A stretch of 46,074 bases of DNA, from positions 1 to 46,074 of the forward strand of contig JAJZEE010000022.1 in NCBI GenBank assembly GCA_021805735.1, in the 5' to 3' direction. The position numbers and the translations under genes are program-made. This document shows, piece by piece, positions 1 to 46,074 of the stretch. Position 1 is the stretch's first letter. Each line of letters starts with the position of its first letter. The notes under the pieces are model-generated. The model had not been told where the DNA came from and did not search any database. It saw only the letters and a list, made by a program, of their open reading frames with translations. This stretch comes from Bacillota bacterium. GTDB lineage: Bacteria; Bacillota; Bacilli; Alicyclobacillales; SLC66.

Positions 1-168
1 TCTGCGTCGCCAAATACAGACATCGGTTTGGCGACGCCGAAGGAGAGATGAAGATCTGCGATCGCGAATATCCGAATAGGACTTGCCCCCTTTTCCATTC
101 GATTGTACCATGAAAGAGGATAGTCTCAGAATGATGGTTGCCACTCTGAAGCAAGGGGCGAGGCAGGT
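1..168. other. Left-edge region without a confident gene
   Basis: No full gene could be supported here. One plus-strand frame is open from base 3 to a TGA ending at 111 and could be the last 36 codons of an upstream gene, but its cysteine- and arginine-rich translation matches nothing I recognise. A weak promoter-like sequence lies at 83-111. Confidence 0.4.
83..111 (+). promoter_or_regulatory. Weak candidate sigma-A promoter before the SprT-like gene
   Basis: TTGCCC at 83-88 and TACCAT at 106-111 are separated by exactly 17 bases. Each hexamer matches consensus at four of six positions. It would start transcription about 50 bases before the SprT-like gene. Supported by sequence only. Confidence 0.3.
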
Positions 169-657
169 ATGCACAGTGGGGGATTGCCCAAATGCGACGA
201 TGAGCTGCGACGCCTGGTTGAGATCGTTTCAACACAAGACTTTGGCAGGCCCTTTCTGCATCGATGCCGATTTAACCCCCGCTTGCGGACGTCAGGCGGT
301 CGCTATCTGCTATCTTCTCACGATCTTGAATTTAATCCCCACTACATGAAAACAGCGGGGTATTCGGTATTCATCGGAACTATTCGCCACGAATTGTGCC
401 ATTATCACCTCCATCTTGCAGGACGCGGCTATCGTCATCGGGATCAGGACTTTAAACATCTTCTCGAACAGGTGGGAGGCGCCCGTTACGCGGATACCGG
501 ACACCTGCGCAGATCGCTTCCAGCTCGCTACGAGTACGTATGTACTTCTTGTCAGAGGATATACCGCAGAAAACGCCAACTGAATATTCGCAGGTATGTA
601 TGCGGCGTATGCCACGGGAAATTGAAGCTCGCGGCCACACTCATCATTTCCAGTTAA
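169..657 (+). CDS. SprT-like zinc metalloprotein (YdcK/SprL type)
   Basis: The 162-residue product has the SprT family layout. The HExxH zinc motif is HELCH at residues 74-78, preceded by the conserved FNPRLRTSGGRYLL segment and an EFNP element. A C-terminal zinc ribbon is formed by C125/C128 and C145/C148. Length and order match the Bacillus SprT-like protein YdcK. The family is related to the DNA-protein crosslink protease SPRTN, but the substrate of the bacterial short forms is not established. The ATG at 169 is preceded by a modest AAGGGG. The stop overlaps the strong AAGGAGG of the next gene, suggesting co-transcription. Confidence 0.85.
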   Translation: MHSGGLPKCDDELRRLVEIVSTQDFGRPFLHRCRFNPRLRTSGGRYLLSSHDLEFNPHYMKTAGYSVFIGTIRHELCHYHLHLAGRGYRHRDQDFKHLLEQVGGARYADTGHLRRSLPARYEYVCTSCQRIYRRKRQLNIRRYVCGVCHGKLKLAATLIISS

Positions 658-672
658 GGAGGCAATCAAGCT

Positions 673-933
673 ATGCACAATTCGCCCTATGCAAAAGGCA
701 TACAGTCTATTCTGGAACTGCTGCGCGACTCCACAAGGGAACTGTCCGCGGCGGTCGACGCCGATCTGTCCGAGCGCGTGATGCAACTGTTTCGCTCAGA
801 GGATCTGGACGGCATCGCCGTACTGATGCAGCAACAAAAATTGGAGAGGGAATTCGCCCGAGAACTGCAGCAACTGCTGTCGAAGTGGACACATCGTCTC
901 GCCGTCAACGCACCATCAGACGCCGTGGTCTAA
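673..933 (+). CDS. Small helical protein, first of a tandem paralogous pair
   Basis: This 86-residue, charged, probably all-helical protein is not recognised. It has a strong AAGGAGG at 656-662, ten bases before its ATG, and follows the SprT-like gene closely. Its C-terminal part (LDGIAVLM, then a charged stretch, then ELQQLLSKW) resembles the same part of the next gene (LDKIAELM ... LQQFLRTY). The two look like a diverged tandem duplication. No membrane segment, signal peptide or cysteine motif is present. The position before a helicase gene hints at a role in that unit, but nothing in the sequence defines a function. Confidence 0.7.
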   Translation: MHNSPYAKGIQSILELLRDSTRELSAAVDADLSERVMQLFRSEDLDGIAVLMQQQKLEREFARELQQLLSKWTHRLAVNAPSDAVV

Positions 934-952
934 CAGGGGGTGTCAGCCAGAT

Positions 953-1242
953 ATGAATGAGCGCGCATACAACGGTCAACCTGTTCCACTCGCGCCATCG
1001 CGTGATTGCGATAACGAATCGTTTACAGATTCCTTCGCCGCCATGAGACAGGCGCGCATCGGGCGCATCGGCGCAGTGCGCGCTTTGTGGAGCGCCCGCG
1101 CAAAGCATGTGGAAGAAATCGCCTTCGCGCACTTTCAAGAGCAAAATTTGGACAAGATTGCCGAACTAATGGATGAAAAACGCAAGATCGAACAACGACT
1201 GACGCGCCTTCAGCAATTTTTGCGGACGTATGAGGGATCTTC

Positions 1243-1246
<4 letters not shown>
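953..1246 (+). CDS. Small helical protein, second of a tandem paralogous pair
   Basis: A 97-residue protein, unrecognised, with a predicted coiled coil in its C-terminal half (residues about 55-93). It is similar to the upstream 86-residue protein over about 30 residues. A GGGGGTG sequence lies about ten bases before the ATG. Its TGA overlaps the TTG start of the helicase gene by four bases (TTGA), which is typical of translational coupling. This supports one operon from the SprT-like gene to the helicase and on to the regulator. Confidence 0.7.
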
Positions 1247-4358
<3,112 letters not shown>

Positions 4359-4377
4359 AGCGCCTGTTCAAAAAGGG

Positions 4378-5868
4378 ATGGTTGAGACGTTCGCGGTGAG
4401 CCCTGTTGATTCGGATCATGCTGCGCTGTGCCTGTTTTCGGAACAACTAGCCCGTACAGCAGAATTGCTGCGGATATCTCCGGTCGTCTCTCATGACGCG
4501 CCCAACGAGAGACTGGCATTGCTATCGACAGCGGCTGAGACGCTGGGATTTACCACAACCATGTATGGCTATGACCTGCTGTGTGTCCAGGCCGGTTCAG
4601 GAACAAACGTGTTAACTGTGGTCCATCATCATGACTTGCTGTCAGAGCAAGGGGAAGGGTCGACGCCGGCGCGCGTCGCAGTCCCTCTGCATCCCCCTGA
4701 CAGTATTCGCTCCGCCTGCTCTTCTGATTTCGAGACCGCTTTGTGCGGGTCTCTGGTTACCTATCACGCGGCGCCCGCGCTATCCCTGCTGTATGGTTTA
4801 AAGGCCGCCGTGGCGGTGCAAGGCGTGCGGGCGAGTTCCGCTGCGGTACGGATTCTTTTTGGCGCCGACGCTGAATCGGGCCACCGATGTTTCTTTGGAG
4901 CAAAGCGCAGGCATCTGTTTGAACATCCGGGCATTCTCGTAAACGGCGCATTCTCCGGCACTGCGCATACTCATCCCGGTTGGCTTGATGTGGACATAAG
5001 GGTTCCCGTTGTGAGAGCAGACGATGAGCCTTTGCTTAATACGCCAAAGAGCATGGGCGATCAGACATTCGACCTGAAGTGGGAAACGGCTGGCGGACGA
5101 TCCGACCTTGTTCCCGCTTTGGCCATCGTCAGTCTATATCCTGAAGCCCTGAGCGAAGGAAGGGTTCTTCGCCAGATTGAAACCGTGATCGCCGCCGGAG
5201 ATCTGCCGATTTCTGTGGCGCCGCATCCGCAGCGTGACAGGCTTGGCCTAAGGATGGTGGCCACAGGCAGAAGCGGTCATGCGAGCGATCCGCGTCGCGC
5301 AGACAACGCGCTGATTCACATGGCTAAACTGTGTTCGCAGTTGCCTGTGTACGGACAACGCGCGTTCCAATGGATCGCCGAGACTTTTGACGAAAGCGGA
5401 CAGTATCGAGATGGTCAACACGGCGATCTGGCGTGGAGCGTGGGCCAGTTGGCGGTGGGCCATGGCCATGTCGATCTGCGTTGTGCCACGCGGTTGCCAT
5501 GGGAGACTGATCCGACTGTCATCCTTGACGATCTGCGCAGGCGTCTTGGGCACGGAGGGCTCGTGCGGCCAAAACGACTGTTGGGAGGTCGCAAAGACTC
5601 CGTGTCAGGCCGTCTGCTTCATATGATTGATGCGGTCCTGGCGGCCGATGCAGATTCAGTTGTTCACCAGAAGCCCAGTGGCGGGCGAGGGCCGCTGACA
5701 CGCTTTCCAGACCATGTTCGGGGAGTTTCTTTTGGACCTGTCCTGACTGGACAGCAAGACCATGCGTATGAAGCGGGCGAGTGCGTCAGTGAACAAGATG
5801 TGCTTGCCGCTACACGCAGGTACGCGGGATTATTTGCGAACTGGTTTACTGAACAGGCGAGTGACTGA
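4378..5868 (+). CDS. M20/PepV-like protein with degenerate metal-binding site
   Basis: A 496-residue protein with the M20 dipeptidase (PepV/DapE) architecture: the catalytic domain is interrupted by a dimerisation region around GRSGHASDPRRADNAL (297-311). The expected active-site residues are mostly replaced. The first HxD survives within HHHD (83-86), but the bridging-Asp segment is GSLVTYHAAP (124-133). The Asp-Glu-Glu motif reads GADAESG, losing the catalytic-base Glu, and the last His position reads DHAYEAGE (461-468). It is probably a non-catalytic homologue or one with altered chemistry. ATG 4378 is preferred; an earlier in-frame start at 4318 would overlap ccpA by 41 bases. The ribosome-binding site is poor. 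Confidence 0.75.
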   Translation: MVETFAVSPVDSDHAALCLFSEQLARTAELLRISPVVSHDAPNERLALLSTAAETLGFTTTMYGYDLLCVQAGSGTNVLTVVHHHDLLSEQGEGSTPARVAVPLHPPDSIRSACSSDFETALCGSLVTYHAAPALSLLYGLKAAVAVQGVRASSAAVRILFGADAESGHRCFFGAKRRHLFEHPGILVNGAFSGTAHTHPGWLDVDIRVPVVRADDEPLLNTPKSMGDQTFDLKWETAGGRSDLVPALAIVSLYPEALSEGRVLRQIETVIAAGDLPISVAPHPQRDRLGLRMVATGRSGHASDPRRADNALIHMAKLCSQLPVYGQRAFQWIAETFDESGQYRDGQHGDLAWSVGQLAVGHGHVDLRCATRLPWETDPTVILDDLRRRLGHGGLVRPKRLLGGRKDSVSGRLLHMIDAVLAADADSVVHQKPSGGRGPLTRFPDHVRGVSFGPVLTGQQDHAYEAGECVSEQDVLAATRRYAGLFANWFTEQASD

Positions 5869-5931
5869 TAAGCTTCGGAAGTCCGCGCCGTGTAAGAAGG
5901 CGGCATAAGAACCGTGTATTTACCACTAGCG

Positions 5932-5945
5932 CAAACGATCGTTTG
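5932..5945. promoter_or_regulatory. Perfect 14-bp palindrome upstream of mecA
   Basis: CAAACGATCGTTTG is a perfect palindrome in the intergenic region, about 70 bases before the extended -10 of the mecA promoter. It could be an operator. No regulator is recognised from the sequence. Confidence 0.35.
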
Positions 5946-6007
5946 TGAGTATCATTACAGGAAAGATAAACTGTGCGTGACAACTGACCCATGGGTTTCT
6001 GTCGGCG

Positions 6008-6016
6008 TGCTATGAT
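6008..6016 (+). promoter_or_regulatory. Extended -10 promoter for mecA
   Basis: TGCTATGAT combines the extended -10 dinucleotide TG with TATGAT (5/6). No good -35 sits at the expected distance, which is usual for extended -10 promoters. The mecA ATG follows 40 bases downstream. Confidence 0.5.
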
Positions 6017-6055
6017 CATGAGATGCAGCGCTCTCCTGGAAAGGACGGGGACTCG

Positions 6056-6652
6056 ATGCGAGTTGAGAAGATTGCGAGAAACAAATTGCGCATCTCCATT
6101 AGTTACGATGACCTTGAGGCGCGCGGCATTGACAGAGATGAGATGTGGCAAAACGGGAAAAAGGTTCAGGAACTGTTTTGGGACATGATGGAAGTTGCGT
6201 ACACGGAAGTCGGATTTGAGATCGTAGGACCCATCGCTGTCGAGGCGTTCACAATGCCCACGGAAGGGGTAGTGTTGATCGTCACGCAGGTTCCCAGCTT
6301 GCCCCCCGGAGATCACGCGGAACCCGTAGAATCGGATGACTCAGACTCAGATCCATTCGGCACGTTCGTGTTTGCCTTTTCCGATTTCGAGGATGTCGTG
6401 AGAGTGGCCACGGCGATTCTTGAAGTATGCCCAATCGACTGCTCACTATACCATTACAAGGGTCATTACCACCTGTCTTTTGACGACGAGACGGTTCCAG
6501 AGAATGAATACGATGCACTGTGGTCCTTGTTGCATGAATACGGGGAACTGTCTGCAGTCACACAGGCCATGCTTGAAGAGTATGGAAATCGCATCGCAGA
6601 CGGCAACGCGCTGGAGCTCATTGCCCGTCACTTTTTGCGAGAGCGACAGTAA
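6056..6652 (+). CDS. mecA: MecA-type ClpC adaptor protein
   Basis: The 198-residue product follows the MecA pattern. The N-terminal substrate-binding domain has RISISYDDLEARGIDRDEMW and the ELFWDMMEVA helix. An acidic linker (ESDDSDSDPFG) follows, then the C-terminal ClpC-binding domain with FSDFEDVV, LYHYKGHYHL and a final EEYGNRIADGNALELIARHF. MecA delivers proteins such as ComK to ClpC-ClpP and is needed for ClpC assembly. It is slightly shorter than Bacillus MecA (about 218). ATG 6056 is chosen because translation then begins directly with the family N terminus; an in-frame ATG at 6023 lies upstream. It has its own extended -10 promoter. Confidence 0.92.
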   Translation: MRVEKIARNKLRISISYDDLEARGIDRDEMWQNGKKVQELFWDMMEVAYTEVGFEIVGPIAVEAFTMPTEGVVLIVTQVPSLPPGDHAEPVESDDSDSDPFGTFVFAFSDFEDVVRVATAILEVCPIDCSLYHYKGHYHLSFDDETVPENEYDALWSLLHEYGELSAVTQAMLEEYGNRIADGNALELIARHFLRERQ

Positions 6653-6675
6653 CCCCTGCGGAGAGGACGGTTGTC

Positions 6676-7785
6676 TTGTCGCGTCCGCCATTGCTGCCTC
6701 CCCGTCTGGAGCAGATGAAAACTGAATTGATCGCTCTTGCGCACGAGCTTCAGGAACTGGCTGAACCTGGATATGAAGAGGTAGGCACTGTCGCCGTGTG
6801 GGAGCGTATCGCCCGCACGTATGGCCTTGCGTTCGAACGGCTCCTGGAGAACACAACGCCCGTAATCACGATCGGCGATTATCAACATGCGGAAAAAAAG
6901 ATCGTTGTAACAGCGGATCTTGACGCGGTAGGCGTTACAGAGTGTGGGAGTCTGAACTGGCGCCATCTGTGTGGACATCATGCGCAGTCGGTTCACGCCC
7001 TCGGGCTTGCCATGTTCCTGGCCCGCGACTCCCTCCCGGACGGCGTTGCCCTGCGCATTATTGGATGTCCAGCGGAAGAGTGCCGACCAGCCTTTGATCC
7101 TCAGTGGCCGATTCCCTATGTTACCGGAAAGCAGCGACTGTTGTCTGAGGGGGTTTTTACCGGGGCCGCAGCCGTGCTTGGCACTCATCTGGCAGATAAC
7201 TCCCCAGGTCGCGTGGCGTACGTGGTGGATCACATACGCGGCGGCATATGGCTACGCATGACGCCATTACCCGAATGCTTGTCCAGGGAACAATCAGAGC
7301 CTTCGCGACCGGAAGAGATTGCGCAGGCGGCGAGCGCCCGAGCAGCAATGATCCTGCACCCCCATTGCGCCTCTCATACATATAAAATAGGAAGCGCCGG
7401 CATCGACTTATGGATGGAGACGACACCAGGCAGCTGTGTATCGCAGGAGGACGTACGCACCTTGGCGCAGACGTTGTCAGCGATGTTCCGCATATCAGCC
7501 GAATTGGTCGTACGGTACGCGCCACTGGCGCAGAACTCGGAACTTCGCGGGCGCGCGCGTTCGCTGCTGGCTGACATGACCCCTTCCGTAACGATCGCGG
7601 AACTGACGGAACTGCCAGGGGCGACTGACCTGGGCGACGTAAGCCAAGTGGCGCCTACATTGCAACTGTTTGTCGGAGGAACAGTCGGCGTCACTCATGA
7701 ACGGGAATTCCGGGTCGTCGACGAACTGTTTGCCTATGTATGGCCTATCGCCTATCTCGCTCGCATGGTGGACGCTTTGCTTTGA
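6676..7785 (+). CDS. M20D-family amidohydrolase (AbgB/aminoacylase-like)
   Basis: A 369-residue protein of the M20D amidohydrolase group. The metal-site motifs look largely intact: TADLDAV (79-85), HLCGHH (97-102, the CGH ligand motif), GCPAEEC (130-136, catalytic Glu and metal Glu) and a C-terminal ATDLGDVSQVAPT segment followed by THE, corresponding to the family's final histidine. Members remove acyl or aminobenzoyl groups from amino acids. The substrate here is unknown. The start appears to be TTG 6676 after GGAGAGGACGG; an internal ATG at 6715 is an alternative. It lies between mecA and ddl and shares the M20 fold with the degenerate protein upstream of mecA. Confidence 0.8.
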   Translation: MSRPPLLPPRLEQMKTELIALAHELQELAEPGYEEVGTVAVWERIARTYGLAFERLLENTTPVITIGDYQHAEKKIVVTADLDAVGVTECGSLNWRHLCGHHAQSVHALGLAMFLARDSLPDGVALRIIGCPAEECRPAFDPQWPIPYVTGKQRLLSEGVFTGAAAVLGTHLADNSPGRVAYVVDHIRGGIWLRMTPLPECLSREQSEPSRPEEIAQAASARAAMILHPHCASHTYKIGSAGIDLWMETTPGSCVSQEDVRTLAQTLSAMFRISAELVVRYAPLAQNSELRGRARSLLADMTPSVTIAELTELPGATDLGDVSQVAPTLQLFVGGTVGVTHEREFRVVDELFAYVWPIAYLARMVDALL

Positions 7786-7862
7786 CTGTATTAACTATGC
7801 AATGGAAAACCCGCCTGATGGCCGTCTCCGTTTTTGAAAACTTGGCGAGAGAAGGAATAGAC

Positions 7863-8804
7863 ATGAAAGTGGCAGTCATTTACGGCGGCAAGTCAGCCGA
7901 ACGCGAAGTCTCGCTCAGGTCCGGTTCACAGGTGATTGAGGCCCTGCTTGAACTTGGGTACGAAGTGCAGGGGATTGACCTCACGGATGCATTTTTTGAT
8001 GAATTGCGATCGTTTCATCCAGATCTCGTGTTTATCGGTCTTCATGGTCGTCTGGGCGAAGATGGCACCGTTCAGGGGGCTTTGGAATTGCTTGGGTATC
8101 CATACGTGGGGTCGGGTATTCTGGCCAGCGCGATGGCTATTGATAAAATACGCACAAAACGTTTCCTGGAGAGTTGCGGTCTCACCGTCGCCAGAGATGT
8201 GGTGATCACGCGAGGCGAGCAACAACCGTCTGAAGAGGAGGCGCTCCGCCTTGGCAACTTGCTCGGCTGGCCATATATCATCAAACCAAACCGAGAAGGC
8301 TCGACGCTCGGTCTGACCCTTGCTCATAACCCGGCGCAAGGCCTGCTTGGACTGGAATCCGCGTTGCAGTACGACGAACAGGTTCTCGCGGAACAGTATA
8401 TCGCTGGCATGGAGGTTACGGTAGCCGTCGTTGGCGACGCTTCTGATCCACACATCCTCGGCGTGATCGAAATTGTGCCGACTGCGGAACTGTATGACTA
8501 CGACTCCAAGTACAAAGAAGGCGGCAGTCAGCACATCATCCCTGCCCGACTGAACGAAAGACTGCTAACGCAAATTGAGCGGATGGCCCTGGAAGCATAC
8601 CGGTCAGTGGGCTGTCAGGACTACGCGCGCGTCGATTTCATTGTAGGACGCGATGGACCGGTATTGCTCGAGGTAAACACTCTGCCGGGAATGACGAGCA
8701 CAAGCCTGATCCCTGACGCCGCCCAGTTCAACGGTCTCACCTTCGGCGCATTTCTTGATCTGATCATCCAACGGGCATACCAGAGAGCCAAACGCCTTGT
8801 ATAG
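7863..8804 (+). CDS. ddl: D-alanine--D-alanine ligase
   Basis: A 313-residue ATP-grasp enzyme joining two D-alanines for peptidoglycan precursors in the cytoplasm. Visible motifs are VIYGGKSAEREVSLRSG at the N terminus, FIGLHGRLGEDGTVQGALELL, the ATP-binding loop KPNREGSTLGL, and the Mg-binding and catalytic end RVDFIVGRDGPVLLEVNTLPGM. The length is slightly below typical Ddl (about 350), as in compact forms. ATG 7863 follows GAGAGAAGGA at good spacing and begins directly with the family N terminus; in-frame starts further upstream add unrelated sequence. No separate terminator or promoter is evident between it and the upstream amidohydrolase. Confidence 0.93.
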   Translation: MKVAVIYGGKSAEREVSLRSGSQVIEALLELGYEVQGIDLTDAFFDELRSFHPDLVFIGLHGRLGEDGTVQGALELLGYPYVGSGILASAMAIDKIRTKRFLESCGLTVARDVVITRGEQQPSEEEALRLGNLLGWPYIIKPNREGSTLGLTLAHNPAQGLLGLESALQYDEQVLAEQYIAGMEVTVAVVGDASDPHILGVIEIVPTAELYDYDSKYKEGGSQHIIPARLNERLLTQIERMALEAYRSVGCQDYARVDFIVGRDGPVLLEVNTLPGMTSTSLIPDAAQFNGLTFGAFLDLIIQRAYQRAKRLV

Positions 8805-8840
8805 GCAACGGATTCTGCAAAGTGGAGCAGCGAAACAGAT

Positions 8841-8870
8841 TTGACCAATTTTCAATTGGGCTGTTATACT
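8841..8870 (+). promoter_or_regulatory. Strong sigma-A promoter for glutamate dehydrogenase
   Basis: TTGACC (8841-8846) and TATACT (8865-8870) are separated by 18 bases, with TG one base before the -10 (extended -10). Because the promoter covers the upstream in-frame TTG at 8841, translation must start later, at 8922. Confidence 0.8.
8845..8859. promoter_or_regulatory. Inverted repeat inside the gdh promoter spacer (operator candidate)
   Basis: CCAATT-TTC-AATTGG is a perfect 6-bp inverted repeat with a 3-base centre. It begins within the -35 hexamer and fills most of the spacer. A bound protein would block RNA polymerase. This resembles an operator but the regulator is unknown. Confidence 0.45.
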
Positions 8871-8921
8871 GTCCATGAAATACGGACTCGTCGTGCCGGA
8901 ATACTAAAAGGTGGCGAAATC

Positions 8922-10184
8922 ATGTCGCAAAGCGATGCTTCTTCGGAGAATCTGAATGTGCTCACAAGCACCCAGGCGGTTATCAGGGAAGCGGTGACAA
9001 AGCTCGGCTACGGACCTGACATGTATGAATTGCTGAAGGAACCGATTCGCGTTCTTACGGTTCGGATCCCGGTTCGAATGGACGATGGAAACGTCAGAGT
9101 GTTTACCGGCTATCGCGCTCAGCACAACGATGCAATCGGGCCAACCAAGGGTGGCATTCGCTTTCATCCAGAAGTGACGGAGGACGAAGTCAAGGCGCTC
9201 TCAATCTGGATGAGCGTGAAATGCGGCATCGCGAACCTCCCATACGGCGGTGGAAAAGGCGGTGTTATCTGCGATCCGCGAGAGATGTCATTTCGCGAAC
9301 AGGAGCGCCTGGCCCGTGGATATGTTCGCGCCATCAGTCAGATTGTCGGACCGTCCAAAGACATTCCGGCCCCCGATGTGATGACAAATTCCCAGGTGAT
9401 GGCCTGGATGATGGACGAGTACAGCCGCATAAGAGAATTCGATTCCCCGAATTTCATTACGGGAAAACCGATCGCTTTAGGCGGATCATTGGGCAGGGAC
9501 ACTTCCACTGCGCGCGGGGTCGCGATCTGTATACGTGAAGCGGCCAAGGTAAAGGGCATCACTCTTGAAGGGAGCAGGGTGGTCGTTCAGGGCTTTGGCA
9601 ATGCAGGCAGTTATCTCGCCAAATTCATGCATGACGCAGGAGCGAGAGTGATTGCCATTTCGGATGCGTACGGCGCGTTGCACGACGAACAGGGCCTGGA
9701 TATCGAGTCTCTTCTTGAACGCCGTGATTCGTTTGGCACTGTCACAAAGCTGTTTAAAAATACAATTTCCAATAAAGAACTGCTTGAACTGGACTGTGAT
9801 ATTCTTGTTCCCGCCGCAATCGAAAATCAGATCACCCTGGCCAACGCCAGTGAGATTAAAGCAAAGATCGTTGTAGAAGCAGCCAATGGACCGACGACGA
9901 TGGATGCCACGCGCGTGCTGACAGAACGGGATGTGTTGCTGGTTCCCGACGTCCTGGGCAATTCAGGCGGAGTTATCGTTTCGTACTTTGAGTGGGTACA
10001 AAACAATCAGGGGTATTACTGGACTGAGACAGAGGTCGCCACGCGTCTTGAAGACCTTATGGTAAGGTCTTTTGAAACGGTCTACAAGACCGCCCAGGCG
10101 CGTAAAATTGACATGCGGCTGGCCGCCTACATGGTGGGTGTGCGACGCATGGCGGAAGCCGTGGAATTGCGCGGTTGGGTATGA
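8922..10184 (+). CDS. gudB: NAD-type glutamate dehydrogenase (GudB/RocG family)
   Basis: The 420-residue product is a hexameric-type glutamate dehydrogenase interconverting glutamate and 2-oxoglutarate plus ammonia. Motifs in order are RVPVRMDDGNV-like FxGYRAQHN, the substrate lysine region GPTKGGIRFHP, KCGIANLPYGGGKGG, the catalytic PAPDVMTNSQVMAWMMDEYS, the Rossmann glycine loop VVQGFGNAGSYLA and the C-terminal NSGGVIVSYFEWVQN. Synteny with sleB-ypeB supports the gudB name, but RocG cannot be excluded. ATG 8922 follows AAAAGGTGG. The strong promoter with an internal inverted repeat suggests regulated expression. Confidence 0.88.
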   Translation: MSQSDASSENLNVLTSTQAVIREAVTKLGYGPDMYELLKEPIRVLTVRIPVRMDDGNVRVFTGYRAQHNDAIGPTKGGIRFHPEVTEDEVKALSIWMSVKCGIANLPYGGGKGGVICDPREMSFREQERLARGYVRAISQIVGPSKDIPAPDVMTNSQVMAWMMDEYSRIREFDSPNFITGKPIALGGSLGRDTSTARGVAICIREAAKVKGITLEGSRVVVQGFGNAGSYLAKFMHDAGARVIAISDAYGALHDEQGLDIESLLERRDSFGTVTKLFKNTISNKELLELDCDILVPAAIENQITLANASEIKAKIVVEAANGPTTMDATRVLTERDVLLVPDVLGNSGGVIVSYFEWVQNNQGYYWTETEVATRLEDLMVRSFETVYKTAQARKIDMRLAAYMVGVRRMAEAVELRGWV

Positions 10185-10245
10185 TTGACGCCCGGGTCGG
10201 CGCATACTGGAAACGATGAACGGGGCAAGTAGGAGGGTAGGGAAG

Positions 10246-10452
10246 ATGCGTTCTGAATCCGTGACTTTGCAAGAATCGAATGGCGAACTCGAGACTCCGA
10301 GCGGTCGGGTGAAGATTCACATCCGTTGCCGCAAATGCGGGGAAGTGTTCATCCTGCGAGGTGTCCGCGATACGCGCGGACATGTGGAGACTGGGTTTCG
10401 ACGATGCTTGTGTGATAATGATCGCGAATTTGATATCGAGACCTTGGCCTGA
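10246..10452 (+). CDS. Small two-cysteine-pair protein (zinc-ribbon-like)
   Basis: A 68-residue protein, not recognised. It contains CRKCG and CLC, which could form one zinc site, and a C-terminal acidic tail. The ATG at 10246 follows AGGAGGGTAGGG. An earlier ATG at 10216 is less well placed. It lies between gudB and a perfect terminator, so it is likely the last gene of the gudB transcript. Confidence 0.7.
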   Translation: MRSESVTLQESNGELETPSGRVKIHIRCRKCGEVFILRGVRDTRGHVETGFRRCLCDNDREFDIETLA

Positions 10453-10476
10453 CAGGGCAGCGAGACAAGTGACCTG

Positions 10477-10524
10477 AAGAGCGGCGAGATCCCCCGGTTA
10501 TGCTGGGATCTCGCCGCTCTTTGC
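10477..10524 (+). terminator. Rho-independent terminator after the gudB unit
   Basis: A perfect 17-bp stem pairs 10477-10493 with 10505-10521 around an 11-base loop, followed by a short T-rich tail. It ends the gudB and small-protein unit before sleB. Confidence 0.85.
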
Positions 10525-10601
10525 ATGTGTTACATAATGGGTTGTCCTCTGGCTAAGACTAGACGCAAACAACCATTCACGCCAGGCTTGGGGGGTTCGC
10601 C

Positions 10602-11420
10602 ATGCAACGCGTCACACAGCTCGCCGCCGCTCTTACGACTCTATGCGCGCTGACCACGATGTCGTGTCTGTCCGGAGCAGCAAAGGCTTCTTCTGAACCG
10701 AATCTGATTGCAGGCAGTCAGGGGCCGGCAGTCGCCGAACTGCAGAGTCGCTTAGGATTCCTGGGGTATTATCACGGCGTTTTGAACGGCTTTTACACAT
10801 GGCAGACGTATTGGGCGGTGCGCGATTTTCAATACGCCTTTGGCATGCCCATCACGGGTCTGACCAGTCAATCGACATGGACCATGTTAAAAAAGGCGAC
10901 CGTACATTGGCGGGGCGCGAGTAGCGGCAAAGCTGGGATTGACAGTTCCAAAACCACCCGCCGCAGGGCTACAGTCGCATCACCTGCAGGGTCGGGCGGA
11001 TCCACCGGCGTCGCTTCCACCAGTTCCGGACCGGTCGGGCCTACGACTTCCGCAATAGCGGGAGTGTCCAGCAACGACATCAATTTGATGGCGCACGTGG
11101 TGTATGGGGAAGCCAGAAACCAGCCGCTGCAGGGTCAGGTCGCGGTGGCTGCCGTGATTTTAAATCGTTTCCACAGCACCAGATTTCCACACTCGATTCC
11201 ATCAATCATCTATCAGCCGGGAGCCTTTACATCAATATCAAACGGTCAGGCGTGGCTTGGTCTTCACCAGCAGAACGTTCAGGCGGTCATCGACGCGGTT
11301 CATGGCTGGGATCCAACTCATGGCGCATTGTACTACTGGAATCCCGCCACTGCGACATCCGGCTGGATTTGGTCACAGCCGGTCATGCTGCGCATCGGCA
11401 ATCACGTATTCGCAAAGTAG
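10602..11420 (+). CDS. sleB: Spore cortex-lytic enzyme SleB
   Basis: A 272-residue exported protein. The signal peptide spans residues 1 to about 29 (hydrophobic core, then AAKASS). A peptidoglycan-binding repeat follows at about 35-95 (GPAVAELQSRLGFLGYYHG). A low-complexity Ser/Gly/Thr linker leads to the hydrolase domain (about 155-272), with the catalytic-type motif VYGEARNQPLQGQVAVAAVI (Glu about 170) and WNPATATSGWIW. SleB is a lytic transglycosylase that degrades muramic-delta-lactam cortex during germination. It is followed by ypeB, its known partner. Expression would be in the forespore, but I could not define a convincing sigma-G promoter. Confidence 0.93.
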   Translation: MQRVTQLAAALTTLCALTTMSCLSGAAKASSEPNLIAGSQGPAVAELQSRLGFLGYYHGVLNGFYTWQTYWAVRDFQYAFGMPITGLTSQSTWTMLKKATVHWRGASSGKAGIDSSKTTRRRATVASPAGSGGSTGVASTSSGPVGPTTSAIAGVSSNDINLMAHVVYGEARNQPLQGQVAVAAVILNRFHSTRFPHSIPSIIYQPGAFTSISNGQAWLGLHQQNVQAVIDAVHGWDPTHGALYYWNPATATSGWIWSQPVMLRIGNHVFAK

Positions 11421-11431
11421 GAGGCGGCACA

Positions 11432-12766
11432 GTGAGACGAACATGGCCCGAATGGGCAGTACCTGCACTTGCGTTAGGGCTGATAGGCGCACTTCTTTAC
11501 GGTTTCAATGAACACCAGTTGCGTTCGGCTTCCCTTGTGCAACTGGAGACAAACTACCAATCCGCCTTCCATGGCATGGTCTATGACATTGACGAAATGC
11601 AGGATGCTCTCGCAAGCGCGCAGGTCACCACCTCCCCCCGCATTGTGAGCGCAAAACTTCACCTGGCGGCCCGCTATGCGGCAATCGGGCAAACAGACGC
11701 CAACCGTCTGCCGAGCGCCCTGTCGGGCGGCGGAGCGATTGGCAGTTTTTTGGGGCGCGTGATCGCGACTGCCGATGACCTCGCGAACGCTCATGCGAAC
11801 GATACAAAATTGACGGCCAGGCAACAAAGAACGGTCCAACAACTGTATACAGAGTCAACGCGGCTGGAAGGATCGACCCGGTCGCTTCAGAGCGAATTGT
11901 TGCAGTCTCCGTCTTCCTTCATAGCGGCTGGCGCCTCCGTGGGCGCCGTGGGCCGTCCGTCATCGCTGGCAACACGGTTTTGGTCTCTGGATGCTCTCTC
12001 GCAACGATCCACGGTGCGCGCATCACCGAGGACGCACGCTGATGCGTCAATGGGAGCGCGACGGGGAACCACAGGCTCATTGACCGATGCGCAAGCGATC
12101 GTGCGGGCGAAGGCATTCGTGGGCGCCGCTGCGCAAGATCAGGCGACCGCGCAACGTCTCGGACCAGGTTTTGACACGCCCGGCTACCTGGTGACAGTGC
12201 GTCAACGCGACGGCGTACTGACATCGGTCGGTCTGGCCCTGCACTCTGGTCAGGTATTGTGGATGACCACGGAAGAGTCGATGGCGGGTCCAACCCGTTA
12301 CACCGTCAGTCAAGGACTTCTCCAGGCGGACCGTTTCCTGCAAGTCCATGGCTACTCCAACGTTGTGTTGAAACGCCAGGTCCACTACGGCAACAGGGGC
12401 ACTTACACGTTTGTGCCCGTGTTCGCAACAGTCGCGCGCGAGTCGCGGCCCATTCTCGTCAAAGTCAATCTGAACAATGGACGAGTGACGGGTTTTGACG
12501 CCAGTAGTCTCGTCGGCGCTGAGGCTCCCCACATTTCGCTTCAACCGACCATAACCGCGGGCCAGGCGCAGCGTGTTCTAAGCGCCAACTTTACGGTGCT
12601 TCAGACGCGCTTGGCAGTCCTTGAGCCTGCCGGCCGCCGAGCAGTTCTCGTTTATGAGTTTATGGGCGCGAACAATGGAACGGCGTTTGAGGTTAGTGTC
12701 AATGCCCACAACGGCGAGGTTGTGTCGGTAGATAAGTTAACAAAAACTGAACTGGAAAACGCCTAA
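11432..12766 (+). CDS. ypeB: Germination protein YpeB
   Basis: A 444-residue protein with an N-terminal membrane segment (WAVPALALGLIGALLYGF) followed by the YpeB helical domain (NYQSAFHGMVYDIDEMQDAL). PepSY-like repeats occupy the C-terminal half (for example SLTDAQAIVRAKAFVG and TAGQAQRVLSANF). YpeB stabilises and localises SleB in the spore. The GTG at 11432 follows TAGGAGGCGG and lies 11 bases after sleB. In-frame starts inside sleB are rejected because this start sits directly before the transmembrane anchor. A hairpin terminator follows. Confidence 0.92.
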   Translation: MRRTWPEWAVPALALGLIGALLYGFNEHQLRSASLVQLETNYQSAFHGMVYDIDEMQDALASAQVTTSPRIVSAKLHLAARYAAIGQTDANRLPSALSGGGAIGSFLGRVIATADDLANAHANDTKLTARQQRTVQQLYTESTRLEGSTRSLQSELLQSPSSFIAAGASVGAVGRPSSLATRFWSLDALSQRSTVRASPRTHADASMGARRGTTGSLTDAQAIVRAKAFVGAAAQDQATAQRLGPGFDTPGYLVTVRQRDGVLTSVGLALHSGQVLWMTTEESMAGPTRYTVSQGLLQADRFLQVHGYSNVVLKRQVHYGNRGTYTFVPVFATVARESRPILVKVNLNNGRVTGFDASSLVGAEAPHISLQPTITAGQAQRVLSANFTVLQTRLAVLEPAGRRAVLVYEFMGANNGTAFEVSVNAHNGEVVSVDKLTKTELENA

Positions 12767-12789
12767 AAGCGCAGTCGTCGAATAAAATG

Positions 12790-12816
12790 GGGGGATGAGC
12801 CATTCATCTCCCTTTT
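12790..12816 (+). terminator. Terminator after ypeB
   Basis: A 9-bp stem (12790-12798 with 12804-12812, one G-T pair), a 5-base loop and a TTTT tail lie 23 bases after the ypeB stop. Confidence 0.7.
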
Positions 12817-12841
12817 AAGTATGTGTAAATAAAGCTATAAT
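12813..12841 (+). promoter_or_regulatory. Promoter for the ypfA-like gene
   Basis: A perfect TATAAT at 12836-12841 is preceded at 17 bases by a weak TTTTAA (12813-12818), which overlaps the tail of the ypeB terminator. The gene starts 27 bases downstream. Confidence 0.5.
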
Positions 12842-12867
12842 CATGGCGAGGGTGGGGTGAATGGGTT

Positions 12868-13551
12868 ATGTCGTTGCCAAGAATTGGTCAGAGACTGTAC
12901 GTTGACCGAACGACCCCAGAGGGGCGCGGTCACGCTCGTCTGCTTGATATTGCCGACCTTGAACTTTACGTGGATGAACCTCTGGAACAGGAGTCCCATC
13001 GACGGCTCGACATCGTTGACGGCGATCACGTCCGGGTTACATATCGGGATGGAGCAGGGGCGCTCTATCAGTTTGAGACCGTCACTTTGAAGCGTCTATA
13101 TATCGGGAAACTGGCCGCGTACGCGTTAGTCCGTCCAAACGCCAGCGACATTGTGAGAATCCAGCGGCGATCCTTCGTCCGTGTCCATGTGGGCATCAAC
13201 ATCAGTTTCCTGCTCATTGTGAGGGATGAATCGCCTGCTCTGATCAGTGGGAAGGGGATGACTCAGGATATCAGCGGCGGCGGCATGTCGTTTTATCCTG
13301 AAAGAGATTATCCGTTGCACCCGGGCGACACCGTTTCTGTGAAGTTTACTCTTCCCGGTGAAGCGGTCGGTGTCGGTCCTATTTCAGCCAAAGGCCTGAT
13401 TATACGGCGATTGATCCAGGCAGACCGTCCGTATCCCCTGCTTGCGATTCGTTTTACAGAAAGTCCCAATACCGCTCAGCAACGCATCGTGCAATTTGCC
13501 TTCAAGAGACAGATAGAACTGCGTACAAAAGGTCTCGAGCGGGATCTATAA
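12868..13551 (+). CDS. YpfA/DgrA-like PilZ c-di-GMP flagellar brake protein
   Basis: A 227-residue protein with an N-terminal YcgR-N-like beta domain (1-95) and a C-terminal PilZ domain. The c-di-GMP ligands are visible: the RxxxR-type motif in QRRSFVRV (about 99-106) and DISGGG (134-139). In Bacillus, YpfA (DgrA/MotI) binds c-di-GMP and stops flagellar rotation by acting on MotA. The position between ypeB and cmk matches Bacillus ypfA. An ATG at 12868 with GGGTGGGG upstream is used; an ATG at 12861 is in another frame. It indicates c-di-GMP signalling and motility in this organism. Confidence 0.88.
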   Translation: MSLPRIGQRLYVDRTTPEGRGHARLLDIADLELYVDEPLEQESHRRLDIVDGDHVRVTYRDGAGALYQFETVTLKRLYIGKLAAYALVRPNASDIVRIQRRSFVRVHVGINISFLLIVRDESPALISGKGMTQDISGGGMSFYPERDYPLHPGDTVSVKFTLPGEAVGVGPISAKGLIIRRLIQADRPYPLLAIRFTESPNTAQQRIVQFAFKRQIELRTKGLERDL

Positions 13552-13586
13552 AGGCGCCGCGTGGCGCGGGGAGACGAAATGTTCCA

Positions 13587-14273
13587 GTGAATATTCAGAT
13601 CGCCATCGACGGACCGGCGGGAGCGGGAAAGAGTACCGTTGCCCAAGCCGTGGCGAATCGGCTGGCAGTTCCTTATATTGATACCGGCGCTATGTATCGG
13701 AGCGTCACACTATGTGCTTTGCAAAGGGGGATATCATTTCAGGATGAATCGGCGCTGGCCGCTATAGCTTCTTCGCTGTCGTTGCGTTTTGTGCCTCTTG
13801 ATGACGGACAGAGAGTCTATCTGGACGATCGTGACGCCACTCACGACATTCGATCTGCAGAGGTGGGCGCGCTGGTGTCTGTGGTCGCGGCGCATCCGCA
13901 GGTTCGGGAACGTCTGGTTGAACGGCAGCGATCGATTGTAAAGGCGAGCAGAGGCGTTGTCATGGACGGTCGCGATATTGGCACACATGTATTGCCGAAC
14001 GCGGACGTCAAGATCTATCTGACGGCTTCGTTGCACGCTCGCGCTGCCCGTCGATTTGACGAATTGACCGGACGGGGGTACACCGGAACCCTGGCCGAGG
14101 TGGCAAGGGTGCTCAGGGAGCGCGATGAAGCGGATGGCGGACGGGAAGTGTCCCCCATGAGGCCCGCTGACGACGCCGTCATTATGGACAGCACTACGCT
14201 GTCCATCTCCGAAGTTGTCGAGATGATTGTTGCGCTGTGCCGTCATCGCGAAGCGCAGAAAGGGGCCGAATAG
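13587..14273 (+). CDS. cmk: Cytidylate kinase
   Basis: A 228-residue kinase phosphorylating CMP and dCMP. It begins with IAIDGPAGAGKS (P-loop, residues about 5-16), followed by DTGAMYRSVT, the RDIGTHVLPNADVKIYLTAS segment and the REVSPMRPADDAVIMDST end typical of bacterial Cmk. The start is GTG 13587 with GGGGAGA about 13 bases upstream. Gene order ypfA-cmk-plsC-S1 follows the Bacillota arrangement and suggests one transcript. Confidence 0.94.
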   Translation: MNIQIAIDGPAGAGKSTVAQAVANRLAVPYIDTGAMYRSVTLCALQRGISFQDESALAAIASSLSLRFVPLDDGQRVYLDDRDATHDIRSAEVGALVSVVAAHPQVRERLVERQRSIVKASRGVVMDGRDIGTHVLPNADVKIYLTASLHARAARRFDELTGRGYTGTLAEVARVLRERDEADGGREVSPMRPADDAVIMDSTTLSISEVVEMIVALCRHREAQKGAE

Positions 14274-14280
14274 TCCAGTG

Positions 14281-14889
14281 ATGTATTATCTGGCTCGATT
14301 TACGGTCAGACTGTTGATGTTGGTGTTGTTTCGAATTCAGGTGGTTGGCAGTGGCAATGTTCCCAAGACGGGGGCCGTTATCATATGCTCCAATCATTTC
14401 TCCAATTGGGACCCCGTGTTTATCGGGTGCTTCTTGCCGAGGGCCGTGTCGTTCATGGCCAAGGACGAATTGTTCCGCTTCCCTCCACTCGGCGCGTTGA
14501 TGCGATCTCTTCACGCATTCCCGGTTCGTCGCGGCGCGGGAGATCGCGGTGCGATCCGGGCGGCTCTCGAGGTGCTCTCCGCAGGGAACGTACTCGTCAT
14601 GTTTCCGGAGGGGCACAGGCGTCAGAGTGGACGCGTAGAAAGTCTGGAACGGGGCGCCGGACTGTTGGCGACACGATCCAATGCTCTCGTCGTTCCTGTC
14701 GGGGTCTGCGGTTCATACAGGGCTTTTGGCCTCGTTAGGCTGACGTTTGGGCAGCCCTTTACCGTTGGCGGCTCGAAAGGCGATGGGAAGGAAGCGCAAA
14801 AGGGTTCTGCAGTCCTGGCCACTGAAGAAATTGCTGCGCGGATGAGGACAGCGCTGGAGGATTGCCAACATGGCGCAGCAAATCGTTGA
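14281..14889 (+). CDS. plsC: 1-acyl-sn-glycerol-3-phosphate acyltransferase
   Basis: A 202-residue PlsC-family enzyme that acylates lysophosphatidic acid at the membrane. It has an N-terminal hydrophobic helix, the catalytic NHxxxxD motif (NHFSNWD, 38-44), a basic-residue block (PVRRGAGDRG) and the FPEGHRR substrate motif. An in-frame GTG directly precedes the ATG at 14281, so either may be used. The preceding gene ends eight bases upstream. The next small membrane protein overlaps its end by 20 bases, so translation is probably coupled. Confidence 0.9.
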   Translation: MYYLARFTVRLLMLVLFRIQVVGSGNVPKTGAVIICSNHFSNWDPVFIGCFLPRAVSFMAKDELFRFPPLGALMRSLHAFPVRRGAGDRGAIRAALEVLSAGNVLVMFPEGHRRQSGRVESLERGAGLLATRSNALVVPVGVCGSYRAFGLVRLTFGQPFTVGGSKGDGKEAQKGSAVLATEEIAARMRTALEDCQHGAANR

Positions 14890-15214
14890 ATTGGTCGTGT
14901 TTTTCCTGGTCGCCCTTGCAGGCATATGGCTCTATAGTTATCTCATTGGGGAGCGGCTTACAAGAGTCAGCCCGGACAAGGCAAGGCGCGTGGTCCGCCA
15001 GATGCGTTTGACGGCTGTCCTGATCCTGATCTCAGCCGCAGCGATTGGCGACCTCTACCGTTTTCATGTATTATCACTGACGTGGGCAGGCATTTTATAC
15101 ATACCTGTAGTTATCGTTTTTTTCTACGCTTTGCGCAAGTTGCAACCCCATTTGAGATCGTATGAGGAGGATACCCGGGATGACAGACTTCGAGACGACA
15201 CAGGAGATGACTGA
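14870..15214 (+). CDS. Small membrane protein of unknown function
   Basis: A 114-residue protein with about three predicted transmembrane helices (residues about 5-25, 45-62 and 70-90) and an acidic, charged C-terminal tail. I do not recognise a family. Its start overlaps plsC and its end overlaps the S1-protein gene, so it is embedded in the cmk-plsC-S1 operon. The location invites a role in envelope lipid metabolism, but that is only a guess. Confidence 0.75.
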   Translation: MAQQIVELVVFFLVALAGIWLYSYLIGERLTRVSPDKARRVVRQMRLTAVLILISAAAIGDLYRFHVLSLTWAGILYIPVVIVFFYALRKLQPHLRSYEEDTRDDRLRDDTGDD

Positions 15215-16349
15215 CGAATCTGCCGCGTTTACTAAAGGTGCCATTGTTGAGGGCGCCGTAACACGGGTTGACGCCCATACGATGTACGTCGACTTTGCCT
15301 ACAAATCAGAGGGAGTTATGACTCGTCAGGAGTACTCGGAAGCGAAGATCCCGTCATTGGTGGACGTCGTCTCCGTGGGCGATCACGTGCGGGCTGTCCT
15401 TACAAACCTGGGTGACAAAGACCATCCGCCTGCGCTGTCCCGAAAAGCGGCCGTCGACGCGCAGACGTGGGAAGAGCTGCGCCGCAGACAACGGGATGAA
15501 CAAGTGTTTGACGTCAGGGTCGCGAGTGCGGTCAAGGGTGGCCTTGTCGCTGACGTTGACGGCTTACGGGCATTTTTACCCGCTTCTCTCGTGGATATGC
15601 GCTTTCAGAGCAACCTGGTTCCATTCGTGGCGCAAGTGGCGCCGGTCGTGATTACGGAGTTGGACGAAGAACATAAACGCATCATTCTCTCGCGCAAACG
15701 CGCGCTTGAAATACGCGAACGGGCGACTCGGTCGCTCCGGATGACGGCGTTCTCCCCTGGCCAAATTGTGGAGGGCACCGTGGCGCGGCTGACGAAGTTT
15801 GGCGCATTTGTCGATTTGGGCGATGTCGACGGTCTCCTCCACGTGTCCGAGATGTCCTGGTCGCGCGTCAATCGTTCTGAAGACGCAGTGAAACCTGGTG
15901 ATCACGTGAAAGTGAAAATCCTGCGCGTTGACCCGGAATCCGGAAAGTTGTCGCTGAGCATGAAATTTGAACATGAAAACCCTTGGCGCATGGCTGCTGA
16001 ACAGTTCCACATCGGCGATATCGTGGAAGGCGCCGTAAATCGACTGTCATCCTTTGGCGCTTTCGTAGAGGTGGCTCCCGGAGTGGAAGGGTTGGTGCAC
16101 ATTTCGCAACTGGCCCAAAAGCGCGTGGCGACACCTGCTGACGCTGTGTCTCCCGGTGAGCGCGTTCAGGTAAAAATCCTCGAATTCAAGCCAGATGAGG
16201 AGCGGATGTCGCTGTCAATTCGCGAGGCGAAAAAACGGCCAGAACGTGCAGCCGCCGCAAGCAGGAACGCTGCTCAACATACTGAAGCCGGCAATGCGAC
16301 GCTCGGAGATCTGTTCGGGGATGTCTTGCGCGAGAAGTTCAAAATCTGA
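15180..16349 (+). CDS. S1-domain RNA-binding protein (YpfD/RpsA-like)
   Basis: A 389-residue protein with four S1 domains: about 15-85 (GAIVEGAVTRV), 100-165 (VFDVRVASAVKGGLVADV), 190-260 (GQIVEGTVARLTKFGAFVDL) and 275-345 (GDIVEGAVNRLSSFGAFVEV). The last two are the most canonical. It corresponds to Bacillus YpfD, the short S1 homologue, whose ribosome role is looser than Escherichia coli S1. The ATG at 15180 has a strong GAGGAGG at 15164-15170. The gene start lies inside the upstream membrane-protein gene. Confidence 0.9.
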   Translation: MTDFETTQEMTDESAAFTKGAIVEGAVTRVDAHTMYVDFAYKSEGVMTRQEYSEAKIPSLVDVVSVGDHVRAVLTNLGDKDHPPALSRKAAVDAQTWEELRRRQRDEQVFDVRVASAVKGGLVADVDGLRAFLPASLVDMRFQSNLVPFVAQVAPVVITELDEEHKRIILSRKRALEIRERATRSLRMTAFSPGQIVEGTVARLTKFGAFVDLGDVDGLLHVSEMSWSRVNRSEDAVKPGDHVKVKILRVDPESGKLSLSMKFEHENPWRMAAEQFHIGDIVEGAVNRLSSFGAFVEVAPGVEGLVHISQLAQKRVATPADAVSPGERVQVKILEFKPDEERMSLSIREAKKRPERAAAASRNAAQHTEAGNATLGDLFGDVLREKFKI

Positions 16350-16379
16350 TTGACACAGGGCGATTGCGCTTGTGATAAT
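16350..16379 (+). promoter_or_regulatory. Strong promoter for the DUF512 protein and der
   Basis: TTGACA (16350-16355, perfect) and GATAAT (16374-16379, 5/6) are 18 bases apart, with TG one base before the -10. It starts directly after the S1-gene stop codon. Confidence 0.75.
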
Positions 16380-16408
16380 AATCAGATGGGGTGAGGAGGT
16401 CGTTGGTT

Positions 16409-17770
16409 ATGCCCAAGGTGCGCGATGTACACCCGGGATCCCTGGCTGAGGAACTGCAGATCGAGCCGGGCGATGACATCGTGGCAATCAACGGTCAACC
16501 GATCCAGGATGTTATCGATCTGCAATTCGCCTTGGCGACTGAGGATCTTGAACTTGAAGTGCGCAAGCAAAACGGCGAAGAATGGATTATTGAGACAGAC
16601 AAAGGGTACGATGAGACGTTAGGCGTCGAGTGGGAACATCCGACGGTCGACAAAGTGAGACTCTGTCACAACAAATGCGTGTTTTGCTTTGTTGAACAGA
16701 TTCCCGGGAACATGAGAAAGACTCTCAATATGCGGGATGATGATTATCGGTTATCATTCTTGCACGGCAATTTTGTCACGCTGACCAACTTGCGTTCCGG
16801 TGAACTGGAACGCATAGCCAAACTCAAGATGTCACCCCTTAACATCAGCGTGCACACGACAAACCCGATATTGCGGGAACAGATGCTTGGCAATCGGAAG
16901 TCTGGGGAGATTATGGAACAGGTTCAGTACCTGGCTTCTGAAGGGATCGAGATGAACACGCAGATTGTTCTGTGTCCGGGATGGAACGACGGAGCCGAAC
17001 TGGATCGCACCATCGAGGATCTGTCCGCGCTTTATCCTTTCGTTCGGACACTGTCGGTGGTTCCCGTAGGACTCACGAGACATCGCCGGGGACTCGCGAA
17101 TCTGCGCAATTGTACGCCAGACGAGGCCCGCGCCGTGACGCAGCAGGTGACGCTTTGGCAGGATCGACTGCGCCCCCTGCTCGGCGCGAACTTCGTTCAC
17201 GCGGCCGATGAATTTTATGTCTTGGGTGACGTTCCGGTGCCTTCTGCGCGCTATTATGACGAGTTTGCCCAGACGGAGAACGGCGTGGGCCTTTTGCGCA
17301 CCTTTCTGGATGAATTTGACGCATTGCTTTACAGGCTGCCGAAGGCGTTGCCCGCTCCTCGTCGTGTAGCGGTGGTGACAGGCGCCTCCGCATACCGGGT
17401 CATCGCCGAAGCGGCCGCTTCCTTGCAACAGATACCGGGTCTGAACGTGAACGTGCACCGCATTGTAAACAATTTTTATGGTGAGCAGGTAACAGTCACA
17501 GGTCTGATCACCGGTCAGGACATTATTGAGCAACTCAACGCACAATTACAGGTTGATGTGCTGCTTATCCCTGATGTCATGCTTAAGGACGATCGCGACG
17601 TATTTCTGGACGATTTTGACGTGGACCGGGTAGGGCGGGAACTGGACACTGAGATTCTCGTGGTTCCGCCGACCGCCAGTGGTTTGGTATACGGCGCCTT
17701 GGGAGAGATCGGCGAACTGCCTATACGCAGACGGTATGAGACGACGCTGCAATCGGCGGGAGTCGACTGA
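16409..17770 (+). CDS. DUF512 protein: PDZ plus radical-SAM-like cysteine motif
   Basis: A 453-residue protein. Residues 1-65 form a PDZ-like domain (VHPGSLAEELQIEPGDDIVAINGQ). A cysteine cluster follows, C86-x3-C90-x2-C93 in LCHNKCVFC, which is a radical-SAM-type iron-sulfur motif. The remainder is the DUF512 domain (NFVTLTNL, NISVHTT, FVHAADEFYVL, TGASAY). The family's reaction is unknown. It commonly sits next to der in Bacillota, as here, which suggests a link to ribosome assembly or tRNA/rRNA modification. ATG 16409 follows GAGGAGG. It has its own promoter. Confidence 0.88.
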   Translation: MPKVRDVHPGSLAEELQIEPGDDIVAINGQPIQDVIDLQFALATEDLELEVRKQNGEEWIIETDKGYDETLGVEWEHPTVDKVRLCHNKCVFCFVEQIPGNMRKTLNMRDDDYRLSFLHGNFVTLTNLRSGELERIAKLKMSPLNISVHTTNPILREQMLGNRKSGEIMEQVQYLASEGIEMNTQIVLCPGWNDGAELDRTIEDLSALYPFVRTLSVVPVGLTRHRRGLANLRNCTPDEARAVTQQVTLWQDRLRPLLGANFVHAADEFYVLGDVPVPSARYYDEFAQTENGVGLLRTFLDEFDALLYRLPKALPAPRRVAVVTGASAYRVIAEAAASLQQIPGLNVNVHRIVNNFYGEQVTVTGLITGQDIIEQLNAQLQVDVLLIPDVMLKDDRDVFLDDFDVDRVGRELDTEILVVPPTASGLVYGALGEIGELPIRRRYETTLQSAGVD

Positions 17771-17843
17771 CGCGGCCACTGTTTATGGTTCGCGCGGCGA
17801 GGAACAGTCCGCAGGTTGCTTTTCAATGAAGGGATGAGATACG

Positions 17844-19160
17844 TTGGCGGCACCCGTTATGGCGATTGTGGGCAGCCCGAATGTAGGGAAGTCGACACTG
17901 TTCAACCGGATCGCAGGCTCACGAATAGCCATCGTGGAAGACCGACCGGGCATTACCCGCGACCGTATCTACGCTGCCGCGGAGTGGCGAGCGCGTTCGT
18001 TTCGCGTGATCGATACAGGCGGACTCGAACTGGGTCATATTGATGAGATTCGTACCCGCATTCGAGCTCAGGTCGAGTTGGCTATCGATGAGGCCCAGGT
18101 CATCGTATTTGTCGTGGACGGAACTGTCGGAACGACTGGCGCTGACGAGGAAGTGGCCGACCTGCTTCGGCGTTCCGGAAAGCCGGTCGTCATTGCTGTC
18201 AATAAACTTGACAACCCTGGCCGACTGGGGCTTGCAGGCGATTTCTATTCGCTCGGTTTCGCCGACACCATTGCGATATCAGCGGAACATGGCATAGGAA
18301 TCGGTGATCTTCTGGACGCTGTGTACGCTTACTTCCCCGCAGATGCTGACGCGCCGGAAAGCGGCGATGAGGTGATCAAGGTGGCGGTGATTGGTCGGCC
18401 GAATGTCGGAAAGTCGTCACTGATCAACTCGCTGCTTGGAGAGGATCGCGTTCTTGTCAGCCCACAGGCAGGCACCACGCGGGATGCTATCGACACGCCG
18501 CTCACCATGGGTGACCAGTCCTTTCTGTTAATCGATACCGCAGGGATGCGAAAACGTGGTAAAGTATATGAAGCAACAGAAAAATACAGTGTGCTTCGCG
18601 CGCTGCGGGCGATCGAACGCTGTGACGTCGCCGTGCTGGTGATGGACGGTGAAGCGGGTATTATCGAGCAGGATAAACGCGTCGTCGGATACGCGCTCGA
18701 TGCGGGCAAAGCGATCGTCATCGCGGTCAACAAGTGGGACTTGGTCGAGAAGGACGGAAAGACCGCACAAGAATTTGAGCGCAGCATCCGCTCCCATTTC
18801 CCGTTCATGCCATGGGCGCCCATTGTATTTGTGTCAGCCCGGACTGGGCGACGCGTAAGCCGTGTGCTGGAGATCGCCGCGGAAGCGGCCGAAAACCATG
18901 CGCAACGCATCGCCACTTCCACTGTCAACACAGTGATTCAGGAAGCGGTAGCGATCGTTCCGCCGCCTACGGATAAAGGTCGTCGGTTGAAGATTCTCTA
19001 TGCTACACAAGTCGCGGTCAAGCCGCCGACGTTTGCTATTTTCGTCAATAATCCTGAGATGATGCATTTTTCCTACGAGCGTTATCTCGAGAATCAGTTG
19101 CGCGAGTCGTTTGGTTTCCTGGGCACTCCGATGCGGATCATCATACGCGCACGAAGCTGA
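17844..19160 (+). CDS. der: Ribosome-assembly GTPase Der (EngA)
   Basis: A 438-residue tandem GTPase needed for 50S assembly. GTPase domain 1 has GSPNVGKS (about 10-17), DTGG and NKLD; domain 2 has GRPNVGKS (about 180), DTAGMRKRG and NKWD. A C-terminal KH-like domain follows ([10 protein letters not shown] end). The apparent start is TTG 17844 after AAGGGATGAGA, with an ATG at 17859 as an alternative. Der-plsY-gpsA order continues the conserved block. Confidence 0.95.
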
Positions 19161-19231
19161 CAGTCAAACAGCGCACAGCACGCTGATCATCTTTTCGGAT
19201 GTGTGACAGCGATCCAAGAGGGGGGCTCCGG

Positions 19232-19819
19232 ATGCCCGTCGTAAGTATCTTGTTTGCGTATCTGCTGGGATCGATCAGCAGCAGCTTCATCGCCGGCAAG
19301 GTAGCTTCAGGCGTCGATATTCGAAACTACGGAAGCGGCAACGCGGGGGCGACAAACACTGTGCGGGTGCTCGGCTTGCGCCTTGGTGTCATCGTGCTGA
19401 TTGCGGATATTGTCAAGGGCATACTCGCCATCGCCTTTGCCCATCTTGCGACCAACGGTTCCGCCATTGTCATGGCCTTGTCGGGGTTTGCCGCCATTAT
19501 TGGACACAACTGGCCCATCTACTTCAGCTTTCGCGGTGGCAAAGGCGTGGCCACCACCATAGGGGTGCTGGCGACACTCAGTTTTCCACCCGCGCTGTAT
19601 GCCGGTCTGGTCGCCATAGCACTGCTCATCGTTACACGCTATGTTTCATTGGCGGCGCTTGTATTTGTCACGCTAACCCCTATCTTTCAAATCGCGCTCC
19701 ATGCGCCCGCGCCTTATTTTTGGGTCAGCGTTGCGGTTCTGATCATGACGTATTGGCGTCACCGCGGGAATATCAAAAGATTGGCGAAGGGATCTGAACA
19801 TCGGATTTTTTCCCGTTGA
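19232..19819 (+). CDS. plsY: Acyl-phosphate:glycerol-3-phosphate acyltransferase PlsY
   Basis: A 195-residue integral membrane enzyme making lysophosphatidic acid from acyl-phosphate. It has about five hydrophobic helices and the PlsY motifs GSISSSFIAGK, the strongly conserved GSGNAGATNTVRVLG, and FRGGKGVATTIGVL. ATG 19232 follows AAGAGGGGGG at good spacing; the upstream in-frame ATG at 19199 lacks this. With plsC nearby, both steps of phosphatidate synthesis lie in this region. Confidence 0.93.
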   Translation: MPVVSILFAYLLGSISSSFIAGKVASGVDIRNYGSGNAGATNTVRVLGLRLGVIVLIADIVKGILAIAFAHLATNGSAIVMALSGFAAIIGHNWPIYFSFRGGKGVATTIGVLATLSFPPALYAGLVAIALLIVTRYVSLAALVFVTLTPIFQIALHAPAPYFWVSVAVLIMTYWRHRGNIKRLAKGSEHRIFSR

Positions 19820-19871
19820 CGCCAGAACGGTATTTCTTGACGCCACTAGAAAGCAGAACGGAGTTCGTTGC

Positions 19872-20939
19872 ATGGGTGATGAACAGCGCAACCTTGACAG
19901 ACGTACGGTGACGGTGATTGGCGCGGGTAGCTTCGGATCCGCGCTGGCGTCTGTGGCCGCGGCGAATGGTCACAGCGTGACCTTGGTTGCCAGACGCCAA
20001 GACGTCGTGGACGAAATCAATACCGCGCACCGCAACGAACGCTATCTGCCAGGGGTGAATCTTGATCCTCATCTGGTTGCGACAACGGGCCATGATGCTG
20101 TGTGGGACTCTGACCTCGTGCTTTTGGCCGTTCCTTCCCACGCCATGCGGGAGACCTGCCGCAGAATTCATACGAGTCTGACTCCCCGAGCCGTGGTTGT
20201 GCACGCCACGAAAGGATTAGAGACAGGTTCTCGGCTGCGCATGTCGGACGTCATCTTTCAGGAATTGCCGGAGCTCGAACGGCGTCGATTGGCCATTTTG
20301 ACAGGACCGAGTCACGCAGAGGAAGTTTCTCGCGGCATGCCTACGACTCTTGTTGTGGCCAGTCTTTCGCGCGGCGCCGCCGAATACGTACAGGATGCTC
20401 TTATGAATCGCGCGCTGCGTCTGTACACCAATCCTGATGTGATTGGCTCCGAACTCGGCGGCGCGCTCAAAAACATCATCGCATTGGGTTGCGGGATTTC
20501 TGATGGTCTGTTGTTTGGCGATAACGCGAGAGCCGCAATCATGACACGGGGTCTCGTGGAAATCGCTCGGTTGGGGGTGCGTCTGGGCGCCGCGTATAGC
20601 ACGTTTTCAGGGCTGACGGGCGTGGGGGACCTGATTGTGACGTGCACGAGCCGCCACAGTCGCAACTGGAATACAGGATATCTGCTAGGCAAGGGCGTGT
20701 CGCTGCAGGAGGCTCTTGACCGCGTCGGGATGGCGGTCGAGGGGATTCGCACCACCCAGGTTGCACTGGAACTGGCGACGCAAGTGCAGGCGCCAATGCC
20801 CATCGCCAGCGCCATCGGCGATATCCTGTTTCATGGGAAATCGCCTGGAGATGCCGTAGGGGATCTTATGGGTCGCACGCGAACCCACGAGATGGAGGAG
20901 TACGTGCAGGATTCGACGGCCAGCTGGGAATACGAGTAG
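19872..20939 (+). CDS. gpsA: NAD(P)H-dependent glycerol-3-phosphate dehydrogenase
   Basis: A 355-residue cytosolic enzyme supplying glycerol-3-phosphate for phospholipids, acting directly upstream of PlsY in the pathway. It has the N-terminal Rossmann glycine motif VIGAGSFGSALA, the SHAMR element, GPSHAEEV, the substrate-binding lysine segment ELGGALKNIIALG and LTGVGDLIVTCTS.RNR-like HSRN. The ATG at 19872 is preceded by only a weak ribosome-binding site. No terminator separates it from plsY. Confidence 0.94.
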   Translation: MGDEQRNLDRRTVTVIGAGSFGSALASVAAANGHSVTLVARRQDVVDEINTAHRNERYLPGVNLDPHLVATTGHDAVWDSDLVLLAVPSHAMRETCRRIHTSLTPRAVVVHATKGLETGSRLRMSDVIFQELPELERRRLAILTGPSHAEEVSRGMPTTLVVASLSRGAAEYVQDALMNRALRLYTNPDVIGSELGGALKNIIALGCGISDGLLFGDNARAAIMTRGLVEIARLGVRLGAAYSTFSGLTGVGDLIVTCTSRHSRNWNTGYLLGKGVSLQEALDRVGMAVEGIRTTQVALELATQVQAPMPIASAIGDILFHGKSPGDAVGDLMGRTRTHEMEEYVQDSTASWEYE

Positions 20940-20944
20940 AACAA

Positions 20945-20953
20945 TGGTACAAT
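20945..20953 (+). promoter_or_regulatory. Extended -10 promoter for gcvH-lipM
   Basis: TGGTACAAT (TG plus TACAAT, 5/6) lies five bases after the gpsA stop. A poor -35 is expected with this type. It excludes the upstream in-frame ATG at 20952 as the gcvH start. Confidence 0.5.
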
Positions 20954-20990
20954 GTATAACTACATATGTTTTAGGAGGATGAAACTCTGC

Positions 20991-21371
20991 ATGAGCCACA
21001 CACCAGACGATTTGTTCTACACAAAGGAACATGAGTGGGTTCGTTTTGAAGGGCAAACGGCCCGTATAGGCATTACGGACTTCGCCCAAAGCGAACTGGG
21101 CGATATTGTATTTGTCGAACTCCCGGACGTTGATGCGGAGATTCGGCTGGGGGAAACGTTCGGCACAGTCGAGTCAGTGAAAACGGTGTCTGATTTGTAT
21201 GCGCCGGTGTCCGGCAAGGTGATTGAAGTGAATGAAGAACTGACGGACGCGCCGGAAAAGGTGAATGAAGAACCCTATTCTGGCGGCTGGATGATCGTCG
21301 TGCAGCTTTCTTCAGACGGTCGGGATGGTCTGCTCACGGCGGCGCAATACCAGGCTCAAACTGCTGACTAG
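20991..21371 (+). CDS. gcvH: Glycine cleavage system H protein
   Basis: A 126-residue lipoyl-carrier protein. The lipoylated lysine is K64 in [18 protein letters not shown], and the family landmarks [12 protein letters not shown] and GWMIVVQL are present. Besides its glycine cleavage role, GcvH is the relay protein for lipoate assembly in Bacillus: LipM octanoylates it and LipL transfers the chain to other complexes. The directly following lipM gene fits that role, and no other gcv genes are nearby. ATG 20991 has AGGAGG upstream. Confidence 0.94.
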
Positions 21372-21375
21372 GTCA

Positions 21376-22215
21376 ATGGGAGATCAGTCGCTATTCAGAT
21401 TGCTGGACACTGGCCGCTCCTCCGGCGCGTTTAACATGGCTCTCGATGAAGCGATTCTCATGCAGGTGGCCAAGGAGGAGAGTCCTCCCACGATCCGCTT
21501 TTACGCATGGAACGCGCCGACTATCTCCATCGGTTACTTTCAGCGCATTGATCGCGACATCGACAGCGACAAGGTTCGAGCCCATGAGTTTGAGATCGTT
21601 CGCCGCATGACTGGCGGGCGTGCTGTATTGCACGACCGCGAACTTACATACAGCGTCATGGTGCCGGGAGATCACCCGTTTGCCAAATCATCGGTCGTCG
21701 AATCATATCGGTTACTGTCATTGGGACTTCGCAAAGGGTTCATCAACCTCGGTGTCCATGCAGAAGTTGTCTCGCTTGCACAAGAGAGTGAGCGGGCAAA
21801 GTTTGCGACACTCGGGTCTGCGGCCTGCTTTGATTCACCCTCTTGGTATGAACTGGTGGTCGAAGGCAGAAAGATTGCGGGCAGCGCACAAGTGAGAGCG
21901 CACGGTGGGCTGTTGCAGCACGGCGCCCTGTTGCTTGATCTTGAGCCTGACGACCTGTTTGACGTGCTTCTGTTTCGCGACGACAGGGAACGGGAGCGGA
22001 TTCGGGCCGAGTTTGATGTGCGGGCGGCCAGCGTACGTCAGTTGACTGGACGCGTTGTTTCCTACGAGGAAGCCGCCACGGCCTTTGCCAATGGATTTTG
22101 TGATGGTCTCGACGCGCAACTGATTCCTATGAATCTCACAGATCAGGAATTGGCCATGGCTCACACTTTATTGGAACAGAAATACTCCCAAGAGACATGG
22201 ACGAGACGCAGGTAA
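21376..22215 (+). CDS. lipM: Octanoyl-[GcvH] transferase LipM
   Basis: A 279-residue member of the biotin/lipoate ligase fold. It has AFNMALDEAIL, the RRMTGGRAVLHDRELTYS segment, the catalytic cysteine C151 in ACFDSPSWYELV, and the lysine K166 in EGRKIAGSAQ. The cysteine marks it as an octanoyltransferase (LipM) rather than an ATP-using LplA. It moves octanoate from acyl carrier protein to GcvH, encoded just upstream. The spacing of four bases implies an operon. The ribosome-binding site at the ATG is weak. Confidence 0.9.
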   Translation: MGDQSLFRLLDTGRSSGAFNMALDEAILMQVAKEESPPTIRFYAWNAPTISIGYFQRIDRDIDSDKVRAHEFEIVRRMTGGRAVLHDRELTYSVMVPGDHPFAKSSVVESYRLLSLGLRKGFINLGVHAEVVSLAQESERAKFATLGSAACFDSPSWYELVVEGRKIAGSAQVRAHGGLLQHGALLLDLEPDDLFDVLLFRDDRERERIRAEFDVRAASVRQLTGRVVSYEEAATAFANGFCDGLDAQLIPMNLTDQELAMAHTLLEQKYSQETWTRRR

Positions 22216-22249
22216 AGCGTCTTTCGAGCAGACGCTGCGTTGAGGCGGC

Positions 22250-22281
22250 GGTCGCGGACTGTCTTGCGACCTCGTTTTTTT
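22250..22281 (+). terminator. Terminator after lipM
   Basis: A GGTCGC/GCGACC stem (22250-22255 with 22266-22271) is followed by TCG and seven T residues. A second small hairpin (GCGTCT/AGACGC at 22217-22235) precedes it. Confidence 0.7.
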
Positions 22282-22411
22282 CCCGCAAGGCGCTTAGGCG
22301 TCTGCAGGCATTTTTGTGTTTTTCGCAAGCGCAGGCGTTCTACTTTCTATGAGATGAACGTACATGTAAATCAAGTAGGAACGGAGCACCTATTGCGCGG
22401 TGGGCATAACC

Positions 22412-22441
22412 GGACGTGAGTCACATATATATGTAACGTCC
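22412..22441. repeat. Imperfect inverted repeat with central AT palindrome
   Basis: GGACGT (22412-22417) and ACGTCC (22436-22441) flank the perfect palindrome ACATATATATGT (22423-22434), with unequal spacers of five and one bases. It could be an operator or a leader hairpin about 100 bases before spoIVA. Confidence 0.4.
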
Positions 22442-22536
22442 AATAGGGCTTTGCGCAGAGCATGCCGTCAGGCGCCCGCAGCCACAGGTTTCATGGTTCC
22501 CATCTACGCCTTGTTCGAAGTTAGGGAGGGAAAAGC

Positions 22537-24015
22537 GTGGACAGATTCGATGTTTTCAAGGATATTGCGGAGCGAACTGGCGGCGATATCTATCTCGGTG
22601 TCGTAGGTCCAGTCAGGACTGGCAAATCCACATTTATCAAAAAGTTTATGGAACTCATTGTACTTCCGGGCATTCACGACGAGGCGGACCGTATTCGCGC
22701 CATCGACGAATTGCCGCAAAGCGCGGCTGGTCGGACGATTATGACCACGGAACCCAAATTTGTGCCCAATCAGGCGGCGCGGGTGAACGTGGCGGAAGGG
22801 CTGACGATCGATTGCCGACTGGTGGATTGTGTTGGCTACGCGGTCAGTGGCGCTCGTGGCTACGAGGATGAAAATGGTCCCCGTATGGTAACGACACCCT
22901 GGTATGACGATCCGATTCCTTTTCAGGAAGCGGCCGAGATCGGCACTCGTAAAGTCATCGCTGACCACTCCACAATCGGTCTTGTGATCACCACCGACGG
23001 TTCCATCGCTGAGATTCCGCGCGAAAATTACGTCAGCGCCGAAGAGCGGGTGGTCCTGGAACTGAAGGAACTCGGCAAACCGTTTGTCATGATTGTGAAC
23101 TCCGTCCATCCCTATGGCGCGGAAACGCAGGCGCTTCGTGTCGAACTGATGGACAAATACGACGTGCCAGTCGTGGCCCTTTCGTGCGCCACCATGGGAA
23201 TGGAAGACATTTTGATCATCCTTAAGGAAGCGCTGTTTGAGTTTCCCGTTCACGAAGTCAATGTGAATCTCCCGAGTTGGGTGATGGTGCTTGATCCTGA
23301 ACACTGGCTCAGGCGAAGTTATGAACTGTCCGTCCGCGAAACGATCCAGGATATTCGTCGACTGCGCGACGTGGATCGGGTGGTTGGAAACTTCGCGCAC
23401 TATGAATTCATCGCCCGAGCCGTGTTGGGCGGCGTCGATATGGGGCGCGGTGTCGCAGATATCGAACTTGCGGCACCAGATGCTCTCTACGATCAGGTGT
23501 TGACAGAAGTGGTAGGCGTGGAGATTCGCGGCAAGGACCAACTGCTGAAACTGATGAAGGACTTTGCCTACGCAAAACGCGAATACGACAAGATTGCGGA
23601 AGCGCTGCGAATGGCCAAACTGACGGGATATGGAATCGCTCCTCCAGTGCTTGAGGAGATGACGCTTGACGAACCGGAACTGATTCGCCAAGGTTCACGC
23701 TTTGGCGTTCGGTTAAAAGCCACGGCTCCCTCGATTCACATGATTCGCGTGGACGTGGAATCTGAATTTGCGCCGATTGTCGGAACCGAGAGGCAGAGTG
23801 AGGAACTGGTCAAATATCTCATGCAGGATTTTGAGGAGAATCCGCTCAAAATATGGGACTCGGACATCTTTGGAAAATCGCTCGCCGCGATAGTTCGCGA
23901 GGGGATTACGGGCAAACTGTCTCTCATGCCGGAGAATGCGCAGTATAAGCTCAAAGAAACACTGCAGCGGATCATCAACGAAGGCAGCGGAGGCCTGATC
24001 GCGATTATTCTCTAG
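22537..24015 (+). CDS. spoIVA: Spore coat morphogenetic ATPase SpoIVA
   Basis: A 492-residue protein that polymerises on the forespore membrane as the coat basement layer. The N-terminal ATPase domain has Walker A GPVRTGKS (24-31), followed by the family segments DELPQSAAGRTIMTTEPKFVPN and VDCVGYAV. The C terminus ends with the conserved hydrophobic GGLIAIIL. The length equals that of Bacillus SpoIVA. The GTG start at 22537 follows TTAGGGAGGG. The position after gpsA matches Bacillus synteny. Confidence 0.96.
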   Translation: MDRFDVFKDIAERTGGDIYLGVVGPVRTGKSTFIKKFMELIVLPGIHDEADRIRAIDELPQSAAGRTIMTTEPKFVPNQAARVNVAEGLTIDCRLVDCVGYAVSGARGYEDENGPRMVTTPWYDDPIPFQEAAEIGTRKVIADHSTIGLVITTDGSIAEIPRENYVSAEERVVLELKELGKPFVMIVNSVHPYGAETQALRVELMDKYDVPVVALSCATMGMEDILIILKEALFEFPVHEVNVNLPSWVMVLDPEHWLRRSYELSVRETIQDIRRLRDVDRVVGNFAHYEFIARAVLGGVDMGRGVADIELAAPDALYDQVLTEVVGVEIRGKDQLLKLMKDFAYAKREYDKIAEALRMAKLTGYGIAPPVLEEMTLDEPELIRQGSRFGVRLKATAPSIHMIRVDVESEFAPIVGTERQSEELVKYLMQDFEENPLKIWDSDIFGKSLAAIVREGITGKLSLMPENAQYKLKETLQRIINEGSGGLIAIIL

Positions 24016-24050
24016 AACCGGATGTACACGGTAACGTATGCATCCTTGAA

Positions 24051-24088
24051 ACAGGCGAAGCGCCGGGTCATCCGGCAGCTTCGCCTGT
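24051..24088 (+). terminator. Terminator-like hairpin after spoIVA
   Basis: An 11-bp perfect stem (24051-24061 with 24078-24088) with an inner CCGG pair lies 35 bases after the spoIVA stop. The downstream tail is only moderately T-rich, so termination may be partial. Confidence 0.5.
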
Positions 24089-24184
24089 TCGCGTCGTCTT
24101 GAGGTTGACTGGCAGGAAAGCGCCCGTATCGCCGCGAATACATTCTATCAGATATGCCTTTTTGGGGACGAAGGGGGAACAGCA

Positions 24185-25759
24185 ATGGCCGACTTGTACA
24201 ACTTTGCAGCGACCGTGGAACACTATGCAAAAGAACACAGCGAACAACTCGCAGTAGTGGTCAAAGGGGATGACGAGGAGAGCCAGGTCACGTATGGAGA
24301 GTTGACTCGCGCAGCGGCTCGTGTGCATGCCGCGTTTGGGAAAATGGGCCTGGTTGCCGGAGATCCGGTGCTTGTTCTGGTTGGACGGGGCGTTTTCGCA
24401 TATAGCATATATCTCGGCCTCAATCGGCTGGGCGCCGTCATTCTCCCCGGATCCGAGATGCTAAGAGCCGGCGACATCGCTTACAGAGTGAGACATGCGC
24501 AGGTGAAGGCGATCATCGTGGCGGCGCATGTGGCCGATGAAGTGGTAAAAGCTGTCGACGGCGACCCCCATATCATCCTGGTCATGGTGGGGGAGCCGCG
24601 CCAGGGATTTCTCGCGTTCCATGACTTGATCGCGTCAGCCATCGATGACGAGACGCCAGCCCCCGCAGATACAGCCGCTGACGACATGGCGTTCGTATCC
24701 TATACGTCCGGCACCACAGGAGGACCAAAGGGAGTCGTGCACGTTCACGGATGGCCCAGGGCACACATCGCCAACGCCGCCACGCATTGGTTCGATGTCC
24801 GCGCGGGTGAATGGGCTTGGGCGACGGCTGGGCCGGGCTGGGCCAAATGGGTGTGGAGTCCGTTCGCGTCGATCCTCGGCAAGGGAGGAACAGCCTTTGT
24901 CTATACGGGCAAATTCAACGCTGACCATTACCTGAAACTCCTCGAGACTTATCCGATAGCGCTGCTTTGCGCGACGCCGACGGAGTATAGACTCATGGCA
25001 AAATCACCGCGCATGCCCCAGTGGAAACCGGCTGCACTGCGAAGCGCGGTCAGTGCGGGAGAACCGCTAAACCGAGAAGTCATCGATACGTTTTGGAAAC
25101 GTTGCGGCGTGTACGTCAGAGACGGATACGGCCAAACCGAGAACTCTCTGCTGGTGTCAACGCAGGTGGGCATGTCTGTTAAACCGGGTTCCATGGGAAA
25201 ACCTTCACCGCTTCACGATGTGGCGGTCATCAATGAAGACGGACGCCCGCTCGGGGTTGGCGAGGTGGGCGACATCGCTGTGAAAAGGACCGCGCCCACG
25301 CTATTTCGCGAGTATCTCTACGACCCGGAGCGCACAGAACGCGCATTTCGGGGCGACTACTACGTCACCGGCGATCTGGGGCGCTATGATGAGGACGGTT
25401 ATCTGTGGTTCGAAGGGCGCGCGGACGACATGATCATCAGCGCGGGGTACACGATTGGCCCCTTCGAGGTGGAAGACGCTCTCGTGCGCCATCCGGCCGT
25501 TGCGGAATGCGCCGCCGTGGCTAGCCCTGACGAGGAACGCGGACACATCGTAAAGGCGTTTGTTGTGCTAAAGGAGCAAACTACCCCACGCCCAGACCTT
25601 GTGGCAGAGCTCCAGGAACATGTAAAGGCAACGACAGCGCCGTATAAATACCCTCGGGAGATTGAATTTGTCGATCAGTTGCCGAAGACGACCAGCGGCA
25701 AGATTCGCAGAGTGGAATTGCGAACCTTGGAGAAACAGCGGAAATTGCCAAGGAAATGA
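24185..25759 (+). CDS. Acyl-CoA synthetase (AMP-forming)
   Basis: A 524-residue ANL-superfamily ligase. Motifs are the phosphate loop YTSGTTGGPKGVVH, the DGYGQTEN motif (A5), YVTGDLGRYDEDGYLWFEGRADD (A7-A8 hinge) and the C-terminal catalytic lysine in PKTTSGKIRR. Overall it resembles the acetyl/medium-chain acyl-CoA synthetase group (ACSM type) more than long-chain enzymes. The exact acid is not determinable from sequence alone. It occupies the place held by hbs and folE in Bacillus between spoIVA and mtrB. ATG 24185 follows GGGGGAAC. Confidence 0.9.
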   Translation: MADLYNFAATVEHYAKEHSEQLAVVVKGDDEESQVTYGELTRAAARVHAAFGKMGLVAGDPVLVLVGRGVFAYSIYLGLNRLGAVILPGSEMLRAGDIAYRVRHAQVKAIIVAAHVADEVVKAVDGDPHIILVMVGEPRQGFLAFHDLIASAIDDETPAPADTAADDMAFVSYTSGTTGGPKGVVHVHGWPRAHIANAATHWFDVRAGEWAWATAGPGWAKWVWSPFASILGKGGTAFVYTGKFNADHYLKLLETYPIALLCATPTEYRLMAKSPRMPQWKPAALRSAVSAGEPLNREVIDTFWKRCGVYVRDGYGQTENSLLVSTQVGMSVKPGSMGKPSPLHDVAVINEDGRPLGVGEVGDIAVKRTAPTLFREYLYDPERTERAFRGDYYVTGDLGRYDEDGYLWFEGRADDMIISAGYTIGPFEVEDALVRHPAVAECAAVASPDEERGHIVKAFVVLKEQTTPRPDLVAELQEHVKATTAPYKYPREIEFVDQLPKTTSGKIRRVELRTLEKQRKLPRK

Positions 25760-25803
25760 GAAAATACCCGTATCTTCGGCCTATTTCGACGTCTTTTGCG
25801 CAC

Positions 25804-25832
25804 TTGCAACTCATCGCGTCGCCTGCTATACT
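25804..25832 (+). promoter_or_regulatory. Promoter for tRNA-Pro
   Basis: TTGCAA (25804-25809) and TATACT (25827-25832) with a 17-base spacer and TG one base before the -10. It lies 20 bases before the tRNA. Confidence 0.75.
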
Positions 25833-25851
25833 TTAGTCCATTCGCAGGTGA

Positions 25852-25928
25852 CGGGATGTAGCGCAGCCTGGTAGCGCGCTACCTTGGGGAGGTAGAGGTC
25901 CCGGGTTCGAATCCCGGCATTCCGACCA
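25852..25928 (+). tRNA. tRNA-Pro (anticodon GGG)
   Basis: A 77-base cloverleaf with CCA encoded. The acceptor stem CGGGATG pairs with CATTCCG. The anticodon arm CTACC-TTGGGGA-GGTAG gives anticodon GGG, and the T arm has GGTTCGAATCC. Promoter and terminator flank it, so it is a single-gene transcription unit between the acyl-CoA synthetase gene and mtrB. Confidence 0.96.
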
Positions 25929-25935
25929 GAGTATT

Positions 25936-25964
25936 GGCCTGTCCACCACGGGCCGATTTTTTTT
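25936..25964 (+). terminator. Terminator after tRNA-Pro
   Basis: A GGCCTG/CGGGCC stem (one G-T pair) with a 7- to 8-base loop is followed by GA and eight T residues. Confidence 0.8.
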
Positions 25965-26026
25965 GCCGGTTTTGCGCGAACGAAAGTTGACGGATACAGT
26001 TGTCAGTGAAGGAGGAGACCCGCGGG

Positions 26027-26239
26027 ATGTCCGAAGACTATGTGGTGATCAGGGCAAAGGTGGGCGGCGTTCAGGTGATCGGCCTCACTCGTGGTCAGGA
26101 AACCAAATTCAATCACCTCGAGAAACTGGACAAAGGGGAAGTCATGCTCTGTCAGTTTACGGAGTATACGTCGGCCATCAAGGTTCGCGGACCGGCTGTC
26201 ATCTACACGAAGCACGGCACGATTGACACAGAAGCATGA
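26027..26239 (+). CDS. mtrB: Tryptophan RNA-binding attenuation protein (TRAP)
   Basis: A 70-residue protein nearly identical in pattern to Bacillus TRAP. Landmarks are [34 protein letters not shown] and [19 protein letters not shown], which supply the tryptophan pocket and the KKR-type RNA-binding face. The 11-mer binds tryptophan and then (G/U)AG repeats in trp leader RNA. ATG 26027 has AAGGAGG at good spacing. The usual partner gene folE (mtrA) is absent here; mtrB sits alone between a tRNA terminator and the hepS promoter. Confidence 0.95.
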
Positions 26240-26288
26240 ATGATCCGTTTTTGCCATAGCTGCGTCGTATCTGAGACTTTCGGGAATG

Positions 26289-26297
26289 TGATATAAT
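26289..26297 (+). promoter_or_regulatory. Extended -10 promoter for hepS-menG-hepT
   Basis: TGATATAAT has a perfect TATAAT (26292-26297) with TG one base upstream. The -35 region is poor. hepS starts 55 bases downstream. Confidence 0.6.
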
Positions 26298-26351
26298 GAA
26301 CGCGCTTATGTAAGTGAACTGTGATACAGTATCGGCGGGAGATGGAACAGG

Positions 26352-27131
26352 TTGGCTGTAGATCCGCACAATAAAAGCCTGGATGACCGCCTGCGCTTAC
26401 AGGAATTGCGGCGTTTTATCGAACGCATGATGGAACAGCAGGTTCTGAGAGACGCGTTGGTGCTGCCCGCGCTATCGCAACTGCAGTTGTTGTTGGGAGC
26501 TCTGGCCACCGCCAGGGCCGAATTGGCCGACGAAGTTCGCAGCCGCCTGCTCGCAGCCATGATAATGATTTATCATGGCCTATGCATGCATGACGCGGTT
26601 GAGGAAGGCGCGGTTCCCGTACAGGAACGGCGACAGTTGACGATTCTTGGCGGGGATTATTTGAGCAGCTTATTCTATAAAGTTTTGGCGGATACAGGCC
26701 ACGTAGAAGCCGTCAGCGTGTTTGCAAAGGCCATTGCCGCGATCAACGAAGCGAAGATGTCACGCCACCAGGCACGCCTCAATAACCTGTACAGTGAGCC
26801 TGAGTATATACGAAATGGCGAAACCATTCATGGGGCGTTGTTGCACACTCTTTGCGAACTGTTTGTTCCCGAAGATCGGGTATTGGCGTTTATAGACCTT
26901 GCCGTAGCGGCTGCCGCATGGAACGAAGAGATGGCAATCACCAGACGCCTTGGTCAACAGACCCGGCACGACGCATTGGAACGAGTATTTGACGGCTTTC
27001 GCGATGCATTGGCTCGTCTTCGAGTAGCGAGTGCCGAGTTGTTTGGCGCAGAGGCGTGGACACAGATCCAAACTCTCTTTACGTACGCAGAGACTTCCGT
27101 TGCCAGCACAAAAGCGGTGGAAGGAGGCTGA
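26352..27131 (+). CDS. hepS: Heptaprenyl diphosphate synthase component I
   Basis: A 259-residue small non-catalytic subunit of the heterodimeric heptaprenyl diphosphate synthase. It has the family region AMIMIYHGLCMHDAV and the signature GGDYLSSLFYKVLA. It pairs with HepT, two genes downstream, to set the C35 chain of menaquinone-7. The apparent start is TTG 26352 with GGGAG upstream. The order hepS-menG-hepT is the standard Bacillota operon. Confidence 0.9.
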   Translation: MAVDPHNKSLDDRLRLQELRRFIERMMEQQVLRDALVLPALSQLQLLLGALATARAELADEVRSRLLAAMIMIYHGLCMHDAVEEGAVPVQERRQLTILGGDYLSSLFYKVLADTGHVEAVSVFAKAIAAINEAKMSRHQARLNNLYSEPEYIRNGETIHGALLHTLCELFVPEDRVLAFIDLAVAAAAWNEEMAITRRLGQQTRHDALERVFDGFRDALARLRVASAELFGAEAWTQIQTLFTYAETSVASTKAVEGG

Positions 27132-27136
27132 TTCCA

Positions 27137-27856
27137 TTGGCCCAGAGTAACGCCAGAGTTCATACAGACTTCGTTCACGACGTGTTCTCTCATATCGCAG
27201 GGCGCTATGACGTCATGAATTCCGTATTGAGTTTCAATCAACACAAATTGTGGCGAAAATTCGCGATGAAAAAGATGCGCGTACAGCGGGGCGCCCATTG
27301 CCTTGACGTGGCCACGGGCACGGGCGATTGGGCGATCGCTTTGGCGAAAGCCGCGGGATCGCAAGGTCAGGTGGTCGGTCTGGATTTTTGTCAGGAGATG
27401 CTGGATGTGGCCGCACCCAAATTGGTCAGGGAGCGTGTAGACAGCCGTGTGGAACTGGTCCGCGGCAACGCGATGGCGCTCCCATATCCGGACAATTCAT
27501 TCGATTACGCCACAATCGGGTTTGGGTTGCGCAACGTTCCCGATGTTCCTCAGGTTCTTCGCGAAATGATGCGCGTCGTTAAACCTGGCGGCCTTGTCGT
27601 TTCGCTGGAATTGTCCAAGCCTACCGGGCCAGTGTTTCGAGCTCTGTATTATTTTTACTTTAACCGCATCCTGCCACTCATAGGGCGGTTAGCAGTGGGC
27701 AAGGCGGAACCGTACCGATGGTTGCCCGAGTCTCTGGTTGACTTTCCGGACCGGATTACTCTGGCAGACATGTTCGCGGATGCGGGGTTGCAGCAGATAG
27801 ATCACTATGCTCTGACGGGCGGCATTTGCGCGCTTCACATGGGGCGCAAAGCCTGA
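27137..27856 (+). CDS. menG: Demethylmenaquinone methyltransferase
   Basis: A 239-residue SAM-dependent methyltransferase (MenG/UbiE) for the final step of menaquinone synthesis. SAM motif I is DVATGTGDW (about 57-65), and UbiE signatures include FVHDVFSHIAGRYDVMNSVLS and FDYATIGFGLRNVPD. The start is TTG 27137 with AAGGAGG nine bases upstream, inside the spacer after hepS. An in-frame GTG at 27056 is rejected because it overlaps hepS and adds unrelated residues. Confidence 0.94.
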   Translation: MAQSNARVHTDFVHDVFSHIAGRYDVMNSVLSFNQHKLWRKFAMKKMRVQRGAHCLDVATGTGDWAIALAKAAGSQGQVVGLDFCQEMLDVAAPKLVRERVDSRVELVRGNAMALPYPDNSFDYATIGFGLRNVPDVPQVLREMMRVVKPGGLVVSLELSKPTGPVFRALYYFYFNRILPLIGRLAVGKAEPYRWLPESLVDFPDRITLADMFADAGLQQIDHYALTGGICALHMGRKA

Positions 27857-27903
27857 CTGTCTTCTTTTGTTGCGGTCAGGAAGTAGAGGGTGAAAAGGAC
27901 AAA

Positions 27904-28869
27904 GTGATCGTGGCGGATTTATACGCGAACCTGGAAGACGATCTCGCATATGTAGAGGACCAACTGCGAGTTCAACTACGCTCTAAGGAACCAGTTTTGG
28001 AGGATGCGGCCGTGCATCTTCTCAATGCAGGGGGAAAAAGACTCCGGCCCGTGTTTGTGTTGCTTGCGGGAACTTTTGGGCAGTATGACCGTGATCGTCT
28101 GGCGCACGTTGCGGTTGGCTTGGAACTCATCCACATGGCTACACTGGTGCACGATGACGTCATCGACAACGCCGATACGCGGCGAGGCACGCCTACAGTA
28201 AAGGCCCGGTTCGGCAATCGCGTTGCGATGTACACCGGCGACTTTATCTTCGCGCGGGCGCTTTCCACACTCTCCCATATTGACGACGTACGCATTCACA
28301 AGACCCTGGCAACGGCCATTGAACGGATGTGTTTGGGTGAGATCGAACAGATTCGGGATCTATTTTCCCTGGATCAGACCATACGCACATACCTTCAGCG
28401 CATTCGCCGCAAGACTGCCCTGCTTATAGAAATGTCGTGCGCCCTAGGCGCGCTCGCGGCAGGGGCGCCTGCGCACATCGTCTCGGCAGTGCGCAGATAC
28501 GGGTATTATACCGGCATGGCCTTTCAGATCACAGATGATGTGCTTGACTTCACCTCGACTGAGGAGAGACTCGGCAAACCGGTGGGCAGCGATCTTCGCC
28601 AGGGCAACTTGACAGCCCCTGTCCTGCTTGCACTTCGCAGCGCGGAGGTGGGTCGGGATCTGCGGGAGTTGATCGCAGGACAAGGTCATTTCGGCGACAT
28701 GCGCCAGGCAGTTCAGATGGTCCTGGACAGTGGCGGGGTCAAAGGCGCCATGGATCTTGCGGATCGCTACCTCGTAAAGGCGCATGAAGGCCTGGCGTGC
28801 CTGCCGCCGACGCCGACGCGCATGTCGCTGGCGGCGCTCGCAACCTTTGTTGGCAAACGAGATCATTAG
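27904..28869 (+). CDS. hepT: Heptaprenyl diphosphate synthase component II
   Basis: A 321-residue trans-prenyltransferase, the catalytic subunit that works with HepS. The first aspartate-rich motif is HDDVIDNAD (around 83-91), followed by RRG; the second is TDDVLDF. GGKRLRPV is also present. It makes the C35 side chain attached to menaquinone. The best start is GTG 27904 after AAAAGGAC. No obvious terminator follows; a large palindrome lies 35 bases downstream. Confidence 0.93.
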   Translation: MIVADLYANLEDDLAYVEDQLRVQLRSKEPVLEDAAVHLLNAGGKRLRPVFVLLAGTFGQYDRDRLAHVAVGLELIHMATLVHDDVIDNADTRRGTPTVKARFGNRVAMYTGDFIFARALSTLSHIDDVRIHKTLATAIERMCLGEIEQIRDLFSLDQTIRTYLQRIRRKTALLIEMSCALGALAAGAPAHIVSAVRRYGYYTGMAFQITDDVLDFTSTEERLGKPVGSDLRQGNLTAPVLLALRSAEVGRDLRELIAGQGHFGDMRQAVQMVLDSGGVKGAMDLADRYLVKAHEGLACLPPTPTRMSLAALATFVGKRDH

Positions 28870-28903
28870 GAGTTTGGATACCGCTTGGGATGAAAATAAA
28901 CTC

Positions 28904-28996
28904 GCCAGGACGGATCATGCATTGTGCCGCAGCGAGTTTTGCGGCCTTTGGGCCGCACATGTTTGAGCGGCGGCACAATGCATGATCCGGCCTGGC
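28904..28996. repeat. 93-bp near-perfect nested palindrome between hepT and ndk
   Basis: The arms 28904-28930 and 28970-28996 are inverted copies of 27 bases with one mismatch (at 28910). The 39-base centre contains a second inverted repeat, TGCGGCC-TTTG-GGCCGCA. The element could extrude as a cruciform or fold as a long RNA hairpin. It lacks a T tract on either side, so it is not a standard terminator. It may be a mobile or REP-like palindromic unit. Confidence 0.8.
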
Positions 28997-29036
28997 ATGG
29001 CATGGCAGGGGACCACAGGGGTTCCACCGACCGCAA

Positions 29037-29066
29037 TTGCAAACGGTTCGGAATGATTGATACAAT
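29037..29066 (+). promoter_or_regulatory. Promoter for ndk
   Basis: TTGCAA (29037-29042) and TACAAT (29061-29066) with an 18-base spacer, downstream of the palindrome and about 50 bases before the ndk ATG. Confidence 0.65.
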
Positions 29067-29116
29067 GATACGGGCCGGACACGAGATTCCGGTCAATCAT
29101 GAGGCAGGGGGCACAT

Positions 29117-29560
29117 ATGGAACGCACGTTTGTCATGATTAAGCCAGATGGAGTGCAGCGCGGACTGATCGGTGAGATCGTTGGTCGCTTTGAGGCCAAG
29201 GGATTGAAGCTGGCGGCCGCAAAAATGCTTCAGGTGAGTCAGGAACTGGCTAAAGAGCATTATGCTGAACATAAGGAACGGCCTTTTTTTAGCGAGTTGG
29301 TTGGTTTCGTCACTTCTTCGCCAGTATTTGCCATGGTTTGGGAGGGGCCCTCGGCCATTGCGATCGCCCGCGCCATGATGGGGAAGACAAACCCGGTCGA
29401 ATCAGCTCCGGGCACCATCCGCGGTGACTTTGGCGTGAGCGTGGGAATGAACATTATTCACGGCAGCGATTCCCCTGAAAGCGCGGCGAAAGAAATTAAG
29501 CTGTGGTTTAGCGACTCTGAGATTGCCGCGTATGACCGTACGATCTCAAAATGGATTTAG
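29117..29560 (+). CDS. ndk: Nucleoside diphosphate kinase
   Basis: A 147-residue enzyme transferring the terminal phosphate between NTPs and NDPs. It begins [16 protein letters not shown], contains the family regions [10 protein letters not shown] and IRGDFG, and has the phospho-accepting histidine in NIIHGSDS. The length is standard. ATG 29117 follows GGGGGC. It has its own promoter, and cheR follows after 18 bases. Confidence 0.96.
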
Positions 29561-29578
29561 TCTAAGGCCAAACGATCG

Positions 29579-30367
29579 GTGATGGTAGTCTTGACCTTTG
29601 ATTTTGAGTGGTTCCTGGAACAGATTCGCACGGCGACAGGTCTCGACCTCACCCTGTATAAACGCCCTCAGATGGAACGCAGACTGGCTGCCTTATGCGC
29701 GAAGCGAGGATTCCCGTCTTACGCGGCCTACATGCAGGCCGCGCTCGAACGTCCGGAACTCATGGCAGAACTGCTTGATCGGGCCACCATCAATGTTTCC
29801 GAGTTTTATCGCAATCCTAACCGCTGGGAGACACTTAAGACAGACATCCTGCCCAAACTGCTTCAGGATGGAGAGTTGCATGCGTGGAGCGCGGCTTGCA
29901 GCACGGGTGAGGAGCCGTACACGCTGCTTCTGTTGCTCACAGACATCATGTCCGTAGAAAGGGCGCATGTGCTGGCTACTGATATTGACGACCGCGCGCT
30001 GCATAGTGCGCGGTCAGGCGTCTATGCGTCAGACGCGTTGATTCCTGTTCCTGCACTGACGCGGAGCCGATACTTTCATCCCGTTGACGCTCAGCACTGG
30101 AAAATTGACGCCCGCCTGCAAGAGAGAGTCACGTGGACCCGTCACAATCTGCTTTCCGATCCCTGTGACCAAACATTTGATCTGATTGTCTGCCGCAATG
30201 TGCTGATCTATTTCACGGAAGCGGCAAAGAGCACTGTCTTTCGGAAACTTGGCTCGGCGCTGCGGCCTAGGGGAGTGCTGTTTCTGGGAGCAACCGAGCA
30301 GATTCCCAGGCCGGCTACCTATGGTTTTACGCAAATTGCTCCATTTTTCTACCGCCGCGATCGCTAG
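29579..30367 (+). CDS. cheR: Chemotaxis protein methyltransferase CheR
   Basis: A 262-residue SAM-dependent enzyme that methylates glutamates on chemoreceptors. The N-terminal CheR helical domain has LDLTLYKRPQMERRL. The methyltransferase core has WSAACSTGEEPYTL (motif I), LATDIDDRALHSAR and FDLIVCRNVLIYFTEA. GTG 29579 or ATG 29582 can both serve as start. ndk-cheR order matches Bacillus, where aro genes follow; here a flavin reductase follows instead. Confidence 0.93.
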   Translation: MMVVLTFDFEWFLEQIRTATGLDLTLYKRPQMERRLAALCAKRGFPSYAAYMQAALERPELMAELLDRATINVSEFYRNPNRWETLKTDILPKLLQDGELHAWSAACSTGEEPYTLLLLLTDIMSVERAHVLATDIDDRALHSARSGVYASDALIPVPALTRSRYFHPVDAQHWKIDARLQERVTWTRHNLLSDPCDQTFDLIVCRNVLIYFTEAAKSTVFRKLGSALRPRGVLFLGATEQIPRPATYGFTQIAPFFYRRDR

Positions 30368-30385
30368 CGTGTATATTGCACGCGC

Positions 30386-30414
30386 ATGAAACGCGGCTTG
30401 CGGCGCGGTATACT
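30386..30414 (+). promoter_or_regulatory. Candidate promoter for the flavin reductase gene
   Basis: ATGAAA (30386-30391, 4/6) and TATACT (30409-30414, 5/6) with a 17-base spacer, followed by a T-rich start region. Confidence 0.45.
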
Positions 30415-30470
30415 TTTTTCATCGCGCCTCGCGCAGAGCGGGCATAAAAATGGATGAGGTGGCAAGCAGC

Positions 30471-30950
30471 ATGGACAATCCGGTTTCAAGTCAGGATTTT
30501 CGCATGGCTATGGGGTTATTTGCGACAGGAGTCACCGTGGTGACCACCAAAGGCCATGACCATGTTCACGGGATGACCGCCAACGCATTTACATCCGTAT
30601 CGCTCGATCCACCCCTGATTCTGATCTCGATTGACAAACGGGCAGAGTGTCATGGCCTGATTCTCAAGAATCGCAACTTTGCCGTCAATATCTTGCGAGA
30701 GGATCAGGAGAGCGTATCCCGACAGTTTGCGGGCAAGGTGGACAAATCGCTGTTTGACGCGGCGCAGTTTGAGTGGGTCCGGGACACTCCGATGATCACC
30801 CAGTGTCTGTGCAGCATCGGCTGCACTCTCTGGGCGAATTATGATGGCGGCGACCATACGTTATTTGTGGGCAAAGTGCAGTCGCTCCAGGTGCGCGGCG
30901 CCGAGAATCCGCTGCTGTACTTCCGAAGCGGCTATCGCAAACTGGGATAA
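30471..30950 (+). CDS. Flavin reductase-like domain protein
   Basis: A 159-residue member of the HpaC/flavin reductase family. Landmarks are FRMAMGLFATGVTVVTT, GMTANAFTSVSLDPPLILISID, the NFAVNIL segment and a C-terminal PLLYFRSGYRKL. Such proteins use NAD(P)H to reduce FMN or FAD for partner monooxygenases, or bind flavin on their own. No monooxygenase gene is visible nearby, so the partner is unknown. ATG 30471 has GAGGTGG at good spacing. It is the last chromosomal gene before the integrated element. Confidence 0.88.
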   Translation: MDNPVSSQDFRMAMGLFATGVTVVTTKGHDHVHGMTANAFTSVSLDPPLILISIDKRAECHGLILKNRNFAVNILREDQESVSRQFAGKVDKSLFDAAQFEWVRDTPMITQCLCSIGCTLWANYDGGDHTLFVGKVQSLQVRGAENPLLYFRSGYRKLG

Positions 30951-30951
30951 T

Positions 30952-30996
30952 AACAAAAGGATCCAGCGCACAAAGGGCGCTGGATCCTTTTGTTTT
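30952..30996 (+). terminator. Strong terminator before the integration site
   Basis: A perfect 18-bp stem pairs 30952-30969 with 30977-30994 around a 7-base loop and ends in a TTTT run. Both strands carry A/T-rich flanks, so it may work in both directions. Confidence 0.9.
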
Positions 30997-31014
30997 ACAC
31001 GGGATTTCGAACTT

Positions 31015-31061
31015 TGGAGCGGATGACGGGATTCGAACCCGCAACTTTCAGCTTGGGAAGC
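31015..31061 (-). pseudogene. 3' half of tRNA-Gly(CCC): attachment-site remnant
   Basis: Read on the minus strand this contains the anticodon loop TTCCCAA (anticodon CCC), the 3' anticodon strand GCTGA, a full T arm (GCGGGTTCGAATCCCGT), the acceptor strand CATCCGC, discriminator T and CCA. The 5' anticodon strand is broken (TACGC where TCAGC is expected) and no D arm or 5' acceptor strand follows. This is the duplicated att core left when an element integrates into a tRNA 3' end. Confidence 0.8.
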
Positions 31062-31126
31062 GTACTATTTGGCCTTTAACTAGGTGAAACAGATTTATTT
31101 CAATCTATAAAATGCAGTATAAACGC

Positions 31127-31154
31127 TTGATATACAAGGATTTCATGCTACACT
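31127..31154 (+). promoter_or_regulatory. Promoter of the first element operon
   Basis: TTGATA (31127-31132) and TACACT (31149-31154) with a 16-base spacer and TG one base before the -10. The last -10 base is the first base of an SOS-box match. Confidence 0.65.
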
Positions 31155-31167
31155 AAACGTATGTTCG
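31154..31167 (-). promoter_or_regulatory. LexA/DinR SOS box
   Basis: Read on the minus strand, CGAACATACGTTTA matches the Bacillota consensus CGAACRNRYGTTYC at 13 of 14 positions. It overlaps the end of the -10 and the expected transcription start, an ideal position for repression. It implies that DNA damage induces the first element operon. Confidence 0.7.
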
Positions 31168-31198
31168 TTAAATGAGATGAAGGTCATAAACTGAGGAA

Positions 31199-31218
31199 AC
31201 TAGATCATCACTAGATCA
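31199..31218 (+). repeat. Two 9-bp direct repeats before the first element gene
   Basis: ACTAGATCA occurs at 31199-31207 and again at 31210-31218, an 11-base period (one helical turn). It lies between the SOS promoter and the gene start. It may be a second operator. Confidence 0.35.
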
Positions 31219-31254
31219 ACGGTATACTTAATCCGCTGGAAACGAGGTGCATAC

Positions 31255-32757
31255 TTGGAGATCACGGTATATCCTTACACACTGGTCGAAACTCGCTTGC
31301 CGCTTATCACTTATAGGAAGTCTCGTTGCCATCGGCACAACAACGAACTGGCCACGCAGATGGATACAGACAGATTCAAGCCGCGTGTTCTCGGAACACT
31401 CCCAACTGGATCCGAGATGTTCATGGACGGTGGAGAGTTCAGACCCCATGCCACGGTGGAGAACTTGGCCGTCATCTATGCACTGGATATGCCGCCCGCC
31501 GTGCGCTCTTTTGCCGCAGACCGTACGGGTCGAAGTTTCTTGTTATCGTTCGATCCCTTCCATCTTCTCGCTACGTGGGCATTAGGTGGATTAAGGCGCC
31601 AGTGTGACGTTGACGAAGTGCTGAACGCCTTTCGCGAGTTGAAGTTGTCGGGTGGTCTATACGTGACGTCGACGGACAGGGAGAAAATCAAGAGCTTTGT
31701 GGCTGAATATGGCTTATTCGTTCCCTTCACTCCGCCTGGTTCGCCCCCAAGTACGATCTGGAACGTATGTCACAGGATGCAGATGTATTCCAGCGGCTAC
31801 CCGAACTACGAATACGCCAGGTCTGAACTGGGTTTCTACGATTTGTTCGCGCAGTGGCAAACAACCGAAACGGACATTGAGAAGGCCGGCAAACAAGGAC
31901 CTGTCAGTGAATCTCAGGTGGAAGCGCTCGGTCTTATGAGGCGGGCATGTATGCAGGTTGGCCAAACGGTTTCGGCGGGTGGCAAGTCCACTCGGCTCGA
32001 ACGTGTTCAAGTTCCGCTTGTGCGCGCGGAAGGAGCGGCGGCATTGGTGGAAAAGTTGGAGTTGGATTTGAATTCGCAGAACAAGACGTTTCGCGATGAA
32101 GTGCTGATGACGGCCCTGCAGGAGTACGGCAAGGTCGCGATACACGGCGAGTTAGACCGTTTGAAGAACGAATTACCAACTGTCGGCGAATACGGGTTAC
32201 GAGGAATCGTGCGGGAAGATGAAACGATCACAAAGAAATTGGAGCGGTTGGACGAAATGACTGCCCGCGACGTAACCGAAGAAGAACGCAACGCCTTTTT
32301 ATCGGTGATGAAAAAGGCGGGACTCGACGGGCGGTCAATGTCGCAAGAAATTCGCTACCTGCTTACGCCGCAGTCTGACACCGAATCATTTAGACACGGG
32401 AAATATGGCGACAATACGGCACGGCAGGCGTACACGAACGAACGACGTCGTGATGAAATTCGGAAGGAAATAGAGCGATATGAATACATCGAAACCATGG
32501 TCGGGAGCGCATTGCAGGTTCTTTGGGAGCGAGAACCGCATGAAGCTGAATTGTTGCAGAGGAGACACGTAAAAGGTGAATTGGAGATTGATACAATCCT
32601 GGGGATGAAGCTCGGTAAAGACCAGTACAACAAGACACCGTATAACAATCTCCGGCGCAAGGCGCTTGATCATCTCAACGAACTCTGCCCGGCTGATTCA
32701 ATCTATCCTTACTTGCGCGAGATCGTGAAAAAGCGTGGAACAAAGGCCGGAGCGTGA
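31255..32757 (+). CDS. Unknown 500-residue element protein with C-terminal HTH-like region
   Basis: This 500-residue protein opens the element and I do not recognise its family. The middle is charged and helical. The last 80 residues (HEAELLQRRHVKGELEIDTIL, then YNKTPYNNLRRKALDHL) resemble the region-4-like helix-turn-helix of ArpU-type phage regulators and sigma factors. No tyrosine- or serine-recombinase motif is present, so it is not the integrase. TTG 31255 has GAGGTG five bases upstream; a downstream ATG at 31360 lacks a good site. It is directly under the SOS-box promoter and may be a damage-responsive regulator or replication factor. Confidence 0.75.
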   Translation: MEITVYPYTLVETRLPLITYRKSRCHRHNNELATQMDTDRFKPRVLGTLPTGSEMFMDGGEFRPHATVENLAVIYALDMPPAVRSFAADRTGRSFLLSFDPFHLLATWALGGLRRQCDVDEVLNAFRELKLSGGLYVTSTDREKIKSFVAEYGLFVPFTPPGSPPSTIWNVCHRMQMYSSGYPNYEYARSELGFYDLFAQWQTTETDIEKAGKQGPVSESQVEALGLMRRACMQVGQTVSAGGKSTRLERVQVPLVRAEGAAALVEKLELDLNSQNKTFRDEVLMTALQEYGKVAIHGELDRLKNELPTVGEYGLRGIVREDETITKKLERLDEMTARDVTEEERNAFLSVMKKAGLDGRSMSQEIRYLLTPQSDTESFRHGKYGDNTARQAYTNERRRDEIRKEIERYEYIETMVGSALQVLWEREPHEAELLQRRHVKGELEIDTILGMKLGKDQYNKTPYNNLRRKALDHLNELCPADSIYPYLREIVKKRGTKAGA

Positions 32758-32777
32758 GAACCACTTAATAAGCACTT

Positions 32778-32806
32778 TTAATGCCGTGCAGACGTGTTAA
32801 TATGAT
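32778..32806 (+). promoter_or_regulatory. Weak promoter ahead of the replication genes
   Basis: TATGAT (32801-32806, 5/6) has TTAATG 17 bases upstream. A hairpin terminator lies only about 15 bases downstream of it, which would make a very short leader. Confidence 0.35.
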
Positions 32807-32821
32807 ATTGTGGACGAAATG

Positions 32822-32852
32822 AGGCACGGGCGGTTAAAGCCTGTGCCTTTTT
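32822..32852 (+). terminator. Terminator or attenuator before the HTH gene
   Basis: AGGCACGGGC (32822-32831) pairs with GCCTGTGCCT (32839-32848, one G-T pair), with a T5 run spanning the stem end and tail. It is enclosed by an outer stem, ATTGTGG (32807-32813) with CCACAAT (32860-32866). It ends the 500-residue protein gene or attenuates the following operon. Confidence 0.75.
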
Positions 32853-32884
32853 GCGTCCCCCACAATTAAAAGGGAGGAACGACA

Positions 32885-33091
32885 ATGAATCAAGACACAA
32901 CCGCCACACTTCGCCCCCGCGTTAGCGCAAAGCGAATCGCCGAAATGTACGACATGTCCGAGGCTGCCATCCAGCGCTATGCGCGACTGGGTCAAATTCC
33001 GTGCGTGCGTATCGGCAAGCTTGTCCGTTTCGACCCTGTTGAGGTTGAAGCTGCGTTGGTCGGGCAGGCGGATTCTCTCGAAGTCATGTAG
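32885..33091 (+). CDS. Small helix-turn-helix protein (excisionase/MerR-like)
   Basis: A 68-residue protein. The segment VSAKRIAEMYDMSEAAIQRY with ARLGQIPCVRIGKLVRFDPVEVEAAL is the winged-helix HTH_17/excisionase pattern found in AlpA and Xis proteins, where the recognition helix is followed by a wing with VRIG-KLVRF. It could be an excisionase, a regulator of the replication genes, or an origin-binding protein. ATG 32885 has AGGGAGG upstream. A terminator/attenuator precedes it and paired hairpins follow it. Confidence 0.8.
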   Translation: MNQDTTATLRPRVSAKRIAEMYDMSEAAIQRYARLGQIPCVRIGKLVRFDPVEVEAALVGQADSLEVM

Positions 33092-33117
33092 TGGTATGAC
33101 GTCAAATCGCATACCAC
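33091..33117 (+). repeat. Hairpin directly after the HTH gene
   Basis: GTGGTATG (33091-33098) pairs with CATACCAC (33110-33117), with an inner CG/CG pair and one bulged A. It begins at the HTH stop codon. Confidence 0.5.
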
Positions 33118-33123
33118 CAACAA

Positions 33124-33163
33124 GGCGCTCCAAGCGACGAATCCAGGTCGCACTGTGAGCGCC
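33124..33163 (+). repeat. Nested hairpin before the primase-polymerase gene
   Basis: GGCGCTC (33124-33130) pairs with GAGCGCC (33157-33163), enclosing GCGAC/GTCGC (33134-33138 with 33147-33151). A T-rich TATTTGTTT follows. It may be an attenuator, or part of a replication origin together with the previous hairpin. Confidence 0.5.
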
Positions 33164-33193
33164 TATTTGTTTGCTCAGAAAGGAGCGAGTTCA

Positions 33194-34117
33194 ATGGATA
33201 ACAAAGAAGCCGCCTCGGCGGGGGCGGCTCGATCCGAAAACTTCACTGCTTCCATTGTACCACACTTCAAACGCGAAATCGACAAAAGTGTTTACGCGGT
33301 TACCGTCAAACGCGGCTGGCCCGTAATGCTGCAATGGGGCGTAACGGATGGCATATGTGCCTGTCCCAAAGGTGCCGATTGTGCGCATCCGGGCAAACAC
33401 ACTCACGGCGAGTCTTGGATTGCGGTCACGTATGCGGGTGACGAATTGGGATACAGTGAATGGCTCAAATTTACAAGTTCTATCCCGGACCCGAACTATG
33501 GCCTGCGACTCGATTTGTCCGGCAACTGTGTCGTGGACCTTGATCGGCACCATGATGGTCAAGACGGAATTGCCCGTTGGACAGAAATGACGGTGGGGCA
33601 TCAAGTGGACGCGACATTTACAGTCGAGAGCGGCGGCGGTGGACTTCAGTTTCATTACGAGTGCCCAGATTGGCTGACGCAGCGTGCGGACCTTAGCGAT
33701 GGAGTCGAACTGCTCACGAAGACCGTGACTGGCCCCGGCAGCATGCACGCAAGCGGCAGACGTTATCGCGTGCTTGACCCTTCCCCGGTGGTTCCCATGC
33801 CGGGCTGGATGCAGGATGAGCTACGGCGGCGCATCGGCACGCAGCGCAGAGCCGATGATGGCAGGCCCGTGCGGATGGCGGACGGCGACCCACGACTGGA
33901 ACAGTTGCGCACCTGGTCAGAAGCTGGACTGTCCGATGAGCGCAATCGCGCGGCGGTGGCGCTGTACGGGATGCTCATTGCACACGGCGTCGACGTATAC
34001 GTTGCACGCCAATTCATGAGTCATTGGAATGCAGACAACGCCACTCCCCTACCACAACGAATTCTACGCGACGTCTTGACCTCTGTTTTGCGGATGGAGG
34101 CCCGAAAAAGTGGCTGA
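33194..34117 (+). CDS. Bifunctional DNA primase/polymerase (Prim-Pol)
   Basis: A 307-residue protein with an N-terminal archaeo-eukaryotic-type Prim-Pol domain. The family features are a cysteine cluster with GKH (CACPKGADCAHPGKH), the metal-binding VDLDRHHDGQDG and the glycine-rich SGGGGLQFHY. It would make primers and possibly extend them during element replication. ATG 33194 with AAAGGAGCGAG upstream is preferred over an in-frame GTG at 33155. The coding sequence just after the start folds into a 7-bp hairpin. It overlaps the next gene by eight bases. Confidence 0.85.
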   Translation: MDNKEAASAGAARSENFTASIVPHFKREIDKSVYAVTVKRGWPVMLQWGVTDGICACPKGADCAHPGKHTHGESWIAVTYAGDELGYSEWLKFTSSIPDPNYGLRLDLSGNCVVDLDRHHDGQDGIARWTEMTVGHQVDATFTVESGGGGLQFHYECPDWLTQRADLSDGVELLTKTVTGPGSMHASGRRYRVLDPSPVVPMPGWMQDELRRRIGTQRRADDGRPVRMADGDPRLEQLRTWSEAGLSDERNRAAVALYGMLIAHGVDVYVARQFMSHWNADNATPLPQRILRDVLTSVLRMEARKSG

Positions 34118-35459
34118 CCTGACGCCGGAAGAACAAGTGTTCGCCAGAAAAATGGCGAAGAAGACTGCAAAGGTGAAAGACGCCATGCGAGAGGCAGACA
34201 TTTCACCGCCTGCTGCCACGCTCAAAATAAAGAATCTGGGCGACGTCGAACCGGCCCGTGTTTCTTGGATGTGGTACCCCCGCATCCCGTACGGATACAT
34301 CACACTCGTAGACGGCGACCCCGGCGTGGGGAAATCGTGGCTGACCCTTGCACTGGCCGCCGCCGTTAGTAATGGCTTGACGCTGCCTGGACAAGAGGTA
34401 AGCCCAGTGGTGGGCGACGTGTTGCTAATCGGGGCTGAAGACGGAATAGCCGAGACGATAGTTCCACGTTTGATCGCAGTCGGGGCTGATCGGAGCCGTG
34501 TCGATATCATTGAAGCTGTGACAGAATACGACGGCGAGCGCGTGGTAGACCTGTCTCGGCATCTTCCAGAGATCGAGGCGGCTTTTTCGAAGAAGCAATA
34601 TAAAATGCTGATCATCGACCCCATTCAGGCGCATCTCGGATCTGGCACCGACATGCACCGCGCCAACGAAACACGAGCCGTTCTTGCACCACTTGCACAA
34701 CTCGCCAGTCGCCAAAAGTGCGCGGTCCTTCTGGTCCGTCACATGCGGAAATCATCGGGTGACAACTTGATGTACCGGGGTCTCGGTAGTATTGACATTG
34801 CCGGAGCATCCAGATCGATTCTGATGGTTGGCGAGGACCCGGATAACCCCAATCGTCGCGGTGTTGTGCATGTCAAGGCATCGATGGCAGCGAAGGCTCC
34901 CCCCATCGCTTATACACTAACCGACGGCAAATTCGCGTGGGATGGGGAAGCACCGGAACTCGCCGGTAATCGAATGTTCAGCGGCCAACCGGACGAAGAG
35001 GATAGCGCGGTCGATGTGGCTACAAAGTTCCTCCGTGACACGCTGGAGGGCAGAGAATTAAGCGCAACTTTCGTCTATGAGAACGCCGCCGCTTCCGGCA
35101 TCAAACGTCGAACGCTCGAACGAGCCAAAAAGGACTTAGCGGTACGCAGTGAGAAACGTGGCAAGGAGTGGTACTGGAAACTGCCGTCGCCCACATTGAC
35201 GGAATCAACACCGCCAGCCCCTATAGGGGGAAACGTTGGCGATGTTGCGATGTTCCCTGAAAACCCTGTAACAGCACGGCTAGACGGACTTTCTGGAGAA
35301 GAAAAGAACATCGTCATTGGCGATCTTCCCGAAGAGGCTGAAAACCCAGTAGTGGCGCGGCTTGACGGTCAAGATCGCAACATCGCCAAGCAAAAACGTG
35401 ACGATGATAACGCGGTCGCAAAATTGGAAATTACAAAAGCCGAATTGGAGGCTTATTGA
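34110..35459 (+). CDS. RepA-like hexameric helicase ATPase (AAA_25)
   Basis: A 449-residue RecA-fold protein. Walker A is GDPGVGKSWLTLA and Walker B is MLIIDPIQAHLG. The AAA_25/RepA family region HMRKSSGDNLMYRGLGSIDIAGASRSILMV follows. A C-terminal helical and charged tail (from about residue 300) looks like a winged-helix domain plus linker. It is probably the replicative helicase or its loader, acting with the Prim-Pol encoded just upstream. The GTG start overlaps the Prim-Pol stop. Confidence 0.85.
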   Translation: MADLTPEEQVFARKMAKKTAKVKDAMREADISPPAATLKIKNLGDVEPARVSWMWYPRIPYGYITLVDGDPGVGKSWLTLALAAAVSNGLTLPGQEVSPVVGDVLLIGAEDGIAETIVPRLIAVGADRSRVDIIEAVTEYDGERVVDLSRHLPEIEAAFSKKQYKMLIIDPIQAHLGSGTDMHRANETRAVLAPLAQLASRQKCAVLLVRHMRKSSGDNLMYRGLGSIDIAGASRSILMVGEDPDNPNRRGVVHVKASMAAKAPPIAYTLTDGKFAWDGEAPELAGNRMFSGQPDEEDSAVDVATKFLRDTLEGRELSATFVYENAAASGIKRRTLERAKKDLAVRSEKRGKEWYWKLPSPTLTESTPPAPIGGNVGDVAMFPENPVTARLDGLSGEEKNIVIGDLPEEAENPVVARLDGQDRNIAKQKRDDDNAVAKLEITKAELEAY

Positions 35460-35461
35460 CG

Positions 35462-35872
35462 ATGAATCCTGCGCAGATCGTGGATACGTTTCGTACACTA
35501 GGCGCGTCGATGTGGTTGGACAATGGACGAATCATGGTCCGTCCAAGTCCGCATCTCACGGATGTACATCGAACTGCATTGCGCGAGAATCGAGACGCAG
35601 TTGCCGCCTACCTAGCAGTGTCTTTCACGCTCACGGAAGACGGCTTGCCTATTACCATATCGGGTGAGAAGTCAGACGCACTCGCCCACTACGACGAAGC
35701 CGTCTTACAGACCGCGAGACTGCCGCGCGACACGGTTCATACGGTCACACTGGCAGATGCTACGGGCAAGTTGTTGCGACTGGCCCACTTCCCGCCATGC
35801 GAGGAGGTGATGCTGCATGCGCAGACGGACGAGGACCGGGGTGCCCTACATCGAGCAAGCGCGACGGGATGA
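35462..35872 (+). CDS. TubC_N-like docking-domain protein
   Basis: A 136-residue protein. Its N-terminal 50 residues (IVDTFRTLGASMWLDNGRIM, then RTALRENRDAVAAYLA) fit the TubC N-terminal docking-domain fold, a small alpha-beta module known from NRPS/PKS subunits but also found in plasmid and phage replication loci. The rest is unassigned. The ATG at 35462 follows GGAGG. The end overlaps the next small gene out of frame by 56 bases. It may link replication proteins, but that is inferred. Confidence 0.7.
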   Translation: MNPAQIVDTFRTLGASMWLDNGRIMVRPSPHLTDVHRTALRENRDAVAAYLAVSFTLTEDGLPITISGEKSDALAHYDEAVLQTARLPRDTVHTVTLADATGKLLRLAHFPPCEEVMLHAQTDEDRGALHRASATG

Positions 35873-36014
35873 TACGCATATGGATGTGCTGTGGAAACGG
35901 CTGTATCCGTGTGGATGGACGAGCATCAAAACGATGGCCCGGGGTGTGTCGGACCGCGAAGCAGAGCGGCAAGCGCGGGAAATCGCAGAGTTTTACGAGA
36001 CAAGGAGACGATGA
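35817..36014 (+). CDS. Small basic protein of unknown function
   Basis: A 65-residue Arg-rich protein, not recognised. It has an excellent GAGGAGGTG at 35801-35809, eight bases before its ATG, although it starts inside the previous gene. The C-terminal part (DREAERQAREIAEFYETRRR) should be a helix. It ends one base before the helicase start, so the three genes are tightly coupled. Confidence 0.65.
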   Translation: MRRRTRTGVPYIEQARRDDTHMDVLWKRLYPCGWTSIKTMARGVSDREAERQAREIAEFYETRRR

Positions 36015-36015
36015 A

Positions 36016-37443
36016 ATGACCACAGAAACACTAAACCCCCCGCTACGAACGAGGGGCGCAATCGAAGCATCCAAGACGCTCAGTATACACCTAACGATAG
36101 GCGGTGACATCCGCATACCCTTGAATTCGATCCCGCAGCCTTTGCTGGAGATCATCACGGCGGATCTGACGCTCGACAATCCGGCGTATGCGTCCGCTGT
36201 GCGCATGGGGCGCTATACGGGTAATATCCCGCAACGGCTGACGATGTGGGCGTTAGAGGAAGGCATCCTCACCGTGCCCCGCGGCTATGGGCAAACGCTC
36301 CTGAAACGCTGCCGAACACTCGGTATTCAGTTTGTGACCGATGATCGGCGCTTGACGCTGCCACCTGTCACGTTTGAGTCACGCATCAAGCTTCGCCCGT
36401 ATCAGGTGCTGGCGGTGGAACGCCTTGTGCAGATGCTGGCGGGTGGCCTCGTTGCCCCTTGTGGCTCAGGCAAAACGACGGCTGGCCTGAAGGCCATCGC
36501 TGATGTCGGACAACCGGCCTTGGTGATAGTCGCGACTCTCGAATTGGCACTGCAATGGATCGATCGGGCTACGCAATTCCTCGGCATCCCCCGTGAAGAG
36601 ATCGGGCTGATTGGCAACGGAAAACGCACCATCGGCACACGGCTCACCGTTGGTCTGGTGCAGACGCTATCTAAGATGGACTTAACGGAGATTCGTGAGC
36701 GGTTCGGACTGGTGATACTCGATGAGGCGCACCACGCCCCCGCTTCGACGTTTCAACGAGTGTTCGCAGCCTTCCCTGCAATATACCGCCTATGGCTTTC
36801 TGCCACACCAGAACGGCAGGATGGATTGCATCCGATCCTGTACGCGGTTGGCGGTCCGATCCTGCATACGATTAGCCGGGCTGACTTACCGACGGTCACG
36901 CCAGTGTTACGGGTCATTGAGACGGACTTCACGGACTGCGACGACGACTATAGCGCCTTACTCACAAGGCTCACGCAAGACGAACGTCGAAACCGCTTGA
37001 TCGTGGACGCCATCGCGCAGAACGCACTCGGACATTACAGCCTTGTCCTGAGTGAACGTGTGGACCATCTGGAGGTGCTTCACAAGATGCTGGCAGACAT
37101 CTCCCCTAACCTACGCGCGGCAACGCTCACGGGCCGTATGAGCAAGCGCGAACGCGAACAGACGATGGCTGCCATACAGGCCCGCGAGATTGATGTCCTG
37201 TTTTCTACACAACTGGCCCGCGAAGGACTGGACATCGTGCATCTCGATCAACTTTTTATGACATGCCCCAAACGCGCCGCATCGGCAGTTGAGCAGGAAA
37301 TCGGCAGGATCATGCGCCCTGCGGAGGGCAAGGCAGGAGCGACGGTATGGGATTTTTGGGATTCCGGCAGTCCGATGCCTCGCGGACAGTTTTGGCGGCG
37401 CAGGGATGTGTACCGGAAACTAGGCATGGAGGTGAGCGTATGA
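36016..37443 (+). CDS. SF2 DEAD/DEAH-box DNA helicase
   Basis: A 475-residue superfamily 2 helicase of the XPB/ERCC3-like phage type. An N-terminal domain of about 115 residues precedes IKLRPYQ (Q-motif position) and Walker A PCGSGKTTAG. Then come DEAHHAP (motif II), SATPERQDG (motif III) and the motif VI region EQEIGRIMRPAEGK. It likely unwinds or remodels DNA in element replication or recombination. ATG 36016 follows AAGGAGA; an out-of-frame ATG at 36011 and upstream in-frame starts are rejected. It overlaps the HAD-like gene by four bases. Confidence 0.88.
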   Translation: MTTETLNPPLRTRGAIEASKTLSIHLTIGGDIRIPLNSIPQPLLEIITADLTLDNPAYASAVRMGRYTGNIPQRLTMWALEEGILTVPRGYGQTLLKRCRTLGIQFVTDDRRLTLPPVTFESRIKLRPYQVLAVERLVQMLAGGLVAPCGSGKTTAGLKAIADVGQPALVIVATLELALQWIDRATQFLGIPREEIGLIGNGKRTIGTRLTVGLVQTLSKMDLTEIRERFGLVILDEAHHAPASTFQRVFAAFPAIYRLWLSATPERQDGLHPILYAVGGPILHTISRADLPTVTPVLRVIETDFTDCDDDYSALLTRLTQDERRNRLIVDAIAQNALGHYSLVLSERVDHLEVLHKMLADISPNLRAATLTGRMSKREREQTMAAIQAREIDVLFSTQLAREGLDIVHLDQLFMTCPKRAASAVEQEIGRIMRPAEGKAGATVWDFWDSGSPMPRGQFWRRRDVYRKLGMEVSV

Positions 37444-37751
37444 CGCATCTTGTGCTCGCCGTGGACTTCGACGACACAATCTGCTACTCCTGCTGGCCTT
37501 CCATTGGCGAACCTATCCCTACCGCAATCGAGACGATGCAACAATGGCACACGGATGGCCATCGCATCATCATCTGGACATGCAGAACTGGGAAGGAACT
37601 CGAAGTCTGCGAACAGTGGCTAATCGCGAATGGCGTACCGTATGACAGCATCAACGCAAACCTGCCTGAACGCGTCGAATTCTACGGTGGATCGGACGCC
37701 AGGAAAGTGAGCGCAGACTTGTATCGACGACAAGGCTGTAGGCGCGCCTGA
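37440..37751 (+). CDS. Small HAD-like phosphatase
   Basis: A 103-residue protein matching the phage-type HAD-superfamily hydrolases. Motif I is VDFDDTI (Asp nucleophile pair), motif II is IIIWTCRTG, and the C-terminal DARKVSADLY supplies motif III/IV residues. Substrates of this compact type are unknown; nucleotide or nucleic acid end phosphates are plausible. The ATG overlaps the helicase stop and has GGAGGTGAG upstream. Confidence 0.82.
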   Translation: MTHLVLAVDFDDTICYSCWPSIGEPIPTAIETMQQWHTDGHRIIIWTCRTGKELEVCEQWLIANGVPYDSINANLPERVEFYGGSDARKVSADLYRRQGCRRA

Positions 37752-37801
37752 TGATCCCACGGAATTGTGGAGACTGGCCAGGGAGAAGGTTGCAAAGATG
37801 T

Positions 37802-37840
37802 GTGTCGAGCCGCCGTGACGGGGGTGGCTTCAAACGACAC
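37802..37840 (+). repeat. Composite hairpin before a small zinc-finger gene
   Basis: GTGTCG (37802-37807) with CGACAC (37835-37840) extends an inner stem AGCCGCC (37808-37814) with GGTGGCT (37823-37829, one G-T). Similar AGCCGCC-centred hairpins occur at 33208-33229 and 38073-38098. Confidence 0.55.
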
Positions 37841-37871
37841 CCCTGACGAATCGACAAAGGAGACGAGACCA

Positions 37872-38156
37872 ATGAAAACGGAACTCTGCATCAAACTGAA
37901 CAACACTGCCTCAAACAATCCTTGCGCCCTATGCGGTAAGCGAACAGACCTGATCACCGGGCCTGAACTGTTCATCGAGGGATCGTTGTCGCTTGTATGC
38001 CATGAGTGTGGAAACAGGCTGGCACCAGGGCTGATGAGGGTACTCAAGGCGGCGCAGGAAATGGAGATTAAAGAAGCCGCCGTTGGGGCGACGGCTTCGG
38101 AGAATCCTTACGCGTTCGAGCCTTGGCTTTCCGACTCCAACTTCTTGAGTCGTTGA
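37872..38156 (+). CDS. Small zinc-finger-like protein
   Basis: A 94-residue protein with two CxxC pairs, CALCGKR and CHECG, likely forming one zinc site, and a helical C-terminal half. Not otherwise recognised. ATG 37872 follows AAAGGAGACGAG; an earlier in-frame ATG at 37767 has no such site. Its 3' end overlaps a minus-strand gene tail to tail and contains that gene's terminator hairpin. Confidence 0.65.
   Translation: MKTELCIKLNNTASNNPCALCGKRTDLITGPELFIEGSLSLVCHECGNRLAPGLMRVLKAAQEMEIKEAAVGATASENPYAFEPWLSDSNFLSR
38063..38098 (-). terminator. Minus-strand terminator for the antisense-oriented small gene
   Basis: On the minus strand GAAGCCGTCG pairs fully with CGGCGGCTTC (one U-G) around a 6-base loop, followed by TTTAATCT. 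On the plus strand the same stem has an A-C mismatch, so it is tuned for minus-strand RNA. It lies inside the plus-strand zinc-finger gene. Confidence 0.7.
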
Positions 38157-38353
38157 TGCACGTCGTTGAAGACTGCGTTGAGTCTGTTGGTAATGTAGAG
38201 ATCGCGCGCTTCACCATCCTGAGAATATCGATCGATCAACTCGACCATCAAAGATGTGAGCGCGCTGACCGAAGCATCTGCAGATGCGATACCAGCCAAC
38301 GCGAGACGGTTCTCAATGATGTGCTGCAAATCCTGTCTTGTGAGTGGTTGCAA
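38108..38353 (-). CDS. Minus-strand small helical protein inside the plus-strand operon
   Basis: An 81-residue protein starting with TTG 38353, which has a strong AGGAAGGAGGG seven bases upstream on the minus strand. The sequence (QPLTRQDLQHIIENRLALAG, then SLMVELIDRYSQDG and NRLNAVFNDVHQRLKKLE) is helical and looks like a true protein. A matching minus-strand terminator follows at 38098-38063. The gene is convergent with the zinc-finger gene. It could be a maintenance or regulatory factor expressed in the integrated state. The longer frame starting at 38482 is less likely. Confidence 0.65.
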   Translation of the reverse strand: MQPLTRQDLQHIIENRLALAGIASADASVSALTSLMVELIDRYSQDGEARDLYITNRLNAVFNDVHQRLKKLESESQGSNA

Positions 38354-38528
38354 AATGTCGCCCTCCTTCCTGTAGATCGCGGTAAGTCGCTCTACCAGTC
38401 TACGGGAATGGTGGGGTGAAGAATAGGTATTCGTGTCAGGCGTTGCCCTATTGTCTATCTCGGCAAAACGAACTCCAAACAAGAGGCACTACACGGACAA
38501 GTCACATCACGATAAGGAGATAAGACCG

Positions 38529-38837
38529 ATGAAATCAGATGACTTCGTGGAATTCCTCGCACTGCGCGACGAGTTCAAGGAACTGGACGGGCGCACGGAT
38601 GCACTAGCGGAAACCTATAAACACGGCACGCCTGTGGACTCCTCTCGCATCGCGCATGAACTGGGGCTGGTGTCGTACAAGATCGCGGCCAACCTGCGGA
38701 ATTTGACAGCTTTTCTGGAGCGAGCGAAGGATACTCGCAATGCAGAAGAAGCCGCGATTCTGGCGGACCTGCTGGGAACCGTACGGACGCTTCAGAAACA
38801 GACGAGAGCGACAGCGCTCAAATGGAGACACGCCTAA
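38529..38837 (+). CDS. Small helical protein of unknown function
   Basis: A 102-residue acidic, helical protein (FLALRDEFKELDGRTDALAE, and a second helix pair in the C-terminal half). Not recognised. ATG 38529 has AAGGAGATAAG upstream; the earlier in-frame start at 38433 has none. It precedes the RuvC-like gene by 14 bases. Confidence 0.65.
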   Translation: MKSDDFVEFLALRDEFKELDGRTDALAETYKHGTPVDSSRIAHELGLVSYKIAANLRNLTAFLERAKDTRNAEEAAILADLLGTVRTLQKQTRATALKWRHA

Positions 38838-38851
38838 GGGGAGGTGAGAGT

Positions 38852-39394
38852 GTGACTCGTATTCTGGCTATTGATCACGGGTCGCGTCTATGCGGGTGGG
38901 CCGTAGCAGATGACGGAGCGATACAAGAGTTCGGCCTGATACGAATGGAGACCGTTTATCCCCGCACATTGGTCGAGTTATCCCGACGCGTCAGAAGCCT
39001 ACTGCGCGATCACGAGCCGGATGTGGTGGCCTTGGAACGGCCCATGAGCCTGCGCGGCGGCCACGTGGCGCAAGTACTGATTGAACATTACGCAGTCTGC
39101 AAGCTGGCAGCCCTCCAAGCCGGGATATCCACACAGGAAGTAGCTCCACCCACGATCAAACTCATCGTAGCTGGCGCGGGAAACGCCGACAAGCAGACTG
39201 TCGCAGAGTCGTTGTGTATCAAATATGGGCTTGATCTTGAAGACCTTTGCCCGGCAGAGCGGTATAAGGCCGGAGCGCGCAAGGGAGAAGTAAAAACGAG
39301 AGCATGGGACGCTTCGGATGCGTGCGCGTTGGCTGTCGCCGCAGTGGAGATGTTGAGGCGCGAACTTACGGCAAACAACGCCGCAAATGGATAG
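38852..39394 (+). CDS. RuvC-like Holliday junction resolvase
   Basis: A 180-residue RNase H-fold nuclease. The catalytic acidic residues are visible: LAIDHGSRLCGWAV (first Asp), VVALERP (Glu) and WDASDACALAVAA (C-terminal Asp pair). Phage RuvC-like enzymes resolve branched DNA before packaging. The start is GTG 38852 with GGGGAGGTG upstream. A conserved replication-to-packaging transition is suggested by the TerS-like gene directly after it. Confidence 0.85.
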   Translation: MTRILAIDHGSRLCGWAVADDGAIQEFGLIRMETVYPRTLVELSRRVRSLLRDHEPDVVALERPMSLRGGHVAQVLIEHYAVCKLAALQAGISTQEVAPPTIKLIVAGAGNADKQTVAESLCIKYGLDLEDLCPAERYKAGARKGEVKTRAWDASDACALAVAAVEMLRRELTANNAANG

Positions 39395-39406
39395 AGGTGG
39401 GTTGAG

Positions 39407-39811
39407 GTGGCACGTCGGGTGAATGAAAAGCGAGATAGGCGTAGGGAACTGGCGGTCGCCGCTCTTCTGGAGGTTCCAACCATACAGGAGGCGGCCAAAG
39501 CGTCAGGTGTTGGGCTGACGACCCTCCATCGCTGGATACGCGAAGATATCGAATTCCAGACCGCTTATCGCGAAGCGAAGCGACGGGCGCTCGACCAAGC
39601 GATTGCGCGGCTGGCGGTCATTTCGTCGCAGGCCGTGGAGACCTTGCGCGAGGTGATGGGCGATGCAGAGGCTCCGGCCAATGCCCGCGTGTCGGCAGCC
39701 AAGGCGGTGCTTGACGCGGCATTCAAAGCGTCGGAGACGGAAGACTTGGCGGTCAGAGTTACGGAACTGGAACGCCTTGCTTCAAACCAAAACCAAGGGA
39801 GGACTGCATAA
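39407..39811 (+). CDS. Terminase small subunit-like HTH protein
   Basis: A 134-residue protein with a homeodomain-like HTH (VAALLEVPTIQEAAKASGVG, then TTLHRWI) followed by a long helical region and an FKASETEDLAVRVTELERL coiled coil. This pattern (phBC6A51-type) is found in phage small terminase subunits, which bind the packaging site. A general phage DNA-binding protein is the alternative. The start is GTG 39407. No large-terminase gene follows in the window. Confidence 0.65.
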   Translation: MARRVNEKRDRRRELAVAALLEVPTIQEAAKASGVGLTTLHRWIREDIEFQTAYREAKRRALDQAIARLAVISSQAVETLREVMGDAEAPANARVSAAKAVLDAAFKASETEDLAVRVTELERLASNQNQGRTA

Positions 39812-40080
39812 TGGCATCGAATAACCTTGAAAACCGAATCGCGAAACTGGAAAGTGCAATACGCGCATCGGGCGCAACCGAAGAACCGACGTATCACATT
39901 CGTGACGCGCTACTCGCTCAAAAGGGCGGCAAGCAGGTATGGCGGCAGATCACGCGGACGCTATCGTCCAAGGACCCGCAGACGGCATATGGACAGTTAT
40001 TGATAGCCGATCCTACGCTTGAGAATCGGTTGCTGGAGGCCGGGCAAGCGGCACGAAAGGGGGCGAAGGCTCATGCTTGA
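39811..40080 (+). CDS. Small protein of unknown function
   Basis: An 89-residue protein whose first 20 residues (NLENRIAKLESAIRAS) form a short coiled coil. Not recognised. The ATG shares a base with the previous stop (TAATG) and has AGGGAGG upstream. Its end overlaps the next start. Confidence 0.7.
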   Translation: MASNNLENRIAKLESAIRASGATEEPTYHIRDALLAQKGGKQVWRQITRTLSSKDPQTAYGQLLIADPTLENRLLEAGQAARKGAKAHA

Positions 40081-40414
40081 CTTTGTGGGCTGGCGGTCAC
40101 GAGAATTTAAGAAGTGGCATGCGACATTTTGGGATCGGTTGGCCGTTTACCGGGAGCATCAAACGCCGGGGTACAAGATCGGTCTGCGTGAAGCCGCGCG
40201 GGAAATGTCGTGGCATGCTTGCCAGCAACTCCGGTTCGCGACGACGAGTTACGAAGTCTTCGAAGGGTCCGAACATCGCCAAACGTTGCTGGACCTGCTC
40301 GCAGACGCACAGGAAGCCGCTGCGCAGGCGCGGAAAGTATGGCGGGCACTGCGTGATATGGGCATCGACACGCCGGAGGAATTCCCGGACATTTTCGAGG
40401 GAGATACGATTTGA
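40073..40414 (+). CDS. Small helical protein of unknown function
   Basis: A 113-residue protein rich in Trp, Arg and Ala (FVGWRSREFKKWHATFW at the start). It is probably helical and is not recognised. ATG 40073 follows AAGGGGGCGAAGG and overlaps the previous gene by eight bases. Confidence 0.68.
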   Translation: MLDFVGWRSREFKKWHATFWDRLAVYREHQTPGYKIGLREAAREMSWHACQQLRFATTSYEVFEGSEHRQTLLDLLADAQEAAAQARKVWRALRDMGIDTPEEFPDIFEGDTI

Positions 40415-40431
40415 CAAAGGAGATGTTAACA

Positions 40432-40842
40432 TTGGCAAACAATGATCCGGTTATCAACCCATTTGAAACCTTAAGCGCTCTACTCGACCAGTTCACCGTT
40501 CGCGCGGAATTGTATCGCGATGCGCGCGCGGCATATGTCGAACACAATCAACCCGTAGACTTGGCACTCGTGCAGCACCATGCAGGCGGACTTGTTGGCG
40601 CGGTCGTACTCGCTTCGCAATTATCGCGTGTGCTCGAATCAGAGTTACGGATGTCGTATGTCGATCCTGAAGCCGCGCGAATTGGGAGCATGGGCGTAGA
40701 CGCTGTAAAGGACGCACGGATTGCTGCCGGTTCCGTAATCCAGGACCTGCGGACGTTGACGGGGATACCGTTCGGGAGTGGGGATGCAGAGTGCTTGGCG
40801 ATGGTGGCAGAATCACGACTCAATGCAGAAGGGGTGATGTAA
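40432..40842 (+). CDS. Small helical protein of unknown function
   Basis: A 136-residue, mostly helical protein with no recognised domain. TTG 40432 is chosen because AAAGGAG lies nine bases upstream; the ATG at 40423 is directly against that site, and the TTG at 40411 precedes it. It is followed after one base by the tape-measure-like gene, so it may be a tail or assembly factor. Confidence 0.65.
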   Translation: MANNDPVINPFETLSALLDQFTVRAELYRDARAAYVEHNQPVDLALVQHHAGGLVGAVVLASQLSRVLESELRMSYVDPEAARIGSMGVDAVKDARIAAGSVIQDLRTLTGIPFGSGDAECLAMVAESRLNAEGVM

Positions 40843-40843
40843 A

Positions 40844-43366
40844 ATGCCAGAACTCCGATTTAACACGTCCGCCGACCTCACGGGATTCCGCGACATCGAC
40901 GCAGCATTGGACAAACTGCAAACCCGCGTCAAGAGCATCTCAGCCGATATGCAGAAGATGGGCGCGTTCCAGAACGCCGAATCAGCGTCAGGCGGCATCG
41001 CTGTGGGCGGCGGGGGCGGCCTGCAATACGGCCCTCGCCAGCAAGGCGGTCAGGCGCCCAGTGGTCATGCGCAGCCGCAAGGCCCTGCGCGGCGTCCGAG
41101 AGGCGGCAGTAAGCCGCAGTATGACCTGAGTACACAAGGCGGCGTCATCGAGTATTACGACAACGTGCTCGCCCAGGCGCTGCCGATGCTCTCGGCCATG
41201 AATCCAGCGGGTACGCCAAGAGCATCCATCGGCGCGTCGCATCGGCAATCTGCGGGAGGATTGCAGAATGTGTCTGGGATGGTGCCGATTCTTGGCAGCC
41301 ACCTGCGTTCCAAAGCCTATCCTGGATCGGCTCAGTGGTACAACGATTGGCTGACACGTGCGAGCCAACCCGACATTCAGTCAGTTGTTGGTTCGTCTGT
41401 TGCTGAAGAATTGGCGGGTGCACACAGCGCTCTTCTGATGGGCGAAGAGGGCGCGGGGAGGGTTGCCTTTCAGCGGTTATCCAGTGAGGCGAATCAACCC
41501 TCTCAACCGTCTCGGGTTTCTCGGCGACAGTCGCTGTGGCAACACTTCGCGCGCTCGGCCAAGGGGAGCAACATCGGAGGCATTCTGTCAAGTGGATTGC
41601 GCGGAGCCGCCATCGGAACCATGGCCGAATCCGCCATTGGTGGCGGCTCGGCGGGACTGCTCGGCGGGGCGGGCGGCGGAGGCGCGGCGACGGCTCTCAT
41701 GGGCGGCGCGGATGTCGGCGGCCTTTTGATGAACCCCGCGACACTTGCGGCGATGGTTCCTATCGCGGCCGTGACGTTTCTGGCATCCGCATTCAAATCG
41801 GGATACAGCAACTGGCAACAGACGGCCCCCACATCTTCGCAGCTCGCGCACGGTTTGGGAACGGTCGGCCAGGGCGCGAACGTATTGAATCTCAGCATCC
41901 AAAAGGCTGCAGCCGCATTCGGGATCATGGGCACGACGGCTCTCCAATCGGCGCAGATGATGGCGCAGGCGTTTGGCGGCAACAATGCGTCCGTGACGAA
42001 TCTGACCGGGCAGGCGGCAAAGTTCGCCATGTACAACGGGCTCAGCGACCAGCAACAGTCGCAGATCATGTCCGCGATGGGCACGTTGGGCATCACTTCA
42101 GGCAAGGGGTCAACGCTCACACCGTACGCGGGCAACCGGATGCTAACCCAACTGACGCAAGCCTCGCATATGCAAGGCCGTCAGGGCCCGCTCTTTACGG
42201 GCCTTACGTCGATCTACGGAACACTGGCGAGCATCAACCCGACGATCAGCAACCCGACGGGCGTAGCAGGCCAGTATGCGGCCATGAACGCATCCGGCAT
42301 CCAAGGCTTGCAGGGCATGCGCGGGGCGGCTCTCGTCTCGCAGATGGATCAGGGATTCGCGAGCGCGAAGGGAATTCAGCAACTGCTCGGGTTCTCCGCG
42401 ATCATGAAGGCGAGCGGCGGCAAGATCACGAATCCGTATCAAATGATGTCGATTGCGGAACAAGGGAGCGCTGCTCTCATTCCCGGTACGCATACAACGT
42501 ACGGCGCTGCCTTTCTGAACCAGCTCAAGGGAATTACCTCAGATCCTTACCTGCAAGGAGCGCTCATGCCCGGCCTTGATATCAATCAGGGGATGGCCGT
42601 CATCAAGAGCGGTGCATTGAATGCGCCGGCGTTGCATGTGCCTCAAGGGGCGCTCCCCCTACACCTGACACAAGCGGATAAACACGCGATTGCGGCGGCG
42701 CAAAGCACTTATCAGAAAGCGAAAACCGGACAAACGGGCGGCGTCATGTCAACGGCTTGGGACCGGGCGCAGGCCACGGTCATGCAAGCGATCACTCATC
42801 TTTCCGGTTACATCGGCGCAATTCCGAATCAAGTGACATCGATTCTTAGCGGCTCCTATCTGAATCATCCGCCGTCGCAAATGGCTCCCTATGCGCTGAA
42901 GGTTTCTAAAGCAACGGGGATTCCGGCGGCTTACATTCTTTCGCAATGGATGCATGAGTCTACTTGGGGAACATCCCATGCAGCTCGGCAGAACGAGAAC
43001 CTGGCTGGCATCAAACCATTTGGCCCCTACAAGTCGGGCGCCGACGCCAAATATGCGGGATTCTCGTCGCTCGCCCAGTTCGCACAAGCGGACACGCAGG
43101 TGCTGATGCAACCCCAGTACGCGCATGCTCGGGCACTCGCGCAGCATGGCGCATCAGCACAGGCAGTGTTTTCGGCGTTGGCCTCTGAAGGCTATACGGG
43201 TTCGCCGACGCCGACGCAGGCCAGCGCATACGGATCTGAAATTCAGGCCATCGTCAATGAATTCGCGGTCAAGATACAGGCGGCCATGGACGTAGCCCTG
43301 ACGAAGCATCGGCAGGCGCAAAAGCGGGATAGGCAGGCGGCGACACCGCAAGGGCCGCATAGGTAA
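40844..43366 (+). CDS. Tape-measure-like protein with C-terminal glucosaminidase domain
   Basis: An 840-residue protein. The N terminus (FNTSADLTGFRDIDAALDKL) resembles the start of phage tape measure proteins. The middle is Gly/Ala-rich and hydrophobic with a likely membrane-spanning stretch (LMNPATLAAMVPIAAVTFLA). The C-terminal region from about 690 to 780 fits a GH73/lysozyme-like muramidase or glucosaminidase: ILSQWMHESTWGTSHAARQ carries the catalytic Glu, then NENLAGIKPFGPY. Tape measures set tail length and often carry such wall-cutting domains. It follows RBS AGAAGGGGTG. No other tail genes are next to it. Confidence 0.75.
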   Translation: MPELRFNTSADLTGFRDIDAALDKLQTRVKSISADMQKMGAFQNAESASGGIAVGGGGGLQYGPRQQGGQAPSGHAQPQGPARRPRGGSKPQYDLSTQGGVIEYYDNVLAQALPMLSAMNPAGTPRASIGASHRQSAGGLQNVSGMVPILGSHLRSKAYPGSAQWYNDWLTRASQPDIQSVVGSSVAEELAGAHSALLMGEEGAGRVAFQRLSSEANQPSQPSRVSRRQSLWQHFARSAKGSNIGGILSSGLRGAAIGTMAESAIGGGSAGLLGGAGGGGAATALMGGADVGGLLMNPATLAAMVPIAAVTFLASAFKSGYSNWQQTAPTSSQLAHGLGTVGQGANVLNLSIQKAAAAFGIMGTTALQSAQMMAQAFGGNNASVTNLTGQAAKFAMYNGLSDQQQSQIMSAMGTLGITSGKGSTLTPYAGNRMLTQLTQASHMQGRQGPLFTGLTSIYGTLASINPTISNPTGVAGQYAAMNASGIQGLQGMRGAALVSQMDQGFASAKGIQQLLGFSAIMKASGGKITNPYQMMSIAEQGSAALIPGTHTTYGAAFLNQLKGITSDPYLQGALMPGLDINQGMAVIKSGALNAPALHVPQGALPLHLTQADKHAIAAAQSTYQKAKTGQTGGVMSTAWDRAQATVMQAITHLSGYIGAIPNQVTSILSGSYLNHPPSQMAPYALKVSKATGIPAAYILSQWMHESTWGTSHAARQNENLAGIKPFGPYKSGADAKYAGFSSLAQFAQADTQVLMQPQYAHARALAQHGASAQAVFSALASEGYTGSPTPTQASAYGSEIQAIVNEFAVKIQAAMDVALTKHRQAQKRDRQAATPQGPHR

Positions 43367-43396
43367 TAGGCGTGGGCGTGAATAGGCGTGGGCGTG
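43365..43396 (+). repeat. Tandem 16-bp repeat at the end of the tape-measure-like gene
   Basis: AATAGGCGTGGGCGTG occurs twice in direct succession (43365-43380 and 43381-43396), spanning the stop codon. It may be a replication slippage product. Confidence 0.7.
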
Positions 43397-43403
43397 GGCT
43401 GCA

Positions 43404-44144
43404 TTATTTAATTTTTGTTGAACCCGGAAGTGCGGTCGCGATCCAAGGGGCTACGGCCGAAAGACTCGGCTCTTGTCCGTTGTGGTTTATGATGCGATTA
43501 TCGAGAGCCCACAGCCCTGCCACCCCCGCTCTTGTGGACGAAAACATCTCTAAGTCCATGCCTTTGCGATTGTAGGCTTCAACCATGATACCTCCAACGT
43601 CGGCGGGGTATGGTTGAAGCCTAAAATTCGCTATCACGCCTCGGAATAAAGCGAGATTCAGAATAGCTATTGCCGACGCCGCAGGATCGATCTTGTTTTT
43701 GATATACCACGGCGTAGCTCCGACGAGTTGATTGAATATGTTTTGTGAAATAACATGAGGGGCTTTGGTTTCTACTCGGAATATCCACGCAACAGCAGAA
43801 GCGGTCTTGCCGGCGCGGACCCATCGTATTTGATAAGGAACGAATGTAAAACTCACGCCTTCGTAATTGAATTGAATTTGGCTATGATTGAACGAAAAAG
43901 ATCCATGCCCTTGTGTGAAAACGGAAATCTGGTGTTTCAAAAGGGGCGCGTCGTAAAGAAAACTTGTTACGCTCAACAAATAATCATGAAATGCCAACGT
44001 CGTTCCGTGCATCGGAGTAAAACCGTAGACTTGTCTGTGATCAGTATATGATGATGCAGCTTCGGCCGGAACCGCACTCATCATCGCTGTTTCACAGGTC
44101 AGCAGCAGGGCGGATAGCGTGAGTGCGGGCCATGTGAGTTTCAT
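43404..44144 (-). CDS. Secreted element protein of unknown function
   Basis: A 246-residue exported protein. It begins MKLTWPALTLSALLLTCETA with a typical signal peptide, likely cut after AEA (residues about 30-32). The mature part is rich in aromatic residues and beta strands (QIQFNYEGVSFTFVPYQIRW). Not recognised. ATG 44144 follows AAGGGGG on the minus strand; an earlier in-frame ATG adds eight residues. Being single and reversed relative to the tail-like operon, it looks like a lysogenic-conversion (cargo) gene. Confidence 0.72.
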   Translation of the reverse strand: MKLTWPALTLSALLLTCETAMMSAVPAEAASSYTDHRQVYGFTPMHGTTLAFHDYLLSVTSFLYDAPLLKHQISVFTQGHGSFSFNHSQIQFNYEGVSFTFVPYQIRWVRAGKTASAVAWIFRVETKAPHVISQNIFNQLVGATPWYIKNKIDPAASAIAILNLALFRGVIANFRLQPYPADVGGIMVEAYNRKGMDLEMFSSTRAGVAGLWALDNRIINHNGQEPSLSAVAPWIATALPGSTKIK

Positions 44145-44200
44145 GTGATCCCCCTTCTTTTTAGCCAAAACGTACCACTAAGCGATTGAGTCTGCAAGAG

Positions 44201-44386
44201 GGTCTGCGTCAACACAAACCCAAGGGTGCAGCCTCAACCGATACCCTCAGCAAATTTGAGCAGCCGCGCGAGTTCATTTCAACTGAGGTCGTCGCCATCT
44301 TGAGTCGGTTTCACAAATCGATTTGTAACCATTTCTTGGACAGTCATCGTACATCGCCCCAAACGGTCTGTGCTGAACACAAACCC
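44201..44386 (-). repeat. Direct repeat pair resembling a -35 region
   Basis: GGTCTGCGTCAACACAAACCC (44201-44221) and a copy with small changes (44365-44386) read on the minus strand as GGGTTTGTGTT(G/C)A. The same core TTGTGTTGAC overlaps the -35 of the plus-strand promoter at 44959. It may be a regulator-binding site. Confidence 0.4.
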
Positions 44387-44424
44387 CTCCCCTACACCCT
44401 CAATTCAACTTAGCCCCCGTCAAA

Positions 44425-44516
44425 CGCACAGAATGGCACCTGTGAGCCTTCTCTGCACATTTTGGCTCCCATAGGCTTACCCGAACCGTCGCGCGGCTCC
44501 TGCGGCATTCTGTGCG
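44425..44516 (+). ncRNA. Candidate structured RNA enclosed by an 11-bp perfect stem
   Basis: CGCACAGAATG (44425-44435) is perfectly complementary to CATTCTGTGCG (44506-44516). Inside, CCTGTGAGCC pairs with GGCTCCCATAGG as a 10-bp stem with a 2-base bulge; a G-U pair fits only if the plus strand is transcribed. A small CCG/CGG hairpin may form a third arm. No promoter was found, so transcription is uncertain. Confidence 0.4.
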
Positions 44517-44583
44517 GCCATTCTCTTCGTACAAGGGTGTTGCCTATGTCAATATCCTACATCGCGTTAGACGGCCATATTCA

Positions 44584-44601
44584 CTCCTGAAAATTCAGGA
44601 G
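44584..44601. repeat. Palindrome after the repressor gene
   Basis: CTCCTGAA (44584-44591) pairs with TTCAGGAG (44594-44601). It is 13 bases beyond the repressor stop on the minus strand but lacks a T run, so it is at best a weak terminator. Confidence 0.45.
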
Positions 44602-44614
44602 CCCTCGATTGAAT

Positions 44615-44881
44615 CTAGGCGTCCACATTCTCGCTCTCCAATTTTGGAGAGTCACCGCTTCTCACCACGACCTGAAACCCGCATAATTCCGCGATGCGCA
44701 GGAAGTCCTTTAACCGAATCTGACCGTTATTAACCGCTACACGGAGCGTAGTTTCATTGATTTCCATACCCCGAGCAACCGAAGCCAAACTTCGGACGCC
44801 CGATCTGGCAATCATTTGGCGGATGGCCGTCTTAATGTCGGTATCCCTCATATCGATTTCAATAGTACTCACCACGTTCAT
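44615..44881 (-). CDS. XRE-like repressor of the element
   Basis: An 88-residue protein with a lambda-repressor-like HTH (IRQMIARSGVRSLASVARGM, then EINETTLRVAVNNGQIRLKD) and a short acidic tail. It fits the small Cro/CI-type regulators of phages and plasmids. AGGAGG is very close to ATG 44881, so GTG 44875, nine bases from that site, may be the true start. It has a strong minus-strand promoter overlapping operator-like repeats and lies divergent from the 45.2-kb operon. No peptidase domain is present, so it is not itself a LexA-cleaved type. Confidence 0.78.
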   Translation of the reverse strand: MNVVSTIEIDMRDTDIKTAIRQMIARSGVRSLASVARGMEINETTLRVAVNNGQIRLKDFLRIAELCGFQVVVRSGDSPKLESENVDA

Positions 44882-44898
44882 CCACCTCCTATAACGGC

Positions 44899-44928
44899 AT
44901 TATATACATCGCTATGTGTATTTGTAAA
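44899..44928 (-). promoter_or_regulatory. Repressor promoter
   Basis: On the minus strand TTTACA (44928-44923) and TATAAT (44904-44899) have an 18-base spacer. The spacer contains an operator-like repeat, suggesting self-regulation. Confidence 0.75.
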
Positions 44929-44962
44929 ACGTTATGTTTATTATTTTGTCGAATTGTGTTGA
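44910..44962 (+). promoter_or_regulatory. Operator-like direct repeats at 20-bp spacing
   Basis: CGCTATGTGTATT (44910-44922) and CGTTATGTTTATT (44930-44942) match at 11 of 13 positions and start exactly 20 bases apart. A degenerate third copy (CGAATTGTGTTGA, 44950-44962) continues the period and overlaps the plus-strand -35. They span both divergent promoters, as expected for repressor operators. Confidence 0.6.
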
Positions 44963-44987
44963 CAGAGCAAATACTTTGTCGTATCGT
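44959..44987 (+). promoter_or_regulatory. Divergent promoter for the rightward small-gene operon
   Basis: TTGACA (44959-44964, perfect) and TATCGT (44982-44987, 4/6) with a 17-base spacer. It faces away from the repressor gene. Confidence 0.65.
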
Positions 44988-45169
44988 AAGAATGTAAAAC
45001 GAACCACAAGAGGAGTGATGCCCCACGTTATGCGGCCATCCACTTGCGTGATAGTTCGCCGCTGGATCACAAGCGGTGACATCATGGGCCTGCAGTTGCG
45101 GCTGACGGTGGGAGGTGCGACACGGTTTCATCGTACACACATCAGAATCGCATAAAGGAGGAATCGACG

Positions 45170-45259
45170 ATGCAAGGAACTGACGAAATGGAGCAGGACA
45201 CACGCCAATCGCTTGCACCCCGGCAGAGTGTGTCCGCAGGAGGAATGGAAAATGAGTAA
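45170..45259 (+). CDS. 29-residue peptide upstream of the next gene
   Basis: A very short frame with AAAGGAGG ten bases before its ATG. The peptide is polar (starts MQGTDEMEQDTRQS) and ends overlapping the ATG of the next gene by eight bases. It may be a leader peptide coupling translation. It has no recognised function. Confidence 0.5.
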   Translation: MQGTDEMEQDTRQSLAPRQSVSAGGMENE

Positions 45260-45593
45260 GAAGTCTCTCATTCTGCCGGGCGATGGATTGCCGTTTCCCG
45301 ATGCGTTGGACTACTTTGTGGACGCGCGCGTGGCCTCATTGACGACGAATCGCATGCGGATGATGTCTCGCGGATCGCAATACGGACAGGCGCTAGAAGC
45401 GGTGCTAGAGGCGCAACATCAGTTTCGGCAAGCACTGCCGGAAGCCCTCAAAAGCCAGTGGCTCGCCTTGGACGATGCGGAAGCGCGCCTTGGCAACGCG
45501 ACGGCAGATGCTGCGTATCGCCTTGGACTGCAAGACGGTCTGCGGATGGGCCTTGGCGGACTGATGGACAGCGCAGGGTCGGATGTCGATTGA
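45252..45593 (+). CDS. Small protein of unknown function
   Basis: A 113-residue helical protein. The C-terminal half (AAYRLGLQDGLRMGLGGLM) contains a glycine-spaced helix that resembles small phage or host proteins of the 'colicin-like hypothetical' kind, but no family can be named. ATG 45252 follows GCAGGAGG. It is the second gene of the rightward operon. Confidence 0.68.
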   Translation: MSKKSLILPGDGLPFPDALDYFVDARVASLTTNRMRMMSRGSQYGQALEAVLEAQHQFRQALPEALKSQWLALDDAEARLGNATADAAYRLGLQDGLRMGLGGLMDSAGSDVD

Positions 45594-45671
45594 ACGCCCA
45601 GAGGGGTGCGAATTTTCTAACCCTCCACAATTCAGACCATCGTCAAATTGTACATGGAAGGAGACCCGCGC

Positions 45672-45830
45672 ATGAACCACACGGAATACATCGAATCAGT
45701 CATTGGCGACATCCTGTCACGCCTTGACCGCATCGAAACGAGGCTGAATGCGATTGTGGATGAGCTTGGCGCATGGCCGACGGAAACGACTGCGCAGGAA
45801 GCCCGTACAGACGCGCAAATGGCTCAGTAA
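45672..45830 (+). CDS. Small coiled-coil protein
   Basis: A 52-residue protein with a heptad-like helix (YIESVIGDILSRLDRIETRL). Not recognised. ATG 45672 follows GGAAGGAG; an earlier in-frame start at 45648 overlaps that site. It lies in the rightward operon. Confidence 0.62.
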   Translation: MNHTEYIESVIGDILSRLDRIETRLNAIVDELGAWPTETTAQEARTDAQMAQ

Positions 45831-45904
45831 GCAGTATTACCCTGGCGCGACAGTCAACGCATCACAGCGCCATTTCGGGGCTAAAATGATGGAGGTGGGC
45901 ATTG

Positions 45905-46074
45905 ATGTCCGAACATAATGCTGATAACCGCATGGACGAGGTCGAGGAGTTCCTTCGCACAGCTACCGCCGATCAAGTCGTGAGGTTGCATGACGAGGTT
46001 GAGCGACTCGTGCGGTTGCATGACGAGTTGGACGACCGCGAAAGTCTCGTCAGGATCAAGGAATTGCTGTGGGG
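45905..46074 (+). CDS. Partial gene at the right edge
   Basis: A frame open from ATG 45905 to the window end (56 codons shown), with GGAGGTGG upstream. The peptide is acidic and helical, with the repeated unit RLHDE (in VVRLHDEVERLVRLHDELD). The product is unknown and the gene is cut by the edge. Confidence 0.55.
   Translation, partial: MSEHNADNRMDEVEEFLRTATADQVVRLHDEVERLVRLHDELDDRESLVRIKELLW

Follow-up and report, generated by a model that had tools for sequence, protein, structure and literature searches.

The window, the whole stretch of 46,074 nucleotides analysed here, carries an integrated element that begins with a 47-bp att repeat (31015-31061, minus strand), an exact repeat formed by the 3' part of tRNA-Gly(CCC). 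On the plus strand, this att end is followed by a gene for a 500-aa protein with no assigned function and no match in Pfam or PHROG (31255-32757), a HTH_17 protein that may act as an excisionase (32885-33091; PF12728, 6.3e-7) and a replication module, comprising a Prim-Pol primase (33155-34117; PF09250, 2.3e-16), a replicative-helicase-like AAA ATPase (34110-35459; PF13481, 4e-30, with matches to PHROG primase/helicase families) and a DEAD/ResIII helicase (35797-37443; PF04851, 1.2e-24; phrog_16, 7.1e-61), the true start of which may be further in. A HAD-like phage protein (37347-37751; phrog_1238, 2.7e-26) and a RuvC-like resolvase (38822-39394; PF02075, 3.4e-13; phrog_159, 4.1e-24) precede the gene of a 134-aa protein of a satellite-associated family that resembles the small terminase subunit TerS (39407-39811). 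Three small genes encoding proteins of 89 aa (39811-40080), 112 aa (40077-40414, counted from 40077) and 143 aa (40411-40842, TTG start) separate it from the gene of an 840-aa homologue of tape measure proteins (TMPs) (40844-43366). Adjoining the latter, on the minus strand, is a 254-aa protein with a signal-peptide-like start and no family match (43404-44168), and an 88-aa repressor-like HTH protein (44615-44881, minus strand; phrog_4583, 4.7e-4) sits between the TMP and integrase genes. Small plus-strand genes (45213-46074) lead to the contig end, and the element carries on in contig C100.

The far end of the element was located on C100, where a second, identical 47-bp att copy (C100:3150-3196) lies inside an intact tRNA-Gly(CCC) gene found by ARAGORN, with an integrase alongside. 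Att to att, the element measures about 18.9 kb, the window-C100 junction being placed by att pairing across a short unsequenced stretch. A sibling element of about 21.8 kb resides in tRNA-Pro(TGG) of the same genome and is made up of contigs C148 and C154, joined likewise by att pairing; both elements have 47-bp att repeats, with an integrase and an intact tRNA at the far end. An alternative join of the window to C154 was rejected because their 158-bp overlap shows just 97% identity, and matching of the att repeats joins the window to C100 (tRNA-Gly) and C148 to C154 (tRNA-Pro). One contig of G001, a genome of the same genus, carries DNA similar to both flanks of the element.

Zero matches to terL, portal, capsid, tube, sheath and baseplate families, or to conjugation families, were obtained among the element proteins scanned; the ORFs outside these scans (C148 8406-9377 and 11435-11830, most of C154:1-2765 and two of C100) all encode at most 131 aa. 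This agrees with the sequence-only reading, which had remarked on TerS-like and tape-measure-like genes with no large terminase, portal or capsid between them, only three small genes in the gap and no other tail genes following. The 113- and 136-residue proteins of that reading are most likely the 112- and 143-aa genes with other starts. It had also named head genes just right of the window as the observation that would speak against it; these were looked for and not found, since the far end on C100 is an att repeat beside an integrase, and C100 gave an integrase and the intact tRNA in place of portal, capsid and large terminase genes.

The product of 39407-39811 is designated TerS-like on the basis of weak profile matches, namely phrog_4044 (1.1e-6) and three other PHROG terminase families below 1e-3; its match to Pfam Sf6_terminase falls below the family cut-off. 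In a profile search of the PDB, the best match was 2ap3, an unrelated hypothetical protein (4.2e-4), and Sf6 TerS followed at 0.06. Its predicted structure is helical (pLDDT 84.5), and the fold search returned mostly common helical arrangements, with the phage protein 2ao9 on top (E 0.03), Sf6 TerS at 0.56 and PaP3 TerS at Z 6.6 among the common helical rows. Searched against 50,697 phage records, it gave 16 matches, all of them Streptococcus satellites; its homologue in G337 gave 56, of which 53 are named Streptococcus and three Bacteriophage, and all 40 among the matches listed are satellites. A search of 398 genomes yielded matches in 39, from which nine loci in eight genomes scoring at least 88 bits were taken; G056, where the locus lies on contig C108 of the environmental strain Alicyclobacillus tolerans BL-1, was added to give a strong set of ten. 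G297, with a stop inside TerS, and weaker loci including G039, G022, G027 and G357 were left out. With two local TMP profiles, a TMP was found at five of these ten loci, at none of eight Streptococcus satellites examined and at none of three weaker loci (L101-L103) not among the ten. Sixteen viral contigs were also matched by the TerS profile, all weakly; two were opened and none was counted.

The 840-aa protein gave no direct match to any Pfam or PHROG family annotated as tape measure. From residue 1, however, it shares 41% identity over 613 aa with a protein of contig G051:C22, from a genome of the same bacterial order, and a hydrophobic segment is common to both. This homologue is encoded in a contractile-tailed phage cluster, downstream of sheath and tube-like genes and upstream of baseplate genes, and a second one occupies a similar position in G147, where gene names follow our own reading. 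Homology to proteins in this phage gene order thus identifies the 840-aa protein as a putative full-length TMP, from which a role in setting tail length would follow. It begins without a signal peptide, and residues 681-806 form a glucosaminidase domain (42884-43261; PF01832, 1.4e-14) in which Glu705 aligns with the FlgJ glutamate; an AlphaFold model of the isolated hydrolase tip was poor (pLDDT 47) and was not used. The C-terminal part differs from that of the G051 protein, and the window gene has no other tail genes around it. The 143-aa protein directly 5' of the TMP is encoded where a tail assembly chaperone would be expected and is a candidate by position; neither it nor the 112-aa protein matched a Pfam or PHROG family, and no chaperone was recognised.

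In a TMP search, matches among 398 genomes of the class were confined to G000 and G147, scans of genome-contig and viral-contig collections with the TMP body gave no confirmed relatives, and neither the window nor the G051 TMP matched any phage record; the C148 TMP gave two weak matches, one of them an annotated tape measure protein of Bacillus phage Adastra (8e-3). A plasmid search with the TMP as sole query returned one match. The tips on related bodies vary between glucosaminidase, SLT and Phage_lysozyme2; of four TMP types borne by satellites or plasmids that were compared, three have a recognisable tip. The TMPs appear to be mosaics of a phage-like body and an exchangeable wall-cutting tip. 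In the TerS tree the window groups with C148 (support 95/94), whereas the TMP body tree separates C148 and G056 from the window, G051 and G049 (100/100), a conflict that shows, at the level of sequence trees, exchange of TMPs. The pairing of window and G051 TMPs by itself has a modest support of 80/81, and a tree of the core region does not resolve it.

In the sibling element TerS likewise precedes TMP, and copies of the 89-aa protein (89% identity over 83 aa) and the repressor-like protein (98% identity) are present; that the genome holds this order twice argues against a chance arrangement. In two other Bacilli genomes, elements of 12.6 and 14.4 kb bounded by repeats combine a related TerS with a TMP from an unrelated family. 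The G337 element, flanked by 55-bp repeats, combines TerS with an unrelated but certain TMP (phrog_1686, 7.4e-118), and the repeat-bounded G131 element also has both genes.

Canonical PICIs are arranged in the order integrase, divergent regulators, replication and TerS, as seen in the Javan records of Streptococcus satellites (GenBank MK448xxx). The window element shares with these PICI-type satellites a tyrosine integrase with att repeats at a fixed site, a primase-type replication module of its own, a TerS belonging to the same family, a small size and the lack of recognised particle genes. It departs from them in placing the integrase last, downstream of the TMP and in the same direction, and in having a TMP, which the eight satellites examined lack. 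The cf-PICIs are defined by capsid, portal and terL genes, which were not found here; no capsid, portal or packaging genes of that kind were matched among the scanned proteins.

Closest in strategy are the PLE satellites of Vibrio cholerae, integrated elements whose own TMP replaces that of the helper and is built into virions with chimeric tails, as described in passages of PMC12987554 (2026). The window element likewise encodes a TMP, and the PLE helper has a contractile tail (PMC12987554), as the helper proposed here would. Unlike PLE, it resides in a different host phylum, contains zero recognised PLE genes, has a TMP with a wall hydrolase tip and a TerS nearby, and lacks recognised homologues of the chaperone and hub that PLE has beside its TMP. 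Putative tmp genes are also shown in some cf-PICIs in that source, and passages of the papers on EfCIV583 and AH14 make no mention of a satellite TMP. Satellites with chimeric tails are already known, and what appears new relative to PLE is the Gram-positive host and the mosaic TMPs.

Taken together, we consider it likely that this part of the window is the end of a phage satellite devoted to packaging and tail manipulation, integrated at tRNA-Gly(CCC) in a bacterium of the Alicyclobacillus order, in which TerS redirects packaging and the TMP replaces that of the helper to give chimeric tails. A satellite was the first option of the sequence-only reading, and it is supported by the att repeats, the integrase, the replication genes, the satellite-type TerS and the combination of TerS with a TMP in at least two lineages. 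Since no particle genes were found, yet a packaging gene and an own TMP are kept, hybrid tails are probably built from another phage's parts; helper use and incorporation of the TMP in virions are inferred. When a contractile-tailed helper infects the cell, the element would excise and replicate with its own Prim-Pol and helicases, and its TerS would direct the helper's large terminase onto satellite DNA. Its TMP would take the place of the helper's and fix the length of a tail whose tube, sheath and baseplate are supplied by the helper, and the chimeric tail would bring the satellite glucosaminidase to open the wall of the next cell. With a helper resembling G051, tails would be expected to come out slightly shorter, the satellite TMP having 840 aa compared with 896. 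The body of the TMP seems to match a helper, with the C-terminal hydrolase swapped as a module. Searches of the host genome for signs of a helper phage, namely a phrog_2 terminase, a phrog_12 portal or a sheath of G051 type, found none.

An unlikely alternative is that the TMP homologue of such a satellite serves as a decoy to block the assembly of helper tails, and that satellite DNA is carried in particles containing the helper TMP. The body is indeed close to a phage TMP, and interference with tail assembly is known for satellites, namely Rta of PLE11 (passages of PMC12987554). A decoy would have no need of an intact hydrolase tip, yet the glutamate is conserved and the tips, although variable, mostly stay recognisable; the PLE TMP, moreover, is a virion component according to the same source. 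Very improbable is a decayed prophage that retained TerS and TMP by chance, an option raised earlier. The element does have RuvC and HAD-like phage genes, and phages ordinarily carry TMP and TerS, but both frames stay open in the two co-resident elements and on the G056 contig, both genes recur in the G337 and G131 elements, and this TerS matches satellite records rather than phages. Least probable is a plasmid-like or conjugative element whose 840-aa protein opens the wall for DNA transfer, which would realise the earlier suggestion of another purpose for this protein: TMP relatives do occur on Alicyclobacillus curvatus plasmid CP071185 and on a contig of A. tolerans that also has genes resembling ParA and recombinases, but CP071185 itself has TerS and TerL genes, no conjugation family was matched among the element proteins scanned, the protein lacks a signal peptide, and not just the hydrolase but also its N-terminal body has a homologue encoded next to sheath and tube genes.

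Within the satellite interpretation, we tentatively raise the rather doubtful idea that the TMP and the exported protein encoded right after it together make up a portable module for delivery and exclusion, in which a chimeric TMP would combine a helper-matched body with a host-matched wall hydrolase, and the exported protein would stop entry of particles bearing the matching TMP. Among eight TMP loci compared (six satellite- or plasmid-borne and two phage), the following gene has, by our own reading, a signal peptide, a lipoprotein-like start or a transmembrane segment in seven. With a fixed hydrophobicity cut-off, five of the eight pass; the cut-off admits 5 of 108 background ORFs, three of which are these same genes.

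Capture of TMPs by satellites looks convergent, because two elements in one Gram-positive genome share this layout and related layouts with an unrelated TMP family occur in other Bacilli. The separate exchange of bodies and wall-cutting tips suggests a benefit, in that a satellite may supply its own wall-opening tip on the tail of any available helper.

The window, the entire contig C134 of genome G000, carries host genes in its left part up to ~31.0 kb, including hepS-menG-hepT-ndk-cheR homologues and a flavin reductase, and a foreign element that begins at 31015 with a 47-bp copy of the tRNA-Gly 3' end. This att repeat (31015-31061) recurs on another contig of the genome (C100:3150-3196), where the intact tRNA-Gly(CCC) adjoins an integrase. 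A sibling element is present on contig C148, of which the 47-bp att sequence matches the tRNA-Pro(TGG) on contig C154, also adjoining an integrase; the two integrases share 65% identity over 369 aa and, with 381 and 400 aa, are the longest ORFs in C100:1-3200 and C154:1-4600. With each element used as a ruler for the unsequenced junction of the other, coordinates gave estimated sizes of ~18.9 kb (window) and ~21.8 kb (C148). The genus-level search set comprised G000, G001 and G002. The tRNA of G001 is free of such an element, and a single G001 contig contains DNA resembling the window left flank and the C100 right flank, separated by 2.4 kb of different sequence. In G002, the start of a related element lies at this tRNA-Gly (204 bp, 96%), from G002:C148:17033 onward. 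The 500-aa protein of the window (31255-32757) has no Pfam or PHROG match, a 553-aa gene occupies its position in G002, and an unrelated-looking 437-aa gene lies there on the opposite strand in the C148 element.

Following the repeat, the element encodes the 500-aa protein, an HTH protein and a Prim-Pol, and after these an AAA ATPase and a helicase. Next come a HAD-like protein, small genes, RuvC, a small terminase (TerS)-like protein (39407-39811, forward strand), three small proteins and an 840-aa protein (40844-43366, forward strand). Beyond them lies, on the opposite strand, the gene of a 254-aa protein whose start resembles a signal peptide, and a repressor-like gene and small genes fill the rest of the contig. 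The sequence-only reading, which had placed TerS-like and tape-measure-like genes here with no head genes between them, was correct in both place and content.

The only Pfam match of the 840-aa protein itself is Glucosaminidase (PF01832, 1.4e-14), a part that also matches endolysin-type PHROGs. A body profile built from this protein and two relatives found G056, G049, G051 and the two G000 copies among 59 genomes of the order. In G051, contig C22 is a phage structural cluster with PHROG matches to portal, major head protein, sheath and baseplate wedge, in which a weakly matching tube-like gene (143 aa) is followed by two small genes in the assembly-chaperone position and an 896-aa protein; starting at the first residue, the window protein aligns with it across 613 aa at 41% identity. 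Because the 896-aa protein has no PHROG or Pfam match, it was named a tape measure protein (TMP) by position and homology. A profile-matched homologue in G147 lies downstream of genes read by eye as sheath, tube and chaperones, and a hydrophobic stretch is present in all five TMPs compared. These matches make the 840-aa protein homologous to tape measure proteins.

Among the element proteins scanned with PHROG and Pfam, a set covering part of the small ORFs, large terminase, portal, capsid, tube, sheath and baseplate families gave no match. Since the host genome likewise gave no match to the families searched, phrog_2 large terminase, phrog_12 portal and G051-type sheath, no resident helper phage is visible.

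The window TerS matched 16 of 50,697 phage records, all 16 being Streptococcus satellite phages. The homologue in G337 matched 56 (53 named Streptococcus and three Bacteriophage), and all 40 among the matches listed are satellite phages; as far as these records indicate, the TerS family marks satellites. TerS matches occurred in 4/151 genomes in the first search and in 39/398 genomes of the class, mostly weak. A TMP is present in five (window, C148, G056, G131 and G337) of the ten strong intact TerS loci, which also include G065, G186, G194, G258 and G384, and in none of eight Streptococcus satellites examined. A TerS relative with an internal stop next to an integrase fragment (G297:C1:1012321-1012624) is, by its remnants, a decayed satellite.

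The G337 element, bounded by 55-bp repeats 14.4 kb apart, contains an integrase, a Prim-Pol and TerS, followed by small genes, a TMP and a membrane protein with a DUF308 match. Its TMP (phrog_1686, 7.4e-118) is a member of a family common among phages (1,261 matching records) and is not detected by the window-type profile. The G131 element (G131:C1:1795996-1808678), with 97-bp repeats 12.6 kb apart, contains an integrase, DnaC-like and DnaD-like genes, a TMP, TerS, scaffold and major head protein, the TMP being named for its homology with the G337 protein; portal and large terminase were not recognised, and the element may be a satellite bringing its own head protein and tape measure. The circular 56.9-kb Alicyclobacillus curvatus plasmid CP071185.1 encodes Prim-Pol, DUF3987, helicase and TMP, with TerS and PBSX-type TerL annotated and no capsid or portal in its incomplete gene table. 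G056:C108 (Alicyclobacillus tolerans BL-1) has similar recombinase and ParA genes, and both are plasmid-like relatives. Proteins of 122-129 aa pair up between C100:358-729 and C154:1201-1587 (about 61% identity; no PHROG match) and between G056:21618-22007 and G049:37384-37752 (about 39%), and the C-terminal halves of the two pairs look similar by eye.

Building on the gene content, element limits, homologies and phylogenetic conflict established from sequence, we infer that the satellite would excise and replicate in dependence on a helper, that its TerS would direct packaging, and that its TMP would substitute for the helper TMP, with the tip opening the cell wall. In the closest tested case, reported in PMC12987554, virions of the Vibrio cholerae satellites PLE contain the PLE TMP with the helper TMP excluded, tails are ~10 nm shorter, and tmp deletion cuts transduction by 96 to about 99.9%. 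The window element would most likely work as a chimeric-tail satellite of the PLE type. Among the PMC titles and abstract starts listed, and leaving aside the cf-PICIs in a figure of PMC12987554, a TMP in a Bacillota satellite is not described. Several PICI features are present but the canonical gene order is not, so the element is called PICI-like rather than a PICI. Nor does it belong to the cf-PICIs.

In seven of eight TMP loci, the gene directly 3' of the TMP has the look of an exported or membrane-anchored protein or contains a transmembrane segment, a pattern spotted after the fact that falls to 5/8 by cut-off; the window gene fails the cut-off (1.41) and was included for its signal-peptide look, the segment is internal in G147, and G131 has none. 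Known phage exclusion proteins of such kind (HK97 gp15, TP-J34 Ltp) target the tape measure. One of five scanned next-gene proteins has a clear family match, the DUF308 protein of G337, which may be a host gene trapped between the repeats. It seems rather unlikely that TMP and next gene form a delivery-and-exclusion module, the exported protein blocking entry of particles with that TMP.

The TerS tree groups the window and C148 elements (support 95/94), and across 83 aa their 89-aa proteins share 89% identity. In contrast, the TMP body tree separates C148 and G056 from the window, phage G051 and plasmid G049 (split 100/100); the window-G051 pair within it has lower support (80/81) and does not resolve on the core region. 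By this conflict, one of the two G000 elements exchanged its TMP body while the neighbouring genes stayed in place. A glucosaminidase is the tip of both the window and the C148 TMP (54% identity across 84 aa), with Glu705 of the window protein aligning to the catalytic glutamate of FlgJ; G056 has an SLT tip, G049 a Phage_lysozyme2 tip, and none was recognised in G051. Because the TerS tree, TMP body tree and tips each differ, we hypothesise from the five proteins compared that the TMP body may follow the helper and the tip the host wall.
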